From Oscillatoria nigro-viridis PCC 7112 (GTDB lineage: Bacteria > Cyanobacteriota > Cyanobacteriia > Cyanobacteriales > Microcoleaceae): 64,000 nt of DNA. This document shows, one piece after another, positions 1-64,000 of the stretch (position 1 is its first letter; each line of letters opens with the position of its first letter). The translations under genes and the position numbers were made by a program. The notes under the pieces were generated by a model. That model saw only the letters and a program-made list of their open reading frames with translations. It did not search any database and was not told the DNA's origin. The stretch is taken from assembly GCF_000317475.1 (NCBI RefSeq), contig NC_019729.1:310001-374000 (forward strand). The letters run 5' to 3'.

Positions 1-981
1 TGAAGCGGCGGATGGTTCCCAAGTAATTTCGCGGATTTTGGGTGTTAGAGTTTTGCCAATTTCTGCTAGTTCGCGGATGTGATCGTAGCGGGTTCCGCAG
101 CAGCCGCCGATGACTTGCACGCCTAAGTCTTCGACAAAGCGCATCAAGGCCATTTTTAATTCTATTGGCGTGAGTTTGTAGTGCGCGTGGCCGCCGATGT
201 TTTCGGGTAAACCGGCGTTGGGAACGCAGGAAACGACGAAGGGCGAATGTTCGGAAAGGTATTTGACGTGTTCGGCCATGCGATCGGGCCCGGTGGCGCA
301 GTTGAGGCCTAAGATATCTATGGGATAGGGCTGCAAAATGGCTAGGGCGGCGCTGATGTCGGAACCGACTAACATTGTGCCGGTGGCTTCCATTGTGACT
401 GATACCATTAACGGAATTCGCGCGCCTTTTTTCTTAAATACTTCTTCAATAGCATTTAATGCTGCTTTTATTTGCAGCACATCTTGACAAGTTTCGACAA
501 TAAATAAGTCAACGCCGCCGTCATAAAGTCCTTCTGCTTGTTCGGCAAAAGCGGCGGTGAGTGTGTCGAAATCGATGTGTCCTAATGTGGGCAATTTGGT
601 GCCCGGCCCGATCGATCCTGCGACAAATCGAGGTTTTTCTGGCGTGGAAAATTCGGCGGCGATACCCTTGGCGAGTTCGGCGGCAGTTTTGTTGAGATAA
701 TATGCTTTGTCTGCCAAATCGTATTCGGCGAGTACGATGGAAGCGCCGCCGAAGGTGTCTGTTTCGATGACATCGGCCCCGGCTTCGAGGAATCCCCGGT
801 GCACGTTGGCGACGGCTTCGGGTTTGGTGTGGACGAGATATTCGTTGCAGCCTTCGTATTCTTTGCCGCCAAAGTCTTCAGCAGTGAGGTTTTGGACTTG
901 CAGGTTGGTTCCCATCGCGCCGTCGAAGACGATGACGGGGCGCGAGGGGTGGTGGAGTCGATCGAGGAATCTGCTATTCAT
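1..981 (-). CDS. metH: Methionine synthase MetH, N-terminal part (cut by window edge)
   Basis: Cobalamin-dependent methionine synthase transfers the methyl group of 5-methyltetrahydrofolate to homocysteine. Only the first 327 codons are inside the window; they cover the homocysteine-binding TIM barrel. Translating the minus strand from the ATG at 981 gives a typical start ([15 protein letters not shown], then [13 protein letters not shown]), followed by [13 protein letters not shown]-like and [10 protein letters not shown] segments. The zinc-ligand motifs are visible as LNCATGP and GGCCGT. The frame stays open to base 1, so the folate, B12 and reactivation domains should lie upstream of base 1. 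The other large ORFs in this stretch run antisense to it and were ignored. The family call is confident; full-length MetH rather than a stand-alone homocysteine methyltransferase is inferred from the N-terminal sequence. Confidence 0.93.
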
Positions 982-1018
982 AAGCGGTCAAAAAAAACGC
1001 CGGTGCTATATATTTACA

Positions 1019-1045
1019 ATTTTATCTATTGTGCAATATTGTCAA
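1019..1045 (-). promoter_or_regulatory. Candidate sigma-70-like promoter of metH
   Basis: On the minus strand TTGACA (1045-1040) is followed after 15 bases by TAAAAT (1024-1019), about 40 bases upstream of the metH ATG. The spacer is shorter than the ideal 17, so this is only a candidate. Confidence 0.3.
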
Positions 1046-1283
1046 CAATTATGTGACTGTTGGCAAATGGCTAATGACTGAAGGATTTAATGCTGCTGAC
1101 AATAGTTCGTAGGCGCAAGCCGGGGCGTAGCCATCGTACCTGTAATTTTACCGATCGCCCTGGATAATGGTCAAAATTCTGTTGTGGGCGAGGCTGCGGG
1201 GGGAAAAACGGGCGAGTTGCGAGGGATTTTTTTGCTTAATTGCTGAGGATTTTCGGGGAAATGCGATCGGCGCAATTAAACGA

Positions 1284-1396
1284 GTTATATAGCAATCCTT
1301 GCAGGAGTCGTAAATTTTTTACCCCACCCCAACCCTTCCCGAAGCCGCGGGGAATCCGTAAGCAATTCACAAATTATGCGAGGATTGCTATATAAC
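1284..1396. repeat. 113-bp element with perfect 16-bp terminal inverted repeats
   Basis: The 16 bases at 1284-1299 (GTTATATAGCAATCCT) are exactly the reverse complement of 1381-1396. The interior has no ORF. It looks like a MITE-type element or a long-loop hairpin just downstream of the 1404-2159 gene, where it could also act as a transcript end. With the candidate metH promoter it is the main content of the 982-1403 gap. Confidence 0.6.
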
Positions 1397-1403
1397 TAAA
1401 GCA

Positions 1404-2159
1404 TTAAGATTTCTTTCTCATTCTTTTGCTGGAAGCTCTTTTAGGCAGTCGCTTAATTTCACTTTCGCCTCCTTGAACCTCTACTTTTTTTATATTTTCT
1501 TCTACTTCTATAATTTCTAAATCAACAATTTCAACATCGCCGCCGCTGATTTCTTCCTTTTCCTCAATCTCCTCCGAATTCTGTTGATTTGCGATTAACT
1601 GCCCCGCTAACCGAGAAGGGTGAACTGGCAATTGTGCAATTTCTTTACTAATTTCAACTTCTCCAATCCCCTGCTCAATTTCCGCCGCTAAATCTTCCTC
1701 AGCAGCAGGAAAGTTATCAATTTCTTGACTAATTTCAGTTTCTCTGATTTCCTTGTCCACTAGCTGCATTAATAACTGCTGCTTTTCCCTTGACAATTCA
1801 TCAACCTTAGTTCCAAGCATTCTAATCTGTTCGTTGAGAACCCGAATTTCTCGGTTTTGCTGCTGAATCATTTCTTCGGCATCAGCAAGAGTTCGATTTC
1901 TCTCTAATATAACCTCATTTTTAGTTTCTAATTCCAAAGCGCTCATAGCGGCTTTAATTACATTATAAAAATGCGGCTTAGATACATCAACTTTTTTAGC
2001 ATTATGGCGGCTTTTTCCCAAAAGTCCAATCTTTTCTCCTTGCTTAACAGCCAAGACAAAACCTTGATGATTTTTTATTTTTAATTCTTTGACAAAATCT
2101 ACTTGAACTAAACTGCAAATATATTTGTGACAGTCAAAATAAAATTCTGCTTTCATCAA
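1404..2159 (-). CDS. Hypothetical coiled-coil protein
   Basis: 251 residues; no family recognised. Residues 1-75 look globular (Lys-rich, with FYFDCHKYICSL near the start). About residues 80-140 are a strong heptad-like coiled coil (EMIQQQNREIRVLNEQIRML and the following stretch). The last 110 residues are very acidic (EEIEEKEE, DLEIIEVEEN) and end in a short basic tail (KRASSKRMRKKS). No signal peptide or membrane segment is seen, so it is probably cytoplasmic. Either of two consecutive ATG codons could start it; an AGGAAGGGG-like ribosome site lies about 10 bases upstream. The local sequence is more AT-rich than the flanking genes. A structural or scaffold role is possible but unsupported. 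Confidence 0.6.
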   Translation of the reverse strand: MMKAEFYFDCHKYICSLVQVDFVKELKIKNHQGFVLAVKQGEKIGLLGKSRHNAKKVDVSKPHFYNVIKAAMSALELETKNEVILERNRTLADAEEMIQQQNREIRVLNEQIRMLGTKVDELSREKQQLLMQLVDKEIRETEISQEIDNFPAAEEDLAAEIEQGIGEVEISKEIAQLPVHPSRLAGQLIANQQNSEEIEEKEEISGGDVEIVDLEIIEVEENIKKVEVQGGESEIKRLPKRASSKRMRKKS

Positions 2160-2439
2160 AAAGCACCCCTTCCTGCTACAGTCCCGCAGAATTATAGCAC
2201 GAACAACGTTAAAAATAGAACAAAATCTATAAAAATAGGGTGGCGCGGAGGGCTGTACCCTAATTTATAAATGTATGCGATGTCAAGAGTTGTTCAGGAC
2301 TTATGCTAAAAATCGTTTGACGCGCTACTTCTAGCAGTAATGGAGACATTGCGCCCCTACAAAATTAGGTTCTGCGGGCAGGAATTTAAATATTTGGGCT
2401 TAGTTAATTTCGCCAACTGCGACATATGCGATCGATTAA

Positions 2440-3066
2440 TTAATTGTTTTTTTTGCTGATATAAGCGATTTCCAATCCGTGACGATAATAAACTGTTTCT
2501 AAATCAACCCTTTCAGTTTTAACATCAGGTTCTAATTCAAACAAGCTTAGCTGAATTGGCTCATTATTTTTTTTGCCTTTGTTAAACTTGCTCAAAAGTC
2601 TTTCTTCTAAATGCTCGTGCGATTCTAAATTGCCATCTGACAGAATGTGATTAATTTCTAAATTAAATTCTCTGAGTTTGTGGCAAACTAAAATAGTCCG
2701 GTGACAAGTAATCGGGTCTTTTTCCGCACACATTAAACTGATTTTATAATTGGCTGCACCTTTTAGCAAGCGCTGAATTCCTTGGGAAAATAGAGGAGTT
2801 GCTGCTATGCGATCGTATAAAGCTTTACCGCTAGTATCGTAACAGCTTAAATCCTCCGGCCTCGCGCCCAACTCTTTGCCTAAAAAAATATATTTAATGC
2901 CGACCCTTGACAGTGAAGCATTAATTTCTGATTTATTAAAATGAGGTAAATAGCGGCTAAAAGGATGCGATCGCACGTCCGCAACCGCCGTGATTCCGTG
3001 TTGTTGCAGCAGCAAAACAAACGCTTCAATACTCAGATTGGAGTGTCCGATCGTAAATAATTCCAT
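2440..3066 (-). CDS. DUF488 family protein
   Basis: 208 residues matching the DUF488 fold: an N-terminal FTIGHSN motif, then VADVRSHPFSRYLPHF, and the conserved CAEKDPITCHR motif around residues 130-140 containing the two cysteines typical of the family. The family is widespread, presumed cytoplasmic and functionally uncharacterised; it has been discussed as possibly nucleic-acid related, but nothing here shows a substrate. The last 60 residues are Lys/Asn-rich and less conserved. It lies between a coiled-coil protein and the DUF3082 gene on the same strand. A 36-bp palindrome separates it from DUF3082, so co-transcription is uncertain. Confidence 0.8.
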   Translation of the reverse strand: MELFTIGHSNLSIEAFVLLLQQHGITAVADVRSHPFSRYLPHFNKSEINASLSRVGIKYIFLGKELGARPEDLSCYDTSGKALYDRIAATPLFSQGIQRLLKGAANYKISLMCAEKDPITCHRTILVCHKLREFNLEINHILSDGNLESHEHLEERLLSKFNKGKKNNEPIQLSLFELEPDVKTERVDLETVYYRHGLEIAYISKKNN

Positions 3067-3117
3067 TCCTTCGATCTTGCTATTCAGTGTTTGCCTTGTA
3101 GGCGAGAGTTTGTGTAG

Positions 3118-3153
3118 CCCGCAGGTTGAAATCTATAGATTTCAACCTGCGGG
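3118..3153. terminator. Perfect 36-bp palindrome followed by T7
   Basis: Bases 3118-3135 and 3136-3153 are exact reverse complements (arm CCCGCAGGTTGAAATCTA), and a run of seven T follows on the plus strand. It has the form of an intrinsic terminator for plus-strand transcription. Its right half is also the last codons and stop of the DUF3082 gene, so the hairpin is partly coding. Confidence 0.6.
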
Positions 3154-3489
3154 TTTTTTTACCAAATTTTGAATCAAAATTTGCACGGCTAGCAGCATCA
3201 AACCCACCGCCGCCAAAGCAAAAATACCAGTCCCCAAAGCAGCAATTCCTACTACCAAAGTTCGCACGGCTACCGAAATTTTAATCGCAGTAATATTGTC
3301 CGAATGAACTGGCTTACTTGCAAAACTTTGAGCGATCGACATAGTTAGCGCGTACAAAGGTACCGCAAAGCTGGCCGCCATCAGCGAACCAGTCAGACAC
3401 CGCAATACCGTCGGCGACTTTGGCGGCAAAGCATCCTCAGCAGAAGTTGGAGGTTGAGAACTAGAATTAGGATTAGTTAAATCAGCCAT
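3142..3489 (-). CDS. DUF3082 family membrane protein
   Basis: 115 residues. A Pro/Ser-rich N-terminal 30 residues precede two hydrophobic segments, about residues 30-52 (SLMAASFAVPLYALTMSIA) and 72-105 (VVGIAALGTGIFALAAVGLM), typical of the small two-helix DUF3082 proteins of cyanobacteria and plastids. The function is unknown and a thylakoid or plasma-membrane location is likely. In many cyanobacteria a DUF3082 gene follows ispE, and here it sits 183 bases downstream of ispE on the same strand. The final residues KKPAG and the TGA stop are encoded by half of a perfect palindrome, so the C-terminus may have been replaced by an inserted palindromic element. Confidence 0.75.
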   Translation of the reverse strand: MADLTNPNSSSQPPTSAEDALPPKSPTVLRCLTGSLMAASFAVPLYALTMSIAQSFASKPVHSDNITAIKISVAVRTLVVGIAALGTGIFALAAVGLMLLAVQILIQNLVKKPAG

Positions 3490-3493
3490 TGCG

Positions 3494-3521
3494 ATTTTAG
3501 ATTTTAGATTTTAGATTTTAG
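3494..3521. repeat. Short tandem repeat, 7-bp unit x4
   Basis: Four exact copies of ATTTTAG plus a partial fifth lie just upstream of the DUF3082 start codon, within its 5' region. Confidence 0.8.
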
Positions 3522-3672
3522 ATTTATGGTTGATTCACCAAAACTAAAATCCGTGTTGCATGACATATTATCAGTTCTTCGATCTCAATAGGGTCTGCGA
3601 AAAGTTAGATTAATCTTGACCCTCGCCTGTTAGACACGTTTAACGGGCGATGGCGATCGCACTCTGTTCGAG

Positions 3673-4650
3673 TTACACCCTCGAAATCGGCGGTTTCGTC
3701 TCGTTTCCCTCCGAAAAAATCTGAATCCCAGTATTGCTAAACTCTGCTACCCAAAAATCCAAATCAGGAGAAGCGATCGCACTTTTAACCCGTTCCATAA
3801 CTTGCTGAGCCTGCTGTGAAGACTCCGCCAGCGCAAACACCGTCGGCCCGGAACCGGACATCATCGTTCCCAAAGCCCCCGCCGACTCAAAAGCCTCCCG
3901 CAACTGCAACACCTGCGGGTACACGGGCAAAGCAACTTTTTCTAAATCGTTGTGCAGCAATTGACCAATTTTCGATCGATCTTTTTGGGCGATCGCCCCC
4001 ACCATCGGGCCCGAATGCAGCCGTTGCCGGCGGCACTCCAAATCTTCCGCTGCACAATAGGAACTACTGAACTGCTGGCGATAAGTTTGATACGCCCATG
4101 CCGTAGAAATACTGAGATTGCGGTACTTCGCCAACACCACAGAAAAGCCCCCCAAATCCGGCAATGGCGACAGTTTATCCCCGCGACCGGTTGCCAAAGC
4201 CGTACCTCCAGCAATGCAAAAAGGCACATCCGAACCCAAAGTTCCCCCCAACTCTTGCAACTCCGACTGAGTAAGTCCCAATTGCCACAGCAAATCCATC
4301 CCGACTAAAACCGCAGCCGCATTTGCAGAACCGCCGGCAAGCCCCGCCGCCACTGGAATCTGCTTGTGAATGGCAATTTCGACTCCGCCGTATTTCGCCA
4401 AAGCATCGGGGAATTGCTTCGCCAACAAATCCGCCGCCCGGTAGGCCAGGTTATTCTTATCAGGAGGGACTTGCGGGTGATCGCAGCGCACGCGAATCGT
4501 GTCCGTACCGATCGCGCGCAAGTTAATTCGATCGGCTAAATCTATGCTTTGAAGCACCATCGCCAATTCGTGATATCCGTCGGGGCGATCGCCTATGATT
4601 TCCAAATACAGATTGATTTTTGCTGAAGCTAACAGAGAATATGAACGCAT
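3673..4650 (-). CDS. ispE: 4-diphosphocytidyl-2-C-methyl-D-erythritol kinase IspE
   Basis: IspE phosphorylates CDP-methylerythritol with ATP in the cytoplasmic MEP pathway that supplies isoprenoids (carotenoids, phytol, quinones). The 325-residue protein has the GHMP-kinase signatures in order: SAKINLYLEIIGDRPDGYHEL near the N-terminus (motif 1 with the substrate Lys), PVAAGLAGGSANAAA around residues 95-110 (the glycine-rich ATP loop) and MMSGSGPTVFALAES around residue 265 (motif 3). The length is normal, with a short Lys/Pro-rich extension at the end. It is usually adjacent to ksgA in cyanobacteria; here a histidine-kinase gene on the other strand separates them. DUF3082 follows on the same strand. 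Confidence 0.95.
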   Translation of the reverse strand: MRSYSLLASAKINLYLEIIGDRPDGYHELAMVLQSIDLADRINLRAIGTDTIRVRCDHPQVPPDKNNLAYRAADLLAKQFPDALAKYGGVEIAIHKQIPVAAGLAGGSANAAAVLVGMDLLWQLGLTQSELQELGGTLGSDVPFCIAGGTALATGRGDKLSPLPDLGGFSVVLAKYRNLSISTAWAYQTYRQQFSSSYCAAEDLECRRQRLHSGPMVGAIAQKDRSKIGQLLHNDLEKVALPVYPQVLQLREAFESAGALGTMMSGSGPTVFALAESSQQAQQVMERVKSAIASPDLDFWVAEFSNTGIQIFSEGNETKPPISRV

Positions 4651-4740
4651 AGGTGATTAAGCCGCAGGTGAAAGAAACCCCTGGTTGCAATTAATTGACA
4701 CCAGTCCGAGTCCATTTTCTCACAACTCAAAGGAAATATT

Positions 4741-6267
4741 ATGCAGGAAATGTGGAAAAGTTTTTTTACTTCCGGGCCATTTATTCCTCACGGCCACTGC
4801 TATCTCTGGCATACCCCATTAGTCTGGCTTCACGTTGCCTCAGATTCTATCATTGCACTCGCGTATTTTTCGATCCCAATTACATTGGTTTATTTTATTT
4901 CCAAACGCGAAGATTTGCCATTTAATTGGATCTTTGGTCTGTTTGGAGCCTTTATCGTCGCCTGTGGCATCACTCACATATTTGAGCTCTGGACACTTTG
5001 GCATCCTACCTATTGGCTTTCAGGAATAATGAAAGCAATTACTGCCCTTATTTCCTTTGCTACAGCCATACTTTTGGTAGACTTAATGCCTCAAGCCCTA
5101 GCACTTCCCAGTCCCGCCCAGTTAGAATCCGCCAACAGACTCCTAGAAGCTGAAATTGTCGAGCGCCAATTAGCCGAAGCTGCACTAAAAAAAGCCAAAG
5201 AAGAATTAGAAATTCGAGTTGAGGAACGCACCGCAGAGTTAAAGTCTCAAACTCAACACTTAGAATTGGCAAACCGACTCCTAGCATCGGAAATTGTCGA
5301 GCGCCAATTAGCCGAAGCTGCACTAAAAAAAGCTAAAGAAGAATTAGAAATTCGAGTTGAGGAACGCACCGCAGAGTTAAAGTTTCAAACTCAACAGCTC
5401 GAACAAGCCTTGTCTGAATTGAAGCAGGCTCAATCAAAGCTAATTCACAGCGAAAAAATGTCATCTTTGGGGCAATTGGTCGCTGGGGTTGCTCATGAAA
5501 TCAACAATCCGATTAACTTTATTTACGCGAATGTTACTCACGCTCGCGAGTATGCCGATAGTTTGCTAGAATTGCTGAATATCTATCAAGAGCAGTATCC
5601 GAATCCCCTACCCACACTTAAAGAAAAACTCCAGTCTGTAGATTTAGATTTTATTATCTACGATCTACCAAAAATATTAATTTCTATGAAAAACGGGGCC
5701 GAGCGCATTCTCGGTATTGTCAAGTCGCTGCGAGTTTTTTCGCGCCATGACGAAGCAGAAATGAAATTAGCCGACGTTCACGAAGGAATTGACAGCACAC
5801 TGATGATTTTGCAAAGCAGATTGAATGCTAAGCCCGGTTTGGCGAATATTCAAGTTATCAAAGAATATGGCAATTTACCCCGAATAGAGTGCTACCCCGG
5901 ACAGCTAAATCAAGTGTTTATGAATATCCTGGCTAATGCTATTGATGCTTTAGAAGAGGACAGCCACAGCGAGGCAATTGCAGCCAATGAAGCTAATCCT
6001 CCCCTCATCAAAGTTTCTACCAAACTTTCAGACAGTGAAGTGGTAGAAATCCGAATTAGCAACAACGGGCCAGAAATAACCGAAGCGGTGAGGGATCAGT
6101 TATTTAATCCATTTTTTACCACTAAACCAGTAGGTAAAGGCACGGGATTGGGTTTATCGATTGGCTATCAAATTATCACAGTAAGACATAAAGGCGAATT
6201 GCAGTGTATTTCTGCACCGGGTCAAGGTGCAGAATTTATTATTAAAATTCCGATTAGCCTGCAATAA
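4741..6267 (+). CDS. Ethylene-receptor-like sensor histidine kinase
   Basis: 508 residues. Residues 1-118 match the three-helix ethylene-binding domain of plant ETR1 and cyanobacterial SynEtr1: FIPHGHCYLW, D35 in helix 1, and the copper-ligand pair C75 and H79 in VACGITHIFELW. No GAF domain follows. Instead residues about 130-225 are a coiled coil containing two nearly identical 46-residue units. The kinase core follows, with the phosphoacceptor H252 (GVAHEINNPINF), an N box near residue 390 (NQVFMNILANAIDA) and a glycine-rich lid (GKGTGLGLSIGYQ). The G1 box reads NNGPE where DNGPG is usual, losing the adenine-contacting Asp. The gene is divergent from ispE and lies between ispE and ksgA. No response regulator is adjacent. 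The domain assignment is firm; ethylene as the actual ligand is inferred. Confidence 0.9.
   Translation: MQEMWKSFFTSGPFIPHGHCYLWHTPLVWLHVASDSIIALAYFSIPITLVYFISKREDLPFNWIFGLFGAFIVACGITHIFELWTLWHPTYWLSGIMKAITALISFATAILLVDLMPQALALPSPAQLESANRLLEAEIVERQLAEAALKKAKEELEIRVEERTAELKSQTQHLELANRLLASEIVERQLAEAALKKAKEELEIRVEERTAELKFQTQQLEQALSELKQAQSKLIHSEKMSSLGQLVAGVAHEINNPINFIYANVTHAREYADSLLELLNIYQEQYPNPLPTLKEKLQSVDLDFIIYDLPKILISMKNGAERILGIVKSLRVFSRHDEAEMKLADVHEGIDSTLMILQSRLNAKPGLANIQVIKEYGNLPRIECYPGQLNQVFMNILANAIDALEEDSHSEAIAANEANPPLIKVSTKLSDSEVVEIRISNNGPEITEAVRDQLFNPFFTTKPVGKGTGLGLSIGYQIITVRHKGELQCISAPGQGAEFIIKIPISLQ
5131..5406 (+). repeat. 138-bp tandem duplication inside the kinase coiled coil
   Basis: Units 5131-5268 and 5269-5406 are aligned without gaps and are nearly identical at DNA level, including silent positions. 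Each encodes 46 residues with the core EIVERQLAEAALKKAKEELE. The near identity suggests a recent in-frame duplication that lengthens the signalling helix. Confidence 0.9.
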
Positions 6268-6386
6268 ACCTTTAAAAATCCACAACAAACCTCATTTAAA
6301 AAATTTGTAGTCAGGCGGAAGAGTCCTTATTTATAAAAAAAAAACAGCAGATCCAGATTCCAGACTTCTTTAAAAATTCCAGTATC

Positions 6387-6472
6387 TATAGCGGTTCTCA
6401 AGCGTGGTGAGGTATGCCCGATGCCCTGCGCGGACCGATGCCCTGTGCCTTATGTTACTGAGAAAGGTTATA
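6387..6472. repeat. Dispersed palindromic repeat, family A copy 1
   Basis: It starts TATAGCGGTTCTCA, continues with GCGTGGTGAGGTATGCCC, and ends with TTACTGAGAAAGGTTATA. The ends are imperfect inverted repeats. The same element recurs at 23878-23977 and as two head-to-tail copies at 35545-35778. No coding potential; MITE-like. Confidence 0.7.
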
Positions 6473-6496
6473 ACAGAATCCTGAACTTCAAACATC

Positions 6497-7309
6497 CTAC
6501 ATAAGATTATTGCTCAACTTGACCCATTGCTCCACGCTTAAATCTTCAGCGCGAGATTGAGGATTTATCTGTAACTCTTCTAGCAATTGAACGAGTTTAT
6601 CTAAATCCACAGCCCCTTTCAAATTGTTTCGCAGCATCTTGCGCTTGCTACCAAATCCCAACTTAACTAAATTCTCCAAATAGCGCGGATTAACCGCCGC
6701 AGTTTCTATCTGTCTGGGAAGCAGCCGCACCACGGCAGAATCGACTTTTGGCGGCGGAAAAAAGTCTTTAGACGGCACATCGCAAATTAACTCGCATTCT
6801 GCTAAATACTGCACCCGCACCGACAAAGCCCCAAAAGCTGTCGAACCCGGTTTAGCGTAAAGCCTTTGGGCTACTTCTTTCTGCACTAACAGCACGATCG
6901 CATCGAAGGGTTTAGCAGCAGGAACAGATATCGTTCCCAGCAGTTTTTGCAGGATCGGGCCGGTGATATTATAAGGAATATTGGCAACAACTTTATTGGG
7001 ATTTTGGAATTTGGGAAATGCTGTTAGTTCAGCATCTAAGTCCATTTCCAGGAAGTCGCCTTGCAGCAGTAAAAAATTGTCGGTTTTGCCGAGTTGTTTG
7101 GCTAGCTTGAGACACAAATCTCGATCGATCTCCACAGCAACAACAGACTCAGCCGCAGGGAGCAAACGCCGAGTCAAAATCCCCGTACCCGGCCCAATTT
7201 CCAGGACGCGATCGCCATCCAAAGAAGCCGCTTTCACAATCTTATCTAAGGCTTTCTCGCTTTTGAGCCAATGTTGAGCAAACTGTTTCCGGGGTCTGGT
7301 CGATCGCAT
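6497..7309 (-). CDS. ksgA: 16S rRNA dimethyladenosine transferase KsgA/RsmA
   Basis: This SAM-dependent enzyme dimethylates two adjacent adenines in the 3'-terminal helix of 16S rRNA during 30S assembly. The 270-residue protein shows the Rossmann SAM motif VLEIGPGTGILT near residues 37-48, an acidic ribose-binding residue in VAVEIDRDL, the substrate motif VANIPYNITGP near residues 110-120, and FFPPPKVDSAVVRL around residue 185, all typical of KsgA. The length is normal. It starts at ATG 7309 and is on the same strand as ispE; together they would form the usual ksgA-ispE cluster were it not for the kinase gene between them. Confidence 0.96.
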   Translation of the reverse strand: MRSTRPRKQFAQHWLKSEKALDKIVKAASLDGDRVLEIGPGTGILTRRLLPAAESVVAVEIDRDLCLKLAKQLGKTDNFLLLQGDFLEMDLDAELTAFPKFQNPNKVVANIPYNITGPILQKLLGTISVPAAKPFDAIVLLVQKEVAQRLYAKPGSTAFGALSVRVQYLAECELICDVPSKDFFPPPKVDSAVVRLLPRQIETAAVNPRYLENLVKLGFGSKRKMLRNNLKGAVDLDKLVQLLEELQINPQSRAEDLSVEQWVKLSNNLM

Positions 7310-7587
7310 TTTTTGAATTTTTGGAGAAATCTTAGCCTGTCATTCTATCACAGCTCAATATCTTTTCCCAACCTACGGTGATGTTTATTTTTGTTAACAG
7401 GGGTTGAATTCACCAAAAAACTTGGGCACTATAATAAGGACAAACGATAAAAAATAAATTTATTTCTTCCCAATTACCAACAGCACAACACGTAAGTCAC
7501 GGAGACACGGATAGCTGTTTTTCCAAATAACCAATAACCCATAACCAATAACAAATAACCAAGAACCAATTACCAATTCCCCCAAAA

Positions 7588-8667
7588 ATGAAATTCCAAC
7601 GAGTATTTGGTACATTACCCAAAATCACAGCCAGCGCCCCCGGCCGAGTAAACCTGCTGGGCGAACACACAGACTACAACGATGGATTTGTACTTCCAAC
7701 TGCGATTCCCCAGCGCACCACAGTACAAATTGGCTTCAGCAGCGACAATCGACACCATTTTTATTCAGCGGAATATGACGAACTCATAAATTATTCAGAC
7801 GAAGATACCATACCGCAAAAATTCGTCACTTATATCTGTGGCTGCCTGAGACTTTTAGAAAAAGAAGGATACAAAATACCGCCAATAAATCTCTACATTA
7901 CCTCCAATGTGCCGATCGGAGCCGGTTTGTCCAGCAGCGCCGCTTTAGAAATAGCCACCCTCAGAGGAGTGCGCGCGCTGCTGAACCTCCCCCTAGACGA
8001 CGTGCGCCTAGCTCAAATCGGCCAGCAAGCCGAAATTCGGTATGCCGGCTTGAACTGTGGCATCATGGATCAAATGGCGTCGAGTTTAGCAGACACCAAC
8101 ACCATGCTATTGATCGACACCCGCAGCCTCGAATGCCGCCCGATACCTTTTCCCGCAGACACAGAAATTTTAGTAATTGACAGCGGCGAAAGCCACCAAC
8201 TAGCAGCAGGAAGCGGCTACAACAAGCGGCGCGCCGAGTGCGAGGAATCGGCGCGGATATTGGGAGTTAAAGCTCTCAGGGATATCGCCGATCCCCAAGC
8301 TGTCGAAGTATTGCCGGAACCCCTCAGAAAGCGAGCGCGGCACGTCGTTACCGAAAACAACCGCGTACTCGAAGCGGTAAAATCTTTGTCAGCAAAACGT
8401 TTTGGCGAGTTAATGAATGCTTCCCACGCCAGTCAGCGCGACGACTACGAAGTTTCGGTGCCGGCAGTAGACACGCTGGCGGCAATCTTGCAGTCAATCC
8501 CCGGAGTCTTCGGCGCAAGGCTGACGGGCGGAGGTTTTGGCGGTGCTTGCGTAGCCTTGGTGGAGAGTGGGAAAGCCGGTGCGATCGCATCCGAGGCGAT
8601 CGATCGCTACCAGCGCGCGGGTTATAGCGGCCGCGTTTTGGTTCCCGAAATTAAAGTTAATTCTTAA
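7588..8667 (+). CDS. galK: Galactokinase GalK
   Basis: GalK phosphorylates alpha-D-galactose at C1 in the Leloir pathway. The 359-residue protein carries all the GHMP galactokinase signatures: GRVNLLGEHTDYN at about residue 19 (galactokinase signature), PIGAGLSSSAALE around residue 113 (ATP loop), NCGIMDQMAS with the catalytic Asp around residue 162, and TGGGFGGACVALV near the C-terminus. No galT, galE or transporter lies beside it, so it appears as a stand-alone gene. The upstream 60 bases are made of CCAATAAC-type short repeats, which leaves little room for a conventional ribosome site. The ATG was chosen because it gives the standard family N-terminus. Confidence 0.95.
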   Translation: MKFQRVFGTLPKITASAPGRVNLLGEHTDYNDGFVLPTAIPQRTTVQIGFSSDNRHHFYSAEYDELINYSDEDTIPQKFVTYICGCLRLLEKEGYKIPPINLYITSNVPIGAGLSSSAALEIATLRGVRALLNLPLDDVRLAQIGQQAEIRYAGLNCGIMDQMASSLADTNTMLLIDTRSLECRPIPFPADTEILVIDSGESHQLAAGSGYNKRRAECEESARILGVKALRDIADPQAVEVLPEPLRKRARHVVTENNRVLEAVKSLSAKRFGELMNASHASQRDDYEVSVPAVDTLAAILQSIPGVFGARLTGGGFGGACVALVESGKAGAIASEAIDRYQRAGYSGRVLVPEIKVNS

Positions 8668-8721
8668 CGCCAGAACTATCTGCTTCACAGAACTTAGCCA
8701 AACTTATTCAAGTCGAACTAT

Positions 8722-10032
8722 TCAACCAGGTTTCATCCCAGAGGGTATGCTTCCTGTTTCAACCAAGGGAGTCGGCTCCAACTTGTCCACAGGCGTAAAT
8801 TTCGGTCAAGCCAACCGTACTTTTTCTTGAGGAGCACACTCAAGATTAATTGCGGCGTTTTCGTCCCGATCTTGGATGTTTCCGCAGTCGGGATTTTGGC
8901 ACACAAATACCCGCTCTGAAAGCTTCATCTGTTGAACATGACTACATTTAGAACAAGTTTTAGAACTGGGATACCAACGGTCAACCAGTTCTACTTTTGT
9001 GCCATAATGAGCCTGTTTATAAGTTAGCTGACGACGGATTTCGTAAAAACAATTATTACTGATATTACTGACCGCATCAGCCAACTTACTATTAGCCATC
9101 ATCCCTGAAACATTCAAATCCTCAATCCGAATAGTTTCAGCTTTCCGACTTAAATCCGTCGTCATTTTCTGCGTTGTATCTTGCCTGATATTAGCAAGAT
9201 GCGCGTGTTGACGTGCCAATTCTTTGTAAAATTTACGAGCATTATTTGATGCCTTGATTTTAAGTTTTTTGTTCCCAAGAACCTTGTGACGATTACGCCA
9301 TTGAAGTTTGCCTAGCTTGGTTTTCGCTGTTTTTGTGGCAATCGGCATATCGTATACTGAACCATCGGAACAAGTCGCTAAAGCTTTGACGCCCAAATCA
9401 ACACCAATCTTTTGTATGGGGTGAATAATGGGCGGAATTTTCTCAGCATCCAAAACGAATGAAACAAACCATCGATCGGCAGTCCTAGAAATTGTAAATG
9501 TTGGAGAACTGCACGTAAAGTCGATTCGTTCTTTCAATCTAAATGTTGACAATCCTGGCAATTTAATTTGTTGACCGGGGTAGATTGTCACTCGATTGGT
9601 AAACGGTAAAGCAGGTTGACCGGGTGTGGGGTAGATTCCCGATGTTTTGTAAACGGTAAAAGAGTCGCCTTTTTTCTTAGTTTTATTTTGTGGAAACTCG
9701 GCTAATCCTTTACGCCATCAGCCAAAAGCATTTTTCAGAGCGATAAATGCAGACTGATAAACAGTCGATGGATATTTCTTCATCCATGAGTTTTCAGCCT
9801 CTGACATTATGACTTGAGTAAATACTTTTTTGATGGCATCAATCCGTTTCGAGTCACTGGCTTTAATACCTTCAAATCCCCAACTTGACTGGATCAGATT
9901 TAAAGCAAAATTGTACACCCAACGCTTAAAACCAGCGTTCCCACGCATCTGCGAGGTTTCCACCTTATTAAGTTTTAGTTCACGTTTGATGGCGTACATT
10001 TTTGACCACATTAAAGTTATCGGGAAGAGCAA
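8722..10032 (-). pseudogene. tnpB: Stand-alone tnpB (IS200/IS605-IS1341 type) with in-frame TGA codons
   Basis: TnpB is the RNA-guided RuvC nuclease of IS605-type elements. One continuous frame runs from about 10032 (more likely ATG 9999, MYAIKRELKLNK) to 8722 but contains TGA at 9720-9718 and at 8808-8806. Sequence on both sides of each stop is family-like: KNAFG then WRKGLAEFPQ at the first; after the second, PKFTPVDKLEPTPLVETG. All three RuvC acidic residues are present (IGVDLGVKA, IRIEDLN, DRDENAAINL), as is the four-Cys zinc ribbon (CSKC and CQNPDCG). No tnpA is adjacent. The simplest reading is a recently inactivated gene. The piece 9591-8806 could still be translated as a truncated 261-residue protein. 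Confidence 0.85.
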
Positions 10033-10060
10033 GTATGAGTAAGTTTAACAAAGTTTTTGG

Positions 10061-10429
10061 CTATTTAGTTGAACTATCTCCCGGTAGCGAAGGCCACCGC
10101 ACAGTCACGATTACCGAATCCTCCTCGGCAGACCAATAATGAGGCACTCCCGGCAGCCAGAGAGCATAATCTCCTTCGCGAGAAAGCAAGATTTCTTGCT
10201 CTGGAAATTGCAGCCGAAAGCGCCCTTTTACCAGGATAGAAAGCGTCGTGGCTTGTGCATTTACCGCCCACTGAGTCCTGCAATCTCCGGCGGGGTGAGT
10301 GCCCCATTTTACCTCTAAAACTGAAGTCGATCGCGGGTCATCGCCCGGCGTCATAAAGTGACCCGCAAACCAACCGCCCCGACTTGCACCTTCAGCGCCC
10401 GCATTTCCGAAAACCACTTGAGATGACAT
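10061..10429 (-). CDS. Cupin-fold protein
   Basis: 122 residues, cytoplasmic. The pattern is that of a single cupin domain: GTHPAGDCRTQWAVNAQ at about residues 43-60, a ILVKGRFRLQFPEQEILL strand pair, then GDYALWLPGVPHYWSAEEDS with a Gly-Asp turn and His in the second motif. The usual metal-binding His pattern is incomplete in the first motif, so it may be a sugar- or ligand-binding cupin rather than an enzyme. The start at ATG 10429 gives a plausible N-terminus. It lies beside the decayed tnpB; nothing in the neighbourhood suggests a pathway. Confidence 0.7.
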   Translation of the reverse strand: MSSQVVFGNAGAEGASRGGWFAGHFMTPGDDPRSTSVLEVKWGTHPAGDCRTQWAVNAQATTLSILVKGRFRLQFPEQEILLSREGDYALWLPGVPHYWSAEEDSVIVTVRWPSLPGDSSTK

Positions 10430-10570
10430 CAGTTAATCAGGTAAACAACAAATAGGTTGAGAGTACAAACTCTACGTTTTGTACTCAAGGACATCCCGCT
10501 CGATCGCTCGTGTCGTAGGGACACTCCAAGAGTCCATAGGTGTCAACTTAACGTACAACCGATAGTCCGA

Positions 10571-10679
10571 CAGGGGTTGAAACCCCTGCCTCAAAGCTAA
10601 AGTCGTCGGTCGCCGACTAATGAGTTTTTCAGTCCTCTTTGAGAGGACTTTCGCTATGAGACAGGGAATTCATTCCCTG
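10571..10679. repeat. Block of four consecutive perfect hairpins
   Basis: Four palindromes sit in 109 bases: 10571-10588 (CAGGGGTTGAAACCCCTG), 10605-10617 (GTCGGTCGCCGAC), 10631-10649 (AGTCCTCTTTGAGAGGACT) and 10662-10679 (CAGGGAATTCATTCCCTG). GTCCG at 10565 and CGGAC at 10685 may close the block. No ORF; this is the main content of the 10430-10802 gap. Confidence 0.75.
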
Positions 10680-10802
10680 GCGGACTAACGGGTGGGCGGG
10701 AGGATTGGTGGACAAAAAGCTTAAGTTGAACACCTATGGGCTTGTCCTAAGTCCCTACACTCGCCGTGTCCCTACAAGGGCTTAAGACCAAAAGTGCGAT
10801 AC

Positions 10803-11495
10803 TTACTTGCGGCCAGAAGATTGACCTTCCGTCGTCGCTATTTCCCCTGTTTCCATCCACTGCTTAAAGCGACGTAAATCATCTGCAATTTGCTGTTCGG
10901 GAGCTTCGCCAAATAGTTTAGCAGCACCAGCACCAATTGCACCGCCCGGAGGGTTGTATTCGATGACAACTTTTACCTCAGTACCGCGTCCCGCTGGTGC
11001 AGGTTGAAAGCGCACAAAGCCAGAATTGTCAACATCAGCTCCTTCCACAGACGCCCAAGCAATTAAGCGATTTTCTTCTTCGCGGACAATCTCTGCATCC
11101 CATTCCACACTATTGTCCATCGGCGCGCTGGCAATCCAGTGAGAACGTTTTTCATCAATGACCGTAACGTGTTTGAGATGCTTCATAAACCGAGGTAAAT
11201 TTTCAAAATTGCGCCATAAACGGTACAATTCATCAGCCGGTTTGTCGATCGTCACCGTCTTTTCAACTTTAATGCTTTGATTCGGATCTGCTGCCGACTG
11301 CAAACCCTCCACAACCCCCAGCCCGCGCGCCGCTAAACCGCCGCCCGCAACCGCCAGCAAAGCACCTCGCAAAGAACGCTGCGACAAACCAAAAAGCACC
11401 AGCGCCCCGCCACCAATTAAAGATGCCCAGCGTTCGGTATCGCTGGTGTTAGTTGGGTTTTTTTTGTCGGAATTTGTCATTGAACTAGATTCCAT
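10803..11495 (-). CDS. SRPBCC-domain protein with membrane-like N-terminal segment
   Basis: 230 residues. Residues 25-65 are hydrophobic and Gly/Ala-rich (LIGGGALVLFGLSQRSLRGA and onwards), resembling the short YgaP/DUF2892-type membrane pair. Residues 75-220 are a START/polyketide-cyclase (SRPBCC) domain with VEKTVTIDKPADELYRLWRN, FMKHLKHVTVIDEKRSHW and the C-terminal helix EQQIADDLRRFKQWMETGEI. Such proteins bind hydrophobic ligands; none can be named here. It begins 18 bases after the stop of the baeRF-like gene on the same strand, so the two probably form an operon. Confidence 0.78.
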   Translation of the reverse strand: MESSSMTNSDKKNPTNTSDTERWASLIGGGALVLFGLSQRSLRGALLAVAGGGLAARGLGVVEGLQSAADPNQSIKVEKTVTIDKPADELYRLWRNFENLPRFMKHLKHVTVIDEKRSHWIASAPMDNSVEWDAEIVREEENRLIAWASVEGADVDNSGFVRFQPAPAGRGTEVKVVIEYNPPGGAIGAGAAKLFGEAPEQQIADDLRRFKQWMETGEIATTEGQSSGRK

Positions 11496-11513
11496 TGCTT
11501 TAAGCCTGGTAAA

Positions 11514-12677
11514 TTAATAGCGAAAAATAGCAGCTAAAGGCCCCTTGTCCGGCACTTGTTCCGGCGGCACCGCGTAAACAGTTCCGCCGTTGAGAATAGT
11601 TTGAATTGCTGCCGCATTCAACAAATCTTCGTCGCCCAATTCTGCATCTGGGTGGATTTGCACCGCGTTCGTATCGGGATTAAAAGTACCCCACTGTTGA
11701 ACGCCAAGAGCAACAAACAGTCGATCGACCCGTCCAAAATAAGCAGCCGAAACAGCTTCTTTCAAATCGGCAGAAATTTTATCGCTTCCTGTCAGATCGC
11801 GGTATTGTGCGATCGCCTCTGACAGAGCCTGCAAAAACAAAGGTTCCACCAGCGGCAAAGCTTCTGCCCGCAACTCTTCCGGCTTGAGAAGTTTCTGATT
11901 GCCTCTAATTCCTTCTTCAACTAAATGCGGGTAGGTATTGGCTTCTCGGTAAAGCGGGAGCAAATACTCAACTCCAGCTAACACTAAAGGAGCTTTTTTA
12001 TTGTGCAAATATTTTTGCAGCGTCGCATCGATTATGTGGAAATACTGCAATATTTCCTGCTGGGGATCATCTCGATCCGGACTTCCTTGGCCGTGAAAAC
12101 TTCCCGGATGCTGAGCAGGATTATTAGTGCCTCCTTTTGAAGTAGCAATCCGATACTGACCTTCTTTAGAAGTAGGGTCAGATTGCAGAGCCTCCTCAAG
12201 GCTTTTCGGCAAGTCTTCAACTTCAACTTCCCTAGCACTATAAGCAGTACACTCAATCAGTCTCACTTGCTTTTGACTGAGAGCTAAAACATAAAATAAA
12301 TTATCTCCTGTCAGCAGAGGCATCAGCGGTTTGACGTGAAAATTGTCGCTCACCACCACTAATTCCTCAAAATTAACCGGACAGCTATAGTATCGGAAAA
12401 ATCCCGAACCGACAAAAATAGCCAGCAGATTGCTTTGATTTTCCCAAAATTTTTCCCGGTCAATTTCTGCTCGAACTGGATCTAGCAATTCCACCGCTTC
12501 TTTCTTATCAAATCCGTACTCTACTATTTTGTCTTCAGCCTCTTTGATTAAATTTTTGAACCGAATCGGATTTTGTTGAATTTCTGTTCCTTGAGCGACT
12601 GGCATATAAATTGAGGCGCACAATCCAGGAGATTGTTGTACCAGCGCTTTGAGTTCCTCTACAGATATTAAATTCAC
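11514..12677 (-). CDS. baeRF-like (archaeo-eukaryotic release-factor-related) protein
   Basis: 387 residues resembling the bacterial eRF1-like proteins called baeRF: an N-terminal LKALVQQSPGLCASIYMPV segment, a middle domain with LLAIFVGSGFFRYYSCP and FYVLALSQKQVRLIEC, and a C-terminal domain with LVLAGVEYLLPLYREAN and a final AIQTILNGGTVYAV strand. baeRF proteins are proposed to act on stalled ribosomes or stress translation, but this is inference from the family. Cytoplasmic, no signal peptide. It is first in an apparent two-gene operon with the SRPBCC protein. Confidence 0.65.
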   Translation of the reverse strand: MNLISVEELKALVQQSPGLCASIYMPVAQGTEIQQNPIRFKNLIKEAEDKIVEYGFDKKEAVELLDPVRAEIDREKFWENQSNLLAIFVGSGFFRYYSCPVNFEELVVVSDNFHVKPLMPLLTGDNLFYVLALSQKQVRLIECTAYSAREVEVEDLPKSLEEALQSDPTSKEGQYRIATSKGGTNNPAQHPGSFHGQGSPDRDDPQQEILQYFHIIDATLQKYLHNKKAPLVLAGVEYLLPLYREANTYPHLVEEGIRGNQKLLKPEELRAEALPLVEPLFLQALSEAIAQYRDLTGSDKISADLKEAVSAAYFGRVDRLFVALGVQQWGTFNPDTNAVQIHPDAELGDEDLLNAAAIQTILNGGTVYAVPPEQVPDKGPLAAIFRY

Positions 12678-12777
12678 CGCTGAAACTCCTTTTCTAATCA
12701 GGGGTTGTGTAATGAAAACAACCGATTCTTTAAAATGTATCTCTCCTGACGTGGCTCCTGCGTCTGCCTAAAGTAAG

Positions 12778-12853
12778 GATCGGCTGCTGTAGAGCATTTC
12801 ATCCCCGAACTAACACGGGGTTTGCAGCCGCTGTTCCAATCGAACTGCCGATC
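12778..12853. other. Nested inverted repeats, possible structured element
   Basis: GATCGGC at 12778-12784 pairs with GCCGATC at 12847-12853. Inside, GGCTGC (12783-12788) can pair with GCAGCC (12824-12829), and CCCCG (12803-12807) with CGGGG (12816-12820). It lies in the divergent region between the baeRF-like gene and the 12933 gene. It could be a small RNA, a leader structure or a decayed repeat; the sequence alone does not decide. Confidence 0.35.
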
Positions 12854-12932
12854 ACCTAAGATAGACGGCGCTAACTCGGCCGCAACTCTACCATAATTTA
12901 GTTTAGTCGGGTTCCAATGCTCGTTATATCTG

Positions 12933-13610
12933 ATGAAAACAAAACTGTTTCTGGGTTTGCTGTGGGCAACATTTATTGCCTACACCTTGCTGCTAGCTCC
13001 TCTCGATCGACCCGGAACGCTAACAGTTATGGAAAAAATGCTCAAATTCCAGCTAGAAGGAATTAACCCCTACCTTGTCACTGTATTCGCTCTCATGGGA
13101 GTGTGGCCGATGGTCTACGCTTGCCTCCTATTCATTGATGAGAGAACCCAAAATATATCCGCTTGGCCTGCTTTCATCGCTGCCAACGGCGCCGGCATCA
13201 TCGGCTTAATTCCCTACTTACTCCTCCGCCAGCCCCAGGCACAATTTTCCGGGCGCAAAGATATGTCGGTCAAAATATCAGACTCCCGCTGGACAGGCAT
13301 TGTACTTTTACTAACTACTATCTGGCTGTTAGCTTGGGCTTGGTTAAATGGAGATTGGGGAGATTATGTCAAGCAGTGGCAGTCAATTCCTTTTGTGCAT
13401 TTAATAACTTGGGATTGTTGCTTGATGGCTGTAATATTTTCCTCACTTTTGGGAGACGACATGGCACGCCGCGGACTCTCGGACGATCGCATTTTTTGGG
13501 CAGTCTCTCTAGTTCCGCTGTTAGGGCCGCTAGTTTATCTTTGTCTGCGCCCCCCTCTGCCAGAATCTCCAACAGAAATCGCCACTTTCCCACTCACAGC
13601 CGGAAATTGA
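12933..13610 (+). CDS. Conserved multi-pass membrane protein, function unknown
   Basis: 225 residues with about six hydrophobic segments: residues 4-22 (LFLGLLWATFIAYTLLLAP), 48-70, 80-100, 122-140, 155-172 and 187-206 (FWAVSLVPLLGPLVYLCLRP). The C-terminal half, including SSLLGDDMARRGLSDDRIFW, resembles cyanobacterial proteins annotated with DUF2834-like domains, but I do not recognise a defined function. There are no catalytic motifs or large loops. It is transcribed alone and divergently from the baeRF-like gene. The ATG at 12933 places the first helix directly at the N-terminus. Confidence 0.65.
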   Translation: MKTKLFLGLLWATFIAYTLLLAPLDRPGTLTVMEKMLKFQLEGINPYLVTVFALMGVWPMVYACLLFIDERTQNISAWPAFIAANGAGIIGLIPYLLLRQPQAQFSGRKDMSVKISDSRWTGIVLLLTTIWLLAWAWLNGDWGDYVKQWQSIPFVHLITWDCCLMAVIFSSLLGDDMARRGLSDDRIFWAVSLVPLLGPLVYLCLRPPLPESPTEIATFPLTAGN

Positions 13611-13696
13611 AACAGTGAAAAATTTGGTAGTTTCAAGATTTAATGATATAGGAGTAAAGTTTATTTCCTTCTCGTCTGCTCGTGCCTGCCTCTCCA

Positions 13697-13723
13697 ACGA
13701 AAGCGTTAAGGGCATTGGTGTAG
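13697..13723 (+). pseudogene. Short remnant resembling the end of a WD40-repeat gene
   Basis: The plus strand reads TKALRALV-stop and matches, base for base over most of its length, the end of the larger remnant at 14396-14551. Too short to stand alone; notable because the two copies flank the methyltransferase gene. Confidence 0.3.
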
Positions 13724-13792
13724 TCTGTGCGTAGCGCGGACAAAAATTGTAATTGTCCTGAAAATCTCGATCGACACTTGTGAGGTGACTCT

Positions 13793-14392
13793 GTGGAGCC
13801 AAATGATACATCTGCCCGCTACGACCGAATTGCCCAATGGTGGCAAACTCAGCATCAAGATTCAACCTACGGGATTGCTCAATTAGAACGGGCGATTAAA
13901 TTTACTTCTAAGCAGCACGCAGCACTTGATGTCGGGTGTGGAAGCAGCGGACGTTTTATCAACAGTTTATCCAAGCATGGATTTGGGGCTGAAGGACTTG
14001 ATATTTCTAGGGAAATGATCGATTTAGCCCAGCGGCTACATCCAGAAATCACGTTTTACCGGGAAGACATTTGTGATTGGCTGCCGCCGAAACTTTACAG
14101 CCTGATTGCAGCGTGGGACAGCACGTTTCATCTGCCAATCAACAAGCAAGCGCCTGTGATACAAAAGCTATGCGATGCGCTTGAACCCGATGGAGTGCTT
14201 CTATTCACTTGTGGCGGCGGACATACAAGCAGCGAGGTTTCGGGAGCATTTCAAGGTCAAGAATTTGATTACAGCACTTTGGGTGTAGATACTTTCCTGC
14301 AAATTCTGGTTGACCATCATTGCACCTGCCGCCATCTCGAATATGACCAGTATCCTGAAAATCATGTTTATATAATTGCCCAAAAGACCTAA
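13793..14392 (+). CDS. Class I SAM-dependent methyltransferase
   Basis: 199 residues with a Rossmann methyltransferase core: motif I ALDVGCGSSGRFINS at about residues 43-57, the acidic residue after strand 2 in GAEGLDISREMIDLA, motif II/III DICDWLPPKLYSLIAAWDS and LEPDGVLLFTCGG. Substrate unknown; small-molecule methyltransferases of this length are common. The start is a GTG at 13793, and no in-frame ATG gives a complete motif I. The gene is bounded on both sides by fragments of the same WD40-type gene end, suggesting it was inserted into, or captured next to, a decayed repeat-protein gene. Confidence 0.8.
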   Translation: MEPNDTSARYDRIAQWWQTQHQDSTYGIAQLERAIKFTSKQHAALDVGCGSSGRFINSLSKHGFGAEGLDISREMIDLAQRLHPEITFYREDICDWLPPKLYSLIAAWDSTFHLPINKQAPVIQKLCDALEPDGVLLFTCGGGHTSSEVSGAFQGQEFDYSTLGVDTFLQILVDHHCTCRHLEYDQYPENHVYIIAQKT

Positions 14393-14395
14393 TTT

Positions 14396-14551
14396 ATCAT
14401 TCGCACGATTAAGCTGTGGGATGTCGCAACTGGGCGCTGTATTAAGATGTTGATGGGCGATCGCTTGTATGAAGGTATGAATATTCGAGGCCGGGCGGGA
14501 TTGACGAACGCTCAAAAAGCGACATTGAAAGCGTTAGGGGCGTTGGTGTAA
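14396..14551 (+). pseudogene. C-terminal remnant of a WD40/NACHT-type repeat protein
   Basis: The frame from 14396 reads [16 protein letters not shown], then a linker and [16 protein letters not shown] before TAA 14551. This is the last WD40 blade and the characteristic tail of large cyanobacterial WD40-repeat (often NB-ARC) proteins. No start and no upstream blades remain; it follows the methyltransferase stop by three bases. Confidence 0.7.
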
Positions 14552-14800
14552 CGTGTGTCGAGATTAGGGCGATCGCCTTAACTCAGCGCTTAACTTGCGG
14601 ATCTTTAGTGGTGAAATTTGGTAAGATTTTGCAAACAGAGTTCATGCCGCAACAGGTTACGCCATAAGCCATTTAGAGGAAATAGATGTTTTGCTTTTAA
14701 TAAAAAAGCACATTTAAGTTGTACAACTCAAGGCTTTCTGATTCTTGACTCCATTCTGCAATTCCTCATTCACCCATAACCAAAATAGGAGAAATACCTC

Positions 14801-15442
14801 ATGTCTACATTCAAATACAACCGTCTAGACAAGAATAATGCTGCGGTTTTGTTGGTCGATCACCAAACAGGATTGTTCTCTCTCGTGCGCGATATTGGTG
14901 CCGCCGACTTCAAAAATAATGTGCTGGCGCTGGCAAGTGCAGCCAAGTTTTTCAACCTGCCTACAATTTTGACAACTAGCTTTGAGGATGGCCCCAATGG
15001 AGTCATCATGCCTGAACTGAAGGAGAAGTTTCCAGATGCTCCCTTTATTCCGCGTCCCGGACAAATCAACGCTTGGGACAACGAGGACTTTGTTAAAGCA
15101 GTAGAAGCAACAGGCAAAAAGCAATTGATTATTGCCGGAATTGTCACTGATGTATGTGTTACTTTTTGTGCGCTTTCGGCATTGGAGGCAGGTTATGAGG
15201 TTTTTGTTGTCACCGATGCTTCTGGAACCTTCGATGAAGCCTGTCGCTATGCAGCTTGGGATCGAATGTCTCGTGCTGGAGTTCAGTTGGTCAATTGGTT
15301 TAGCGTTGTGTGTGAATTGCACCGTGACTGGCGCAACGATATTGAAGGACTGGGTAGTCTGTTAGCAGGGTTTATTCCTGACTACAAAAACCTGATGACT
15401 AGCTATGCAGCAACGACTAAGGCTGGATCTCCCAGCAAGTAG
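14801..15442 (+). CDS. Isochorismatase-family cysteine hydrolase (YcaC-like)
   Basis: 213 residues. The fold and catalytic residues of the isochorismatase superfamily are visible: D20 in AVLLVDHQTGL, a Lys in the KKQLIIAGIV strand, and the nucleophile C119 in GIVTDVCVTF. EVFVVTDASGTFDE follows, and a C-terminal LVNWFSVVCELHRDWRND typical of the YcaC subgroup. These enzymes hydrolyse amide- or imide-like bonds; the substrate is unknown. A good AGGAG site lies 11 bases before the ATG. The next gene encodes an ABM-domain membrane protein on the same strand, 312 bases away. Confidence 0.85.
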   Translation: MSTFKYNRLDKNNAAVLLVDHQTGLFSLVRDIGAADFKNNVLALASAAKFFNLPTILTTSFEDGPNGVIMPELKEKFPDAPFIPRPGQINAWDNEDFVKAVEATGKKQLIIAGIVTDVCVTFCALSALEAGYEVFVVTDASGTFDEACRYAAWDRMSRAGVQLVNWFSVVCELHRDWRNDIEGLGSLLAGFIPDYKNLMTSYAATTKAGSPSK

Positions 15443-15754
15443 TGAGAAAGCGCCTCGTTTATTTAGCTCCTGTGTAACTGAGTTAATATTGTCATCGCTA
15501 GGTTATCAATTTTACGTGGAACGTAGCGGTGGCAACTACTTCGTTTTAAGTCACGTAGAGGGTATTTTTAATACCTCTTGTCAATGATTGTAAGTCTTTT
15601 TATAGTCATTTCATTTCATGCCAAAACTTCGCGATCGCATTCGTTAATCTCCCTTCTGTTTCAAGACGTGCTGCCGAAAACTGCCCAGCAATTTGGTGTC
15701 TTTAGGGTGGTTGTTCTGAATAAAACTTTTCTCTCAGTTAATTCTCTAAATTCT
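15443..15754 (+). other. Gap without a recognisable gene
   Basis: An ORF from 15578 runs in frame into the following gene, but its first 59 codons look non-coding and lack family similarity. A weak hairpin (GAGGGTATT with AATACCTC) lies at about 15558-15577. Nothing else is seen. Confidence 0.5.
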
Positions 15755-16336
15755 ATGTTGGAAGAACCGTTGGCGAGCAATACCAGTGAAGAAAACTATC
15801 TAGTCACCGCTGTGATCTCTCATGTCGTGAAACCGGGGCGCGAGGAAGGTTACGAAGCCTGGTTTCATGGCATCGCCGCAGATGCACGAAAATTCAAAGG
15901 ACATCTGGGTGTGAGCACTATTCGACCCCAGCATCACGCCCATCCTGAGTACGTGGTCATTCTCAAGTTCGATTGCTACGACAATCTCAAGGCCTGGTTA
16001 GAATCTGATGTTCGGCGAGAGTGGATTGAGCGATTGCAGCCTTTGATTGAAAAGCCAGAAGATATTCAAACCCTGACCGGATTGGAAACCTGGTTTACGC
16101 TGCCCAATAAATCGATGAAGGCTCCACCCCCTCGCTACAAAATGGCGTTAGTTACATGGTTGGGAGTGTTTTTTACCATTTCTATTCTCAATCGTTTGCT
16201 GGTACCGCTACTATCAGGGCTTCCTGCCTTGCTCACATCTCTGATGATTACAGGTCTGACTGTGATCCTGCTCACCTATTTAGTCATGCCGCGCTTAACA
16301 CAATTATTTCGCAAATGGCTATATCCCATTCCCTAA
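15755..16336 (+). CDS. Antibiotic-biosynthesis-monooxygenase-like domain with C-terminal membrane helices
   Basis: 193 residues from ATG 15755. Residues about 15-105 form an ABM-like ferredoxin fold (VTAVISHVVKPGREEGYEAW, GHLGVSTIRP, EYVVILKFDCYDNLKAWLES). Residues 130-185 contain two membrane helices (MALVTWLGVFFTISILNRLL and LMITGLTVILLTYLVM). This ABM-plus-two-helix layout is common in bacteria; the substrate is unknown. The later start was preferred because the ABM fold begins shortly after it and the upstream extension is low quality. A terminator-like hairpin follows the stop. Confidence 0.75.
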   Translation: MLEEPLASNTSEENYLVTAVISHVVKPGREEGYEAWFHGIAADARKFKGHLGVSTIRPQHHAHPEYVVILKFDCYDNLKAWLESDVRREWIERLQPLIEKPEDIQTLTGLETWFTLPNKSMKAPPPRYKMALVTWLGVFFTISILNRLLVPLLSGLPALLTSLMITGLTVILLTYLVMPRLTQLFRKWLYPIP

Positions 16337-16351
16337 AGTAAACAAACAAAA

Positions 16352-16370
16352 CCCGCTAGATGCGGGCTGA
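16352..16370 (+). terminator. Hairpin after the ABM gene
   Basis: CCCGC-TAGAT-GCGGG at 16352-16366 is followed by CTGAATTTT, a short GC hairpin with a weak T tract 15 bases after the stop. Confidence 0.45.
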
Positions 16371-16399
16371 ATTTTAAGAATTACAATTTAACTCCCTAC

Positions 16400-16500
16400 T
16401 AGGACTTACGCAGAAACCGGGTTTTTTAGGACAATAGTGCATTTGAGACTTTAATCCTGGTGAAAAACCCGGTTTCTTTGGTATTTATGCGTAAGTCCTA
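16400..16500. repeat. 101-bp inverted-repeat element, AGAAACCGGGTTTTT family
   Basis: The outer arms TAGGACTTACGCA (16400-16412) and TGCGTAAGTCCTA (16488-16500) are exact reverse complements. Inner arms AGAAACCGGGTTTTT and AAAAACCCGGTTTCT pair as well. It sits next to the ctaB stop codon and may serve as its terminator. Related arms occur at 29032-29098 and 45601-45670. Confidence 0.75.
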
Positions 16501-16501
16501 A

Positions 16502-17479
16502 CTACATCACAACTGCACTAATCAAAGTTTGCACATTTTGTACGAGAGCAGTAGTAAAATTATGAGTCACAGGCAAACTGTCAACTACTATGCCAGCGCA
16601 CAATAGCATCAGATAGAGAATAGAGTATTTGAAGAGCGATCGCGCAACAATCTTATCCTCTGGAGTCTGCAACAGCAACCAAGCTTTTTGGGCAAAAATA
16701 GCACCGAGGAAAATAGCTGTTCCGGCATACACCGCGCCGGCTAAATTCAGGGGATAAACTAGCAGCAAAGTTGCAGGAATCATCAATAGCGTGTAAATCC
16801 AAATTTGGCGGGCTGTCTCTTCGTCGCCCTCAATTACCGGTAACATCGGGACGCCTACTTCCTTGTATTCGTCGCGAATCATCATTGCTAATGCCCAAAA
16901 ATGCGGCGGTGTCCACAGGAAGATAATCCCAAACAGCAGCCACGCACCCCAACTCAAATCTCCCGTCACCGCAGCCCACCCAACTAGCGGCGGAATCGCC
17001 CCTGCTGCACCGCCAATGACGATGTTTTGCACGCTGTGGCGCTTCAGCCAGTGGGTGTAAATTAGGACGTAGAAAACGATGCCTGACATTGCTAGCAATG
17101 CGGCTAATAAGTTGGCAACAACTGTGAGCAATGTAAAGGATATTGTAGCTAGGGCGATCGCAAATATCAAAGCATCCCGCTTCTTGACACGCCCGGAAGG
17201 AATCGGCCGCCACCGGGTGCGCTCCATAATATAATCGATGTCGCTGTCGTAAACACAATTAATCGTATTCGCCGAGGCAGAAGCTAAAGCGCCTCCGGTA
17301 ATAGTTGATACCAGCAATAGCGGCTCGACTTCTCCTTTGGCGGCCATCCACATTCCTGCTGATGTGGTGATTAGCAGCAGTAAAATAATTCTGGGTTTTG
17401 TTAGTTGATAGTAACTTTTCACGACTTGCGAAAAGTTTTCGTGGAGGCGGGGGCTATTGTTTGTAAGAACTTCTTGCAT
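16502..17479 (-). CDS. ctaB: Protoheme IX farnesyltransferase CtaB
   Basis: CtaB adds a farnesyl group to heme B to give heme O, the first step of heme A synthesis for aa3-type cytochrome oxidase. The 325-residue integral membrane protein shows the UbiA-family prenyl-diphosphate motif [19 protein letters not shown] near residues 80-98, with [20 protein letters not shown] upstream. A second Asp-rich loop, [20 protein letters not shown], lies near residue 215. About eight to nine transmembrane helices are evident. It lies downstream of ctaA on the same strand; the 306-base gap contains two repeat elements. Confidence 0.95.
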
Positions 17480-17527
17480 CGGTTATTAGTTGTTAGTTGT
17501 TAGTTGTCAGTTAGTTGTCATTGGTTC

Positions 17528-17736
17528 GTAGGGGCGGGTTTTACGAGAGATATCTGCCGTAGCTAAAAGGATTAATAAACCCGCCCCCACCGACGAGAGA
17601 TAAATCAGCCCTCTCTTACTCAAGGAATAGATAAATCTGCGTTTTATATCCTGTCCGGTTGATTGGTGCTTGTATGGGCGGGGCGGGTTTATGAAACTGT
17701 TGGCTTTTATCGAGAATCATGGTGAACCCGCCCCTA
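17528..17736. repeat. Two GTAGGGGCGGGTTT inverted-repeat elements
   Basis: The first element has arms at 17528-17541 and 17577-17590. The second has arms at 17672-17690 and 17724-17736. Both are bounded by GGGGCGGGTT and its complement, an arrangement common for cyanobacterial MITE-like repeats. They fill the gap between ctaB and ctaA, together with TTAGTTG short repeats at about 17484-17520. Confidence 0.65.
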
Positions 17737-17786
17737 CAAGACCTTGGATTATAATAATAACGATGCTACCGGACATAATATTACTC

Positions 17787-18701
17787 TCAAGCTGATAAAA
17801 CTCGATCGCGCCAAGCTAAAACACTAAAAGCTACCAGGGTTCCCAGCAAAGCAGCACCGACTGCTTGGTGGGCGACTGTCAGCGGTTCTACCTGAAGGTG
17901 CAGCCGGAATGTTGCTAATCCCAGAACTAATTGAGCAATGAGGCAAACACTCGCCCAATTAGCCAGTTTTCGCAAGTTTGGACTCAGTGCAGGCTGCCGC
18001 CAAGCCATGACTGCTACGGCTAAAGTCGCTGCTGTAGCTGGTACGATACCCGCGATGTGGCTGTTCATTACCGAGCACAATTCTGAGGAGCTCAAACATT
18101 GGTGCAGTGCCCATCTAGAGCCTACTAATGCTCCTAGCAAACTTTGCAGGTAAACTAACAGTGCTGCGATCGAACTTACCCAAGCCAATTTGCCGACATT
18201 TCCTGTAGCTTGGTAGGGAGTCAGCATGAAACCGATGACTAGCAGGGCGCCAAAAAATAGTAAAGCTGTTCCCAAGTGAGCGGTAACGATGTCAAATCTC
18301 AGCAGTTGTGTTACTGTCAAGCCGCCCAATACGCCTTGAAAAACGATTAAAAATAGTGCTCCGGCGCTCGCAATCGGCAGCCATTTTGGCAGGCGGCTGC
18401 GGTAAAACAAAGATAGTCCTAAAAGTGCGATCGCGCTTAAGCCAATTGCTGCTGCGTCCAACCGGTGAAACCATTCCAGAAATACCTGCAAATTCATTTG
18501 CGCTGCGGGTATTAATTGACCGTAGCACAGCGGCCAGTCGGGGCAAGCGAGCCCCGCATTCATGACTCGCGTGGCGCTGCCTACAGCCATTAACAGCCAG
18601 GTTGCGATCGCAATTTTCCACACTAGGCCGCGGATAATATCTTTTGGCTGCCACTGCACTCCTGCTGCTGCGTTTGGCTGATTTAAAACTGAGTTTGCCA
18701 T
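17787..18701 (-). CDS. ctaA: Heme A synthase CtaA
   Basis: CtaA (COX15 family) oxidises the C8 methyl of heme O to give heme A. The 304-residue membrane protein has about eight hydrophobic helices and the family motifs GSATRVMNAGLACPDWPLCYGQ, EWFHRLDAA (heme-ligand His), FDIVTAHLGTALLFFG and LTVAHQAVGAALLG (further ligand His residues). The length is normal for cyanobacterial CtaA. It is followed by ctaB. The cytochrome oxidase subunit genes that often accompany this pair are not beside it here. Confidence 0.94.
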   Translation of the reverse strand: MANSVLNQPNAAAGVQWQPKDIIRGLVWKIAIATWLLMAVGSATRVMNAGLACPDWPLCYGQLIPAAQMNLQVFLEWFHRLDAAAIGLSAIALLGLSLFYRSRLPKWLPIASAGALFLIVFQGVLGGLTVTQLLRFDIVTAHLGTALLFFGALLVIGFMLTPYQATGNVGKLAWVSSIAALLVYLQSLLGALVGSRWALHQCLSSSELCSVMNSHIAGIVPATAATLAVAVMAWRQPALSPNLRKLANWASVCLIAQLVLGLATFRLHLQVEPLTVAHQAVGAALLGTLVAFSVLAWRDRVLSA

Positions 18702-19143
18702 GAACTTTACCTTAGCCTTTGTTATCGATCGAACTTAATGAAATAGCGAGCTTTTACTTTTGCTGAGCTTAGCCGAGCTTAACACTCTTTTTCTGTGACA
18801 AACCGTCATATATACTACCTTAGCGACATCGCAATCCAATTAGTTTGTCTTTAGATATTTTTCAACTTTCCTCTTTACATTACAAAGTATTGCAGCTATT
18901 TTTATAAATTTCAACAAACTTTAATTATTTTACCGAACCCTTTGCTGTTACAGCCTCCCTCCCAGTCCCAACCGCGGAGAAAAATAAAGATATGATTAAG
19001 AAAAGCTTTTTTTCAAATGTTTATGATATGTAACCAACTTTAACCTAAAAATTTGTAACTAAATACAGGACTGAAGAGTTAGCCCCTAGGTATTTTTCAA
19101 GATAGTTCTCAGGTTTACTCACCTCAGATTGTATAATGTTGGT
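18702..19143. other. 442-base gap between ctaA and the 19144 gene
   Basis: This holds the upstream region of ctaA. AT-rich sequence and a repeated AGCTTAG/CCGAGCTTAA stretch near 18770 are seen, but no convincing promoter, RNA gene or ORF. Confidence 0.5.
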
Positions 19144-20322
19144 TTACTCTCTGTGACTCAAGTGACAGATCAACCTGTGAATTAATTCTCTTTCTGAGAG
19201 GGCTAGTAATTCCTGTTGGCGATCGCTTATTAAATCTAGAGCATGAGCAACCCGCCATCCCAACTCACGGACTTCTGTCAGGGACGCAATATGCTCTGCA
19301 TAAAAGTGAGGATACTTGACATGGATGGAATTGGTAAGTTTGATTGTTGCATAGCCTGCAAAAAGACGCTTCAACTCCTCAATGGATTCTAGATCGGCAG
19401 GCACAAAAGTTGGATTATAAGGTTCAACCTCTGCCCAAAAAACCTCATTGCGTTTAAAGAGGCGCTTCAACTCAACCAACCGGATTGCTTCTACACCCAT
19501 TGCTTGATAGTGGCCCTCCCTATATGTGTCCAGATATGTGTATTGAACCAGTGTCCCAATTGTAGGAACGTCTAACGATAAAACCGTAACCACCTGCCCG
19601 TCGCTTAGCTTAAACGGTTCTAATCCAGTGAGATCTAATCGGTGTTCGCTGTAGGGAAAAATCACCTCATGCCACTGTAAGACAGGGTACTCAGACCATT
19701 GCAACGGTGTGTTTTGAATCGATAACTCTTCGCCTTCAGAAAATACCACATCTTCGGAAGTTGAACACAGTGGATATAGATCTGGAAGCGTTTTTGGAGG
19801 CGTAATCGAATCTAGATCTGCCACAGACTGAAAGTGAACAACATAGGCAGCTAAAGCTGACTCGGTTGAATAATTGTTCTCGTCCAGCGCACCTGGTTCG
19901 TCGTACCAAGCGATCGCATGAACCGTCACTCGATAATTGCCATTGGGTAACTCAATCCATCCATAACTCTCCGGATCGCATCGCTCAATTTCGTCACACT
20001 CTTCTGCTGGCAACACATAACCCCCATCCAGATAGAGAGATTGATGTTTTACCTGCAACCGAAAATCAGCCCAACAGACTGCGTAGGTAAGTTCTCGTTC
20101 CGTCAATCCCACGTTAGTGAACCTAACTGTAGAATTACCATCCCCCCCTGTGTGGACGGCAACAAGTGTTCCAGCGGCAAATTCTTTAAAAATGGCAAAG
20201 TCATAGGTCCACCAACTAGGAGGATCTGCCCGACGATGTGCCAGATCGTGCGGATGAAAGAGAAACCAAGCTGCCACATCAGTTCCAACACTCAGCGTTT
20301 TATCTAATCTACCAGTTATCAT
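19144..20322 (-). CDS. Hypothetical protein, 392 residues
   Basis: Not recognised. The sequence is soluble and acidic with many aromatic residues. Residues 30-160 look beta-rich (WWTYDFAIFKEF, GTLVAVHTGGDGNSTVRFTN, GYVLPAEECDEIERCD, NYRVTVHAIAWYDEPG), and the last 60 residues are helical (EVRELGWRVAHALDLI). There is no signal peptide, membrane segment or known catalytic motif. Some cyanobacterial immunity-like or DUF6386-like proteins have similar composition, but I cannot assign a family. It is isolated, with gaps of more than 400 bases on both sides. Confidence 0.55.
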   Translation of the reverse strand: MITGRLDKTLSVGTDVAAWFLFHPHDLAHRRADPPSWWTYDFAIFKEFAAGTLVAVHTGGDGNSTVRFTNVGLTERELTYAVCWADFRLQVKHQSLYLDGGYVLPAEECDEIERCDPESYGWIELPNGNYRVTVHAIAWYDEPGALDENNYSTESALAAYVVHFQSVADLDSITPPKTLPDLYPLCSTSEDVVFSEGEELSIQNTPLQWSEYPVLQWHEVIFPYSEHRLDLTGLEPFKLSDGQVVTVLSLDVPTIGTLVQYTYLDTYREGHYQAMGVEAIRLVELKRLFKRNEVFWAEVEPYNPTFVPADLESIEELKRLFAGYATIKLTNSIHVKYPHFYAEHIASLTEVRELGWRVAHALDLISDRQQELLALSERELIHRLICHLSHRE

Positions 20323-20742
20323 TTCTTGCCTGCTTAACTAAATTTAAAATGGAGGAAGTGGCGCTCTTGCAGGGTAGGCTTCACTAATCTTTGAATCGGT
20401 AACTTATAAAAATTACTGCACTTTTCTGGTGGAACCACCTTGAAAGCATTCAGGCTAAACAGTGCGATCGCTATTTTTACTATGCCAATGCTACTGAATT
20501 ATATCATGTCCGGGCGATCGCATATAATAAGGGAGTAGTGACTACTGGATTTTAGGCTTGCATGGTGCCTCAGCTCCGAGATCGTCAATTGATAGATACA
20601 ATCACTCTATCTGACGCACGCTACATCAATTCGGGTTCGCCAAGTTAAAATCACTTTTTCTCCTTGGTCAATGTTTTTGAATCGCTCCTAATAACTAATG
20701 ACTAATGACTTCGTTATTTCAAAAATCTAAAAAGGTAAAATT
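20323..20742. other. 420-base divergent intergenic region
   Basis: It contains upstream regions of the divergent genes 19144-20322 and 20743-22176, and HIP1-like GCGATCGC sites. An AAAGGT ribosome-like site precedes the 20743 ATG. No RNA gene or ORF was seen. Confidence 0.5.
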
Positions 20743-22176
20743 ATGTCACAAAAAAATGAAACTGCTGTTCTCATCTTATCGCTCCTAATTACGATCGCGC
20801 TAGCCGGTGCAGGTATTTGGTGGCTGACAAGCCGAGGTGGCATCAATCTCGGAGGTTCATCACCCCAAAATCAGACATTTCCCAAATCTCCGACGGGGAA
20901 TTCGCCGCAGTCAGAGCAGGCAATTGGGCAGCGTCTGAGTGCCGGACAAAAACTCTTAATTCCAGAGCAAGCCACAACCACCAAACAAGCAGCAGTACAG
21001 GCGATCGCATCTGGCAACTATAACGCAGCTATTTCCGATTTACAAGCTTCGCTGAACACCAAACGCAACGATCCAGAAGCCTTAATTTACCTCAACAACG
21101 CCCGCATCGGATCTCGAAAATCCTACACAATTGCCGCCGCAGTTCCCATTGGCGGCGATATCAATGCTGCTCTAGAAATTCTGCGGGGCGTAGCTCAAGC
21201 TCAAAATGAAATCAACCAAAGCGGCGGCATTAGCGGTACTCCATTAAAAGTGCTAATTGCTAACGATGACAACAACCCAGAAATTGCCGCACAAATTGCC
21301 ACGGCTTTAGCAAATAACTCGGAAATATTAGGAGTAATCGGGCATTTTGGTTCAGATACAACGCTAGCAGCCAGCAAGATTTACCAGCAAAAACAATTAG
21401 TAGCAATTTCTCCCACAAGCACGTCGGTGCAGCTCTCAGGAGTTGCCAAAAATATATTTCGGACTGTGCCGAGCGATCGGTTTGCGGCTAATGCTCTTTC
21501 CCGCTATATGCTGGGGAAATTGCAAAAGCAAAAAGCTGCTGTATTTTTCAATTCTGCCAGCAGTTACAGCACATCTTTAAAAAATGAATTCACTACGGCT
21601 GTTTACGGAGATGGAGGACAAATAGTAGGCGAATTTGACTTTGCCAAGGGCAATTTTAATGCGGCCGATAGCGTTAAAAGTGCGATCGCCCAAGGAGCAG
21701 AAGTGATTATGTTAGCATCCAATTCAGCCACGATCGACCAAGCTTTGCAAGTAGTGCAAGTCAACGCCAAACGGCTGCCATTACTGGCGGGAGACGGTGC
21801 TTATACTGCTAAAACACTGCAAATCGATGGTGCAGCAGCAACAGATATGGTGCTGGCTATTCCTTGGCACATTCTCGCAGATCCGCAGTCAAATTTTCCC
21901 CAAACATCCAAACAACTTTGGAATGCTGAAGTAAGCTGGCGCACAGCTTTAGCCTACGATGCGGCGATCGCCTTAATTGTCGGTTTAGGGCGCAATCCGA
22001 CTCGTACAGGCATTCAACAAGCTTTATCGGCGTCAGATTTTTCGGCAAAAGGAGCATCCGGCTCGATTCGGTTTTTACCTTCGGGCGATCGCAATCGAGC
22101 AGTTCAGTTGGTAACTGTTAAACCCGGAAATCGCACGAGTTACGGTTACGAGTTTGTGCCGATATCGGGTTTGTAA
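20743..22176 (+). CDS. Membrane-anchored Leu/Ile/Val-type periplasmic binding protein
   Basis: 477 residues. An N-terminal anchor (residues 8-29, LILSLLITIALAGAGIWWL) is followed by a Pro/Ser/Gln-rich spacer. A short TPR-like unit lies around 80-115 (AIASGNYNAAISDLQASLNT), then a type I periplasmic binding fold at 125-470 (TIAAAVPIGGDINAALEILR, GIGHFGSD-like IGHFGSDTTLAASKIY, VAISPTSTSV, FRTVPSDRFAANALSRYM). It resembles the ligand-binding part of branched-chain amino-acid ABC transporters or receptors. No permease or ATPase genes are adjacent, so it may act as a sensor or work with distant partners. Confidence 0.82.
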   Translation: MSQKNETAVLILSLLITIALAGAGIWWLTSRGGINLGGSSPQNQTFPKSPTGNSPQSEQAIGQRLSAGQKLLIPEQATTTKQAAVQAIASGNYNAAISDLQASLNTKRNDPEALIYLNNARIGSRKSYTIAAAVPIGGDINAALEILRGVAQAQNEINQSGGISGTPLKVLIANDDNNPEIAAQIATALANNSEILGVIGHFGSDTTLAASKIYQQKQLVAISPTSTSVQLSGVAKNIFRTVPSDRFAANALSRYMLGKLQKQKAAVFFNSASSYSTSLKNEFTTAVYGDGGQIVGEFDFAKGNFNAADSVKSAIAQGAEVIMLASNSATIDQALQVVQVNAKRLPLLAGDGAYTAKTLQIDGAAATDMVLAIPWHILADPQSNFPQTSKQLWNAEVSWRTALAYDAAIALIVGLGRNPTRTGIQQALSASDFSAKGASGSIRFLPSGDRNRAVQLVTVKPGNRTSYGYEFVPISGL

Positions 22177-22233
22177 ACTATTGGCGATCGCCAAATGTAG
22201 GTTATAATATTCATTGGTAAGTTCTAGGGCTGG

Positions 22234-22835
22234 TCAAGCAAAAACACTTACTACCAAAGTAATGTCATCAAAAACTTTTTGCTCCCCGATGTATCGCCGC
22301 ACGTCGTCAATAATAGCTTGCTTGATTTCTGCTGCTGACTTTTCCCTGTTAAAGACAACAACTTCAATCAATGGCTCGATACCGTATTCATTTTGATTCA
22401 TATCAAAAGCTTCGGTAATTCCATCTGTGTAGAGTACGACAACATCCCCGGAATTTAACTGTATTTCAATAGTAGCAATGAAATCGGCAATATCTGGTTC
22501 TAAGGCGATGGGAAAGCCTAAGTCCATGCTATCAATCCGCTCTACTTCGCCGCAGTCACGCACGACAATCACCTCTTCGTGCTGTCCGCTCAAACGCAGG
22601 ATGTTGTCTCCCCGATCTTCCAGCAAAGAAAGGCTCATACTTTTACCGCAATTCATGCGCTCTACGTTGTCAAAAAGCGTTTGGTTGACTGTCTGCAATA
22701 ATTTAACTGGGTCGGTTTCATTGTGAACCAACAAAGTGCGAATTGCTGTTTGCGCCATAATCATTAACACGCCGCTTTCTAAACCGTGCCCTGTCACGTC
22801 GCCAATGCCAATTGTGGCTTTACCGCCGTGATTTA
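22234..22835 (-). pseudogene. SpoIIE/PP2C-type phosphatase, 5' end lost at an IS630 insertion
   Basis: About 200 C-terminal residues of a PPM-type (SpoIIE) serine phosphatase remain: ATIGIGDVTGHGLESGVLM (metal-binding Asp), LRLSGQHEEVIVVRDCGEVE, DVVVLYTDGITEAF and FDDITLVVSV (metal-binding Asp near the end). The frame begins directly at the left end of an IS630 element, and its first residues are provided by the inverted repeat. The sequence beyond the right end of the IS does not encode the missing N-terminal (usually sensor or receiver) part, so the rest of the gene has been deleted. TTG 22848 could allow translation of a fragment. Confidence 0.85.
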
Positions 22836-22873
22836 AGTAGTCAAGCAAAATTAATTACATAATTATCTCCAAA

Positions 22874-23859
22874 TTATTTAAAAATTCTTTCTACAGATGA
22901 AACAAGAGATTGCCAGCTAGAGTAGGCATCTATTTCGAGCCATTGATATTTGATAAACCGCCACAAAATCTCAATTAAATTCAATTCAGGTGAATAAGTA
23001 GGCAATTCAAATATAGTTAAACCGCGTTCTTTCCATTCTTCAATTTTATCGAAAATGGCATTGCTAGTATGAATAGGAGCTCGATCTACTACAATAACTC
23101 TTGGCCGCTCCACCATAGCAAAGAAAGTATCTATGCAGGCTATGATTACATCTGAATTAATAGTCTGCTCTGAAACATAAGCATGAATAGTGTTTTGCCG
23201 ATTCATGATTTCCAAGACATTTAAACGCTTAGTTCTACGACTATCAATTGACAAATATTCACCAATATCTTGCCATCCATAAGGGACACAAGGGATGCCA
23301 CAAAATCCGGATTCATCCAAATAGTATAAATCTATTTTACCCTCAGATTCTAATTGTTTTAATTCTGACAACTTTTCTTTTTTTTCCTTGTATTCTATGG
23401 AGTCTGGCTTGCCGCCAACACTTCGACGCATCCTATGCCAACTCATCCTTTTTTTTTAATTATTCTCTTAATTGTTTCCGTACTTATATTAACAGACCAT
23501 TCTTTTTTGATTTTTTGTACTACCTGCTTTAATTGTTTTGGTTGCAATTTTACCCAGTCTCTAATTTGATCTGATTGTGCAGAATTAAATGTTTCTTTTC
23601 TGCCTCTACTTGGTTTATTATATAATCCGAGCATTCCCTCATATTCCCATCGATTCAACCAGTTATACATGGTCTTATAACTAACTTTAAAGATTTTGAT
23701 TAAGTTTTCATTTTTGATATTTTGTGAAGCTAAAATAAAAAAAATGTGCTTGCTAGGCGCACTTGATGATGTCTGCTTTCGCGATAAATTCGGTTTAGCA
23801 GTTTCAAGGAAAGTGGATTGATATCTCGAAGTGAAAACATATAAAACCTCTTTGAACAC
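22874..23859 (-). CDS. IS630 transposase made by -1 frameshifting (OrfA 23859-23443, OrfB to 22874)
   Basis: OrfA (138 residues) has a helix-turn-helix of the winged type (NLIKIFKVSYKTMYNWLNRWEYEG, here split for length as NLIKIFKVSY and KTMYNWLNRW). OrfB (190 residues) carries the DDE domain with D in YLDESGF, D in VVDRAPIH and E in NLIEILWRFIK. The two overlap by four bases at a run of nine A on the coding strand. A -1 slip there joins IIKKK to SWHRMRRSVGGKPD, the normal IS630 sequence. All catalytic residues are present, so the element may still be active. The frameshift could be programmed or, less likely, a simple mutation in the A run. Confidence 0.85.
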
Positions 23860-23877
23860 AACTTGATATTTTTTATT

Positions 23878-23977
23878 ACAGCGGTTCTCAAAAAAGTGAG
23901 TTATGCCCTCTTTGGCCGATGCCCTCTTTGGCCGATGCCCGCGGAGTACCTCATCTTTCTAAGAAAGGCTATATATC
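23878..23977. repeat. Dispersed palindromic repeat, family A copy 2 (inside IS630)
   Basis: It starts ACAGCGGTTCTCA and ends CTAAGAAAGGCTATATAT, matching the copies at 6387, 35545 and 35673. A 16-base internal unit (TGCCCTCTTTGGCCGA) is repeated. It lies within the IS630 boundaries, so it was either carried by or inserted into the IS. Confidence 0.75.
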
Positions 23978-24154
23978 ATATTAGTTGTTTGTGTAATGAA
24001 TTTTGTTTGACTACTTATACAGCTTAGTGGAGCGTATCACGACTAACCGGAGTTTTCGCCAAATTCCCCGATTTTTGGCTTCAGGAGTGCCAAGTTCGCA
24101 AAAGTCCGCCAAAGATGTCAAATTGGGATAGGCAAACAAGCGATCGCGATCGCC

Positions 24155-24427
24155 TCAAGCTAACACTAAAAGTTTGGTTGTTGAGACTAGCAAATACCGA
24201 TCGAAGTAAATCTTGCAGCTAACCGGGCTGCCAAATAACTCATCCCAAGATTCTGCTATTTGATTGCCCAGTTGCAAACCCAAACCGACATTGCGGCAGA
24301 ACCACCGCCAGAATTTTTCCAAATCTTGAAAACTTTCTCCATTTGCTAACTGAAAATGTATAAATCTTTTTGCACGATTATTTAAAAGATATGAGGTAAT
24401 GCTATCTAAAAATCCATCAACCTTCAT
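24155..24427 (-). CDS. Hypothetical small protein
   Basis: 90 residues from ATG 24427 (MKVDGFLDSITSYLL). The same frame is open back to 24520 inside the bcsA 3' end, but the internal ATG avoids the 47-base overlap. The sequence is mixed helical with several aromatic residues (FQDLEKFWRWFCRNVG) and ends VSTTKLLVLA. No family was recognised and no signal peptide is seen. It lies just downstream of bcsA on the same strand and could be co-transcribed. It could equally be a remnant. Confidence 0.4.
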   Translation of the reverse strand: MKVDGFLDSITSYLLNNRAKRFIHFQLANGESFQDLEKFWRWFCRNVGLGLQLGNQIAESWDELFGSPVSCKIYFDRYLLVSTTKLLVLA

Positions 24428-24473
24428 CTGCTGATATCTGCCGTAAAAAATTCCCAACGAGGAGAAATTCTCT

Positions 24474-26975
24474 CTAAAGTTGCGAAACTGCGATCGGTCT
24501 AACTGACCTATTCCTCTCAAAAACAGCCCTCGGTTTCAAAGCAATTCTCAACAACAGCCACAGCGATCGCCATTCTCCGGGAGTTTCCTGCCGCTGCCAC
24601 TGGCCCGGCCGACAGTACAGCATTTCGATCAAACAGCGGTGCTGGCTAATATTCAGGCGATCGAACGCAATTCGCACAGTGGGAAATTCCACAAAACTGC
24701 ACTCTTTTCCATCCCGAAAACTCGACCAAAACTGAGATTTATCGCTCACCAACTCAATCTTAGCCACAGGAATAAAACAGTTCTCTTCCATAATTTCCAG
24801 AGTCGCCGAATCGCAATCAATCAAACCTTTAGCCAAACGACGATCGGTGCCGAACTCAATAACAGACTGCCCTACCGATCCCCTTGCTTTGACTGCCGCA
24901 CTGCGAGGGATCGCTTTTATTTTACCCTGCGATAAACTTGTCTGAACGGCATATTTTGGCCAAATCTCTGCTGGGGTCAGACTCTCTTTACTACCTTTAC
25001 CTGTCACCGCAAAACTTGGCCGCTGCGTCAGAGCAACTTCAGCGCCACTTTCCGAAATTACTGTTGTTATACCCCAAAAACTTTTACCGCCAATATTTAA
25101 TTGTACAACCCTGCGTAAATTGAACCATTCGTAAATGTCCGGCTTAGGAATGTCCACCAAAATCAGCAATGCAATCCCGATCATCAGCAGGTTGTAAGCG
25201 CTCCAAACCCATCCCAAACTCATTCCTTTTGACAGATGTGCACTTTCTGATATTGACTGTACTGTGTCAACATTTTTCACTAAATCAATGTTGAAATTAT
25301 GCCACAAACTGACTGCTGTACCTGCGAACAAGACAATCAAAGGCCATCCCAAATTCCAGTTAAAACTAAAGCGATCGCTCGCCATTCCTTTTGGCGTCAC
25401 CTGAAACCCTTTCCCAAAGGGATTCAGCATGGAACTCACCACCGTCACCGCTAAAGGAATACACTGGACGAACGAATAAATATCGGAAAGCAAAGCCGAT
25501 CCCGATCTGCGGTTCAGCCAAGAAAACACAGTAAGTTGCACCAAATAGTAAGGCAGGAAAAAGTACAGCAATTCCCGCGCACTTGCCCGCAAAGGAATTA
25601 TGCCGAAAAATGAATAACCTAAAGGTATCAACAGATATAAAACCTTGGTTAAACTGGTAAACCAGTGCAGCAATCCTTCCAAATGAGACAGCCTTTGTAC
25701 GAATGTGAGACCGCGAATTGTTAAAGGATTGGAATCAATAAAAAATGCCTGAAGCGTGCCTCGCGCCCAGCGTAGCCTTTGATTTAGATGAGCCTCTATA
25801 TTTTCAGCAGCCAAACCAGCACTCAATTTTTCATCTAAATAAACTAAGCGATATCCGGTTGCTGACAGCCGAATTCCGGTAAAATAATCTTCGCAGATTG
25901 AATCTGTGACCAAGCCTCCCGCTGTTTCTAAAGCACTCCGCCTCACTACAAAAGATGTACCGCAACAAACCACGCTGTCGGCGCTGTCTTTGATGATTTC
26001 AATTTGTCGGTAAAAGATTTCTTCTTCCGGCGCGAGCACATTTTCTAAACCTAAATTACGGGAGATGGGGTCGTGGTTGTAAAAGCTTTGCGGTGTTTGA
26101 ACGAGGGCGATTTCTGGATTTTGAAAAAATCCAACTGTTCGAGTTAAAAAGTTTTTAGTGGGAATAAAATCGGCATCGAAAACTACAATTAGTTCTCCAT
26201 TAGTTAGGGCTGTGGCATGGTTAATGTTTCCAGCTTTGGCGTGAATGTTATCGGGTCTGGTTATATACTCGCATCCCAGTTCTTTTGCCAGCAACTTGAT
26301 TTCATGCCGCTTGGTATCGTCGAGCAAATATACTTTCTTGTTGGGATAATCTAAAGCTTGACAGCCGATGACAGTGCGCCGTAAAATAAAGGCCGGTTCG
26401 TTGTAAGTTGGGATCAAAATATCTACGGGCGGGGTAAAGTTTCCAGCTTCAACTGCAACTGCCATGCGATCGGCTTCTCGACGCCGGTCTTTCATTCTCA
26501 GCATTAAATACAGTTGAATACTGGTGTTGAAAACCAGTAGCATTTCTAGGAAAAACAGCCCCAAACTAAATATCCCGTTGAGGGGATCGGTTAAATTTAG
26601 AGTAGCGAGCGATCGCCATAAAACGTAGCGAATGGTTAAAGCCAGAAGTATTGCAACTACTACGGCGCGCGACCATTTCTCCGGTTGAGGCGAAATTTTA
26701 ATTGCAGCTAAAGCAACGGAGACAAGCGCCACAGTTGGCACTAACAAATACATCTTGCTCGTAGCAGGCACTTGCAGCCACACAGGCGGGTTTTGCTGCC
26801 AAGTGTTGATTGTGGCAAAAATACCGCTGACAGTGCCTTCACTGCCAAACCAGGCTCCGGCGATCGCACCTGCGAAAGCAACCGCCCCCAACACGACTAG
26901 CGTTGCCGTCGGCATCCGCGAAATCCGCCAAAAGCGGCGTTTCAAGTCTTGAATATCAAATCTTGAAGTTGTCAT
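24474..26975 (-). CDS. bcsA: Cellulose-synthase-type family 2 glycosyltransferase (BcsA-like, PilZ)
   Basis: 833 residues, processive beta-glucan synthase of the inner membrane. Three or four N-terminal helices lead to the GT2 core: VDILIPTYNEP, D219-D220 (LLDDTKRHEI), the DxD motif D267-A-D269 (VFDADFIPT), the acceptor Asp in ICEDYFTG, and Q399-RLRW. At least four more helices form the channel. A PilZ-like segment begins near residue 625 (LRRVVQLNIGG, then ISESGAEVAL), where cyclic di-GMP would bind in BcsA. No bcsB or other subunit gene is adjacent, as is usual for cyanobacterial cellulose synthases. Extracellular polysaccharide production is the likely role; the exact polymer is not shown. 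Confidence 0.88.
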   Translation of the reverse strand: MTTSRFDIQDLKRRFWRISRMPTATLVVLGAVAFAGAIAGAWFGSEGTVSGIFATINTWQQNPPVWLQVPATSKMYLLVPTVALVSVALAAIKISPQPEKWSRAVVVAILLALTIRYVLWRSLATLNLTDPLNGIFSLGLFFLEMLLVFNTSIQLYLMLRMKDRRREADRMAVAVEAGNFTPPVDILIPTYNEPAFILRRTVIGCQALDYPNKKVYLLDDTKRHEIKLLAKELGCEYITRPDNIHAKAGNINHATALTNGELIVVFDADFIPTKNFLTRTVGFFQNPEIALVQTPQSFYNHDPISRNLGLENVLAPEEEIFYRQIEIIKDSADSVVCCGTSFVVRRSALETAGGLVTDSICEDYFTGIRLSATGYRLVYLDEKLSAGLAAENIEAHLNQRLRWARGTLQAFFIDSNPLTIRGLTFVQRLSHLEGLLHWFTSLTKVLYLLIPLGYSFFGIIPLRASARELLYFFLPYYLVQLTVFSWLNRRSGSALLSDIYSFVQCIPLAVTVVSSMLNPFGKGFQVTPKGMASDRFSFNWNLGWPLIVLFAGTAVSLWHNFNIDLVKNVDTVQSISESAHLSKGMSLGWVWSAYNLLMIGIALLILVDIPKPDIYEWFNLRRVVQLNIGGKSFWGITTVISESGAEVALTQRPSFAVTGKGSKESLTPAEIWPKYAVQTSLSQGKIKAIPRSAAVKARGSVGQSVIEFGTDRRLAKGLIDCDSATLEIMEENCFIPVAKIELVSDKSQFWSSFRDGKECSFVEFPTVRIAFDRLNISQHRCLIEMLYCRPGQWQRQETPGEWRSLWLLLRIALKPRAVFERNRSVRPIAVSQL

Positions 26976-27186
26976 AAAATAATTTTAAAGTCCCGATCGT
27001 GCATCCAACAGTAAGGGTTTCATGCTGTCCACTTTTTAATTCAGTTGAAAATTCTGACACACCCCAAATACTATATTTACATTTTTTAACATTTTGACAA
27101 TTGTATGATACTTCATCTTGCTTGCTGTTGCCAAACTCGTTAGCTAGTCCAAGCCAGGCCAAATATAGCAGAAGGAAGAAGGCTTT

Positions 27187-28857
27187 AGTTAGGGCTTGCT
27201 GAATCAGTGTCAAAAGGTTACACCAAAAGGGTTAAGAGAGGGTACAAGCGAGTTAGGTGCAAGATAAACAGGTAAAATAGCACAAAACCCTTGCATCACC
27301 ATTTGCGCTTGTGTACAGAAAAGCTGAGCTTGCCCCAAGCCCCCCATCCGAGTTTGAACTGCCCTTCGGAGGAAGGTTGTCAGCAGACAACCGTTGGGTA
27401 AAAATGGCCGAACTAATTCCTTGGTCAGAATTTGAATCAGAATATGCTGAAAATTTCCCGACAGAAATGGGCGCACCAGCTAAATCCTTTCGGATGGCAT
27501 TGGGGGCATTGATCATTAAAGAAAAACTCGGAATTAGCGATCGTCCAAGAGTAGAACAAATTCGCGAAAACCCATATCTACAATACTTTATCGGTCAATC
27601 AACCTACAGTAATGAACTACCCTTTGACCCATCACTATTAGTTCACTTTCGGCAACGAATCAGTGCGAACTTAATTAATAAAGTGAACGAAAAAATGGTC
27701 AAGAAAATGCGTGAAACCACCTCAGTTAAAACCGAAAAAAAAAGGATTCGGACGCAAAAAATGAGTTAGCCAATCAAGGGAAATTAATCATAGATGCAAC
27801 CTGTACCCCAGCCGACATTAGCTATCCGACCGACTTAGGACTATTAAATCGAGCCCGAGTTCATACCGAAAAAATCATCGACATTCTCTATAAGTCTCTC
27901 AAAGTAAAAATCAAGAACAAACCCAGAACCTACCGAAAAATAGCCAGAAAAGACTACTTAGCAGTAGCAAAACAAAAACGTCCCACCCGGAACAAAAAAA
28001 GACAAGCAATTAAGAAACAACTGCAATATATCAAAAGAAACATAGCTCATATTGAACAGCTAATCGAGTCAGGTGCTACCCTAGAAAATCTGAATAAAAA
28101 GCAATATAAAACCTTGTTAGTGGTAGCTGAAGTTTATAGGCAACAGCTCTGGTTATTTGAAAATAACAAACAGAGCATAGAGGATAGAATAGTAAGTTTA
28201 AGCCAACCCCATATCCGTCCCATTATCAGAGGAAAAGCGGGGAAACCAGTAGAGAGGCGAGCTAAACTATCAGCGAGTTGCTTTGAAGGATATGTATTTT
28301 TAGACCGGATGAGTTGGGATAACTTTAACGAATCGGGAGACTTAAAAGCCCAAATAGAAGCGTATTATGCTTTCACAGGATACTATCCAGAATCAGTCCA
28401 TGCAGATCGCATTTATCGAAATCGAGAAAACCGAGCATGGTGTAAAGAAAGAGGAATTAGAATTAGTGGACCGCCTTTAGGAAGACCTCCAGCTAATGTG
28501 AGCAAAGAAACAAAAAACAAGCCTTAGAAGATGAAAGAATTAGAAATGCGATTGAAGGAAAATTTGGGACTTGCGAAAACGAAGATTCAGCTTGAATCGG
28601 GTCATGGCAAAACTTGATAATACTTCTCAAACAGCTATTGCTATTACTTTTGTAGTAATGAACCTTTCTACCTGGTTAAGACGGGTTTTTTGTATCTTTT
28701 TCTGCCGATTTCTGAAAACAATGCCTGGTTACGGTTCAATGATTATCAAAAATTATATCTTGGTAAGTTACAAAACAAAAAATTATGTTTCGCCGAACTT
28801 GAATCACCCATCAATTGCGATCGTGATTTTTCTTAACTTATTCAGCAAGCCCTAGTT
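27187..28857 (+). mobile_element. Degenerate IS5/IS1182-like insertion sequence
   Basis: The left end AGTTAGGGCTTGCTGAA (27187-27203) and the right end read on the minus strand AACTAGGGCTTGCTGAA (28857-28841) are imperfect inverted repeats (15 of 17). They enclose a transposase broken by frameshifts. The element sits about 210 bp upstream of the bcsA start. Confidence 0.75.
27311..28855 (+). pseudogene. IS5/IS1182-like transposase, frameshifted
   Basis: Frame 1 (27311 to about 27760) encodes the N-terminal DUF772-like region (WVKMAELIPWSEFESEYAEN, FRMALGALIIKEKLGISDR, IRENPYLQYFIG). The frame changes at a run of A near 27738-27746. Frame 2 continues with LIIDATCTPADISYPTDLGL and the coiled region to the SASCFEGYVFLDRMSWDNF stretch and stops at 28527. 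Frames 3 and 4 finish with DERIRNAIEGKFG and RRFSLNRVMAKLDNTSQTAI. At least three frame changes make it inactive. Confidence 0.85.
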
Positions 28858-28872
28858 ACCTATGGAATGAGA

Positions 28873-28939
28873 ATTAAATAACTTGCATTTTTTGTAGGTT
28901 GGGTTTCGTTCCTCAACCCAACCTACGAAGTTATTTAAT
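28873..28939. repeat. Small inverted-repeat element with internal hairpin
   Basis: The outer arms ATTAAATAACTT (28873-28884) and AAGTTATTTAAT (28928-28939) are complementary. Inside, GTAGGTTGGGTT (28894-28905) pairs with AACCCAACCTAC (28915-28926). MITE-like, no ORF. Confidence 0.65.
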
Positions 28940-29031
28940 CCACTCGCACTCTTCCCAATGCACCAACCCCAAAACCGCCACGATCGTTGTAGGAGAAAGT
29001 TTGGTAGTAACAGTCGTAGATACACCGGAGC

Positions 29032-29098
29032 AAAAACCCGGTTTTTGAATCAACATCTATACGGATAGATCCGCGATGTTTGAAACAAACCGGTTTTT
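29032..29098 (-). terminator. Inverted repeat downstream of the 29110 gene
   Basis: On the minus strand the transcript leaving the 29110-29493 gene would form a hairpin between AAACCGGTTTG plus CAAACATC and GATGTTGATTC plus AAACCGGGTTTTT, ending in T5. The arms belong to the same AAACCGGGTTTTT family as 16400 and 45601. Confidence 0.5.
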
Positions 29099-29109
29099 TT
29101 GACCTAATT

Positions 29110-29493
29110 TTAAATAGGATTTACCACAAGAATGCCTTTACCGGGACCTTCGTAAATTTCAACCCTAGATACTTGTCCACTACCGGCATAAAATGTTACT
29201 CCGGCGAGCGATCGAGATGGCATTGATTGCCAAACACCATCTGGTGAAGACACCACATTAGTTGTGAATCCATCATCCCAGGTAATTGTAATTCGGTTGA
29301 GACTCTGCTTGACTGAGCAGCCGATCATTTGTGCCTGTGGTTGATTTTGTCCGTAAAAACTACATTGAGCTTTATAATTTTTAGTAGAACTTTTTGTCTC
29401 GGCTTGAGCAACGATACCGAAAGCGGTGACTGATGCTAGAAGCAAATTTGCCACCACAACCATTTTATAAAACAACGACGAGTTGAGTTTCAT
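29110..29493 (-). CDS. Small secreted protein of unknown function
   Basis: 127 residues from ATG 29493 (MKLNSSLFYKMVVV). A Sec signal peptide covers residues 1-31 (VVVANLLLASVTAFGIVAQA, likely cleavage after AQA). The mature part is about 95 residues, beta-rich, with two Cys (YKAQCSFYGQ and MIGCSVKQSL) that could form a disulfide. VSRVEIYEGPGKGILVVNP is at the end. The frame extends upstream to 29556, but the later ATG gives a normal signal peptide. No family recognised. Confidence 0.65.
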   Translation of the reverse strand: MKLNSSLFYKMVVVANLLLASVTAFGIVAQAETKSSTKNYKAQCSFYGQNQPQAQMIGCSVKQSLNRITITWDDGFTTNVVSSPDGVWQSMPSRSLAGVTFYAGSGQVSRVEIYEGPGKGILVVNPI

Positions 29494-29622
29494 AGATTGA
29501 ATAATTTCGAGAAAAATAACTAAATTTATGTTACCAAAATATTTATATTGTGTCAATTTTGACTGTGCAAAAATGATATATCAGATATCGGAATGTCGTT
29601 TTCCGACAATCTATCGGGGTAG

Positions 29623-29643
29623 GGACACGGCACTGCCGTGTCC
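29623..29643. repeat. Palindrome GGACACGGCA/TGCCGTGTCC
   Basis: Ten-base arms separated by a single C. Short cyanobacterial palindromes of this type are usually dispersed repeats. Confidence 0.6.
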
Positions 29644-29691
29644 TGATTTGTGGTAATATTAATGCCGATGCTACCTGATTTGATATGAGAT

Positions 29692-29850
29692 CTAAAGTTG
29701 CGAAACTCCGAGCGCTTTAACTGGCTTATTTCTCTCAAAAAACACCCCTCGGTTTCAAAGCAATTCCTACCAACAGCCACAACGCTCGCCATTCTCCCGG
29801 AGTTTCCTGTCCCTTCCCCTGGTTCGGGCGACAGTACAGCATTTCAATCT
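29692..29850 (-). pseudogene. Duplicated fragment of the bcsA 3' end
   Basis: The plus-strand sequence matches 24474-24630 (end of bcsA) in the same orientation, from CTAAAGTTGCGAAACT through GACAGTACAGCATTTC. It has many substitutions and at least one single-base indel (AAAAAAC against AAAAAC) that shifts the frame. It lies 5.2 kb from the parent and marks a past duplication or a lost second bcsA copy. The small ORF covering it is not a real gene. Confidence 0.8.
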
Positions 29851-29977
29851 CAAACTCTAGCAATCCTGCTGATTTAACAATTAGACGATTTTTACATCTA
29901 ACTTAAGGTAGATTAATTCTATATTACTTTAAACAAAATTACCGATTTCGCAGCACCAAAATCGAGCCGTGAAAAAA

Positions 29978-30559
29978 CTAATCAGCAATTTCTAATTGCG
30001 AGATTGCATAGCGGGCGACAGCCAAACTAACTCTAGCTTGTTCTATTTCCGACAATTGGGCCCAAGGTCTGTTAGTAGCCATGACTAATTCCCCCCCTTC
30101 CGAATCAACATCTCGCATGGCATAAGCCAAAGGACGTGCCAACACCTGCAAATCTTCCTCAGCCCACTGAGGCAAAATATCTAAGACGCACTCTACCATT
30201 TGGTCAGCTAAAGATTGATACTTAACAGTTGCGTTTTGCACGCTTTGAGCGATGCTGGCCAGAAAATCTTGAGGAACGCGAGCAAATTTTTCGCGCAAAG
30301 ACTTTTGCAGAGCAGTCGTCAGCCAAACTTTTTCTAATTGCGAAAATAAAACTTGCGACTTCAGGGCAATATCGCTGTCGCTGAAGGAATCAGACAGCGC
30401 AAACTCCTGCTCTAGGGCACTCAAATAAGATTCTGATTCAAGCTGTGCAGGATTCCAGGGGTAAGCAACATCAGTCTGAACTATTGTGGCGAGAAGTTCC
30501 ATCTGGGCTTGAGTTTGTGAGTCGCGAAAATATTGAGAGTCAGGAGATTGGGTAGCCAT
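29978..30559 (-). CDS. Hypothetical helical protein
   Basis: 193 residues from ATG 30559 (MATQSPDSQYFRDSQ). Predominantly helical, with no signal peptide or membrane segment: LATIVQTDVAYPWNPAQLES, FSQLEKVWLTTALQKSLREK, LASIAQSVQNATVKYQSLAD, ISQLEIAD at the end. Not recognised as a known domain; it resembles uncharacterised cyanobacterial proteins. The CHAT-FHA gene lies 167 bases upstream on the same strand, so the two may be co-transcribed and act together. The upstream extension to 30610 was rejected because it adds an unusual Phe/Pro-rich start. Confidence 0.6.
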   Translation of the reverse strand: MATQSPDSQYFRDSQTQAQMELLATIVQTDVAYPWNPAQLESESYLSALEQEFALSDSFSDSDIALKSQVLFSQLEKVWLTTALQKSLREKFARVPQDFLASIAQSVQNATVKYQSLADQMVECVLDILPQWAEEDLQVLARPLAYAMRDVDSEGGELVMATNRPWAQLSEIEQARVSLAVARYAISQLEIAD

Positions 30560-30726
30560 GATGTAATACCTCGGGGGGAAAAGGAAAAGACAGAAGGGGG
30601 ACTGTGCCAAGAGCGGCGTTGGGAGCTATCAGTGGTAAGTAACTCTTTTAAATTCAGACTGGAGACTCAACGCCCAGAACTTTGCTGTGCTACTCGCCGC
30701 TTGCCTTCATTAGCTACACCCGCACC

Positions 30727-32562
30727 TTAATTAGTTCCGCAATCAGTCTCACTGTACCCCGAAGTTTTAGGAACCTCAATAGTGAACTCAAAAATCTGAC
30801 CTTGAGAACTGCCAAATTTTAGCTGAGTCCCGCTGCGTAGCAGAAATTCTTGGTGGTGAACTCTCTGCCATCCCTCAGATCCCAAAACTAGAGTCCCGTA
30901 GCGAGAAAAATCTCGCAGGAAGTAGCTAGGTTCTTCCCGGCTATCTCCGATACTGTTTCTGCAGAAAATCTCGGCGTGTTTTTGAGAAACCCACTGTTCT
31001 CGAATCACTACGTCGTTTTCTTCCCAGCGTCCGACTCGAACTATACCTGCGCGAATCGGCCAAACCTGATTGGTCGAGTCGGTGGATTTGGCATTGGGTC
31101 GATCGCGCCCCCGCAAATAAGCACAAGACGGCAACCGTCCCAGCCAAGTAGAAGAATTTAAAGGCAATTCAGTTTTTAGGTCATCTACCTGCTCAGTTAG
31201 CTGACCGTCAAACTCAGGGTGCATATACAGCACAGGCAGCGTCCAAGCCGGTTGATTGAACTTGTAGAGCGTCAGTAACTGCTGTCTGGCGACGGCGACG
31301 GCCCGATCGACCGACATCCGCCCGGCCAAAGCTTGAGCAAAACTTTGGATAAAACTCAGGGCCTCGCGATCGGCGATCGAGTCCCGCATCCCCAACACCG
31401 CAGGCACCCCGTGATGGATCAGTACCTCAGCCAAACTGCTGCGGGCGATCGCCTGTTGCTGGCCGTTAGTTGAGTGCAGCCTCTCCACCGCCGGCTGAGC
31501 TCCCCAGCAGGCATTAAACACCGCCAGAGTCACGCGGCACCGAACTAAAACCTGAGCTAGTTCAGTGCCATTCATCGCCGTTTCCGGCCCCAAAAACAGC
31601 AAACCGCCGTCGGGGCCCGGTATCCCGTGGCCGGCGTAGAACAGAATGTTGTAAGCTTGCGTTTCCAGCCGAGAAATTAGTTCCGCCGGAGTAGGTTCGA
31701 TCAGAGTATCGACGCGACTCGGAACGCTGATATCCGAATATTTGCCGCTGTCGTCGGTTTGAAAAGCACTTTCCAGAACCCCAGCTAGGGCGACTGCTTC
31801 CTCTCCCAACTGCAAATGACCGTTATTACTGTTGGAAAATTGAGAATTAGTCCCGCCGGGTTCTGCTTGTCCCAAAACTAGCAGAATGTTGAGCGACTCC
31901 GCAGGATGCAGGGGTGGCAAAGGTTCAACATTGCTGGTAGTTCGGCTGAACAGCAGTTGCTGCGACAGAGAAATTGCCGGTTGACCGGCTTGAGGCTGCA
32001 TAATTTCCCAAGGTAAAGCCATTAAATACGGTTCGCGCAAGTCTACGCGCACTCGCAGGGGTAGATTTTGCCCGATCGCGATACCTTTACTTTCCTGGAG
32101 ACTACCCTGAATCGGCCCTTCAAACAGCCACTGCCAAAGATTAATCCCCAAATGCTGCATCAGGCGGCTGCTGTAGCTTGCTACTGGCCGAGGCGGATGC
32201 TGATCCCCTTTGTCGCCCCACTCCCGTTCACCGAGGTGGAGCGGCACAGAGGGGGTCGCTGGAGCGAGGTCTAGCGACTGAGGACTTCGTTGTTGAGTTT
32301 CTGCCAGTATATTCTGGTTGAATTCCTGCGAGAGGAAACTGCCATCGGGATTTAGGGGCAATTCGTGAATTGTCCCCGACGGGGAAAACATTTCCTGCCA
32401 AGCTTTCCAAGATTGGGATAGGGTATCGGGCCACATACAGTCGTGGTGAACGTACCCGCTGGGATAGGGAGCTTGTAGAACCCAAGTGGCAAAATGGTTT
32501 GCCCCAGCGGTTCTCAGGCGAGCGATCGCTATACTGAGGCAAGGACTTTCAGGGCGCGCCAT
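30727..32562 (-). CDS. CHAT-domain protease-like protein with C-terminal FHA domain
   Basis: 611 residues. The CHAT (caspase-like) domain spans about 220-450 and contains the catalytic dyad H312 (NILFYAGHGIPG) and C352 (AVFNACWGAQP), followed by GVPAVLGMRDSIADREAL and ARQQLLTLYKFNQPAWTLPV. A phosphothreonine-binding FHA domain spans about 495-605 (VRVGRWEENDVVI, WVSQKHAEIFCRN, DFSRYGTLVLG). The first 200 residues are a cyanobacterial CHAT-associated region (LRVRVDLREPYLMALPWEIM). Cytoplasmic. Coupling a protease to phospho-dependent recognition suggests regulated proteolysis, as in other bacterial caspase homologues, but the target is unknown. A small helical protein is encoded next, downstream. 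Confidence 0.88.
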   Translation of the reverse strand: MARPESPCLSIAIARLRTAGANHFATWVLQAPYPSGYVHHDCMWPDTLSQSWKAWQEMFSPSGTIHELPLNPDGSFLSQEFNQNILAETQQRSPQSLDLAPATPSVPLHLGEREWGDKGDQHPPRPVASYSSRLMQHLGINLWQWLFEGPIQGSLQESKGIAIGQNLPLRVRVDLREPYLMALPWEIMQPQAGQPAISLSQQLLFSRTTSNVEPLPPLHPAESLNILLVLGQAEPGGTNSQFSNSNNGHLQLGEEAVALAGVLESAFQTDDSGKYSDISVPSRVDTLIEPTPAELISRLETQAYNILFYAGHGIPGPDGGLLFLGPETAMNGTELAQVLVRCRVTLAVFNACWGAQPAVERLHSTNGQQQAIARSSLAEVLIHHGVPAVLGMRDSIADREALSFIQSFAQALAGRMSVDRAVAVARQQLLTLYKFNQPAWTLPVLYMHPEFDGQLTEQVDDLKTELPLNSSTWLGRLPSCAYLRGRDRPNAKSTDSTNQVWPIRAGIVRVGRWEENDVVIREQWVSQKHAEIFCRNSIGDSREEPSYFLRDFSRYGTLVLGSEGWQRVHHQEFLLRSGTQLKFGSSQGQIFEFTIEVPKTSGYSETDCGTN

Positions 32563-32670
32563 TCACAACTACCGAGTCTGGATATAGGGTTGGATTGAGT
32601 TTCTCTATTTGTAGTTTATCGGGTTTAGGGTGCGATCGAGTGCGAGAGATTGCTTTGGCAGTTTTTACTT

Positions 32671-33810
32671 TTACTTCGTGTCCAAAAATTTATCTAAATT
32701 CGGTAAATCTACCCAAGTACCCGTAGCATTTGACTCCTGGGTCAAATCCATCAACAACTGCGAGTAAACCCCTTCTCTGAGGGACGGTATCAACGATTTA
32801 CCTGCATCTATGGCTTCTACCCACCTATCTACTACTCGAATAAACGCTGCAATCCTCCCGTCTGGATAAACTTGAGGAAACTCCAATCTTTGAGGAATTT
32901 TGATTTCAGCTAAAGGTTCTCCACCTTGGGAACCCCACAAGCGAAATCCGTGGACGTAATCTTGCTGGTTGTCGCTTCCCAACACCAACGTACCCTTACT
33001 CCCGTATATTTCCACCCAGTGTCCTCGCCCTTGATAAGTAACAGAACTCAAACAAACTTGACAAGGCGTTCCCCCGGCTAATTCCAACATCAACGTGCAA
33101 GAATCATCTGCATCAACTAATTTTAAATTTCCCGAGTCATTCGGATCTGGCCGCCGCGCAATTCCTGTAATCAAGTGGCCAGAAAGCCTCTGCGGCGGGC
33201 CGAACAGCCAGCTAATATAATCAAAAACGTGAGAACCCGTCGCGCCCAAAACTCCGCCGCCTCGCTCTTTTTGCGCGTACCAATTCCAGGGGCGAGTCGC
33301 ATCAGCGCGGCTCGATACCAGCCAATCAATCTTAATTAAACGCTTTTCTCCCACATATTCTGCTGCCAATAATTCTGCTAGCATTTGCCATGCGGGGATG
33401 AAGCGAAACTCAAAGTCCATTGTGGCAATTGCTCTCGAACCACCATTTTTTGAATCGGTTTGAGATTCGTTGTTTGCCAATCGGTAAAGTTCCCTGGCTT
33501 CATTTGCTGTCAGGGCTGTGGGTTTTTCTAATAATAAATGTTTGCCTGCTTCCAAGACGGTTTTTGCCATTTCAAAATGCAAAAATGGCGGTGTGGAAAT
33601 GCTGACGCCCGCCACTTCGGGGATGGCTACTATATCGGCGATCGAGTCGCAAGCGTAGGGGATATTGTGGGTAGAGGCGATCGCCTTTGCTTTGTCTAAA
33701 TTCCGGTGGTAAACAGCCACAACCTCTGTCCGGTGATGGGCTTGGAATCCGGGAAGGTGTACTTTTTGACCGAAACCGGTACCGACTACTGCAACGCCAA
33801 TTTTTGACAT
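32671..33810 (-). CDS. Gfo/Idh/MocA-family oxidoreductase
   Basis: 379 residues. An N-terminal NAD(P)-binding Rossmann fold (IGVAVVGTGFGQKVHLPGFQ; VSISTPPFLHFEMAKTVLEA; GKHLLLEKPTALTANEAREL with the family EKP motif) is followed by the alpha/beta substrate domain (GGGVLGATGSHVFDYISWLF, with GSHVFD as the usual catalytic Lys/Asp/His-type region). It reduces or oxidises a sugar or related polyol; the substrate cannot be read from sequence. It is on the same strand as gshB and the CHAT gene, but gaps of 100-200 bases suggest separate transcripts. Confidence 0.88.
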   Translation of the reverse strand: MSKIGVAVVGTGFGQKVHLPGFQAHHRTEVVAVYHRNLDKAKAIASTHNIPYACDSIADIVAIPEVAGVSISTPPFLHFEMAKTVLEAGKHLLLEKPTALTANEARELYRLANNESQTDSKNGGSRAIATMDFEFRFIPAWQMLAELLAAEYVGEKRLIKIDWLVSSRADATRPWNWYAQKERGGGVLGATGSHVFDYISWLFGPPQRLSGHLITGIARRPDPNDSGNLKLVDADDSCTLMLELAGGTPCQVCLSSVTYQGRGHWVEIYGSKGTLVLGSDNQQDYVHGFRLWGSQGGEPLAEIKIPQRLEFPQVYPDGRIAAFIRVVDRWVEAIDAGKSLIPSLREGVYSQLLMDLTQESNATGTWVDLPNLDKFLDTK

Positions 33811-34003
33811 AGTTTAATAATTGGGAATAGTTGACTGTTGGCTGTTGACTGTTGACTGTTGGCTGTTGGTCGTTGGCAGTTGTTAGTTGTTAGTTGTTAT
33901 TTGTTAGCTGCGACCAATAACTAATGACTTCAACATCGCCCTGACGCTCGATTATTAATCTGTGTATCCGTGTCCTAATCTGTGTCGTGCTTTCCTTCTT
34001 CCC

Positions 34004-34996
34004 TCATCCTTCTTCCTTATTCCTTCTTCCTTCTTCCTTCTCCACCCATTCAATTACTTGTTTGCCCAAACTAACGCCGTCAAACAAGTCAATTTCTCTG
34101 ATCCCTGTAGGGCTGGTGACATTAACTTCTGTGAGATAACCGCCAATGATATCAATGCCGACAAAGTACAGTCCGTCCCGTTGCAGCACTGGTTCTAACT
34201 GAGAGCAAATTTGCAGTTCGCGATCGGTAATTTCTGTTTTTGCGACTCGGCCGCCGACGGCCATGTTGCCTCGAAATTCATTGCCGGTGGGAATGCGGTT
34301 GATAGCACCGATGGGCTTGCCGTTCAACAGCACTATCCGCTTGTCTCCCTCTTTGGCTTCCGGCAGATAAGTCTGAACCATCACTGGAATTTGCCCTTGT
34401 TGAGTGCTAATTTCGACCAGGGAGTTAAGATTGCGATCGCCCGCTTCCAAGAACAAAATCCCCTCGCCAGCTTTGCCGCCCAAGGGTTTAAGAACTGCTG
34501 CTCCTTTTTTCTCAACAAATTGCCGAATTACCAGCTTGTTTTGAGAAACAATTGTCTCGGGAATTGCTCCCTCAAATTGCAAAGCATACATCTTTTCATT
34601 CGCTGCCCGCAATCCTTTGGGACTGTTAACTACCAAAGTTTTAGCCGGATCGATGCCATCTAGAAGGTAAGTAGCGTAGAGGTAAGGAATGTTGACTGGG
34701 GGGTCTGTCCGCATAAATACTGCGTCCATTGCTTCCAGAGGCTGCAAAGTAGGATGTTCTACCTGGTACCAAGCCTCAGCAGCCTCCCAGCGTCCATCTA
34801 CCACTTTTACTGGGGTGAGGGCTACCCGACTGAGCATTGCCCAGGTTTTGCCGCCGATGACGCTTAGTTCGTTGGCTTGAGTCGCCCAGACTTCGTGACC
34901 CAACTCTTGAGCTGCCTCCATCAGCGCTACGCTGGTATCGTGTCCTGGAATTAGTCGCGCGAGGGGATCGATGATGAATGCAAATTTCATTGTCAA
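34004..34996 (-). CDS. gshB: Glutathione synthetase GshB
   Basis: GshB ligates glycine to gamma-glutamylcysteine using ATP. The 330-residue ATP-grasp protein shows the prokaryotic GshB motifs: MKFAFIIDPLARLIPGHDTS at the start, VFMRTDPPVNIPYLYATYLLD, a Gly-rich KPLGGKAGEGILFLE and the C-terminal VGIDIIGGYLTEVNVTSPTG with metal ligands. The last ten residues (EKEEGRRNKEEG) are encoded by a CTTCTTCC-type simple repeat and are not part of the normal fold. Immediately upstream (61 bases) is grxC; gshB-grxC pairs are usual in cyanobacteria. Confidence 0.95.
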   Translation of the reverse strand: MTMKFAFIIDPLARLIPGHDTSVALMEAAQELGHEVWATQANELSVIGGKTWAMLSRVALTPVKVVDGRWEAAEAWYQVEHPTLQPLEAMDAVFMRTDPPVNIPYLYATYLLDGIDPAKTLVVNSPKGLRAANEKMYALQFEGAIPETIVSQNKLVIRQFVEKKGAAVLKPLGGKAGEGILFLEAGDRNLNSLVEISTQQGQIPVMVQTYLPEAKEGDKRIVLLNGKPIGAINRIPTGNEFRGNMAVGGRVAKTEITDRELQICSQLEPVLQRDGLYFVGIDIIGGYLTEVNVTSPTGIREIDLFDGVSLGKQVIEWVEKEEGRRNKEEG

Positions 34997-35057
34997 TTAA
35001 AATTAAGAATTGGTCGCAGGAAAATTTGGGCTAACGGAAAATTCGACAGGGAATGCC

Positions 35058-35321
35058 TCATTTTGCTGCTAGCAGGGGGTCTAGCTGGCCTAGAGCATCG
35101 AGTTTGTGCATTTCGTCGCAGCCACCTATGTGTTGGTCGTTAATGAATATTTGTGGCAGGGTGCGGCTTCCGTTGGCTCGATCGCTCATTTGAGCCCGTG
35201 CTGCTTCATCTCCGTCGATCGCGTACTCTATAAAATCAATCCCTTTTCGCTTCAGCAGTGCTTTGGCACGAACGCAAAACGGGCAGGTTCTCCAAGTGTA
35301 AATTTCTACTTTAGGGGTCAT
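35058..35321 (-). CDS. grxC: Glutaredoxin 3 (GrxC)
   Basis: 87 residues from ATG 35321 (MTPKVEIYTWRTCPFCVRAK). Dithiol glutaredoxin with CPFC active site at residues 14-17, the cis-Pro TLPQIFIN motif and GGCDEMHKLD glutathione-binding loop. It reduces disulfides and glutathione mixed disulfides in the cytoplasm. The start after seven extra upstream codons was preferred because it gives the standard N-terminal strand. It is followed by gshB, forming a glutathione operon. Confidence 0.94.
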   Translation of the reverse strand: MTPKVEIYTWRTCPFCVRAKALLKRKGIDFIEYAIDGDEAARAQMSDRANGSRTLPQIFINDQHIGGCDEMHKLDALGQLDPLLAAK

Positions 35322-35544
35322 GGGACGCTCAAACAATAACAATATTTTTTAATTGTAATCTTAACCATACTGCGGACTGTTTTTAGTTTCTAGGCTGAAA
35401 CCCTCGATTTTTCCTTGGTAGCGAACTTGCCTAGGAGCTTTGAAACCCTTATTCTACAGTTGACTATCCAAAACTGTCAGAAGGATTGATCTTAACCAAT
35501 CTTATTTTAATTTTTATATTTTAATTTTTATTATATATCCCAAA

Positions 35545-35778
35545 TACAGCGGTTCTCAAGCGTGGTGAGGTATGCCCGCTCCAGCCCGCTCCAGCCCGCG
35601 GAACCCTATGACCTATGCCCGATGCCCACTCCAGACCGCGGAGTACCTGATATGAGAGTTCGAAAGGCTATATACAGCGGTTCTCAAAAAAGTGAGGTAT
35701 GCCCTATGCCCACGGAGGCCTATTCCCTATTCCCACGGAGGCCGAGAGTACCTCATCTTTCCGAGAAAGGCTATATAT
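35545..35778. repeat. Two head-to-tail copies of dispersed repeat family A
   Basis: Copy 3 (35545-35673) and copy 4 (35673-35778) each begin TACAGCGGTTCTCA and end GAAAGGCTATATA, sharing the junction. Internal CCAGCCCGCTC, GCCCACGGAGGCC and TGCCC motifs are locally multiplied. They fill much of the 35322-36038 gap, in which no gene is supported. Confidence 0.75.
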
Positions 35779-36038
35779 CAACCTTATCTTTTGCCCGGCC
35801 GGTTATTCATTGCTGAAACCCTTGCCGGGAAGTGCATTGGCTTTATTGCTTGTTTTTACCCTGACTGAAGTCGCTATAGCTTTATTCCTTCAACATCCGG
35901 CTCTATTTGCAGCGCACAAGCTAGGTGTCCAGTTATTTTTTAGGCAATTTTTTATTTTTTATATATTTAAGTAAACAAATACCCACGCTTGAAAAAACGG
36001 AGACCTTTGGAAGGCAAACAGGTTGGTCATCAGCCTGC

Positions 36039-36374
36039 CTAGCGCTGGGAACCAACCTGCTTGTTTCGCTTTCTGCACGAACAGATCATTCCTGCACCTG
36101 TCAGTAGGACTGCGATCGCAGTACCCGGTTCAGGGATAGAAGTTGAGCTTCTCGAAGGTGTGCTTGTGTATATTTGGGACAAACTCGACTGGGTGGTCAA
36201 TTGCGGGTCGGATGTCGTTGCTGTTGATGTCTGGCTGGAGGCACAGGCAGTAGAATAATTTCCCGGACCGCACACATCTACTGCTGCTGCCGGAGGGGCG
36301 GCAGCTAGATAGTAAAACGCTGTTGCCATTGTGGCAGAGAGTCCAATTGCTAGTTTTGCCAGTGGCGTGCACAT
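36039..36374 (-). CDS. PEP-CTERM sorting-signal protein
   Basis: 111 residues. N-terminal signal peptide (LAKLAIGLSATMATAFYYLA, cleavage probably after AAA), a Ser/Thr-rich low-complexity middle, and a C-terminal PEP-CTERM module: the motif IPEPGTAIAV, a hydrophobic helix LLTGAGMICS and a basic end CRKRNK. Such proteins are exported and anchored or processed by an exosortase, often with exopolysaccharide. The mature part is short and without a recognisable domain. The gene is isolated. ATG 36374 is used. Confidence 0.85.
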   Translation of the reverse strand: MCTPLAKLAIGLSATMATAFYYLAAAPPAAAVDVCGPGNYSTACASSQTSTATTSDPQLTTQSSLSQIYTSTPSRSSTSIPEPGTAIAVLLTGAGMICSCRKRNKQVGSQR

Positions 36375-36864
36375 AACTATTTAGTTAAACAGTGGTAAAA
36401 TCGAAAAATAGAAATAGTCCTAGAGATTAGCGCTGTACGACGGGCAAGGATTTTAGAGTTCTTACAATCAATGGATGTATTCTCTCGCGAACGTCTGTAA
36501 AAGATAGTATAGCGCTTGAGTTGAGTGCCCAAACACTTTGATAATATTGTTTTCTTTTACCTTGACATCCCGTACCGTGGTTTTCACAGGTAGTTTTCAC
36601 ACGCAGTTTGCACAGAGTGAAGCAACATCTTTTTGCAACCTCTGAACCAACAGCCCTTACAGCCATTAATAAAGAGTCTTTTTACCTTGACCGCTGCCTC
36701 CGGAAATTATTTATTTAACCGATCGCAAAATAGAGATGCTGTATTGTACTTTGCAATGCACAATCTGACTACTCTTTTATAATCTCATAGTTCGACTAGA
36801 TCTGTCCTCAGTATATGTACGTATATTCCCCCATGTCAACTGCCCAAAAGAAATATTTAAGTAT
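36375..36864. other. 490-base gap between the PEP-CTERM gene and hflX
   Basis: The upstream region of the PEP-CTERM gene and the downstream region of hflX. A small ORF within it has no coding support. No clear terminator or RNA gene was recognised. Confidence 0.5.
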
Positions 36865-38658
36865 TTACCGAGGGTAGAGGGCGTATTGAATGAGCTGAGC
36901 TAGTCGGTCGCGGAGAGTTTCCATCCCAAGACCTTTGGCTGCCGAAATAAATACTGCTTGAGGAAACTCTTCTCGGGCGAGGGCGAGAGTCTCTCCATCT
37001 ACGGCATCAATTTTGTTAAAGACTACAAGGGCTGGCCCGGGAGTTACGGGCATATCTGTCAAAATATTCATGACCGATCGAATTTGGCTCTGCCACGCGG
37101 GATGGGAGAGATCGACGAGATGCAGCAAAGCATCGGCGTCAGTGACTTCTTCGAGGGTAGCCCGAAAAGCGTCGATCAAGGCGGGGGGCAGTTCGCGAAT
37201 AAAGCCCACTGTATCTGTGAGGACGATCGACAGGGGTTCCCTGGTGACAGTGCCGGGAATGGTCAACCGTCGAGTTGTGGGGTCGAGGGTGGCAAATAAC
37301 TGGTCGGCGGCATAGACTTCGGAATTTGTGAGCAGGTTGAGCAGAGTGGATTTACCCGCGTTGGTGTAGCCGACGATCGCCACTGAGGGTACCTCGTGAT
37401 GGTGGCGGTTCTGCCGCAGCCGGAAGCGGTGCGCCAGCAGTTGATTTACTTCTTGCTGCAATCGAGAAATGCGTTTGGCGATCGTCCGCCGTTCGGTTTC
37501 TAGTTTGGTTTCCCCGGGGCCTCTGGTACCGATGCCGCCGCCCTGCCTGGACATTGCCTGACCGCGACCTGTGAGCCGGGGCAGGGCGTACTCTAGCTGA
37601 GCGAGTTCGACTTGCAATTTACCCTCGCTCGATCGAGCTCTTTGGGCAAAGATGTCGAGAATTACCTCTGTTCGATCGACGACGCGGATACCTATCTGAG
37701 TTTCCAAGTTCCGTATTTGTGCGGGGGCCAGGTCGCGATCGAATACAACCAGGTTAGCGCTAATCGTCTGAGCGGCGAGGGAAATTTCCTGAACTTTGCC
37801 TTCGCCGACCACTGTCTGCGGATGGGGGCGCGACCGTTTTTGGCGCACTGTTTGCAGAACCTGACCCCCGGCGCTTTCAACCAGCCGCGTGATTTCTGCG
37901 AGCCCGTCCTCAAACTCCAACTGAGTCATGTGCTGAGTCATTACACCTACCAACAGCACTTTGTCTTGGTCTGCATCGACCTGCTTAGCGACAAACTCTG
38001 CTTCAAACTCTGCTTCGAGTCCTTCGACTAAATCCAGAAAGTCTTGGTCGGCAAGTTCTTCCAAATTCAGCGGTTCTGATATTTTCCACGGAAAGTGTGG
38101 AGTTTGAATCAGTGACTTTTGAATTGAAGGTTCTTCTCTTTCATCAGTTGAATCTGGTTCTAACTGAGCGCTCAAAACAGAGAACTCAAAATTTGGCCGG
38201 TCTCCCTGGGGTATTAGGTGAGCGAGATAAGTTTCTTGGATGTAACCAGTCGCACCGCCGCCGCGGCGCACAAATCCTCCGCCGGTCAGTGTCAGCCAAA
38301 CCAGGGCGTCCAGGCGCTGAATTGCCATTGCTGTGAGGGCTGCTTCGCTTGGGGTTTCTGGCTTCAGGTGGGTGGCGATGCAGCGAATGCCGCTGAGGCG
38401 ACCTCCCCCGTAGCGGGGCAATTCTAGGGGCGCAATCTGCGTTTGCCGGGGTGTACCCACGCCGACGCGAATTACTTGTCCGCGGCGGTTGATGTAGGTG
38501 CAGATGGGTTTGTCTATTTCCGTGCTGATGGCTGCGACGCGCTGGGCGAATTCTGCAGTGGTGATGCGATCGCCCGGTAGTCGCTGGTGGTACAGCTTTT
38601 CGAGTTGCTTGAGCTGGCTGGACTTTAAACCTTGAAGATTGCCGTAGATGGTTTCGAT
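36865..38658 (-). CDS. hflX: Ribosome-associated GTPase HflX, apparent ATC start
   Basis: HflX binds the 50S subunit and splits stalled or hibernating ribosomes. About 597 residues if started at 38658. The GTP-binding domain has GYTNAGKST (G1), DTVGF (G3) and NKID (G4), preceded by the HflX-specific region with RQGGGIGTRGPGETKLE and a coiled coil. The first ATG/GTG/TTG in frame is GTG 38460, but the frame upstream encodes typical cyanobacterial HflX N-terminus (ETIYGNLQGLKSSQLKQL and ICTYINRRGQVIRVGVG). At 38658-38656 the codon before GAA-ACC-ATC is ATC where an ATG would be expected, preceded by GGGAG at 8 bases. Either ATC is the start or a truncated GTG-initiated form is made. Confidence 0.9.
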   Translation of the reverse strand: METIYGNLQGLKSSQLKQLEKLYHQRLPGDRITTAEFAQRVAAISTEIDKPICTYINRRGQVIRVGVGTPRQTQIAPLELPRYGGGRLSGIRCIATHLKPETPSEAALTAMAIQRLDALVWLTLTGGGFVRRGGGATGYIQETYLAHLIPQGDRPNFEFSVLSAQLEPDSTDEREEPSIQKSLIQTPHFPWKISEPLNLEELADQDFLDLVEGLEAEFEAEFVAKQVDADQDKVLLVGVMTQHMTQLEFEDGLAEITRLVESAGGQVLQTVRQKRSRPHPQTVVGEGKVQEISLAAQTISANLVVFDRDLAPAQIRNLETQIGIRVVDRTEVILDIFAQRARSSEGKLQVELAQLEYALPRLTGRGQAMSRQGGGIGTRGPGETKLETERRTIAKRISRLQQEVNQLLAHRFRLRQNRHHHEVPSVAIVGYTNAGKSTLLNLLTNSEVYAADQLFATLDPTTRRLTIPGTVTREPLSIVLTDTVGFIRELPPALIDAFRATLEEVTDADALLHLVDLSHPAWQSQIRSVMNILTDMPVTPGPALVVFNKIDAVDGETLALAREEFPQAVFISAAKGLGMETLRDRLAQLIQYALYPR

Positions 38659-39157
38659 AACTGTTTCTCCCGATCGATCTGTTTATCTCCTATTTTAGTT
38701 AACTCAAGGGCGATGTGTTCGGCTTTTGAGTTGAAATTTACTAAATTTTCTTGCGTCTAGGATCTCGCGGATTCAGTCTGGGCGCGATCGAAAAAGGATA
38801 CTTGCTTTCCGACAACAGTCGTGAGTCTGCCAAAATTTTAGAGTTTAGTTCCAGCTTCCAGATTCATCTGTGGAGTAAATCTCAAATCTCAAATCGACTG
38901 ACGAGTCAAAAGCGCCGTTGTTTGTCGCGGCAGCGCGATCGGGCTTTTCACAGCAGCAATCTCAACTTGCAGTTGTATTTAGTATCTACAGATACAGGCG
39001 ATCGCTGAAAAATCTCCCTCAACAAAACTTAACACTTTATTTTTTGTTTCAAAATCCTCCTTTAGACTTGTGTGTATCTTGAGCCTACAGGCAGATAGCA
39101 AAGCAGAAATTAGGTCGCTACCATGAGAAGCGAAACATTGTTAAGGAATGTAAAAAC
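38659..39157. other. 499-base divergent region between hflX and hli
   Basis: It must hold the promoters of both genes. A TAAGGA ribosome-like site precedes the hli ATG. A small plus-strand ORF at 38751-39008 has no recognisable product. No known light-response element was confirmed by eye. Confidence 0.5.
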
Positions 39158-39370
39158 ATGGAAACTCGTCCTACTAACCTGCCTCCTACGGCTAATGCTT
39201 ACAACGGCAAAGATCGGAACGCCTTTTTGTTTGGCTTCAACCCGCAAGCAGAACTTTGGAACGGTCGCTTAGCGATGATCGGTTTCTTAGCTTATTTGCT
39301 TTGGGACGCCGCTGGATATAGCGTTCTCCGTGACATACTTCACTTTCTGCCTACCTACATTGCTAACTAA
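39158..39370 (+). CDS. hli: High-light-inducible (one-helix CAB/ELIP/HLIP) protein
   Basis: 70 residues, thylakoid membrane. The single chlorophyll-binding helix carries the HLIP signature AELWNGRLAMIGFLAYLL at about residues 32-49, with the Glu and Asn-Gly-Arg residues that bind chlorophyll and pair the helices. HLIPs protect photosystem assembly intermediates and quench excess excitation; expression normally rises under strong light and other stress. The N-terminal 28 residues are soluble. It is followed by a hairpin and, 300 bases on, by psaK on the same strand. Confidence 0.93.
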   Translation: METRPTNLPPTANAYNGKDRNAFLFGFNPQAELWNGRLAMIGFLAYLLWDAAGYSVLRDILHFLPTYIAN

Positions 39371-39385
39371 TGAGTAGGTGTCTTT

Positions 39386-39427
39386 CCTGTCTGGCAGCCT
39401 GAGTAAATGCCGCCACTGCCAGACAGG
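39386..39427 (+). terminator. Hairpin downstream of hli
   Basis: CCTGTCTGGCAG (39386-39397) and CTGCCAGACAGG (39416-39427) form a 12-bp stem 15 bases after the hli stop. There is no T run, so it may be a processing or attenuating hairpin rather than a strong intrinsic terminator. Confidence 0.5.
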
Positions 39428-39668
39428 CTAAAAGTTACAAATGGCAGCGAGTATGGTTTTGTCCCTTTGTATCTTTCGTTACTTTTGAATGGCATTAAAA
39501 GACTTCTTGGTGTGATTCGATGATTATGGGTGGGGGCGCAGTCGCTGGCGCGGTGAATATTGACAGCAACAGATATTTATTGCGTAAAGGCGATCGCCCC
39601 TGCTGTATTTTTGGCAAGCAATCTCATCGAGCATTTCTGAGAGTGTATGAAAAATAGGAGCATCCACG

Positions 39669-39947
39669 ATGATTAACTCAAATTTACTGGCAGTAGTAGA
39701 ATCGACTCTGGCTGACACAGCATCAGGAAATTGGCAAAAACCGATAGTAATGTTTGTTTGCAATATCTTAGCATTGCTAGTTCTCAGCCGCCGAATTTGG
39801 TATCCCCACGTCGGGCCGAAAATGCCTTTGCCCTTCCCGTCTTTGTTCAACAATGTTAGCGTACCGGCATTTCTGGCTTGCATGAGCGCAGGTCATTTGC
39901 TGGGAGTATTCCTGATTTTGACCCTCAATATTGACAAGTATTTTTAG
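39669..39947 (+). CDS. psaK: Photosystem I subunit PsaK
   Basis: 92 residues, two transmembrane helices: residues 25-40 (IVMFVCNILALLVLSRRI) and 66-88 (PAFLACMSAGHLLGVFLILT). The loop VGPKMPLPFPSLFNNVSVPA and the AGHLLG motif in helix 2 are diagnostic of PsaK. PsaK lies at the periphery of photosystem I and interacts with antenna; stress-induced PsaK2-type copies take part in state transitions. Since an hli gene lies upstream, a stress-related paralogue is a reasonable inference. AGGAG lies nine bases before the ATG. Confidence 0.9.
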   Translation: MINSNLLAVVESTLADTASGNWQKPIVMFVCNILALLVLSRRIWYPHVGPKMPLPFPSLFNNVSVPAFLACMSAGHLLGVFLILTLNIDKYF

Positions 39948-40103
39948 GAAAAAGGGCGTCGCTTTTGTGGTGATTTATTGCTACAATTATTAGTAGGTTA
40001 AAAACACAGCCAAAAAAATTGTAGGGGTCAGTGAAAAGCACTCACCCCTAATTTTAAGATTATATATGGAGTGGCGCAGAAATCGTTTTTTTTACCATCC
40101 CCA

Positions 40104-40643
40104 TTAGAGCAGCTTACTCTGCTTAAACCCTTCAAATTCGACTGCAAAGCCTTCACCTTGGGGAGCCGCACACATTAACCCAACTTGAACGATTGGTGAC
40201 TCAGTTAGATATGCCAGTCGCATCATTGAATAGTCTGACCCATTCAACGAGTATTGCACTTCCACCGTTTCAGCTCGGCGCTTTACCCGCAGCCACAGGG
40301 AAACAGGCGGCACTTCAAGCGGCATAACAGACCAATCGGAATAGTCTCGTGTCACAACCGCACTCACGTTTTGCACTCCCTCAACAAACTCAATGCCGCA
40401 CTTGAGCCAGATATTTTCGCTTTCTCTAATCATCAATCCTGCTTGATCGTAGAGCGATCGATAGGAACCAGTAATTTTGACTTCGGCTGTAAAGTCGCCT
40501 GACACTTGACTGTAGTAAAAGTTGCCGTTATCGCGAATGAATCCGTAATGAGTTTGCCGCCAAAAGTCAGTCTTTGCGCCTGCGGTAACGTGGATAACAT
40601 CGTTATCCTCATGCCATTGTAAAGGTTCGTTGTACCATTGCAT
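40104..40643 (-). CDS. DUF1349 (concanavalin-like) protein
   Basis: 179 residues from ATG 40643; another ATG nine bases earlier directly abuts AGGAG, so the second is better spaced. Beta-sandwich DUF1349 features: a first strand MQWYNEPLQWHEDNDVIHVT, TDFWRQTHYGFIRDNGNFYY, AGLMIRESENIWLKCGIEFV, and the final VQVGLMCAAPQGEGFAVEF. The family is thought to bind or act on carbohydrates, but no catalytic residues are established. No signal peptide. The upstream CPBP protease gene ends 15 bases before, so the two probably form an operon. Confidence 0.85.
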   Translation of the reverse strand: MQWYNEPLQWHEDNDVIHVTAGAKTDFWRQTHYGFIRDNGNFYYSQVSGDFTAEVKITGSYRSLYDQAGLMIRESENIWLKCGIEFVEGVQNVSAVVTRDYSDWSVMPLEVPPVSLWLRVKRRAETVEVQYSLNGSDYSMMRLAYLTESPIVQVGLMCAAPQGEGFAVEFEGFKQSKLL

Positions 40644-40658
40644 TGTTTGCATCTCCTG

Positions 40659-41429
40659 CTAACTTCCTCCTATTCCGTGCAGTACCAAATCGGCAAAAAA
40701 ATGAGATAACATAGCGTATTCTAATCCCCAACGCCAGTAAAGAAAACCAAAGGGAATCCCTAAGAGGGCATTGAGTGTAATGGTGCGGAGAATGACGATC
40801 GGGGTTAATCCCCAGACATTCGCAGCCGCAGGCAAATGACCCACACCGAACAATATTGCCGCCGCCACAATTGCCAGCCAAAAAATCCATGTAGAGGGTT
40901 GCGGTTTGTCTCGCTCAAAAATCTTCCAAAGTAGCCACGCAATCAATGTCATACCGAACAGTCGCAGCAATAGTTCTTCGGTGATGCCTCCGTAGAAGGA
41001 AGCTAATATGCGTTTCCAGAGGTCAATCTTTAACGCAGTTGTTGAAGCCATTGGAGGCATCCAAGGTTGGAAAGCTAAACTCAATCCTATCAGGACGATT
41101 CCACCAACGCCACCGACTATCAGTGCCATTTTAATAGCAGATTTAGAAAGAGTGGGAACAGGCTGTCGATATACCAAAGCACGAGCTATGGGCGTATCAA
41201 GTCCGATCGAGTTACCGAGGCGAAGCCCAATCCAACAAAAGAGAATTAGAAAAATTCCGGTTTGCAGGGCGGAGGCGATCGCCAAAACAGGTAGCGGTGC
41301 CGGCAATTGACTTACTGCCGGATTGAGAGACAGCGCATAAGGGAACACAGCCAAGCTTCCCAAACTACCCAGAAACGCCCAGAACAATGCCAATCGGAAG
41401 TAATGATTTTTTGCAGTGTTAGCAGACAT
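40659..41429 (-). CDS. CPBP-family intramembrane glutamic protease
   Basis: 256 residues with about seven membrane helices. The CPBP (Rce1/ABI) motifs are present: motif 1 GITEELLLRLFGM with the catalytic Glu pair and Arg, motif 2 FGVGHLPAA with the catalytic His, and motif 3 LSHFFADLVLHGIG. Members are intramembrane proteases or bacteriocin-immunity-like proteins of the plasma membrane; the substrate here is unknown. It is followed 15 bases later by the DUF1349 gene. The N-terminal helices (LALFWAFLGSLGSLAVFPYA) start right after a short soluble segment. Confidence 0.87.
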   Translation of the reverse strand: MSANTAKNHYFRLALFWAFLGSLGSLAVFPYALSLNPAVSQLPAPLPVLAIASALQTGIFLILFCWIGLRLGNSIGLDTPIARALVYRQPVPTLSKSAIKMALIVGGVGGIVLIGLSLAFQPWMPPMASTTALKIDLWKRILASFYGGITEELLLRLFGMTLIAWLLWKIFERDKPQPSTWIFWLAIVAAAILFGVGHLPAAANVWGLTPIVILRTITLNALLGIPFGFLYWRWGLEYAMLSHFFADLVLHGIGGS

Positions 41430-41528
41430 AATTTTTGAGAAAAAAACGAATCAATTACACTAAATCAGTCTTGAATATTTGAAACATTAAAGCTCGATCG
41501 CATTTAGGCAACTTGTCTCAGGCGGAAT

Positions 41529-41657
41529 ATAGCCTTGGCTAAGGTGCTACGAAAGCTGGGAATGACGCAGGAAGGTAGCCAAAAACAGCGTGTTTTTCAC
41601 CGAGGGCAGTTTGAAGAACTCGAACTTTACGGTTTCCTCAAGAAGCACAAGTGTTGA
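41529..41657 (+). pseudogene. C-terminal remnant of a GNAT acetyltransferase
   Basis: The plus frame reads AKVLRKLGMTQEGSQKQRVF, then HRGQFEELELYGFLKKHKC and stop. This is the typical end of RimJ/RimL-type acetyltransferases (acetyl-CoA-binding helix and last strands). No N-terminal part is present upstream. It is the main recognisable content of the 41430-41795 gap. Confidence 0.6.
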
Positions 41658-41795
41658 GTCTTGTTACCAAACTTTACTTCATTGCCGATATTCCTCCTAC
41701 ACCCCCTAAATTTAGCCGGTAAAAATCAGTTTTTGTTTCCCAGTTTGAGGATAGTGCCGATCTAGAATATTTTTCTAGGGGCGATGTATTATTTA

Positions 41796-42146
41796 TTATC
41801 TTAGCATTTCATATTTACCAAAGTTGCTGTGCAAAGCTTCAAGACGCTTGGCTTCTGCTGCTTGATGGAGCAAATAAGTTTCAAGTTCTTGGGTGTTGGC
41901 ATGATAGTAGGCATGATAGTAGGTGAGTGCGGCGTAGACTTCGGCGAGGGTGAGATGTCGGATGCGATCGCCAATCTCTTCAGCATTCAATCCTCGCTTG
42001 TATCAGGTTACGATGCGGCGAACGGTAACGCCTTTACCGACGATGTGGGGATATCCACCATGCAGTCCGGGAGTGTGTGTAATGAGCTTACCACTGTCAA
42101 TAGATATTACTGCGGTGATAAATTTTAGAATTTTAACTATACTCAT
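41796..42146 (-). pseudogene. DUF433 antitoxin-like gene with in-frame TGA
   Basis: A continuous minus-strand frame from about ATG 42146 contains SIDSGKLITHTPGLHGGYPH and then VTVRRIVT, a TGA (42005-42003), and YKRGLNAEEIGDRIRHLTLA. DUF433 proteins usually have a Trp at this position (WYK), so TGG to TGA is likely. The rest is intact, including the C-terminal helix; a 12-base direct repeat (CATGATAGTAGG x2, near 41898) adds YYHA twice. No toxin follows. The 64-residue C-terminal part could still be translated from ATG 41990. Confidence 0.75.
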
Positions 42147-42179
42147 AATAGATGAAAACCCTATAGAGGCGCACTGGTG

Positions 42180-42374
42180 ATGAACTGGAAAGCACACATT
42201 TACTCAAATCCTAAAATTCTGCTTGGCAAGCCTGTAATTCAGGGGACACGAATATCAGTGGAGTTCGTTCTAGGGCTGTTTTCAGAAGGTTGGACGCAGC
42301 AACAAATTCTAGAAAATTACCCAACGCTTAATGCTAAATCTATACAAGCTGTGTTTGCTTTCGCGGCGGAGTGA
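42180..42374 (+). CDS. DUF433 antitoxin-like protein (possibly truncated)
   Basis: 64 residues from ATG 42180. Typical DUF433: ISSNP-like YSNPKILLGKPVIQGTRISV, then VLGLFSEGWTQQQILENYP and NAKSIQAVFAFAAE. These helix-turn-helix-like proteins are antitoxins of VapBC-type modules with DUF5615 toxins. The TGA stop is followed in frame by LKEDVFYTHLLFAEAS, which resembles the usual DUF433 tail, so the stop may be premature. An only partly preserved DUF5615 start lies 50 bases downstream. Confidence 0.75.
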   Translation: MNWKAHIYSNPKILLGKPVIQGTRISVEFVLGLFSEGWTQQQILENYPTLNAKSIQAVFAFAAE

Positions 42375-42424
42375 CTCAAAGAAGACGTATTTTACACACA
42401 TTTACTCTTTGCTGAGGCAAGTTA

Positions 42425-42526
42425 ATGCGGTTTCTGGCAAATGAAAACTTTCCACCCAGTGATTTAACCATTTGGACAGATGAAACTACCCAACGGAGAC
42501 AAGGCACTGCTGGGCGACAAGCTTGA
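42425..42526 (+). pseudogene. DUF5615 toxin remnant (first ~10 residues)
   Basis: ATG 42425 begins MRFLANENFP, the canonical start of DUF5615 PIN-like toxins, and then diverges completely (PSDLTIWTDE) and stops at 42526 inside the next gene. This indicates deletion of nearly the whole toxin, with the DUF6883 gene now joined at about 42457-42480. Confidence 0.6.
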
Positions 42527-42815
42527 GCGATACTCACTGAATATGCAGCATCCCAAAGGAAAAGATAAAGCCATCCTGTTTAGAAATCGATTGGGAATTA
42601 CACTAGAAAACAAAACTATTTTAGAAGCCGCTATATTAGAATCTGCGGTCAATCAGGAGGCGGAAATTTACAAAACAGACAACTATGGAACCCAGTATGA
42701 TATCAAATTTTTCATGACCACGGAAACCGGAAGCTCTTGGGTGCTGTCATGTTGGATGATTCGCACCGATGAAGACTTTCCCCGGCTAACTAATACCTAT
42801 CCTGTCAATAAGTGA
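42480..42815 (+). CDS. DUF6883-like protein
   Basis: 111 residues. It begins MKLPNGDKALLGDKLERYSL, continues with HPKGKDKAILFRNRLGITLE and ends with TETGSSWVLSCWMIRTDEDF, matching DUF6883 proteins that are frequently paired with DUF4926 genes in cyanobacteria. The family is uncharacterised; the context suggests a toxin-antitoxin-like or nuclease-associated role. It precedes the DUF4926 gene by ten bases on the same strand. No signal peptide. Confidence 0.75.
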   Translation: MKLPNGDKALLGDKLERYSLNMQHPKGKDKAILFRNRLGITLENKTILEAAILESAVNQEAEIYKTDNYGTQYDIKFFMTTETGSSWVLSCWMIRTDEDFPRLTNTYPVNK

Positions 42816-42825
42816 GGATACTGTG

Positions 42826-43065
42826 ATGACGTTACACGAGTATGATGTTGTTGCCTTGACCGAAGAAATTCACGCAATCCATAAAGCAACCTCTCAGCCA
42901 ATTTTGCTCCGACCGGGACAAGTTGGCACTATTCTCATGAGCTTTGAGGATCGTGCTTATCTAGTAGATTTTGCGGATGCTCAAGGTAATACCTATGCAA
43001 TGGAAACCATTCCCTCAGAGAAACTCATGGAACTTGTTTATGAGCCGCTTCCTGCCTACGCCTAA
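42826..43065 (+). CDS. DUF4926 protein
   Basis: 79 residues from ATG 42826 (MTLHEYDVVALTEEI). DUF4926 signature: an EYDVVALTE start, LLRPGQVGTILMSFEDRAYLVDFADAQG (here split as LLRPGQVGTIL and AYLVDFAD) and the C-terminal TIPSEKLMELVYEP. These small beta-rich proteins are usually encoded beside DUF6883 or other small genes and resemble antitoxin partners. Translationally close to DUF6883 (ten bases). Confidence 0.82.
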   Translation: MTLHEYDVVALTEEIHAIHKATSQPILLRPGQVGTILMSFEDRAYLVDFADAQGNTYAMETIPSEKLMELVYEPLPAYA

Positions 43066-43227
43066 GCTACGAATAATACTTTACAGAGTATTGAGTTGGA
43101 AGTGGCGATCGAGGATTTATATCGCGGTGTGAATTTCGAGCGATAAATGAGGTAAGCTAGAGACAAAGATTTTAAACAATTTTAACCCAGGCCACCATCC
43201 GTTGCTTATCTGTTTGACACAATTACA

Positions 43228-43425
43228 GTGAACCCAAGACAATGTGGCGATCGTCCCTGCATCCGGGGAATGCGGATTCGAGTCATCGATATCCTAGAGT
43301 TGCTAGCTGCTGGTTTGAGTTTTGAGCAAATTATCGAAGAATTGCCAGACTTGGGACTTGAGGATCTCAAAGCTGCGCTTCTCTATGCAGTTCGCAAACT
43401 CGATCGTCCCGTTTTAGCCGCATGA
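43228..43425 (+). CDS. DUF433 antitoxin-like protein, GTG start
   Basis: 65 residues from GTG 43228; the residues just upstream in frame (FDTIT) match the usual family N-terminus but lack a start codon. The core NPRQCGDRPCIRGMRIRVID, then LELLAAGLSFEQIIEELPD, is a good DUF433 match. Its stop TGA overlaps the ATG of the following DUF5615 remnant (ATGA), the normal arrangement of these antitoxin-toxin operons. Confidence 0.8.
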   Translation: MNPRQCGDRPCIRGMRIRVIDILELLAAGLSFEQIIEELPDLGLEDLKAALLYAVRKLDRPVLAA

Positions 43426-43559
43426 CAATTTGGTTGAATGCTCATCTATCATCAGCCATTGCTGTGTGGATTACTGCCACCTTTGGTGACATATATCAGC
43501 GATCGGCGGTATCTTTCTATTATATTGGGTATTGTATCGCAACTGCGATACAATTATAA
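43422..43559 (+). pseudogene. Truncated DUF5615 PIN-like toxin
   Basis: ATG 43422 overlaps the antitoxin stop. The first 23 residues (MTIWLNAHLSSAIA, VWITATFGD) are DUF5615; the sequence then diverges and ends at 43559, less than half the family length. The catalytic C-terminal half is missing. Confidence 0.75.
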
Positions 43560-43591
43560 GTTGCATTTCTAGTATTTGGAGAAATCGAGAT

Positions 43592-44368
43592 TTGGATTTG
43601 ATTATTGATACACAGATATTGTCATATCGATTCAAAGGCGTTGAGACAGGTCTTCATGACGCAAAGTTTGCAATCGCCTCAATTACAGCTAATGAGTTTT
43701 TAATAGCGCAATCTAAAGAGTCTGAACAACCTGATTACTATATTATTCATCCAGCTAAATATCCCAATCTCGAATACAGTTTTAGTAATATTGAGCATTT
43801 TAGCAATCCTAAAAGTGCAAGATTAGGTGCTCGTCGGACAGATCAGATAATCATTGATTTTGGTAATCACTTTTCAGCTTATCGAGAATTTGGGAATGAG
43901 GCGATTTCAGAAATAATCAATGAGAGAAAAATTGACATATATAAACTTAGTATTTCTCATTTATCCAAACAAAAGCAGAAATATCTTTTAAGACGTTTAA
44001 AGTATATTCTTGATAGTGGTTACTATTGCTACTCTCTTACTAAGTCATCTTTGGAGCAGGCATTGAGCCTATTTTCAGAGTTTGTATCTGAACATAACTG
44101 TAAAGGTAATATTCGTAATACTGTCAATGATCTTTTGATATTATCGACAGCTATTGATAGAGAAAAGAAGTTTTTAACAAATGACAATCTGCTAAATCGT
44201 TTCGCTGCTGAGTATTATGAAGCACCTGTTGAGCAGCGAGAGGATAAACTATTGATTGACTTTTCAGAAAAGCCACTTAAGAAAAGAAAAAATAGAGAAA
44301 GTAAAGGTTACATAAATAAGGGTTGGAGTTATGCTGTACGTAACAAGCGAACATCTCCCGAAATCTAA
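43592..44368 (+). CDS. PIN-like nuclease-domain protein
   Basis: 258 residues from TTG 43592 (LDLIIDTQILSYRFKG), with GGAG upstream; the frame is open back to TTG 43532. A PIN-type acidic set is visible: D in LIIDTQIL, E in ITANEFLIA, D in TVNDLLILSTAI and TNDN near the end, which fits a metal-dependent RNase. A middle region (FGNHFSAYREFGNEAISEII) and a basic C-terminus (PLKKRKNRESKG) follow. The gene is markedly more AT-rich than its neighbours, consistent with horizontal acquisition. It begins directly after the truncated DUF5615 gene and may have replaced it as a toxin. Confidence 0.65.
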   Translation: MDLIIDTQILSYRFKGVETGLHDAKFAIASITANEFLIAQSKESEQPDYYIIHPAKYPNLEYSFSNIEHFSNPKSARLGARRTDQIIIDFGNHFSAYREFGNEAISEIINERKIDIYKLSISHLSKQKQKYLLRRLKYILDSGYYCYSLTKSSLEQALSLFSEFVSEHNCKGNIRNTVNDLLILSTAIDREKKFLTNDNLLNRFAAEYYEAPVEQREDKLLIDFSEKPLKKRKNRESKGYINKGWSYAVRNKRTSPEI

Positions 44369-44802
44369 CCCTTGCCTGCACCGGACGGGCTGGAAACCTC
44401 TGGCTTCGTTTCAAAACCATCTGCGCTCAGAAATCATTTGATCGAGACTTTTAACAAGCAGGTTTCTCAGCATCTTACGAAAACAAACGATTCAACTGTA
44501 TTCTGGGAATAAGCTAATAATCCGCTTGCACACCGACTGTTTGGAGTCTCTTTGTTGAGTCCGAATTGAATATCCGATCGCAGCGACGGCGATCGTCATT
44601 TCAATCGCCAGTTTTCTCGACACAGAATCATTAGGTTTCGTAGATTGCAAACCAGGACGCGGGCAGTAAAACCGAGAAGAGGTGTCAAAGTTTACAATAT
44701 ACTTCGTTAACGCACCCTACAAAAGCAGCGATCTATCTCTCTACCTCACGTTAAGCTAGAAACAGACAACAGAGAGCCAACCTACGCAAAAGGTTAATAT
44801 CA
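44369..44802. other. 434-base gap before the Uma2 gene
   Basis: HIP1-like sites and AT/GC-mixed sequence; no ORF, hairpin or RNA gene that I can support. Confidence 0.5.
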
Positions 44803-45426
44803 ATGGTTGCGATCGCCCAAAAAACCCTTTCCTTCGAGGAATTTCTCAACTGGGATGACGACTCCGGCAGGTCATTTGAGCTACTCAATGGAGTTGCCAT
44901 GCCCCTGAGTGAACCCACAGCCAAACATGAGGATGTCGTCGATGGTTTATGTCGTCTCTTGGTAGATCATTGCCAATCCTTGAACCTTCCCTACGTTCCC
45001 CGACAAAGTAAACAAGTCAGATTGAACGCTGCCCCGGGTGAAAGTGAATCGAGTCGTAAAGCCGACATTGTGGTGTTTGCCAAGGAAGAATGGGTCAGAA
45101 TGCGTCAAAGTTCTGCCTCTGCTGCTGCCTATATTCCACCTCCCTTGGCGATCGAAGTTGTCAGTACGAATTGGCGGGATGATTACCGCATCAAATTGAA
45201 TGAGTATGAAACTTTAGGAATCCTGGAGTATTGGATCGTTGATTGTGCAGGGTTGGGAGGCGTTCAGTATATCGGTTCTCCAAAACAGTCTACGGTGACT
45301 ATCAACCGCTTAATCGATGGTGAATATCAGGCACAGCGATATCAAAGAGAAGTCATTATTGTTTCTCCAACGTTTCCTCAGTTGGTATTAACCATCGCTC
45401 AAATCGTTGCGATGACAGAAGTTTAG
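44803..45426 (+). CDS. Uma2-family (DUF820) putative nuclease
   Basis: 207 residues with the restriction-endonuclease-like fold of Uma2: an N-terminal LSFEEFLNWDDDSGRSFELL with GVAMPL, then KADIVVFAKEEW (catalytic Asp), PPLAIEVVSTNWRDDY (Glu), and IKLNEYETLGILEYWIVD (Lys and the family EYW-D motif). The PD-(D/E)xK residues are complete. The family is hugely expanded in cyanobacteria and its substrate is unknown. It is the last gene of the TA-rich accessory stretch. Confidence 0.9.
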   Translation: MVAIAQKTLSFEEFLNWDDDSGRSFELLNGVAMPLSEPTAKHEDVVDGLCRLLVDHCQSLNLPYVPRQSKQVRLNAAPGESESSRKADIVVFAKEEWVRMRQSSASAAAYIPPPLAIEVVSTNWRDDYRIKLNEYETLGILEYWIVDCAGLGGVQYIGSPKQSTVTINRLIDGEYQAQRYQREVIIVSPTFPQLVLTIAQIVAMTEV

Positions 45427-45600
45427 TCTTTGCAAATTATTAGACTTGCAATCGTTAGTTGACGAACTGTACGAGCAATTGGGATACAATTATTTGATCG
45501 ATTGCGATAGCAATCCACCATCCCCTTGGTTAAAGTCAGAGATAACGGAGGTTTTGTCAATTGATCGGCGATCGCTATTATTTTAACTTGACTGAGATTC

Positions 45601-45670
45601 TCAGAAACCGGGTTTTTGACCAAATCTGCGGGCGGCAACGAAATATCTTCCTCAAAAACCCGGTTTCTGA
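45601..45670. repeat. Perfect 19-bp inverted repeat, AGAAACCGGG family
   Basis: TCAGAAACCGGGTTTTTGA (45601-45619) and its exact complement (45652-45670) flank 32 bases. It follows the stop of the metalloprotease gene read on the minus strand, and the Uma2 stop on the plus strand, so it could end both transcripts. Confidence 0.75.
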
Positions 45671-45679
45671 ACCCCCAAA

Positions 45680-48550
45680 TTAATTCGACTGAATTTGCGA
45701 ATTCAAAACTTTAGAAATCCGATCGCGCGTTTCCTCCAAATGAGCCCGCGTATAAGCATCAGCATTCCGATCCAAATTCCGAATACTCTTGCTCAAACCC
45801 TCCCGCAACTGCCGCAACTCGTACCAAGCCAAACTCCGCGCATCCTCTGGAACACTGGTTTTTCGCAGCACCATTCCGATCAAAATCGCCAAATGTTCCC
45901 GCTGCAAAGAACGCCGAAAAGTTGAAATTTGCATCTTCTTTTCGGGCTGCAAAACCTCTTGCCAGATATCCTTTTGCACAGTATCCAACACTTCCGGCAA
46001 CCTCAAAGCAGTTTCCGGCGCTGATTTTAACTCGGCATCCCGCAGTCTCGCCAAGCGCACCGGAGATAGCAAAACCCGCAACACAAAGCGCTGCAAAAAA
46101 GTAATTCGATCGCCGATCGGGTAATCTAGAGGAAACACCAAAGCCGGACTTCCCCAGTGTTCCCAGCGCGAAGGCGCCAATTTATTGAGCAATTCCGGCG
46201 CAAAACTAAACGCATCCGGGGCAAAAACGTACTTCTCTAATGTTGCCAAAGCTTCTCGCTGCTGAGAAAGTTCGATCGGCACAAACGGCAATTTCCCCTT
46301 CGCATCTCCAGGGCGAATCCGGCTAAACGACTGTCCGCCCACATACAAAGTAGCATTCATCACCTGGTTGACATAATACCCGAACACCGAATCAAACATC
46401 ACCCGCAGTTCGTTATAACCATCTCCCCCAACCGGAATTCGCTTTTCTAAACGCTTCCACATCGCCCTAGCATTATCCAATTGCCATTGCGAATACCTCA
46501 GCATATTGGCGCTGAGATCGAAGGTATTTGCAGCGGGATCGAGATCCACAGAATCCTCATCCGGCGCGTAAGCTAATTGCTGTTCCGCTGCGCGGCTGGC
46601 AATTTGTTGCAGCGCTGGTAAGTCGCTGTTGGGGTTTACGCCGCCAATCACCTTGTAACCGTACTCGATCGCCCAATCGTCGTAAGGCCCTACAATAGTT
46701 GGAAAATAGTCGCCCTGCACAGTTCCGGCAGGTGCCAAATTAATCGGCACATAATCCATCACCGACGCAATCATACCTTGGGTGCGAGTTACCTGAGTAT
46801 TGTTCAAATCCTCCGGTTGCAGCATCGTACTACCGTGAAAATTGTGCCTCAAACCGAGAGTGTGACCGACTTCGTGGGCAGTCAAATATCGGATATATTC
46901 ATTAACGTAATTGTCAATTGCCGGACTGCTAGGCGCTGCATTTTCCAACAGATCCATCGACATTGCCCCGATCGCGAATTGGCGGCTCGATTCCAACCCA
47001 AAACACATATCCGAACTCGACATCAACCGCGATAAACGCGAGCGCTTTTGCTCTTGGTATCTTTCTACCAAAGTCGGCAAATCATCAGCAATTCCACCTC
47101 GATCATTTTCCCCGCTGCTTTTTCCTAAATCCCCATTTTCTAGCACATTCAAATAGCGAGAATACATCCCAAACTGACAGGGATTGGTATTAGAACCGTT
47201 TCGCCCTTGAAAACTCTTAGATAGCGATCTATTTTGTTCGACCAAAGACCGATAACCCTGTTTGATTTCCCGGACAACATTAGCATCCAATAGAATGTCA
47301 GCATCCAAAATTTCCCCGGTCAGCGGGTTAGTGCGAGACGGCCCGACGCCGGCAAACTGAGGCTCAAAAGAACTCGACCAGCGGATAGTATTGTAGCGAA
47401 CGTCAGCCGGGTCCCATTTAGCATTGTCCGGCATTTGTTTTACCTGAATTGCCTCAGTAAAACCTGCCTTTTCAAAAGCTTTGTTCCACTCCAAAACGCC
47501 CTCGCGAATTGCGTTTCGGTATTCCACAGGCACATTATTTTCAATCCAAAAGACGATCGGCACTAGCGGAGGCGACATCGGCGCCGTCGGGATTTGCTTT
47601 TGCAAATGCCAGCGATTGATATAGCGCACAAAAGGCTCCCGGCTGCTCTTGTCAGAAAAGTCCTTATATGCTGTAAGAAAATAGCCCACTCGCTCGTCCG
47701 CAAGTCTGGGCCGGTAGCCGTTATTTAGCGGGACTTCCGAGAAACTGTAGTGAATGCGGAGGTTAAAAGCCCGACTGTCAGGAATCGAAGCTAAATAGTT
47801 AACCGCACTGTCATTATCGCTAGAAAAACCGTAAATAGAAGCAATTTCTACATTCAGCGGAAACGCTTTAATATCTTTAAAATAAGACTTGTCTTCATCG
47901 ATCGAGTAAGAAGCGCCCAAAAGCATCGGCAAAATCGCTTTTACCCCTGGTAAATCGCGTTTTTCGCTCATCAGCAAATCGCCTAAATCGATCAGCAGAG
48001 TTTGTCTTTGGGCCTGAATGCTTTTGAGCGGCAAAGAATAGAGAATCGACTCGCTAAATCCCCGTTCTACCGAACCTGCTTGCGGGTCGCCGGGACTTGT
48101 GCGAAAGTTGATATTTGGTATCACAAACTGCACATTATTTTGGACGCGCCGCAGTTGAAACAAGAAATCGCCGATCGGCATTCCGCTCAAAATGCCCGCT
48201 TCCCCCAAACCCGATGCCAATGTCACAAAGCACAGAAACTTTTTGTTGAGTTGTTCCGGTTTAATTTCCAGATATACTTTATCGGTTGCTTGATTGCGGT
48301 AAAGGGTAAATAATCCCTCTAACTTTTGCGCGTCTTGAACAACCTGTTCAAAGGGTGCCAGAGTGGGCTGTTCGCTAGTTTGTTCGTTGCTGGGCGGCCC
48401 AGATGATAAAGCTAAAGGTAAAAAGAAACCTTTATACAAACTGAAACAGAAAAATGCTAAAGATAATATAAAAAATATCAAAGGCAGATTTTTTATCGGA
48501 ATTTTTATGCGTTGATTTTTGCTATTTTCAGGAAATATCAATCTTTTCAT
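45680..48550 (-). CDS. Zinc-dependent metalloprotease (DUF5117/DUF4953 type), membrane-anchored
   Basis: 956 residues. An N-terminal hydrophobic segment (residues 22-50, LPLIFFILSLAFFCFSLYKG) anchors or exports it. A DUF5117-like domain follows (NVQFVIPNINFRTSPGDP). The metzincin-like zinc site is TAHEVGHTLGLRHNF, with H559, E560 and H563 and a third His/Asp after the GLRHN turn, preceded by VPVEYRNAIREGVLEWNKAF. Large proteins of this type act outside the cytoplasmic membrane; substrates are unknown. It is followed in the genome by the DUF1574 protein on the same strand, 107 bases upstream. Confidence 0.88.
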   Translation of the reverse strand: MKRLIFPENSKNQRIKIPIKNLPLIFFILSLAFFCFSLYKGFFLPLALSSGPPSNEQTSEQPTLAPFEQVVQDAQKLEGLFTLYRNQATDKVYLEIKPEQLNKKFLCFVTLASGLGEAGILSGMPIGDFLFQLRRVQNNVQFVIPNINFRTSPGDPQAGSVERGFSESILYSLPLKSIQAQRQTLLIDLGDLLMSEKRDLPGVKAILPMLLGASYSIDEDKSYFKDIKAFPLNVEIASIYGFSSDNDSAVNYLASIPDSRAFNLRIHYSFSEVPLNNGYRPRLADERVGYFLTAYKDFSDKSSREPFVRYINRWHLQKQIPTAPMSPPLVPIVFWIENNVPVEYRNAIREGVLEWNKAFEKAGFTEAIQVKQMPDNAKWDPADVRYNTIRWSSSFEPQFAGVGPSRTNPLTGEILDADILLDANVVREIKQGYRSLVEQNRSLSKSFQGRNGSNTNPCQFGMYSRYLNVLENGDLGKSSGENDRGGIADDLPTLVERYQEQKRSRLSRLMSSSDMCFGLESSRQFAIGAMSMDLLENAAPSSPAIDNYVNEYIRYLTAHEVGHTLGLRHNFHGSTMLQPEDLNNTQVTRTQGMIASVMDYVPINLAPAGTVQGDYFPTIVGPYDDWAIEYGYKVIGGVNPNSDLPALQQIASRAAEQQLAYAPDEDSVDLDPAANTFDLSANMLRYSQWQLDNARAMWKRLEKRIPVGGDGYNELRVMFDSVFGYYVNQVMNATLYVGGQSFSRIRPGDAKGKLPFVPIELSQQREALATLEKYVFAPDAFSFAPELLNKLAPSRWEHWGSPALVFPLDYPIGDRITFLQRFVLRVLLSPVRLARLRDAELKSAPETALRLPEVLDTVQKDIWQEVLQPEKKMQISTFRRSLQREHLAILIGMVLRKTSVPEDARSLAWYELRQLREGLSKSIRNLDRNADAYTRAHLEETRDRISKVLNSQIQSN

Positions 48551-48656
48551 TTTCAGTATTTAGCCGCAGGAAAGAATTGTTTTGAAAGAGCCGCGCCCCA
48601 CTCGCCACGCTGGGCTCCTTTCACTTCTAAAATAACTCAAAACTCAAAATTCAAAA

Positions 48657-51600
48657 CTACTGTTTCGCCGGCCAGGGAATCATGGGATCTTGAGCCAACC
48701 GCTTAGAAACTGCAACAGCACCGTAACGGTTGAGGTGGCTGGGGTCGGAAAAAGATTCCCGCGCCTGGGGCCACAATAAACTCTTATCTAGGAAAATTAG
48801 TCCGCTTTGAGCTGCTAATTCTTGCATATATTGCCGGAATTCTTGTTCGTAACCTGTCCGCACCGGGTCTAAATAATCTTCAGTCAGAGGCATATTCACA
48901 AACACGAGATTGATGTTGCGAACCTTGGTAAATTCGATCAGATTTTTGAGTGCTAGAGCTTGTTCGCCTGCCAATTTAAAATTTTGATAATCGGAGTCGT
49001 AATAACCAGATACTTTCGGGTGGTTCTGAAAGTAAGTCTCGGGATTGAAGCGTATATCGATCGGCAAAAAGCCATTTGGTTGATACTCGCTGACGGGTTT
49101 ACTCGCAGCAGTTGGCTGGGCATTTTCCGTTGTTTGTTGACCCTGGGCTGCGGTTTGGGGGCTGTCGGTTGCAGCAGGGGCTGAGGGATTAACGATCGAT
49201 CGCAAAAACCCTTTGAGTCGATCGCGCTTTTTGTAAATTGCAGAACCCTCAACCAACTTTTGACTCACCAATTGCTGAACGTTAGCTTGAGTTTGTTCCA
49301 AATTGTTCACCAATTCAGTGGCAGTCGCCACCGGATTGTTGGCGCTTTCTTTCGATGTTTCGGATTCTAATTGATTGGTGCGGATCAGAAAACTACCCCG
49401 GCTCAATTGCCTGTAACCTTCCGAAGAAGCGATCGCACTAAAAGTCAAATCCGGCCGCCCGCTGTTGAGAGCTCTCGCCCCGTCAGCCAACACCAGCAAT
49501 TTCGGCAGTTGTTGCGGCGGCAAAATCCGGCGGACGATCGAATCTACAACTTGGAGAGTAGCTCCATTAACCCCAAAATTGTAAGCCGTCAGCCCCGGGT
49601 AGCCCGAAGCTGCCAAAGCGGTTTCCAAAACCGCCGGGTCGATTCCCCGCAGCGCCCTCGAACTACCGACAATTAAAATATCCGGCGGTTTTTTGTGCAG
49701 GTGAATGTACTCTTGATAGCGCGCTATCTGATCGTCAAGCTGCTTGCTCCTCAAAGTGGGGAACACCGGAGGAGCAGAAACATCAGCTACAGGAACGCTA
49801 ATATTTCCCGGTTTCGTAAACCCAGAGCCATTAAAAGCCTCTTCCCGGTTGGCTTCCGGCGACGGCTGCAACGGAGTTTGAGGCAAATTCACCTCCTCAG
49901 CAGGGGGAACGGGGTTCGGGGTTTCCTTCGGAAGTCGGGATGTAACGTCGTCCGCAGCCTTGGGAGATGAATTTTGACAATTTGGGCCGCTGCAAACTTC
50001 TGAGGTGCTAGGAGCTTGACTGACCGCCCCAGATTGCAGAAATCGACCTAGGAGCCAATCGGTATTGAAAGTCAGCAGACAGCCGGCGATCGCCCAAATC
50101 AAAGCCATGCCGGCGGCGCGATCGGCTCTCACGCCACCGGGCGCAGCAGCATTCGTTGACAAACCATCGTTGGGAACAAACAAACCCGAAGCGACAAGCG
50201 GTTGCACCGCAGCTTGAACTAACTGCTCGCCCAGATTGTATCCGGGGAGTCTGATTTTGAAGCGGGGCCGCCAGGAGTTGGGCATCGGAGCATCGAATAC
50301 CAGATTGTCGCCCAAACCCGAAAAACTCCCATCCTCCACCGGCGCAAACTCCGGCACCGGTTCCTTTGCCAACACAGCCACTTGGGAGGGAGCCGGTGCG
50401 GGTGCCGTCGCTGATTCCTCGTCAACAGCCGTTCTGAGGTCGATTGCGTAGCGCCACAGGGGCAGTTTCTGGCCGGCGCGGCGTCCGTAGACTCGCACCC
50501 CTGCCACTCCCGGAATTTCTAAGTGCCGCAAAAATTTCGCCACCGGCGGGCCTACCTTCGACTGAGAAGGGCAAGTCAGAGCTTCAGTCATGACGTGCAG
50601 CACGTTGGCTTTTTGCAGCACGACAGCCCGAATCCCTCCTGTTTCCAGCTTGCGCCTGAGATTGGGGTTGAGCAACCTGTTCAATAAAAAAGTCAGAGCC
50701 AATTGGTCGCCCTCGATCGCCAGCGTTCTGGTGCTCGGAGCCAAGTCGGGATGGTGGGCGGCAGGCAAGTCCACCCAGTCTATCCACACGGGGGACTCCG
50801 GCGCCGCCTGAGAGTCCTTGGCTGGTTCTACGCCGTAGATAGTAGCTGCGCGGATGCCTTGGGGCGCAAAGGAGGCTAACAAAGGGGCGATCGCGTCGGT
50901 AGTTTGCTGCTTGTCGGGGTATTCTTGCCTTTTAGGCTTTTGTCCTTTTTTGGCAGTTTTGCTGCAAAACAGGTGGAGGGTTGCTTCTTTGAGGGTAGCC
51001 CGCACTTCGACTCTGGATGCAGCCAAGTGTTGATTTAGCAGTTTGGCGATCGACTGTACGTCTCCCCACCTGGCCCATTCCTTGAGAATTTTGTCCGGCG
51101 AAGTTAAATCCACCCGCAGCAGCCAGTCCGGCTTCGCTTCGCCGCTGACTTGGCTGGCGATTAATGCTTCCCGGAAATCCTCTAGTTGCAGTTTCCGCAG
51201 CCTGCCGGCGATGGGTTCGGCCAGCAATGAGGGGTCGGGGCTGTAAGCTGACTCGCACAGCACCAGCAGTCGGCGTTCTTTGGGCTTGATATTTTCCGGC
51301 GCATTCACCGGCAGGGTTTCTCGGCTGCTTTTGAGTTCTTTTTCGCGAATGCTTACTTTCACCGAAACTCCCATCGGCCCGAGGATTTCGCTGAGATAAC
51401 TGGCGATCGCATCTGGATAGCCCCGGCGCGCCAACGTTTCCGGCGAAACCGTCAATGTTCCACCGCGATCGCCCTCGCCTGAGTCAGATTCGGGGGATTG
51501 AATCAAAGCCACCGCGCCGCGGTTCGCTTTCTGCTGCGGGGGAACGGTGGAACTAAAAGCTTCCCGCGTCGCAGCAGCCGAAGTGTCGATCGTCACGGGG

Positions 51601-52178
51601 GAAGTTTCAAAAGCTTCTGGGTATTGAATCCGGGAGGCGACGGGCAGACTTTCGGCGTCAAAATCCAGTTCTTCCCGTACTTGCGGCGGGGGGGCTGCTG
51701 TTTCTACGGGTTTTGGTGTCTGTTTGAGTTTCTGGTTGTTATTCTTAAATCTGCCGAAAAATCCGCCTCGTTTGGGGCTTGCTGGCGGTTCGTACGTCGG
51801 GGAACTCGCTGGCGGCGGAACTTCGGCAACTTTTGGTTCCGGTTGCTGTGGCTGTTGCTGTCGCTTGGGACTGCTGCAATCGAGTCTGACTGTCCAGTCA
51901 TTTTGTCGGGAACCGAGTTTGCGGCCGCACAGAAACAACTGGTAAATTTTAGGTCGATCGGGCAGCAGTCGCGTTAAATCAGTTTGTTCGAGGGCGCTGG
52001 TAAATCTCGCCGTCACCAATTCTTGAGACGGACACTGCGCTGCTTCGCACAAAATGTGCAGGTGATTTCCCCGCAAACGCGCTTGTACTTGAACTTCGGG
52101 AAGCCCTAAAGCTTCCCCGGCCCACTGCGAGGCGGTCGATCGATTATCTGTCAAGATGCTCCCGTTCGCATTCAACAT
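48657..52178 (-). CDS. Large DUF1574/SGNH-hydrolase-like protein
   Basis: 1173 residues. The first 600 residues hold repeated small domains of similar pattern (LRGNHLHILCEAAQCPSQEL, RRLLVLCESAYSPDPSLLAE, EATLHLFCSKTAKKGQKP, KANVLHVMTEALTCPSQSKV), about four copies separated by Pro/Gln-rich linkers. A transmembrane helix lies near residues 690-712 (MALIWAIAGCLLTFNTDWLL). The C-terminal 330 residues are an SGNH-type hydrolase domain: block I GSSRALRGID with S839/S840, NFGVNGATLQ, and SDPSHLNRYGA with D1145 and H1148. DUF1574 proteins are cyanobacterial; an ester or acyl transfer reaction outside the membrane is inferred. The metalloprotease gene lies downstream. Confidence 0.85.
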   Translation of the reverse strand: MLNANGSILTDNRSTASQWAGEALGLPEVQVQARLRGNHLHILCEAAQCPSQELVTARFTSALEQTDLTRLLPDRPKIYQLFLCGRKLGSRQNDWTVRLDCSSPKRQQQPQQPEPKVAEVPPPASSPTYEPPASPKRGGFFGRFKNNNQKLKQTPKPVETAAPPPQVREELDFDAESLPVASRIQYPEAFETSPVTIDTSAAATREAFSSTVPPQQKANRGAVALIQSPESDSGEGDRGGTLTVSPETLARRGYPDAIASYLSEILGPMGVSVKVSIREKELKSSRETLPVNAPENIKPKERRLLVLCESAYSPDPSLLAEPIAGRLRKLQLEDFREALIASQVSGEAKPDWLLRVDLTSPDKILKEWARWGDVQSIAKLLNQHLAASRVEVRATLKEATLHLFCSKTAKKGQKPKRQEYPDKQQTTDAIAPLLASFAPQGIRAATIYGVEPAKDSQAAPESPVWIDWVDLPAAHHPDLAPSTRTLAIEGDQLALTFLLNRLLNPNLRRKLETGGIRAVVLQKANVLHVMTEALTCPSQSKVGPPVAKFLRHLEIPGVAGVRVYGRRAGQKLPLWRYAIDLRTAVDEESATAPAPAPSQVAVLAKEPVPEFAPVEDGSFSGLGDNLVFDAPMPNSWRPRFKIRLPGYNLGEQLVQAAVQPLVASGLFVPNDGLSTNAAAPGGVRADRAAGMALIWAIAGCLLTFNTDWLLGRFLQSGAVSQAPSTSEVCSGPNCQNSSPKAADDVTSRLPKETPNPVPPAEEVNLPQTPLQPSPEANREEAFNGSGFTKPGNISVPVADVSAPPVFPTLRSKQLDDQIARYQEYIHLHKKPPDILIVGSSRALRGIDPAVLETALAASGYPGLTAYNFGVNGATLQVVDSIVRRILPPQQLPKLLVLADGARALNSGRPDLTFSAIASSEGYRQLSRGSFLIRTNQLESETSKESANNPVATATELVNNLEQTQANVQQLVSQKLVEGSAIYKKRDRLKGFLRSIVNPSAPAATDSPQTAAQGQQTTENAQPTAASKPVSEYQPNGFLPIDIRFNPETYFQNHPKVSGYYDSDYQNFKLAGEQALALKNLIEFTKVRNINLVFVNMPLTEDYLDPVRTGYEQEFRQYMQELAAQSGLIFLDKSLLWPQARESFSDPSHLNRYGAVAVSKRLAQDPMIPWPAKQ

Positions 52179-52816
52179 GGGACTTTAAATTTCGTCAAGG
52201 CTGCTTTCGTCTTCTACTGATAGCACATTTCGTCCGTATTTTGGCATATATTAGGCTTCACTTAGGCGAAGTCATCACTCATTGGTCGTTAGTAATTATT
52301 AGAAATAGCACCGCACTACATATAGTGTGTCTGCGTCCAAGACTGTACAACCTAGTTTCCAAAGCCTTTACTGTTGCGATCGGGTGTTGCGTAATCCCCT
52401 AAACTACGTTACTTTTTATACAGCATACAGTCAAGCTGTTGGGCGATCGCCAGTCCTAAATTCTCACTCATACCAAAATTCGTAGTCTGACACTTCAGTA
52501 CACGGAAGTGGATTAAAGCTTCCATAAAGTTTACTTCCTGATAGCCAAAAGCACTTGCGCTCGATAAAAGTTACGGATATTCTCAAATCTATCTGTTAAC
52601 AACAGCAATAAAAAAAACAACTTATTGCGATCGCATCAATTTTTTAGCCGCATCGGCAAGTTTTCACCTGTCGATATCGCAGCTTCCGTCCTCAATAAAA
52701 AAAACAAAATTCCAGCAGCGTCTGGACTCGCTTTGCTTGCAAAATTTTAAAAATCAACTCCTCAAATTAGGAATAATTTGAGCAATTTTCATCATCAAAA
52801 AACCAAACTTTAAATC
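52179..52816. other. 638-base leader and promoter region of the giant protein
   Basis: It separates the divergent DUF1574 gene from the giant gene. It contains HIP1 sites near 52442 and 52628 and a 9-bp hairpin at 52761-52782 (CTCAAATTA, GGAA loop, TAATTTGAG), 35 bases before the ATG. The hairpin could influence translation. No ORF or RNA gene was recognised. Confidence 0.45.
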
Positions 52817-55800
52817 ATGTCACCAATCGAAGCATCTACCCCAAAACTAACTGCCAATATTTCCCTCATTCCCGACATTCCAGAAGAATTGCAACTAGCA
52901 AATTCTACCAATAATTACTATTCTCCCCCGAAAAATCTCCTAACAACTAACGAAACATCCTCCACAAACTCCAGCATCGAACTATTATCATCAAACAACC
53001 AAATCCTCGATAACAGCCCAGAAACACCTCCCCAACAAGCAGAGATAGACGCCTTCATCCTCAACAAAGATTCAACACCAACAACCAACAACATCCCCGA
53101 AAAACCGCAAACATCCACCACTCAAACCGACGCAATCACAGGCGATACAGCCAAACCAGCAACTCAAAATAACATTTCTTTCGACTCCGGCATTTTCCAA
53201 GCAGACGAAACAGGTAAAATTCTGTTCGATTACCTATCAGACGGAGGCCGGTATCAAGGAGAACTAGCAATTATCAGCCTGACAGGAATGCAGGAATTTG
53301 TTCCCGATTCCGAAGCATTTATCAGAGAAGCAGCCAGACGCGCTTTAAGCAACTCCTCCCTCGGTTACATCGCAATTTCCGACATTACAGAAGCCGCAAA
53401 ATTCTCTAGCTTCGAGGGAGAAAACAACTTCAATATCGGAGAATACCGAGGAATTAAAACCTTCGCAATGACGCCGGGAGACGAACTTGGCATCATCGTA
53501 GTTCCCAACGGCACAATACAAGAAGCGTACAATAATCCAGCGATTGGCGGCGACAAAAAACCATTATTCTCAATGGCAACAGCTAATTCCAGCGATGCTT
53601 TTCAACGGGGACAAATTGCCGCTGTTGCGAATGGCGGCAGTATATTTGTCATGGAAGATATGGGGATAGGAGAAGGGAGCGAGGCTGATTACAATGATAT
53701 CATCTTTTCCCTCAAAGGCGCAACCCCTAAAGTCATTTCAATGGATGATTTAATTGCCAAAAACTCCGATTGGCGTACATCAGAAAAAGGCAAAGAATTG
53801 ATAGGTGACGCTGCGCCAAAAACAGAGACTAAATTAGAAGACAAAAAAGCAGATACTACTTCTGCAACAAATCCTGTTGAAACAAAACCAGAAAATTCTC
53901 CAGCGACAGAAACCAAAAACCCGACTGTTTCCGAAACTCCCAACTCCGAGACAAATCCTGTTGAAACAAAAACCGAAAATTCCCCTGTAATTGAAGACAA
54001 ACAGCCGACTGTTTCGGAAATTTCGCATTCCGAGACAAATCCTGTTGAAACAAAAACCGAAAATTCCCCAGCGACAGAAACTCAAAACCCGACTGTTTCG
54101 GAAACTCCCAACTCCGAGACAAATCCTGTTGAGACAAAAACCGAAAATTCCCCTGTAATTGAAGACAAACAGCCGCCTGTTTCGGAAAATATCTATTTCC
54201 CAAAAAATCCTGTGGAGACAGAAATCGACTTCATCACAGGTGACACAATTGAAAAACCCGTCTTTATCCAACCAGAAAAACTAGAAATACCAGTAATACC
54301 CGCAGAATCCACAGACATTCTCACTGGGGAAATGGAAAATACCTCCCCAACTCCTATCGACAGCCTCGAAAATGCCGGCGAAACTGCTGACAATTTACCG
54401 CTAATTTCTCCCGATGAAATTTCCACGCTGTGGGAAAGCCTCAACAGCATATTAGCCCAACAATTTCCTAACATTCCCGAAACAGAATCCAGTCAAAATC
54501 ATCAACCATCCGCATCAGAATATTCAGAATATATAGTTACCGACAGCCAAACTATTATTCCCGAAATCGCTGTCACCGAAAACTATGACTCGCAACCATC
54601 GGAAAACATTACCGCCGACAGCGAAAATCAGCCGCCAACAACCATCGGCGAATTTGTAAACCCCGATTTCGAGTGGGAAAACATCGCCATTACTCCCGAA
54701 ATATTATCCGACGCAAACAATCAGCCAGACAATTCACTTCATATCATTCCCGACTCCGAAATCGCAACTACAACTGACAGCAACTCCGAACCAACCATCA
54801 GCGAATACACAATCACCGACACCGAAACCCAACCAGAAATAACCCCCAACCTCCCCCAACAAAACCAACCATTAATCGGCATAATCGACACCGGCTTTGT
54901 CGCCAACAATCCCAACATCGACTACAGCCAAATCATCCTCGGTAAAGACTTAATAGATGGCGACAATAATCCGTTACTCCAACCAAATGAAGGAAACCAA
55001 CATGGAAACACGATTTTAGATATTATTAACGACTCCAGCAATCAAAGCGACACCAAAAAATCGACTCCGATTTGGTTGGGACGAGCAACTGGTAGCGGGA
55101 ACTGGTATCAATCCCTGATTGAATTTGTAGACGCAGCCAAAGCTGCCAAACAACCCAATGCCGTTGTCAACCTCAGCTTCGACTTAACTCAAATTAACCC
55201 CGACGGCACGCAAACCACACGGCACAAATTGACAGCAGAAGAAACCGCAGCATTGAAATATGCAAAAGACAATAACATCCTGATTGTAGCAGCCGCTGGA
55301 AATGAAGGGAATCTCGTTTCTGCCCTCGGACAAGCCTCCACAGAATTTGACAACATCATCACCGTCGGCGCATCTGAAAATAACTATCGCGCCGGATATT
55401 CCAGCTATGGAGAAGGCTTGGATATCTTAGCACCATGTGACATTCCGCAAACAGCAGAAGCTGCAACAACCGAAACAAAACAAGGCACATCGATCGCAGC
55501 CGCAAAAGTCACAAATACCCTTTCTCAAATGTGGGCTGCTAACCCATCCTTGGACTACCTACAAATCAAAAACATCCTCCTCAACACAGCCAAAGACATC
55601 GACGTACCCGACTGGGATGAAAGGACGGGATACGGCATTTTAAATTCCGAATCAGCAATTGCCACCTCTGCTGAAACCATCCCTACAATTCCAGTATTGG
55701 CAGCAGCAAAACTATTGACAAAACCCTTAATTGATGTTGGTGCAAATACGAGCAACTCTCCCAATTCTACCGAAGCCAAACCGTCAGAAAGAGCAACTGC

Positions 55801-58666
55801 AACCACCGCGCCAGGCACGCCAAAGACTACAAGTCGATCGACCGGAGACTACAACGTTGGCACCAGTTCTTATACCACAGACTTAGCGCCATACAAAACC
55901 ACCTCTACCAGTAGTTCCAACGGCACAACTACCACCAACTCTCGAATCCTTAGCAGCCTGTCAAACACTGAGTCAAGTTGGGATAAAAGCACTACCAAAA
56001 CCAACCACAAGGGCGAGTCTTTTGATGAATCCACCAGCGATTCAACTACCAATGCTGTTACCTACACCAGCAAAAGCTTTTCTCAAAACTCAACAGAAAA
56101 CAAAAATCAATGGCAGGAAAACCGCAGCCGAGTTAAATACGAAGGAACTCGCAGCGACAGTAGCGAATCGGCTCAGAAATCCCGCAGTTCTTACGACTAT
56201 ACCACTCCCACGTACACCAGATATGATGCCTCAGAAAGTTACCGCAACAGCAAGTCGCAATCTAACAGCCGATACGGTACGAACCTCAGCATATATAACG
56301 GCAACCGTCAAGATGATTGGGGTTCAAAATCTACTACCAACACTCGCACTACCAACGGCAACAACATATCAACCAGCAAGAGTGCAACTCAAACCGCAGG
56401 CAATGCCAAGTGGACGAATGGCAGTAACGGTAGCAGTTCCAACAATACCCACAGCGGTGAAGAAACCACAGTCAGCACATCTAATTCTACTAACAGCAAC
56501 AGCAGCGGTTTCTCGAAAAGTAGCAACAGCAACGATGGCTATTCTGTCACCAACTCAACTTGGGATAACAATACAATTAACGGTGTAGCTATCAACAGCA
56601 ATACCCGTGACGTTTATTCAGAAAGCAGTACCAACAATCAAAGCAGTTACGATGACGGCAGGTCAAAAAATCACAGTTATCAAGACACTTATACTGTCAA
56701 TCAATCCGAGCAAACCAACAGCAGTCAGGGTTCCTCATATCGGCAAAACAACCGCAACAATAATTACTCTGTCAGGCAAGGTAATGATACGCAAACCTAC
56801 AAACACGGGCCGCAAACCAGCAGCAGGATTACGGATAGCTATTCGGTCACAAAATCCGATGGTTATAGTGCCAATAGTTCGGGGAAAGTCACTTCTAAAA
56901 ACAATCAGGAAAGTTATTCCGAGAACTTTGTTCAACACGATAGCGAGTATAAGATAGATGCTTATACCACAACTACTACCGGGGATGAACAGACAATAAC
57001 ATCAACTCGATCCAACAGCAGCAATGACGGGACTAACAACGCTTCATCCAGTAGCAGCGATACTGTTCGTACCCGCAACGGACAAACAGTTACAGTTTAT
57101 AAAGATGGGCGCAAAGATGAAACACAAACGAGCAGTTACGAGAGATGGTGGAGCGACAACTCTACGGATAAGGGAGTAACTACTTATACTTCGGGGAGTT
57201 CAACTTGGAGTTCGACTTACAGGAGGACGGAGTTTAAAGGCGGTTACAGTTGGAGTGAAACCATCAGCGGTACTGATACCGAATCAGTAACGAAAGGAGG
57301 TGTTACTACTAGCAAGCAAACCAATTGGAGTTGGACCAGAAGCGGGACTGTGTGGGATGACGGGCGCAATAATTGGAGTGAGAGTTGGTCGAAGTCTAAT
57401 TGGGAAAATGGGAAGTCGATACCCGGTGAATCCGAGACGGCGAGGGGGTCTTACGATCCGAAGGGGACGGGGACGCAGACTGATAATTTGCCCAAAGCTG
57501 GGGAAGCGCCGCGGTTGAATAAGCCGCCGAAGAATGTTGTGGATTTGAATAAGCAGCCGAAGTACAAGCCACAGCCGAGTCAAGAGTTTTATGAGCAGCC
57601 GGCTTCATACGACAAAAAGTTTGCGGACAATTTTCCTACAGAAGATCCGTATGCTGCTGTTCCTCCACCTGCAAGCTGGCCTCCTAAAGATATAGGCTCC
57701 TATTGGCTGTCTTATACGGGAACATTGAAATCATCAGCCGAAAGACGCAAAATCTTTCAAGATATCATCAAAAATCGATCGATCCAAAAAGTCTACATGA
57801 ATGCGCTGTCTGTAGGGGGAACTACTTTTAGTTACGGGGGTGGAATGCCGATTACAGGTGGAGATATATTTGCCGAATTTAAAGAAGAACTCGATCGATA
57901 CAACCTAGCACATCCCAATAATCGGAGAACGATTGATGTAATTGGTTGGTTTGAGGGAACTGGGCTAGCAGCATCAACGAGCCCAATGTATAAAGCTGCA
58001 CAGAGAGCGAACGCTGTGCTGGGTCTTAAAGGTGATGGCGGTGCTTCCTATGTTGACCTCGTGCATCCTACTGTTTGGGGTGAACTACAAAATATAGCGA
58101 AGGACTTCATTAGCAAACATGGTGGTTTGGTAAAGGAAATTATTTTCGACGATCGCCTGGGAATTCCCAAGGCAGCAGAAGCAGATGTTATTAATTTGCA
58201 TCGAGCAACAATCGCGACTGACGGAGGTCCCGGCGGTAAAAGCTGGATTCAAAGGGCATTAACCAAGAATCTGACCAATCTCAAGAATGCACTTCCCAGT
58301 ACCACATTTAGTTTTTCAGGAAATCTACCAGCAGTGGCGTTTGAGCATCAAAATCAAGAGCTTGCAAAGTGGCTTGCAGATGGGATAATTAATGGGGGAT
58401 ACAACTTACAGTTTTATAAAAATGGCAGTAATTACCCAGTGTTTGTTAATGACTACAACACATATGTTCCTCAAATGTTGAGGTTACTAAATCAAAACAA
58501 AAATCGTTTTTCTGTAAGTATAGGCTACTATGCTCAGAAAGAATATCTCAAGCGCCAAGAACTCATTCAACAAATTAGTTTCCTGAGAAACAACAAGGTG
58601 GCATCCCTTCTTCCCTCACAGATAATAGGCTTTGACTATCGGACAATTAGAGACATCCAGCAGTAA
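52817..58666 (+). CDS. Giant subtilase-bearing polymorphic-toxin-like protein with glycosidase-type tip
   Basis: 1949 residues, no Sec signal. Residues about 110-300: DUF4114-like domain (FQADETGKILFDYL; MEDMGIGEGSEADYNDIIF). Residues 351-462: four 28-residue TNPVETK repeats, then an acidic Pro/Glu-rich stretch. Residues 680-955: subtilisin-like protease with D691 (GIIDTGF), H729 (NQHGNTIL), S892 (QGTSIAAAK) and oxyanion Asn in AAAGNEGN. Residues about 990-1593: Ser/Thr/Asn/Tyr/Trp-rich linker ending KYKPQPSQEFYE. Residues 1594-1949: tip resembling a GHL10/family-10-like glycosidase barrel (KVYMNALSVGGTTFSYGGG; IDVIGWFEGTGL; EIIFDDRLGIP). WG-repeat gene starts 20 bases after. Linker recurs in a headless copy with another tip. 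Toxin role is inferred; export could use a signal-less route. Confidence 0.85.
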   Translation: MSPIEASTPKLTANISLIPDIPEELQLANSTNNYYSPPKNLLTTNETSSTNSSIELLSSNNQILDNSPETPPQQAEIDAFILNKDSTPTTNNIPEKPQTSTTQTDAITGDTAKPATQNNISFDSGIFQADETGKILFDYLSDGGRYQGELAIISLTGMQEFVPDSEAFIREAARRALSNSSLGYIAISDITEAAKFSSFEGENNFNIGEYRGIKTFAMTPGDELGIIVVPNGTIQEAYNNPAIGGDKKPLFSMATANSSDAFQRGQIAAVANGGSIFVMEDMGIGEGSEADYNDIIFSLKGATPKVISMDDLIAKNSDWRTSEKGKELIGDAAPKTETKLEDKKADTTSATNPVETKPENSPATETKNPTVSETPNSETNPVETKTENSPVIEDKQPTVSEISHSETNPVETKTENSPATETQNPTVSETPNSETNPVETKTENSPVIEDKQPPVSENIYFPKNPVETEIDFITGDTIEKPVFIQPEKLEIPVIPAESTDILTGEMENTSPTPIDSLENAGETADNLPLISPDEISTLWESLNSILAQQFPNIPETESSQNHQPSASEYSEYIVTDSQTIIPEIAVTENYDSQPSENITADSENQPPTTIGEFVNPDFEWENIAITPEILSDANNQPDNSLHIIPDSEIATTTDSNSEPTISEYTITDTETQPEITPNLPQQNQPLIGIIDTGFVANNPNIDYSQIILGKDLIDGDNNPLLQPNEGNQHGNTILDIINDSSNQSDTKKSTPIWLGRATGSGNWYQSLIEFVDAAKAAKQPNAVVNLSFDLTQINPDGTQTTRHKLTAEETAALKYAKDNNILIVAAAGNEGNLVSALGQASTEFDNIITVGASENNYRAGYSSYGEGLDILAPCDIPQTAEAATTETKQGTSIAAAKVTNTLSQMWAANPSLDYLQIKNILLNTAKDIDVPDWDERTGYGILNSESAIATSAETIPTIPVLAAAKLLTKPLIDVGANTSNSPNSTEAKPSERATATTAPGTPKTTSRSTGDYNVGTSSYTTDLAPYKTTSTSSSNGTTTTNSRILSSLSNTESSWDKSTTKTNHKGESFDESTSDSTTNAVTYTSKSFSQNSTENKNQWQENRSRVKYEGTRSDSSESAQKSRSSYDYTTPTYTRYDASESYRNSKSQSNSRYGTNLSIYNGNRQDDWGSKSTTNTRTTNGNNISTSKSATQTAGNAKWTNGSNGSSSNNTHSGEETTVSTSNSTNSNSSGFSKSSNSNDGYSVTNSTWDNNTINGVAINSNTRDVYSESSTNNQSSYDDGRSKNHSYQDTYTVNQSEQTNSSQGSSYRQNNRNNNYSVRQGNDTQTYKHGPQTSSRITDSYSVTKSDGYSANSSGKVTSKNNQESYSENFVQHDSEYKIDAYTTTTTGDEQTITSTRSNSSNDGTNNASSSSSDTVRTRNGQTVTVYKDGRKDETQTSSYERWWSDNSTDKGVTTYTSGSSTWSSTYRRTEFKGGYSWSETISGTDTESVTKGGVTTSKQTNWSWTRSGTVWDDGRNNWSESWSKSNWENGKSIPGESETARGSYDPKGTGTQTDNLPKAGEAPRLNKPPKNVVDLNKQPKYKPQPSQEFYEQPASYDKKFADNFPTEDPYAAVPPPASWPPKDIGSYWLSYTGTLKSSAERRKIFQDIIKNRSIQKVYMNALSVGGTTFSYGGGMPITGGDIFAEFKEELDRYNLAHPNNRRTIDVIGWFEGTGLAASTSPMYKAAQRANAVLGLKGDGGASYVDLVHPTVWGELQNIAKDFISKHGGLVKEIIFDDRLGIPKAAEADVINLHRATIATDGGPGGKSWIQRALTKNLTNLKNALPSTTFSFSGNLPAVAFEHQNQELAKWLADGIINGGYNLQFYKNGSNYPVFVNDYNTYVPQMLRLLNQNKNRFSVSIGYYAQKEYLKRQELIQQISFLRNNKVASLLPSQIIGFDYRTIRDIQQ
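53867..54202 (+). repeat. Four 84-bp tandem repeats in the giant gene
   Basis: Units start at 53867, 53951, 54035 and 54119, with a partial fifth at 54203. Each encodes 28 residues beginning TNPVETKTENSP. Units 1 and 3, and 2 and 4, resemble each other most (ATETxNPTVSETPNSE against VIEDKQPTVSE), indicating duplication of a 168-bp pair. Confidence 0.9.
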
Positions 58667-58686
58667 AAATCAGAAGGAAAAATTCC

Positions 58687-60051
58687 ATGTCACTCGTGAA
58701 AAGATTGCGCGTTTTATTTTATTTGGCTTTAGTTGCTGTGTTTTTAATTATGACTCAACTTGCTAGCTCTGAAACGAGTAAATCGGACAATGAAAAGTAT
58801 GGTTTGATTGACAAAAATGGCAAGTATGTGGTTGAACCCCAATTTGATGGTATTGATAATTTTCAAGAAGGGTTAGCCGAAGTAATGGTCGATGGAAAAA
58901 TCGGCTATATCGATCGAACAGGTCAAGTAGTAATCCCCTTTCAATTTGAATGGTCTACTGAAAGTTTTTCAGAAGGATTAGCTGTGGCAAAACTCAAGGG
59001 TAGCGAAAAAGTAGGTTACATTGACAAAACAGGTAAGTATGTCATACCACCTAAATTCGATCGAGCTGACAGTTTCCACGAAGGACTTGCAGTAGTTGTA
59101 GTCAACTACAAATACGGCTACATTAACAAGCAGGGCAGTTATGTAATCCCACCAAAATTTGATTATGCTACTGAATTTAGGGAAGGTATAGCAGTAGTGC
59201 AGAGCGCACAAAAATATGGCTTAATCGATCGAACAGGTAAGTATATCGCGCCACCGAGTTTCGACCACATCCATAATAGCGACGCTCGCGAAGGATTCAG
59301 CACTGCTGCTGAATTTAAAGACGGACTGATGCGAGTAGCTGTAGGAGGTAAGCTTTGCTATAGGGGAGGTGTTGCTGGTGGCAAGTGGGGGTATATCGAT
59401 CGAATGGGAAAGTTGGTTATTCCTTTGAAATTTGCCACAGTAGGGGAATTTTACAACGGACGAGCAAAGGTGTCTATGTCTGCTCTTGATTGTGAGGCTG
59501 GTAGCCCTATTAAATGGGATTATATCAACCAGTCAGGAGAGTATATCACTCGGCTCCTATTCGATGATGCTTATAATTTTTCAGAAGGAATGGCGGCGGT
59601 AGAAATCGGTGGTAAATCGGGTTATATTGACTTGTCGGGAAAATTGGTCATCCCCCCTCAATTTATATCGACCAGGGAATTTTCTGAAGGGCTAGCAGCT
59701 ATCAACAGTAGTGAAAATGGACTATACGGTTATATTGACAAAACAGGGAAGTTGCTAATTGCCCCTCAATTTAACTGGGCCGAAAATTTTTTGAATGGGT
59801 CGGCAATGGTGCAAGTGAATGACAAGCAAGGTATAATTGACAAGACAGGAAAATATTTAATTGAACCAAAATTCGATCTAGTTAGTGAATTTTATGAAGG
59901 ACTGGCACGGGTAAATTTAAATGAAAAATGGGGATACATCGCTCGCACGGGAAAACTAGTAATCGATGTGAAATTTGATAGTGCGAGAGATTTCGATCGA
60001 GGAATTGCGATCGTAGGTGTGAAACAAAAGACTGCGAACAAGAATAGCTAA
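58687..60051 (+). CDS. Exported WG-repeat protein, candidate immunity to the glycosidase tip
   Basis: 454 residues. An N-terminal hydrophobic segment (residues 8-24, VLFYLALVAVFLIMTQLA) ending near ASS suggests export or anchoring. Eleven WG-type repeats of about 35-45 residues follow, each with the pattern GYIDKTGKYVIPPKFD and F-EGLA. AGAAGGA is 8 bases from the ATG, and the gene starts 20 bases after the giant gene stop, so the two are probably co-transcribed. WG-repeat proteins are surface or binding proteins in many bacteria and have been found beside toxin loci. The immunity role is inferred from position and export. Confidence 0.82.
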   Translation: MSLVKRLRVLFYLALVAVFLIMTQLASSETSKSDNEKYGLIDKNGKYVVEPQFDGIDNFQEGLAEVMVDGKIGYIDRTGQVVIPFQFEWSTESFSEGLAVAKLKGSEKVGYIDKTGKYVIPPKFDRADSFHEGLAVVVVNYKYGYINKQGSYVIPPKFDYATEFREGIAVVQSAQKYGLIDRTGKYIAPPSFDHIHNSDAREGFSTAAEFKDGLMRVAVGGKLCYRGGVAGGKWGYIDRMGKLVIPLKFATVGEFYNGRAKVSMSALDCEAGSPIKWDYINQSGEYITRLLFDDAYNFSEGMAAVEIGGKSGYIDLSGKLVIPPQFISTREFSEGLAAINSSENGLYGYIDKTGKLLIAPQFNWAENFLNGSAMVQVNDKQGIIDKTGKYLIEPKFDLVSEFYEGLARVNLNEKWGYIARTGKLVIDVKFDSARDFDRGIAIVGVKQKTANKNS

Positions 60052-60068
60052 GGAAAAAGAGGGCTTGA

Positions 60069-60512
60069 GTCGATCGCACTTTGATATTACGGGCGATCAA
60101 ACTTTCTTAAATTACGGGCGCTCGAACTTTCTTAAGTTACGGTCGATCGTACTTTCTTAAATTACGGGCGCTCGCACTTTCTTAAATTAGGGGGAATCGA
60201 ACTTGTATCTTACGGGCGCTCGTACTTTCTTAAACTACGGGCGAGCACACTTTCTTAAATTAAAGTCGATCGTACTTTTTAAATTAGGGGCGCTCGAACT
60301 TTCTTAAGTTACGGTCGATCGTACTTTCTTAAATTACGGGCAATCGCACTTTCTTAAATTAGGATCGCTCAAACTTTTATCTTGCGGGCGATCGTACTTT
60401 TTGGATTAGGGGCGAGCCAGTATTCTTGAGGGGATCTCGGGCGAGCTATTCTACGGGCGATCGGATTAATGGGCGATCGAATTAGCGGGAGATCGGATTA
60501 ACGGGCGATCGA
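60069..60512. repeat. Array 1: about 20 degenerate ~24-bp tandem repeats
   Basis: About 14 units of 23-25 bp with consensus GGGCGATCGNACTTTCTTAA and an ATTAC-like tail, variable at the ATC/CTC and N positions. About six shorter, more degenerate units follow (GGGATCTCGGGCGAGC, then GGGCGATCGGATTAAT-like). Units near 3-5 and 10-12 repeat as a block. It starts 17 bases after the WG gene stop and ends in GGGCGATCGA right where homology to the giant gene begins. No spacers of CRISPR type. This is the whole content of the gap. Confidence 0.9.
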
Positions 60513-62155
60513 ACATTATATCGGCAGAACAATCGGCACAATAATTACTCTGTCAGGCAAGGCAATGACACGCAAACCTACAAACACGGGCCGCAAACCA
60601 GCAGCAGGATTACGGATAGCTATTCGGTAACTAAGTCCGATGGTTATAGTGCCAATAGTTCCGGTAAAATCACTTCTAAAAACAATAGTGAAACTTATTC
60701 GGAGAACTTCGTCCAAAGCGATAGCGAGTATAAGATAGATGCTTATACCACAACTACTACCGGGGATGAACAGACAATAACATCAACTCGATCCAACAGC
60801 AGCAATGACGGGACTAACAACGCTTCATCCAGTAGCAGCGATACTGTGCGCACCCGCAACGGGCAAACAGTTACAGTTTATAAAGATGGGCGCAAAGATG
60901 AAACACAAACGAGCAGTTACGAGAGGTGGTGGAGCGACAGCAATACGGATAAGGGTGTAACTACTTATACTTCGGGGAGTTCAACTTGGAGTTCGACTTA
61001 CAGGAGGACGGAGTTTAAAGGCGGTTACAGTTGGAGTGAAACCATCAGCGGTACTAATACCGAATCGGTAACGAAAGGAGGTGTTACTACGAGCAAACAA
61101 ACCAATTGGAGTTGGACCAGAAGCGGGACTGTGTGGGATGATGGTCGGAATAATTGGAGTGAGAGTTGGTCGAAGTCTAATTGGGAGAATGGGAGGTCTG
61201 TGCCTGGTGAGTCCGAGACGGCGAGGGGGTCTTACGATCCTAAAGGTACGGGGACGCAGACGAATAATTTGCCTCAAGCTGGGGAAGCACCGCGGTTAAC
61301 TAAGCCGCCGAAGGATATTTTGGAGTTGAATAAGCAGCCGAAGTACAAGCCGCAGCCGAGTCAAGAGTTTTATGAGTTGCCGATCGCCAATCCAGAGATT
61401 GAGAAAAAATTTCCAGGAGATTTTTTTGCTGGCAATCCAGCGCCACGCAAACCTACTTTCAAAGAACAAATAGAAAAATTGTTGAAGAGTGGGGCGATCG
61501 CTAACTATAACCAGATCGTTGGCTTAATTATCCAGAATAATAGCCTGGAAGATTTGAGGTCAGTAGTTGGCGACGTAGGTATGCGGACATTGATTGTAGA
61601 TAAGTTTCGTCAAAAACCAGAGATGGCAACTGCGATTATGGCAGCTTTACTTAAAGGTATGCAACGGTGGCAGAATCCGGCACCTAATGATTTTGTTCTG
61701 CACTTTGATGTCGATAAAAGCAGCGATCCTATGTCTTATGATGCAAATATGAATTGCTGGGAAATGATTTTATATGCAGCATTTCTTTGCGGACAAATTA
61801 CTACCAGTCAAATTCGTGAGTTTTTTAAAAGAGCTAAGTACGGGCCTGGGTTCTTTTCGGGTATGCCCATGATGGGTTATGATGAAAGTCTCCATTCTAT
61901 GTCACTTTACCCAGCAGCAAACAACAGGCAACAATCAGGCCCTTACAACCAGGACAACTTCTTTTTTATAGAACTTCCGATAAAGGAAATCCAGATCATG
62001 TAGCTATTGCGCTTGGTGGCGGAAAAGCCGTTAGTTTATGGAATCAACCAAATAACAATAAGCGGATACAGATCATTGATGTTCTCGCATTAAATGGTAG
62101 CATCCAAGTCGGTCAACCAATTACAGATATAATAAAAGGAGAGAAATGGAAGTAA
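60513..62155 (+). pseudogene. Silent cassette 2: headless linker copy with NlpC/P60-like tip (frameshifted)
   Basis: 60518-61376 matches 56737-57595 of the giant gene over 859 bp without any indel and in the same frame. The frame is open from 60486 but has no start codon, so the copy is headless. After TCAAGAGTTTTATGAG the tip differs: an N-terminal helical part (KPTFKEQIEKLLKSG), then ANMNCWEMILYAAF with the candidate nucleophile Cys (codon 61755). The tip is cut by a one-base frameshift between about 61930 and 61970. Beyond it the other frame reads LLFYRTSDKGNPDHVAIALG with the His (61997) and ends TAA 62155. Together this resembles an NlpC/P60 or papain-like peptidase. The stop overlaps the next gene by ten bases. 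The frame-A ORF ends at 62003. Confidence 0.85.
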
Positions 62156-63393
62156 TAGTAAGATATTGGCGCTCAATTTTGTCGGTTGGCTTGGCTTGTT
62201 GGCTCTGCTTAATTTTGAACGCAAAACACCAGACATATTGGCAACCAGAAAAACCAATGAAAGCTATTAACTGTCACAATTTTCAAATTTGGACTATTGC
62301 TTTTATTGAGTGGAATAATTCAATCAAGGAAGATATAGTAGAACTAAAGCCACTTAATGCAGCTCGAATTATATCTGGACCAGGCCCAAAATCTTTCCCA
62401 GCGAGACCTTATATAAAAACCTATGCCAGCCCCGGAGGATTGGCCAGCACTGTTTACAAAGGTGATGACGAGACAATGCCAATTGCCCTTTGGGTAGGAG
62501 ATACTGCGAGACTGATATCCCTATCAGAGACACCACTCGATCTTAGCGCTCGAAGTGATGGTGGAGTGTGGATTAGCACCCACCAAACGCTACTATTCCA
62601 CTACGATCGCGCGGGAGCTTTGAAGCATAGAGTAAACCTTCCAGGGACAAACATTGTAGGTGTTGATGGAGATGCTGTTTGGGTAATGACTGATGAAAAA
62701 GCTTGGTTTGTGAATGTAAATGGTGATGTCCGCGGTTCGTATCCGTGGAAAGGATTTAACCGTTCAGCAGGCTCGAAACAAGCAATCTGTCAATTAGAAA
62801 GAGACAAAATACGTCGCATACAATGTCTGGAACCGGACGGAAGCAAGCATTTTGTTAATATTTCATTACCTAAAAGCCCCAGCGGAAAGCTTTTGTTTTT
62901 CTCAGACGATAAGCTCCTCACTGGCTCTATTGGTAGCGGTGATTTGGGTTACTACAGCACTGGAGGTATTGCTGCCGACCTAACTATAGAAAATGCGGGT
63001 ATGACTGGATCAGGTGATGCCTTTATATCTATGCGTACTGATGATGATTTGGCTGAAGTGTGTTTAACTAAAGGTACGGGGCAACGATTTGCTTTGAAAT
63101 ACAAAATTCCATCTTTTCCTCTCCCAGTCATACTTAGTGTGCTTGCGGTTGAGGGCGATCGCACGCTGGTTTACGGTGCCGATCGCGCTGTCTGGTACAA
63201 GGGTTCTCAGATTGAAAAGAGTTTTACAGTGGACGATAATGTCTATCGCAAGGAGATATTTCCTCATCACTGGAGGACTGCTACCAATTTTGTAACTGCC
63301 AATAGCTCAGATGGAACCATAATTATTTCAACCAGTGGTCCAACTGGAATGGCATTGATTGGAATGCGTTGGCATCCTGAACCTCAACGATAA
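62146..63393 (+). CDS. Exported protein, candidate immunity to the NlpC-like tip
   Basis: 415 residues. An N-terminal membrane or signal segment (residues 10-25, SILSVGLACWLCLILNA) precedes a beta-rich region that looks like a propeller (LISLSETPLDLSARSDGGVW, NIVGVDGDAVWVMTDEKAWF, DRTLVYGADRAVWYKG). No known family. ATG 62146 lies inside the last codons of the tip gene, and a GGAGAG site precedes it by a few bases. Such overlap is usual for toxin-immunity pairs and is the main reason for the immunity suggestion. It is unrelated in sequence to the WG-repeat protein, as expected if each tip has its own partner. Confidence 0.7.
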   Translation: MEVIVRYWRSILSVGLACWLCLILNAKHQTYWQPEKPMKAINCHNFQIWTIAFIEWNNSIKEDIVELKPLNAARIISGPGPKSFPARPYIKTYASPGGLASTVYKGDDETMPIALWVGDTARLISLSETPLDLSARSDGGVWISTHQTLLFHYDRAGALKHRVNLPGTNIVGVDGDAVWVMTDEKAWFVNVNGDVRGSYPWKGFNRSAGSKQAICQLERDKIRRIQCLEPDGSKHFVNISLPKSPSGKLLFFSDDKLLTGSIGSGDLGYYSTGGIAADLTIENAGMTGSGDAFISMRTDDDLAEVCLTKGTGQRFALKYKIPSFPLPVILSVLAVEGDRTLVYGADRAVWYKGSQIEKSFTVDDNVYRKEIFPHHWRTATNFVTANSSDGTIIISTSGPTGMALIGMRWHPEPQR

Positions 63394-63398
63394 TCAGC

Positions 63399-63877
63399 AG
63401 GCGCTCGCACTTTTTAAATTACGGTCGATCGCAATTTCTTAAATTACGAGCGCTCGCACTTTCTGAAATTAAAGTCGATCGCAATTTCTTAAATTACGGG
63501 CGCTAGAACTTTCTTAAATTACGGGCGCTCGAACTTTCTTAAATTACGGGCGCTCGAACTTTCTTAAATTACTGTCGCTCGGACTTTTATCTTACTGGCG
63601 ATCGTACTTTTAAAATTAGGGGCGATCGTACTTTCTTAAATCAGGGGCGCTCGAACTTTCTTAAATTACGGTCGCTCGAACTTTTTAAATTACGGGGGCT
63701 CGCACTTTCTTAAATTACGGGCGATCGCACTTTTCTAAAGTAAGGGCGATCGTACTTTTAAAGATTACGGGCGATCGTACTTTTCTAGATTACTGGTGAG
63801 CGCACTTTTCTAGATTAGGGGCGAGCGCACTTTTTAGGTTTCGGGATCTCGTCTATTTCTAAATGGCGGGCGATCGA
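63399..63877. repeat. Array 2: about 20 ~24-bp tandem repeats, same family as array 1
   Basis: It begins five bases after the stop of the putative immunity gene. About 18 units match the array 1 consensus (GGGCGCTCGAACTTTCTTAA with ATTAC tails; several identical), the last few degrade (GGGATCTCGTC) and the array ends GGGCGATCGA directly before giant-gene homology resumes. The order of unit decay is the same as in array 1. Confidence 0.92.
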
Positions 63878-64000
63878 CAATACGCAAAAGACAATAACAT
63901 ACTGATTGTAGCAGCAGCCGGTAACGAAGGAACTCTCCTCTGTGTCCTCGGACAAGCCTCCACCGAATTCGACAACATTATCACAGTCGGCGCATCCGAC
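63878..64000 (+). pseudogene. Silent cassette 3: headless copy starting inside the subtilase domain (cut by window edge)
   Basis: 63881 onward matches 55259 onward of the giant gene (YAKDNNILIVAAAGNEG), same frame, high identity and no indel to the window end. It begins upstream of cassette 2 relative to the giant protein, within the protease fold (Asn of the oxyanion hole). There is no start codon. Its tip lies beyond the window. Confidence 0.88.

Follow-up and report, generated by a model that had tools for sequence, protein, structure and literature searches.

The DNA analysed here, a 64,000-nucleotide stretch referred to as the window, corresponds to C1:310001-374000 in the genome of Oscillatoria nigro-viridis PCC 7112 (8.27 Mb, 6 contigs). 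C1 is the window's contig, L009 designates the window's carrier region, and other L and G numbers designate loci and genomes of relatives; positions without a prefix are those of the window. The central feature is a plus-strand gene (52817-58666) encoding a full-length 1949-residue protein, the carrier, in which an N-terminal segment is followed by a DUF4114 domain, repeats, a subtilase domain, a linker and a C-terminal tip. Pfam placed DUF4114 at residues 218-301 (53468-53719; PF13448, 3.8e-17) and Peptidase_S8 at residues 684-940 (54866-55636; PF00082, 4.2e-23), and reported nothing else in the protein up to E 1. Degenerate 84-bp tandem repeats (3.8 copies by trf, 53867-54188) lie 3′ of the DUF4114 segment. 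The linker spans 605 residues (986-1590; 55772-57586), 46.4% of which are Ser, Thr or Asn, and its second half is common to two orphan cassettes located downstream. The tip, designated class A (57674-58663), is possibly a glycoside-hydrolase-like barrel. This domain order and the extreme Ser/Thr/Asn richness of the linker had been read from the sequence in a first-pass annotation; Pfam, trf and composition agree with both.

The subtilase residues Asp692, His730, Asn830 and Ser893 were retained in 16 of 16 aligned group members and in 11 of 12 members of a wider set. Pfam found no family in L067, a carrier whose subtilase nonetheless has 72% identity and retains the catalytic residues. No export domain or signal sequence was recognised in the carrier by Pfam or hydropathy scanning, and none of the nine carriers with a visible N-terminus had a hydrophobic stretch there (16-mer mean ≤0.56). 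Pfam likewise found no TPS domain, haemagglutinin repeats, RHS repeats or eCIS_core in the carrier.

Homologues had been expected to share the N-terminal 1590 residues and to differ in the tip. The tips do differ and the subtilase and linker are shared, but the head is not constant. The N-terminal segment occurs in two versions, with 33-38% and 70-81% identity to that of the window. DUF4114, scored by Pfam on ten frames and by tblastn on all 13 carriers with an N-terminal part on the contig, was present in five (L009, L065, L066 in part, L077 and L078) and absent from eight (L064, L067, L069, L070 and L073-L076). A constant DUF4114 head was consequently rejected; since carriers of the same group lack the domain, the head is modular too. 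The window's DUF4114 contains an acidic Asp/Asn-rich motif, and work on PilY1.1 (PMC9109919) ties DUF4114 to calcium and sugar binding. Where present, the domain may bind a surface glycan. At the linker-tip junction of L077 and L078 we observed a short RTX-like Gly/Asp motif with weak HemolysinCabind matches below cut-off. The window's genome also encodes two DUF4114 proteins without subtilase (L097:1326-11423 and L102:7741-12702), which end in an ART-PolyVal domain and a calpain-family protease.

Directly 3′ of the carrier, a plus-strand gene (58687-60051) encodes a 454-residue protein with a signal-like N-terminus, in agreement with an earlier description of it as exported, and with 11 WG-repeat stretches matched by Pfam. 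Its family lies 3′ of class A tips in 3/3 cassettes, which makes it the probable immunity gene of tip A. Repeat scans then detected a degenerate array of 25-bp repeats (60086-60415) and 16-bp tandem repeats (60453-60511), the latter adjoining a headless copy of the linker on the plus strand, orphan cassette 1 (60518-61382). This copy is 93% identical to carrier DNA over 865 bp of linker, after which the sequence switches to another tip. The orphan 1 frame has no ATG, GTG or TTG before 60846. Its plus-strand tip, of class B with an NCWE motif (61392-62116), is split over two frames: the tblastn pieces 61392-61892 and 61853-62116 differ in frame, with the conserved Cys motif in one and the conserved His part in another. 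The next plus-strand gene (62146-63393) encodes an exported-looking protein of 415 residues with a signal-like N-terminus and is the probable immunity gene of tip B, its family lying 3′ of class B tips in 7/7 counted cassettes. A second 25-bp array (63400-63876, repeat scans) overlaps the first bases of orphan cassette 2 (63863-64000, plus strand), which continues to C1:377114 as a 1083-residue frame that is open to its end and carries a class C tip. Orphan 2 is 75% identical to the carrier over 2.3 kb, beginning inside the subtilase at 63863; the gene behind it (C1:377142-378626) is an LRR gene whose N-terminus is lipoprotein-like. The carrier-orphan matches have E = 0 at the DNA level, far beyond chance.

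The first-pass annotation had thus correctly recognised two headless copies, the first with a different tip and its own next gene, with the correction that the orphan 1 tip is frame-broken. It had also raised the question of more cassettes past 64000. Orphan 2 does extend beyond that point and others occur in relatives, but a third was not found in this genome, in which the linker model matches three places only; C1:380001-400000 held no further cassette among ORFs of at least 120 residues.

If the locus is the polymorphic toxin system argued for below, the orphans may have either of two meanings. They could be a store of donor sequences rather than mere relics, a suggestion we regard as somewhat doubtful. 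They could instead be no more than earlier tips that were displaced and retained for the sake of their immunity genes, with no switching store, and this we judge to fall just short of an even chance. In favour of the second meaning, orphan 1 has a frame-broken tip beside an open immunity gene, and Zhang et al. 2012 (PMC3482391) interpret immunity genes in strings as what past replacements left behind. Against it, the tip and LRR gene of orphan 2 are both open and are 83% and 79% identical to their counterparts in another genome, and the orphan 1 linker is 93% identical to the carrier. The linker DNA of carrier and orphans is similar enough for homologous exchange.

Each of the two window orphans starts near one of the 25-bp arrays. 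Such arrays occur 3′ of the partner gene twice here and also in L065 and L066; in L063 the array follows a further small gene, and another array is present in L085. At the stringency used, a repeat copy was found in 6 of the 41 loci scanned, and the rest of this genome has only two weak sites (C1:5617176 and 5617841). We would guess that the arrays may act in cassette exchange. A CRISPR-like array with a period of about 74 lies in a relative at L063:1468-2310.

Carrier and orphans reside in an accessory island whose window part spans 52231-64000 and which ends at C1:379095. Its extent was defined by comparison of flanking DNA with three relatives (G018, G020 and G012) that are island-free at the same site. 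Because flank matches, at 90-93% identity, stop at L009:2230 and resume at L009:19096, the island measures about 16.9 kb. Between the flanks there are 545, 543 and 469 bp in G018, G020 and G012, respectively, and the matched flank pieces lie about 1.5 kb apart. Five relatives that lack the linker family have both flank genes; the flanks in G011 are more diverged (72-87%) yet consistent with an empty site, and in G008 the two genes are on separate contigs. The upstream flank gene has a DUF1574 match just below the Pfam cut-off (27.7 vs. 29.1 bits). Downstream of the island lie a small gene and then a second gene that we take to be ppc. Cassettes adjoin the same downstream gene in L064, L071, L080 and L082, and another conserved gene pair in L068, L070, L072, L079 and L083. 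Within the window no Rfam match reached the gathering score, and L009:10040-13900 had none at E 0.1; promoter-like sites numbered 29 vs. 30.0 in shuffles and terminator-like sites 22 vs. 17.4.

The linker family is patchily distributed. A linker model detected it in 13 of 29 genomes of the genus, including that of the window. An initial search of 39 relatives with one protein had given ten with the family, every one from the same genus, and none among the 15 from other genera. A search of the GTDB collection with a linker alignment (two peptide patterns) returned 17 loci, all cyanobacterial, which correspond to 11 genomes of the window's genus. In the collections searched, the family was seen solely in one cyanobacterial genus, which is Microcoleus-like.

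Within this genus, the subtilase-linker body carries many C-terminal tips that are unrelated to one another. Among loci that retain the subtilase wholly or partly, 13 carriers (the window's included) bear eight kinds of tip on subtilases that are 72-100% identical. Tip A occurs in L009 and L067 and tip B in L064, L066, L069, L073 and L081; the others are found on single carriers, namely D63 (L063), D78 (L078), E1 (L065), E2 (L070), F (L082) and G (L077). A single tip shared by all strains, the outcome named at first pass as contrary to its reading, did not arise. No head is visible for L063, L081 and L082, whose sequence starts at the edge of a contig. A pre-toxin stretch is common to D63 and D78, and likewise to E1 and E2. 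When the tips of 22 linkers were pooled into seven classes and placed on the linker tree, tip class overall followed the tree no better than shuffled labels: 13 tip-class changes were counted, compared with a mean of 13.2 for the shuffles, and 123 of 200 shuffles were as low as the observed value. When classes were taken singly, A and B clustered slightly (43/500 and 59/500 shuffles as low, respectively). The linkers of the window's carrier and orphan 1 both fall among six, bearing tips A, B, D and E, that form a fully supported group without internal resolution. Orphan cassettes were also found in L071, L081 and L082, together with a cut one in L069. Five of the ten carrier loci with both head region and tip on the contig are split over frames or truncated, which stems from either decay or draft errors.

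We determined whether tips and next genes are associated as families by tblastn of partner proteins against 24 loci. Agreement was found in 21/21 counted cassettes (A, 3; B, 7; C, 2; D63, 1; E1, 2; F, 4; G, 2), two of the four counted F tips being headless fragments. Seven of the cassettes define the pairs, so 14/14 agreements are independent, and none of 100000 shuffles of the pairing table, which was compiled by hand, reached the observed agreement. The count leaves out cassettes that run off a contig (L073, L078, L084 and the last of L069 and of L081) as well as L070, whose tip E2 has no convincing next gene, and L083, where the gene after tip D83 also occurs behind other tips. In a hydropathy scan, which is not a signal-peptide predictor, a hydrophobic signal-like N-terminus was present in 12/12 partners of tips A-C (16-mer mean at least 2.2) and in 0/9 partners of D63, E1, F and G (16-mer mean at most 1.66).

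Other gene arrangements were seen near cassettes. Serial pairs of tip F and partner occupy L071:16343-19092 and L082:3212-5874; in each, the second tip is a headless fragment and its partner is open. Behind cassettes of three genomes there is a recurrent small gene (L063:13392-13955, L069:11604-12137, L083:2743-3234), phosphatase-like by eye, whose L063 copy has no Pfam match and which may be an extra immunity gene.

Two tips belong to known toxin families by Pfam matches above cut-off. Tip F, on one relative's carrier, is a CdiA_C domain (1.2e-17), and tip C contains PG_binding_1 (4.9e-8), CHAP (1.1e-5) and DUF7689. The other eight tips scanned had no Pfam family above cut-off, nor did NCBIfam yield any at cut-off for ten proteins; several toxin and immunity candidates are without a Pfam family. 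Tip B has an invariant NCWE motif and a later His in six relatives and a CHAP match that falls below threshold, and the predicted structure (pLDDT 68.4) had no PDB match at E ≤0.001. Tip A has no Pfam match, and a sequence search of the PDB returned a single match at E 0.68. Its low-confidence structural model, built from two sequences (pLDDT 55.6), gave 30 PDB matches at E ≤0.001, the best to GH20 (5.5e-6, TM 0.48), with the PgaB and PelA barrels among them; this is the evidence for the possible glycoside-hydrolase-like barrel, along with a remote relative that has a GHL10 domain. Tip D78 resembles the GogB/EspK C-terminus (2.2e-7, 29.8 bits vs. a cut-off of 1049). We consider it likely that tips A-C are active on the cell wall. 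Since C is the only one of the three with a family above cut-off, the assignment is firm by family for C alone.

A different explanation of the whole locus is that it belongs to a modular family of secreted proteases and wall-lytic proteins serving nutrition, cell turnover or mat remodelling, with ordinary hydrolase ends and next genes unrelated to protection. Subtilase giants of the wider genus do terminate in wall hydrolases (Hydrolase_2, CHAP, Amidase_3, M23, GH19). The pairing of tips with next genes and its agreement in compartment, the CdiA_C tip, the headless cassettes and the presence of tip B with its partner on unrelated carriers all run counter to this explanation, which we regard as improbable.

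Those unrelated carriers were found outside the genus. Of 388 genomes of the class, six contained relatives of tip B, and two of those six belong to the window's genus. In three of the four cases outside the genus (L145, L146 and L148), a homologue of immunity protein B, 35-41% identical, adjoins the tip; in L147, the gene after tip B is unlike it. The NCWE-tip carriers in L145-L148 are of Ig-like, unnamed and eCIS_core types. Tip A matched in 28/388 genomes; most of these matches were weak and fell on frames 394-489 residues long. The sole out-of-genus match on a long frame (1897 residues, G134) carries GHL10 (9.4e-15), and a WG-repeat gene 33% identical to that of the window lies just upstream. 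The order in G134 is reversed: the WG gene comes before the long frame, and the tip domain sits at the N-terminus of that frame. WG repeats are common, so the link between tip A and the WG gene is weaker than that for tip B.

The eCIS_core domain occurs on two of the tip B carriers, L147 and L148, of which only L148 has the immunity B homologue. This association raises the question of whether an extracellular contractile injection system counts the carrier among its effectors, with subtilase in place of the PVC metallopeptidase, and subtilisin is indeed listed among PVC-route proteases by Zhang et al. 2012 (PMC3482391). A sheath match was found in 4/13 linker-family genomes, compared with 2/16 without the family. 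The carrier itself lacks eCIS_core, and sheath-family matches are absent from 9/13 linker genomes, this one included; we consider this explanation very improbable. The sheath search (PF04984), whose control matched in 3/14 known genomes, gave no candidate here and matched 6/29 genomes of the genus, and eCIS delivery was accordingly disfavoured.

Five observations converge: tips are swapped, tips and next genes pair, the pairs agree in compartment, some cassettes are headless, and presence is patchy. They make a polymorphic toxin system on a subtilase carrier the leading interpretation of the locus by a wide margin, and as judged from sequence it is very probably correct. The first-pass annotation had proposed an interpretation of this type, and the pairing of tips with next genes, which lay beyond its view, strengthens it. 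In the mechanism we propose, the carrier would be exported, the subtilase would cut it and free the tip, and the tip would enter a neighbouring cell. Tips A, B and C would attack the wall, and CdiA_C and others would act in the cytoplasm. The product of the next gene would shield the producing cell in whichever compartment the tip acts, and recombination in the linker would swap tip and immunity gene together. On whether the subtilase cuts its own carrier, we are evenly divided. Since the delivery routes of polymorphic toxins vary and the kind is defined by cassette logic, the missing export domain weakens the case for delivery and not that for the kind.

Known systems share parts of this layout. 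Polymorphic toxin systems as presented by Zhang et al. 2012 (PMC3482391) have a body with a variable C-terminal toxin, an adjacent immunity gene, cassettes and an in-built protease. Subtilisin is given there as a processing protease for T2SS as well as PVC routes, and DUF4114 is not named in the 300,000 of its 354,187 characters that were searched. They differ from the present case in that the carrier has no Pfam export domain and its linker is seen in one cyanobacterial genus. The CdiA_C tip of a relative, with its small next gene, resembles contact-dependent inhibition (CdiA/CdiB/CdiI), in which orphan modules lie behind the main gene; the TPS domain and haemagglutinin repeats of that system were not found in the window carrier. 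Rhs proteins exchange tip and immunity gene behind a common body, and RHS repeats were not found in the window carrier either. PVC-type eCIS toxins share tip B on the two eCIS_core carriers, one with the immunity B homologue, and differ in that the window carrier has a subtilase instead of eCIS_core and its genome has no sheath match. Other DUF4114/subtilase giants of the genus are alike in having DUF4114 before the subtilase in most of those examined, with subtilases about 48-53% identical (44-56% for most members in a second comparison), and differ in having PPC, SH3, LGFP or PA14 modules and wall hydrolases instead of the Ser/Thr/Asn linker. L086, L088, L089, L092, L094 and L095 encode subtilase giants, most with DUF4114, that end in Hydrolase_2, CHAP, GH19, Amidase_3 or M23 domains, or in SLT below cut-off.

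We class the locus among the known polymorphic toxins, as a variant and not as a new kind. As a new route, we can envisage a signal-less giant with a subtilase that would leave the filaments and free its tip at or in the neighbour, an optional calcium-lectin-like DUF4114 that would aim it, and modules bounded by the linker and, in one clade, by 25-bp arrays that would guide exchange of whole cassettes; from the present sequence comparisons we think this unlikely. Descriptions of a subtilase-carrier toxin of this type were not found in the open-licence PMC literature, which is no proof of absence, and open-licence PMC papers naming DUF4114 do not deal with such toxins, judging by titles and the start of abstracts.

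Polymorphic toxins are described as relatively rare in cyanobacteria by Zhang et al. 2012 (PMC3482391). On our reading, a Microcoleus-like genus has a strain-variable toxin set, which could give related strains different weapons for use on their neighbours. The locus and its relatives provide concrete toxin and immunity candidates, one pair of which is shared with an eCIS_core carrier, as well as island-bearing and island-free genomes at one site. Together these make kin discrimination in filamentous cyanobacteria testable.
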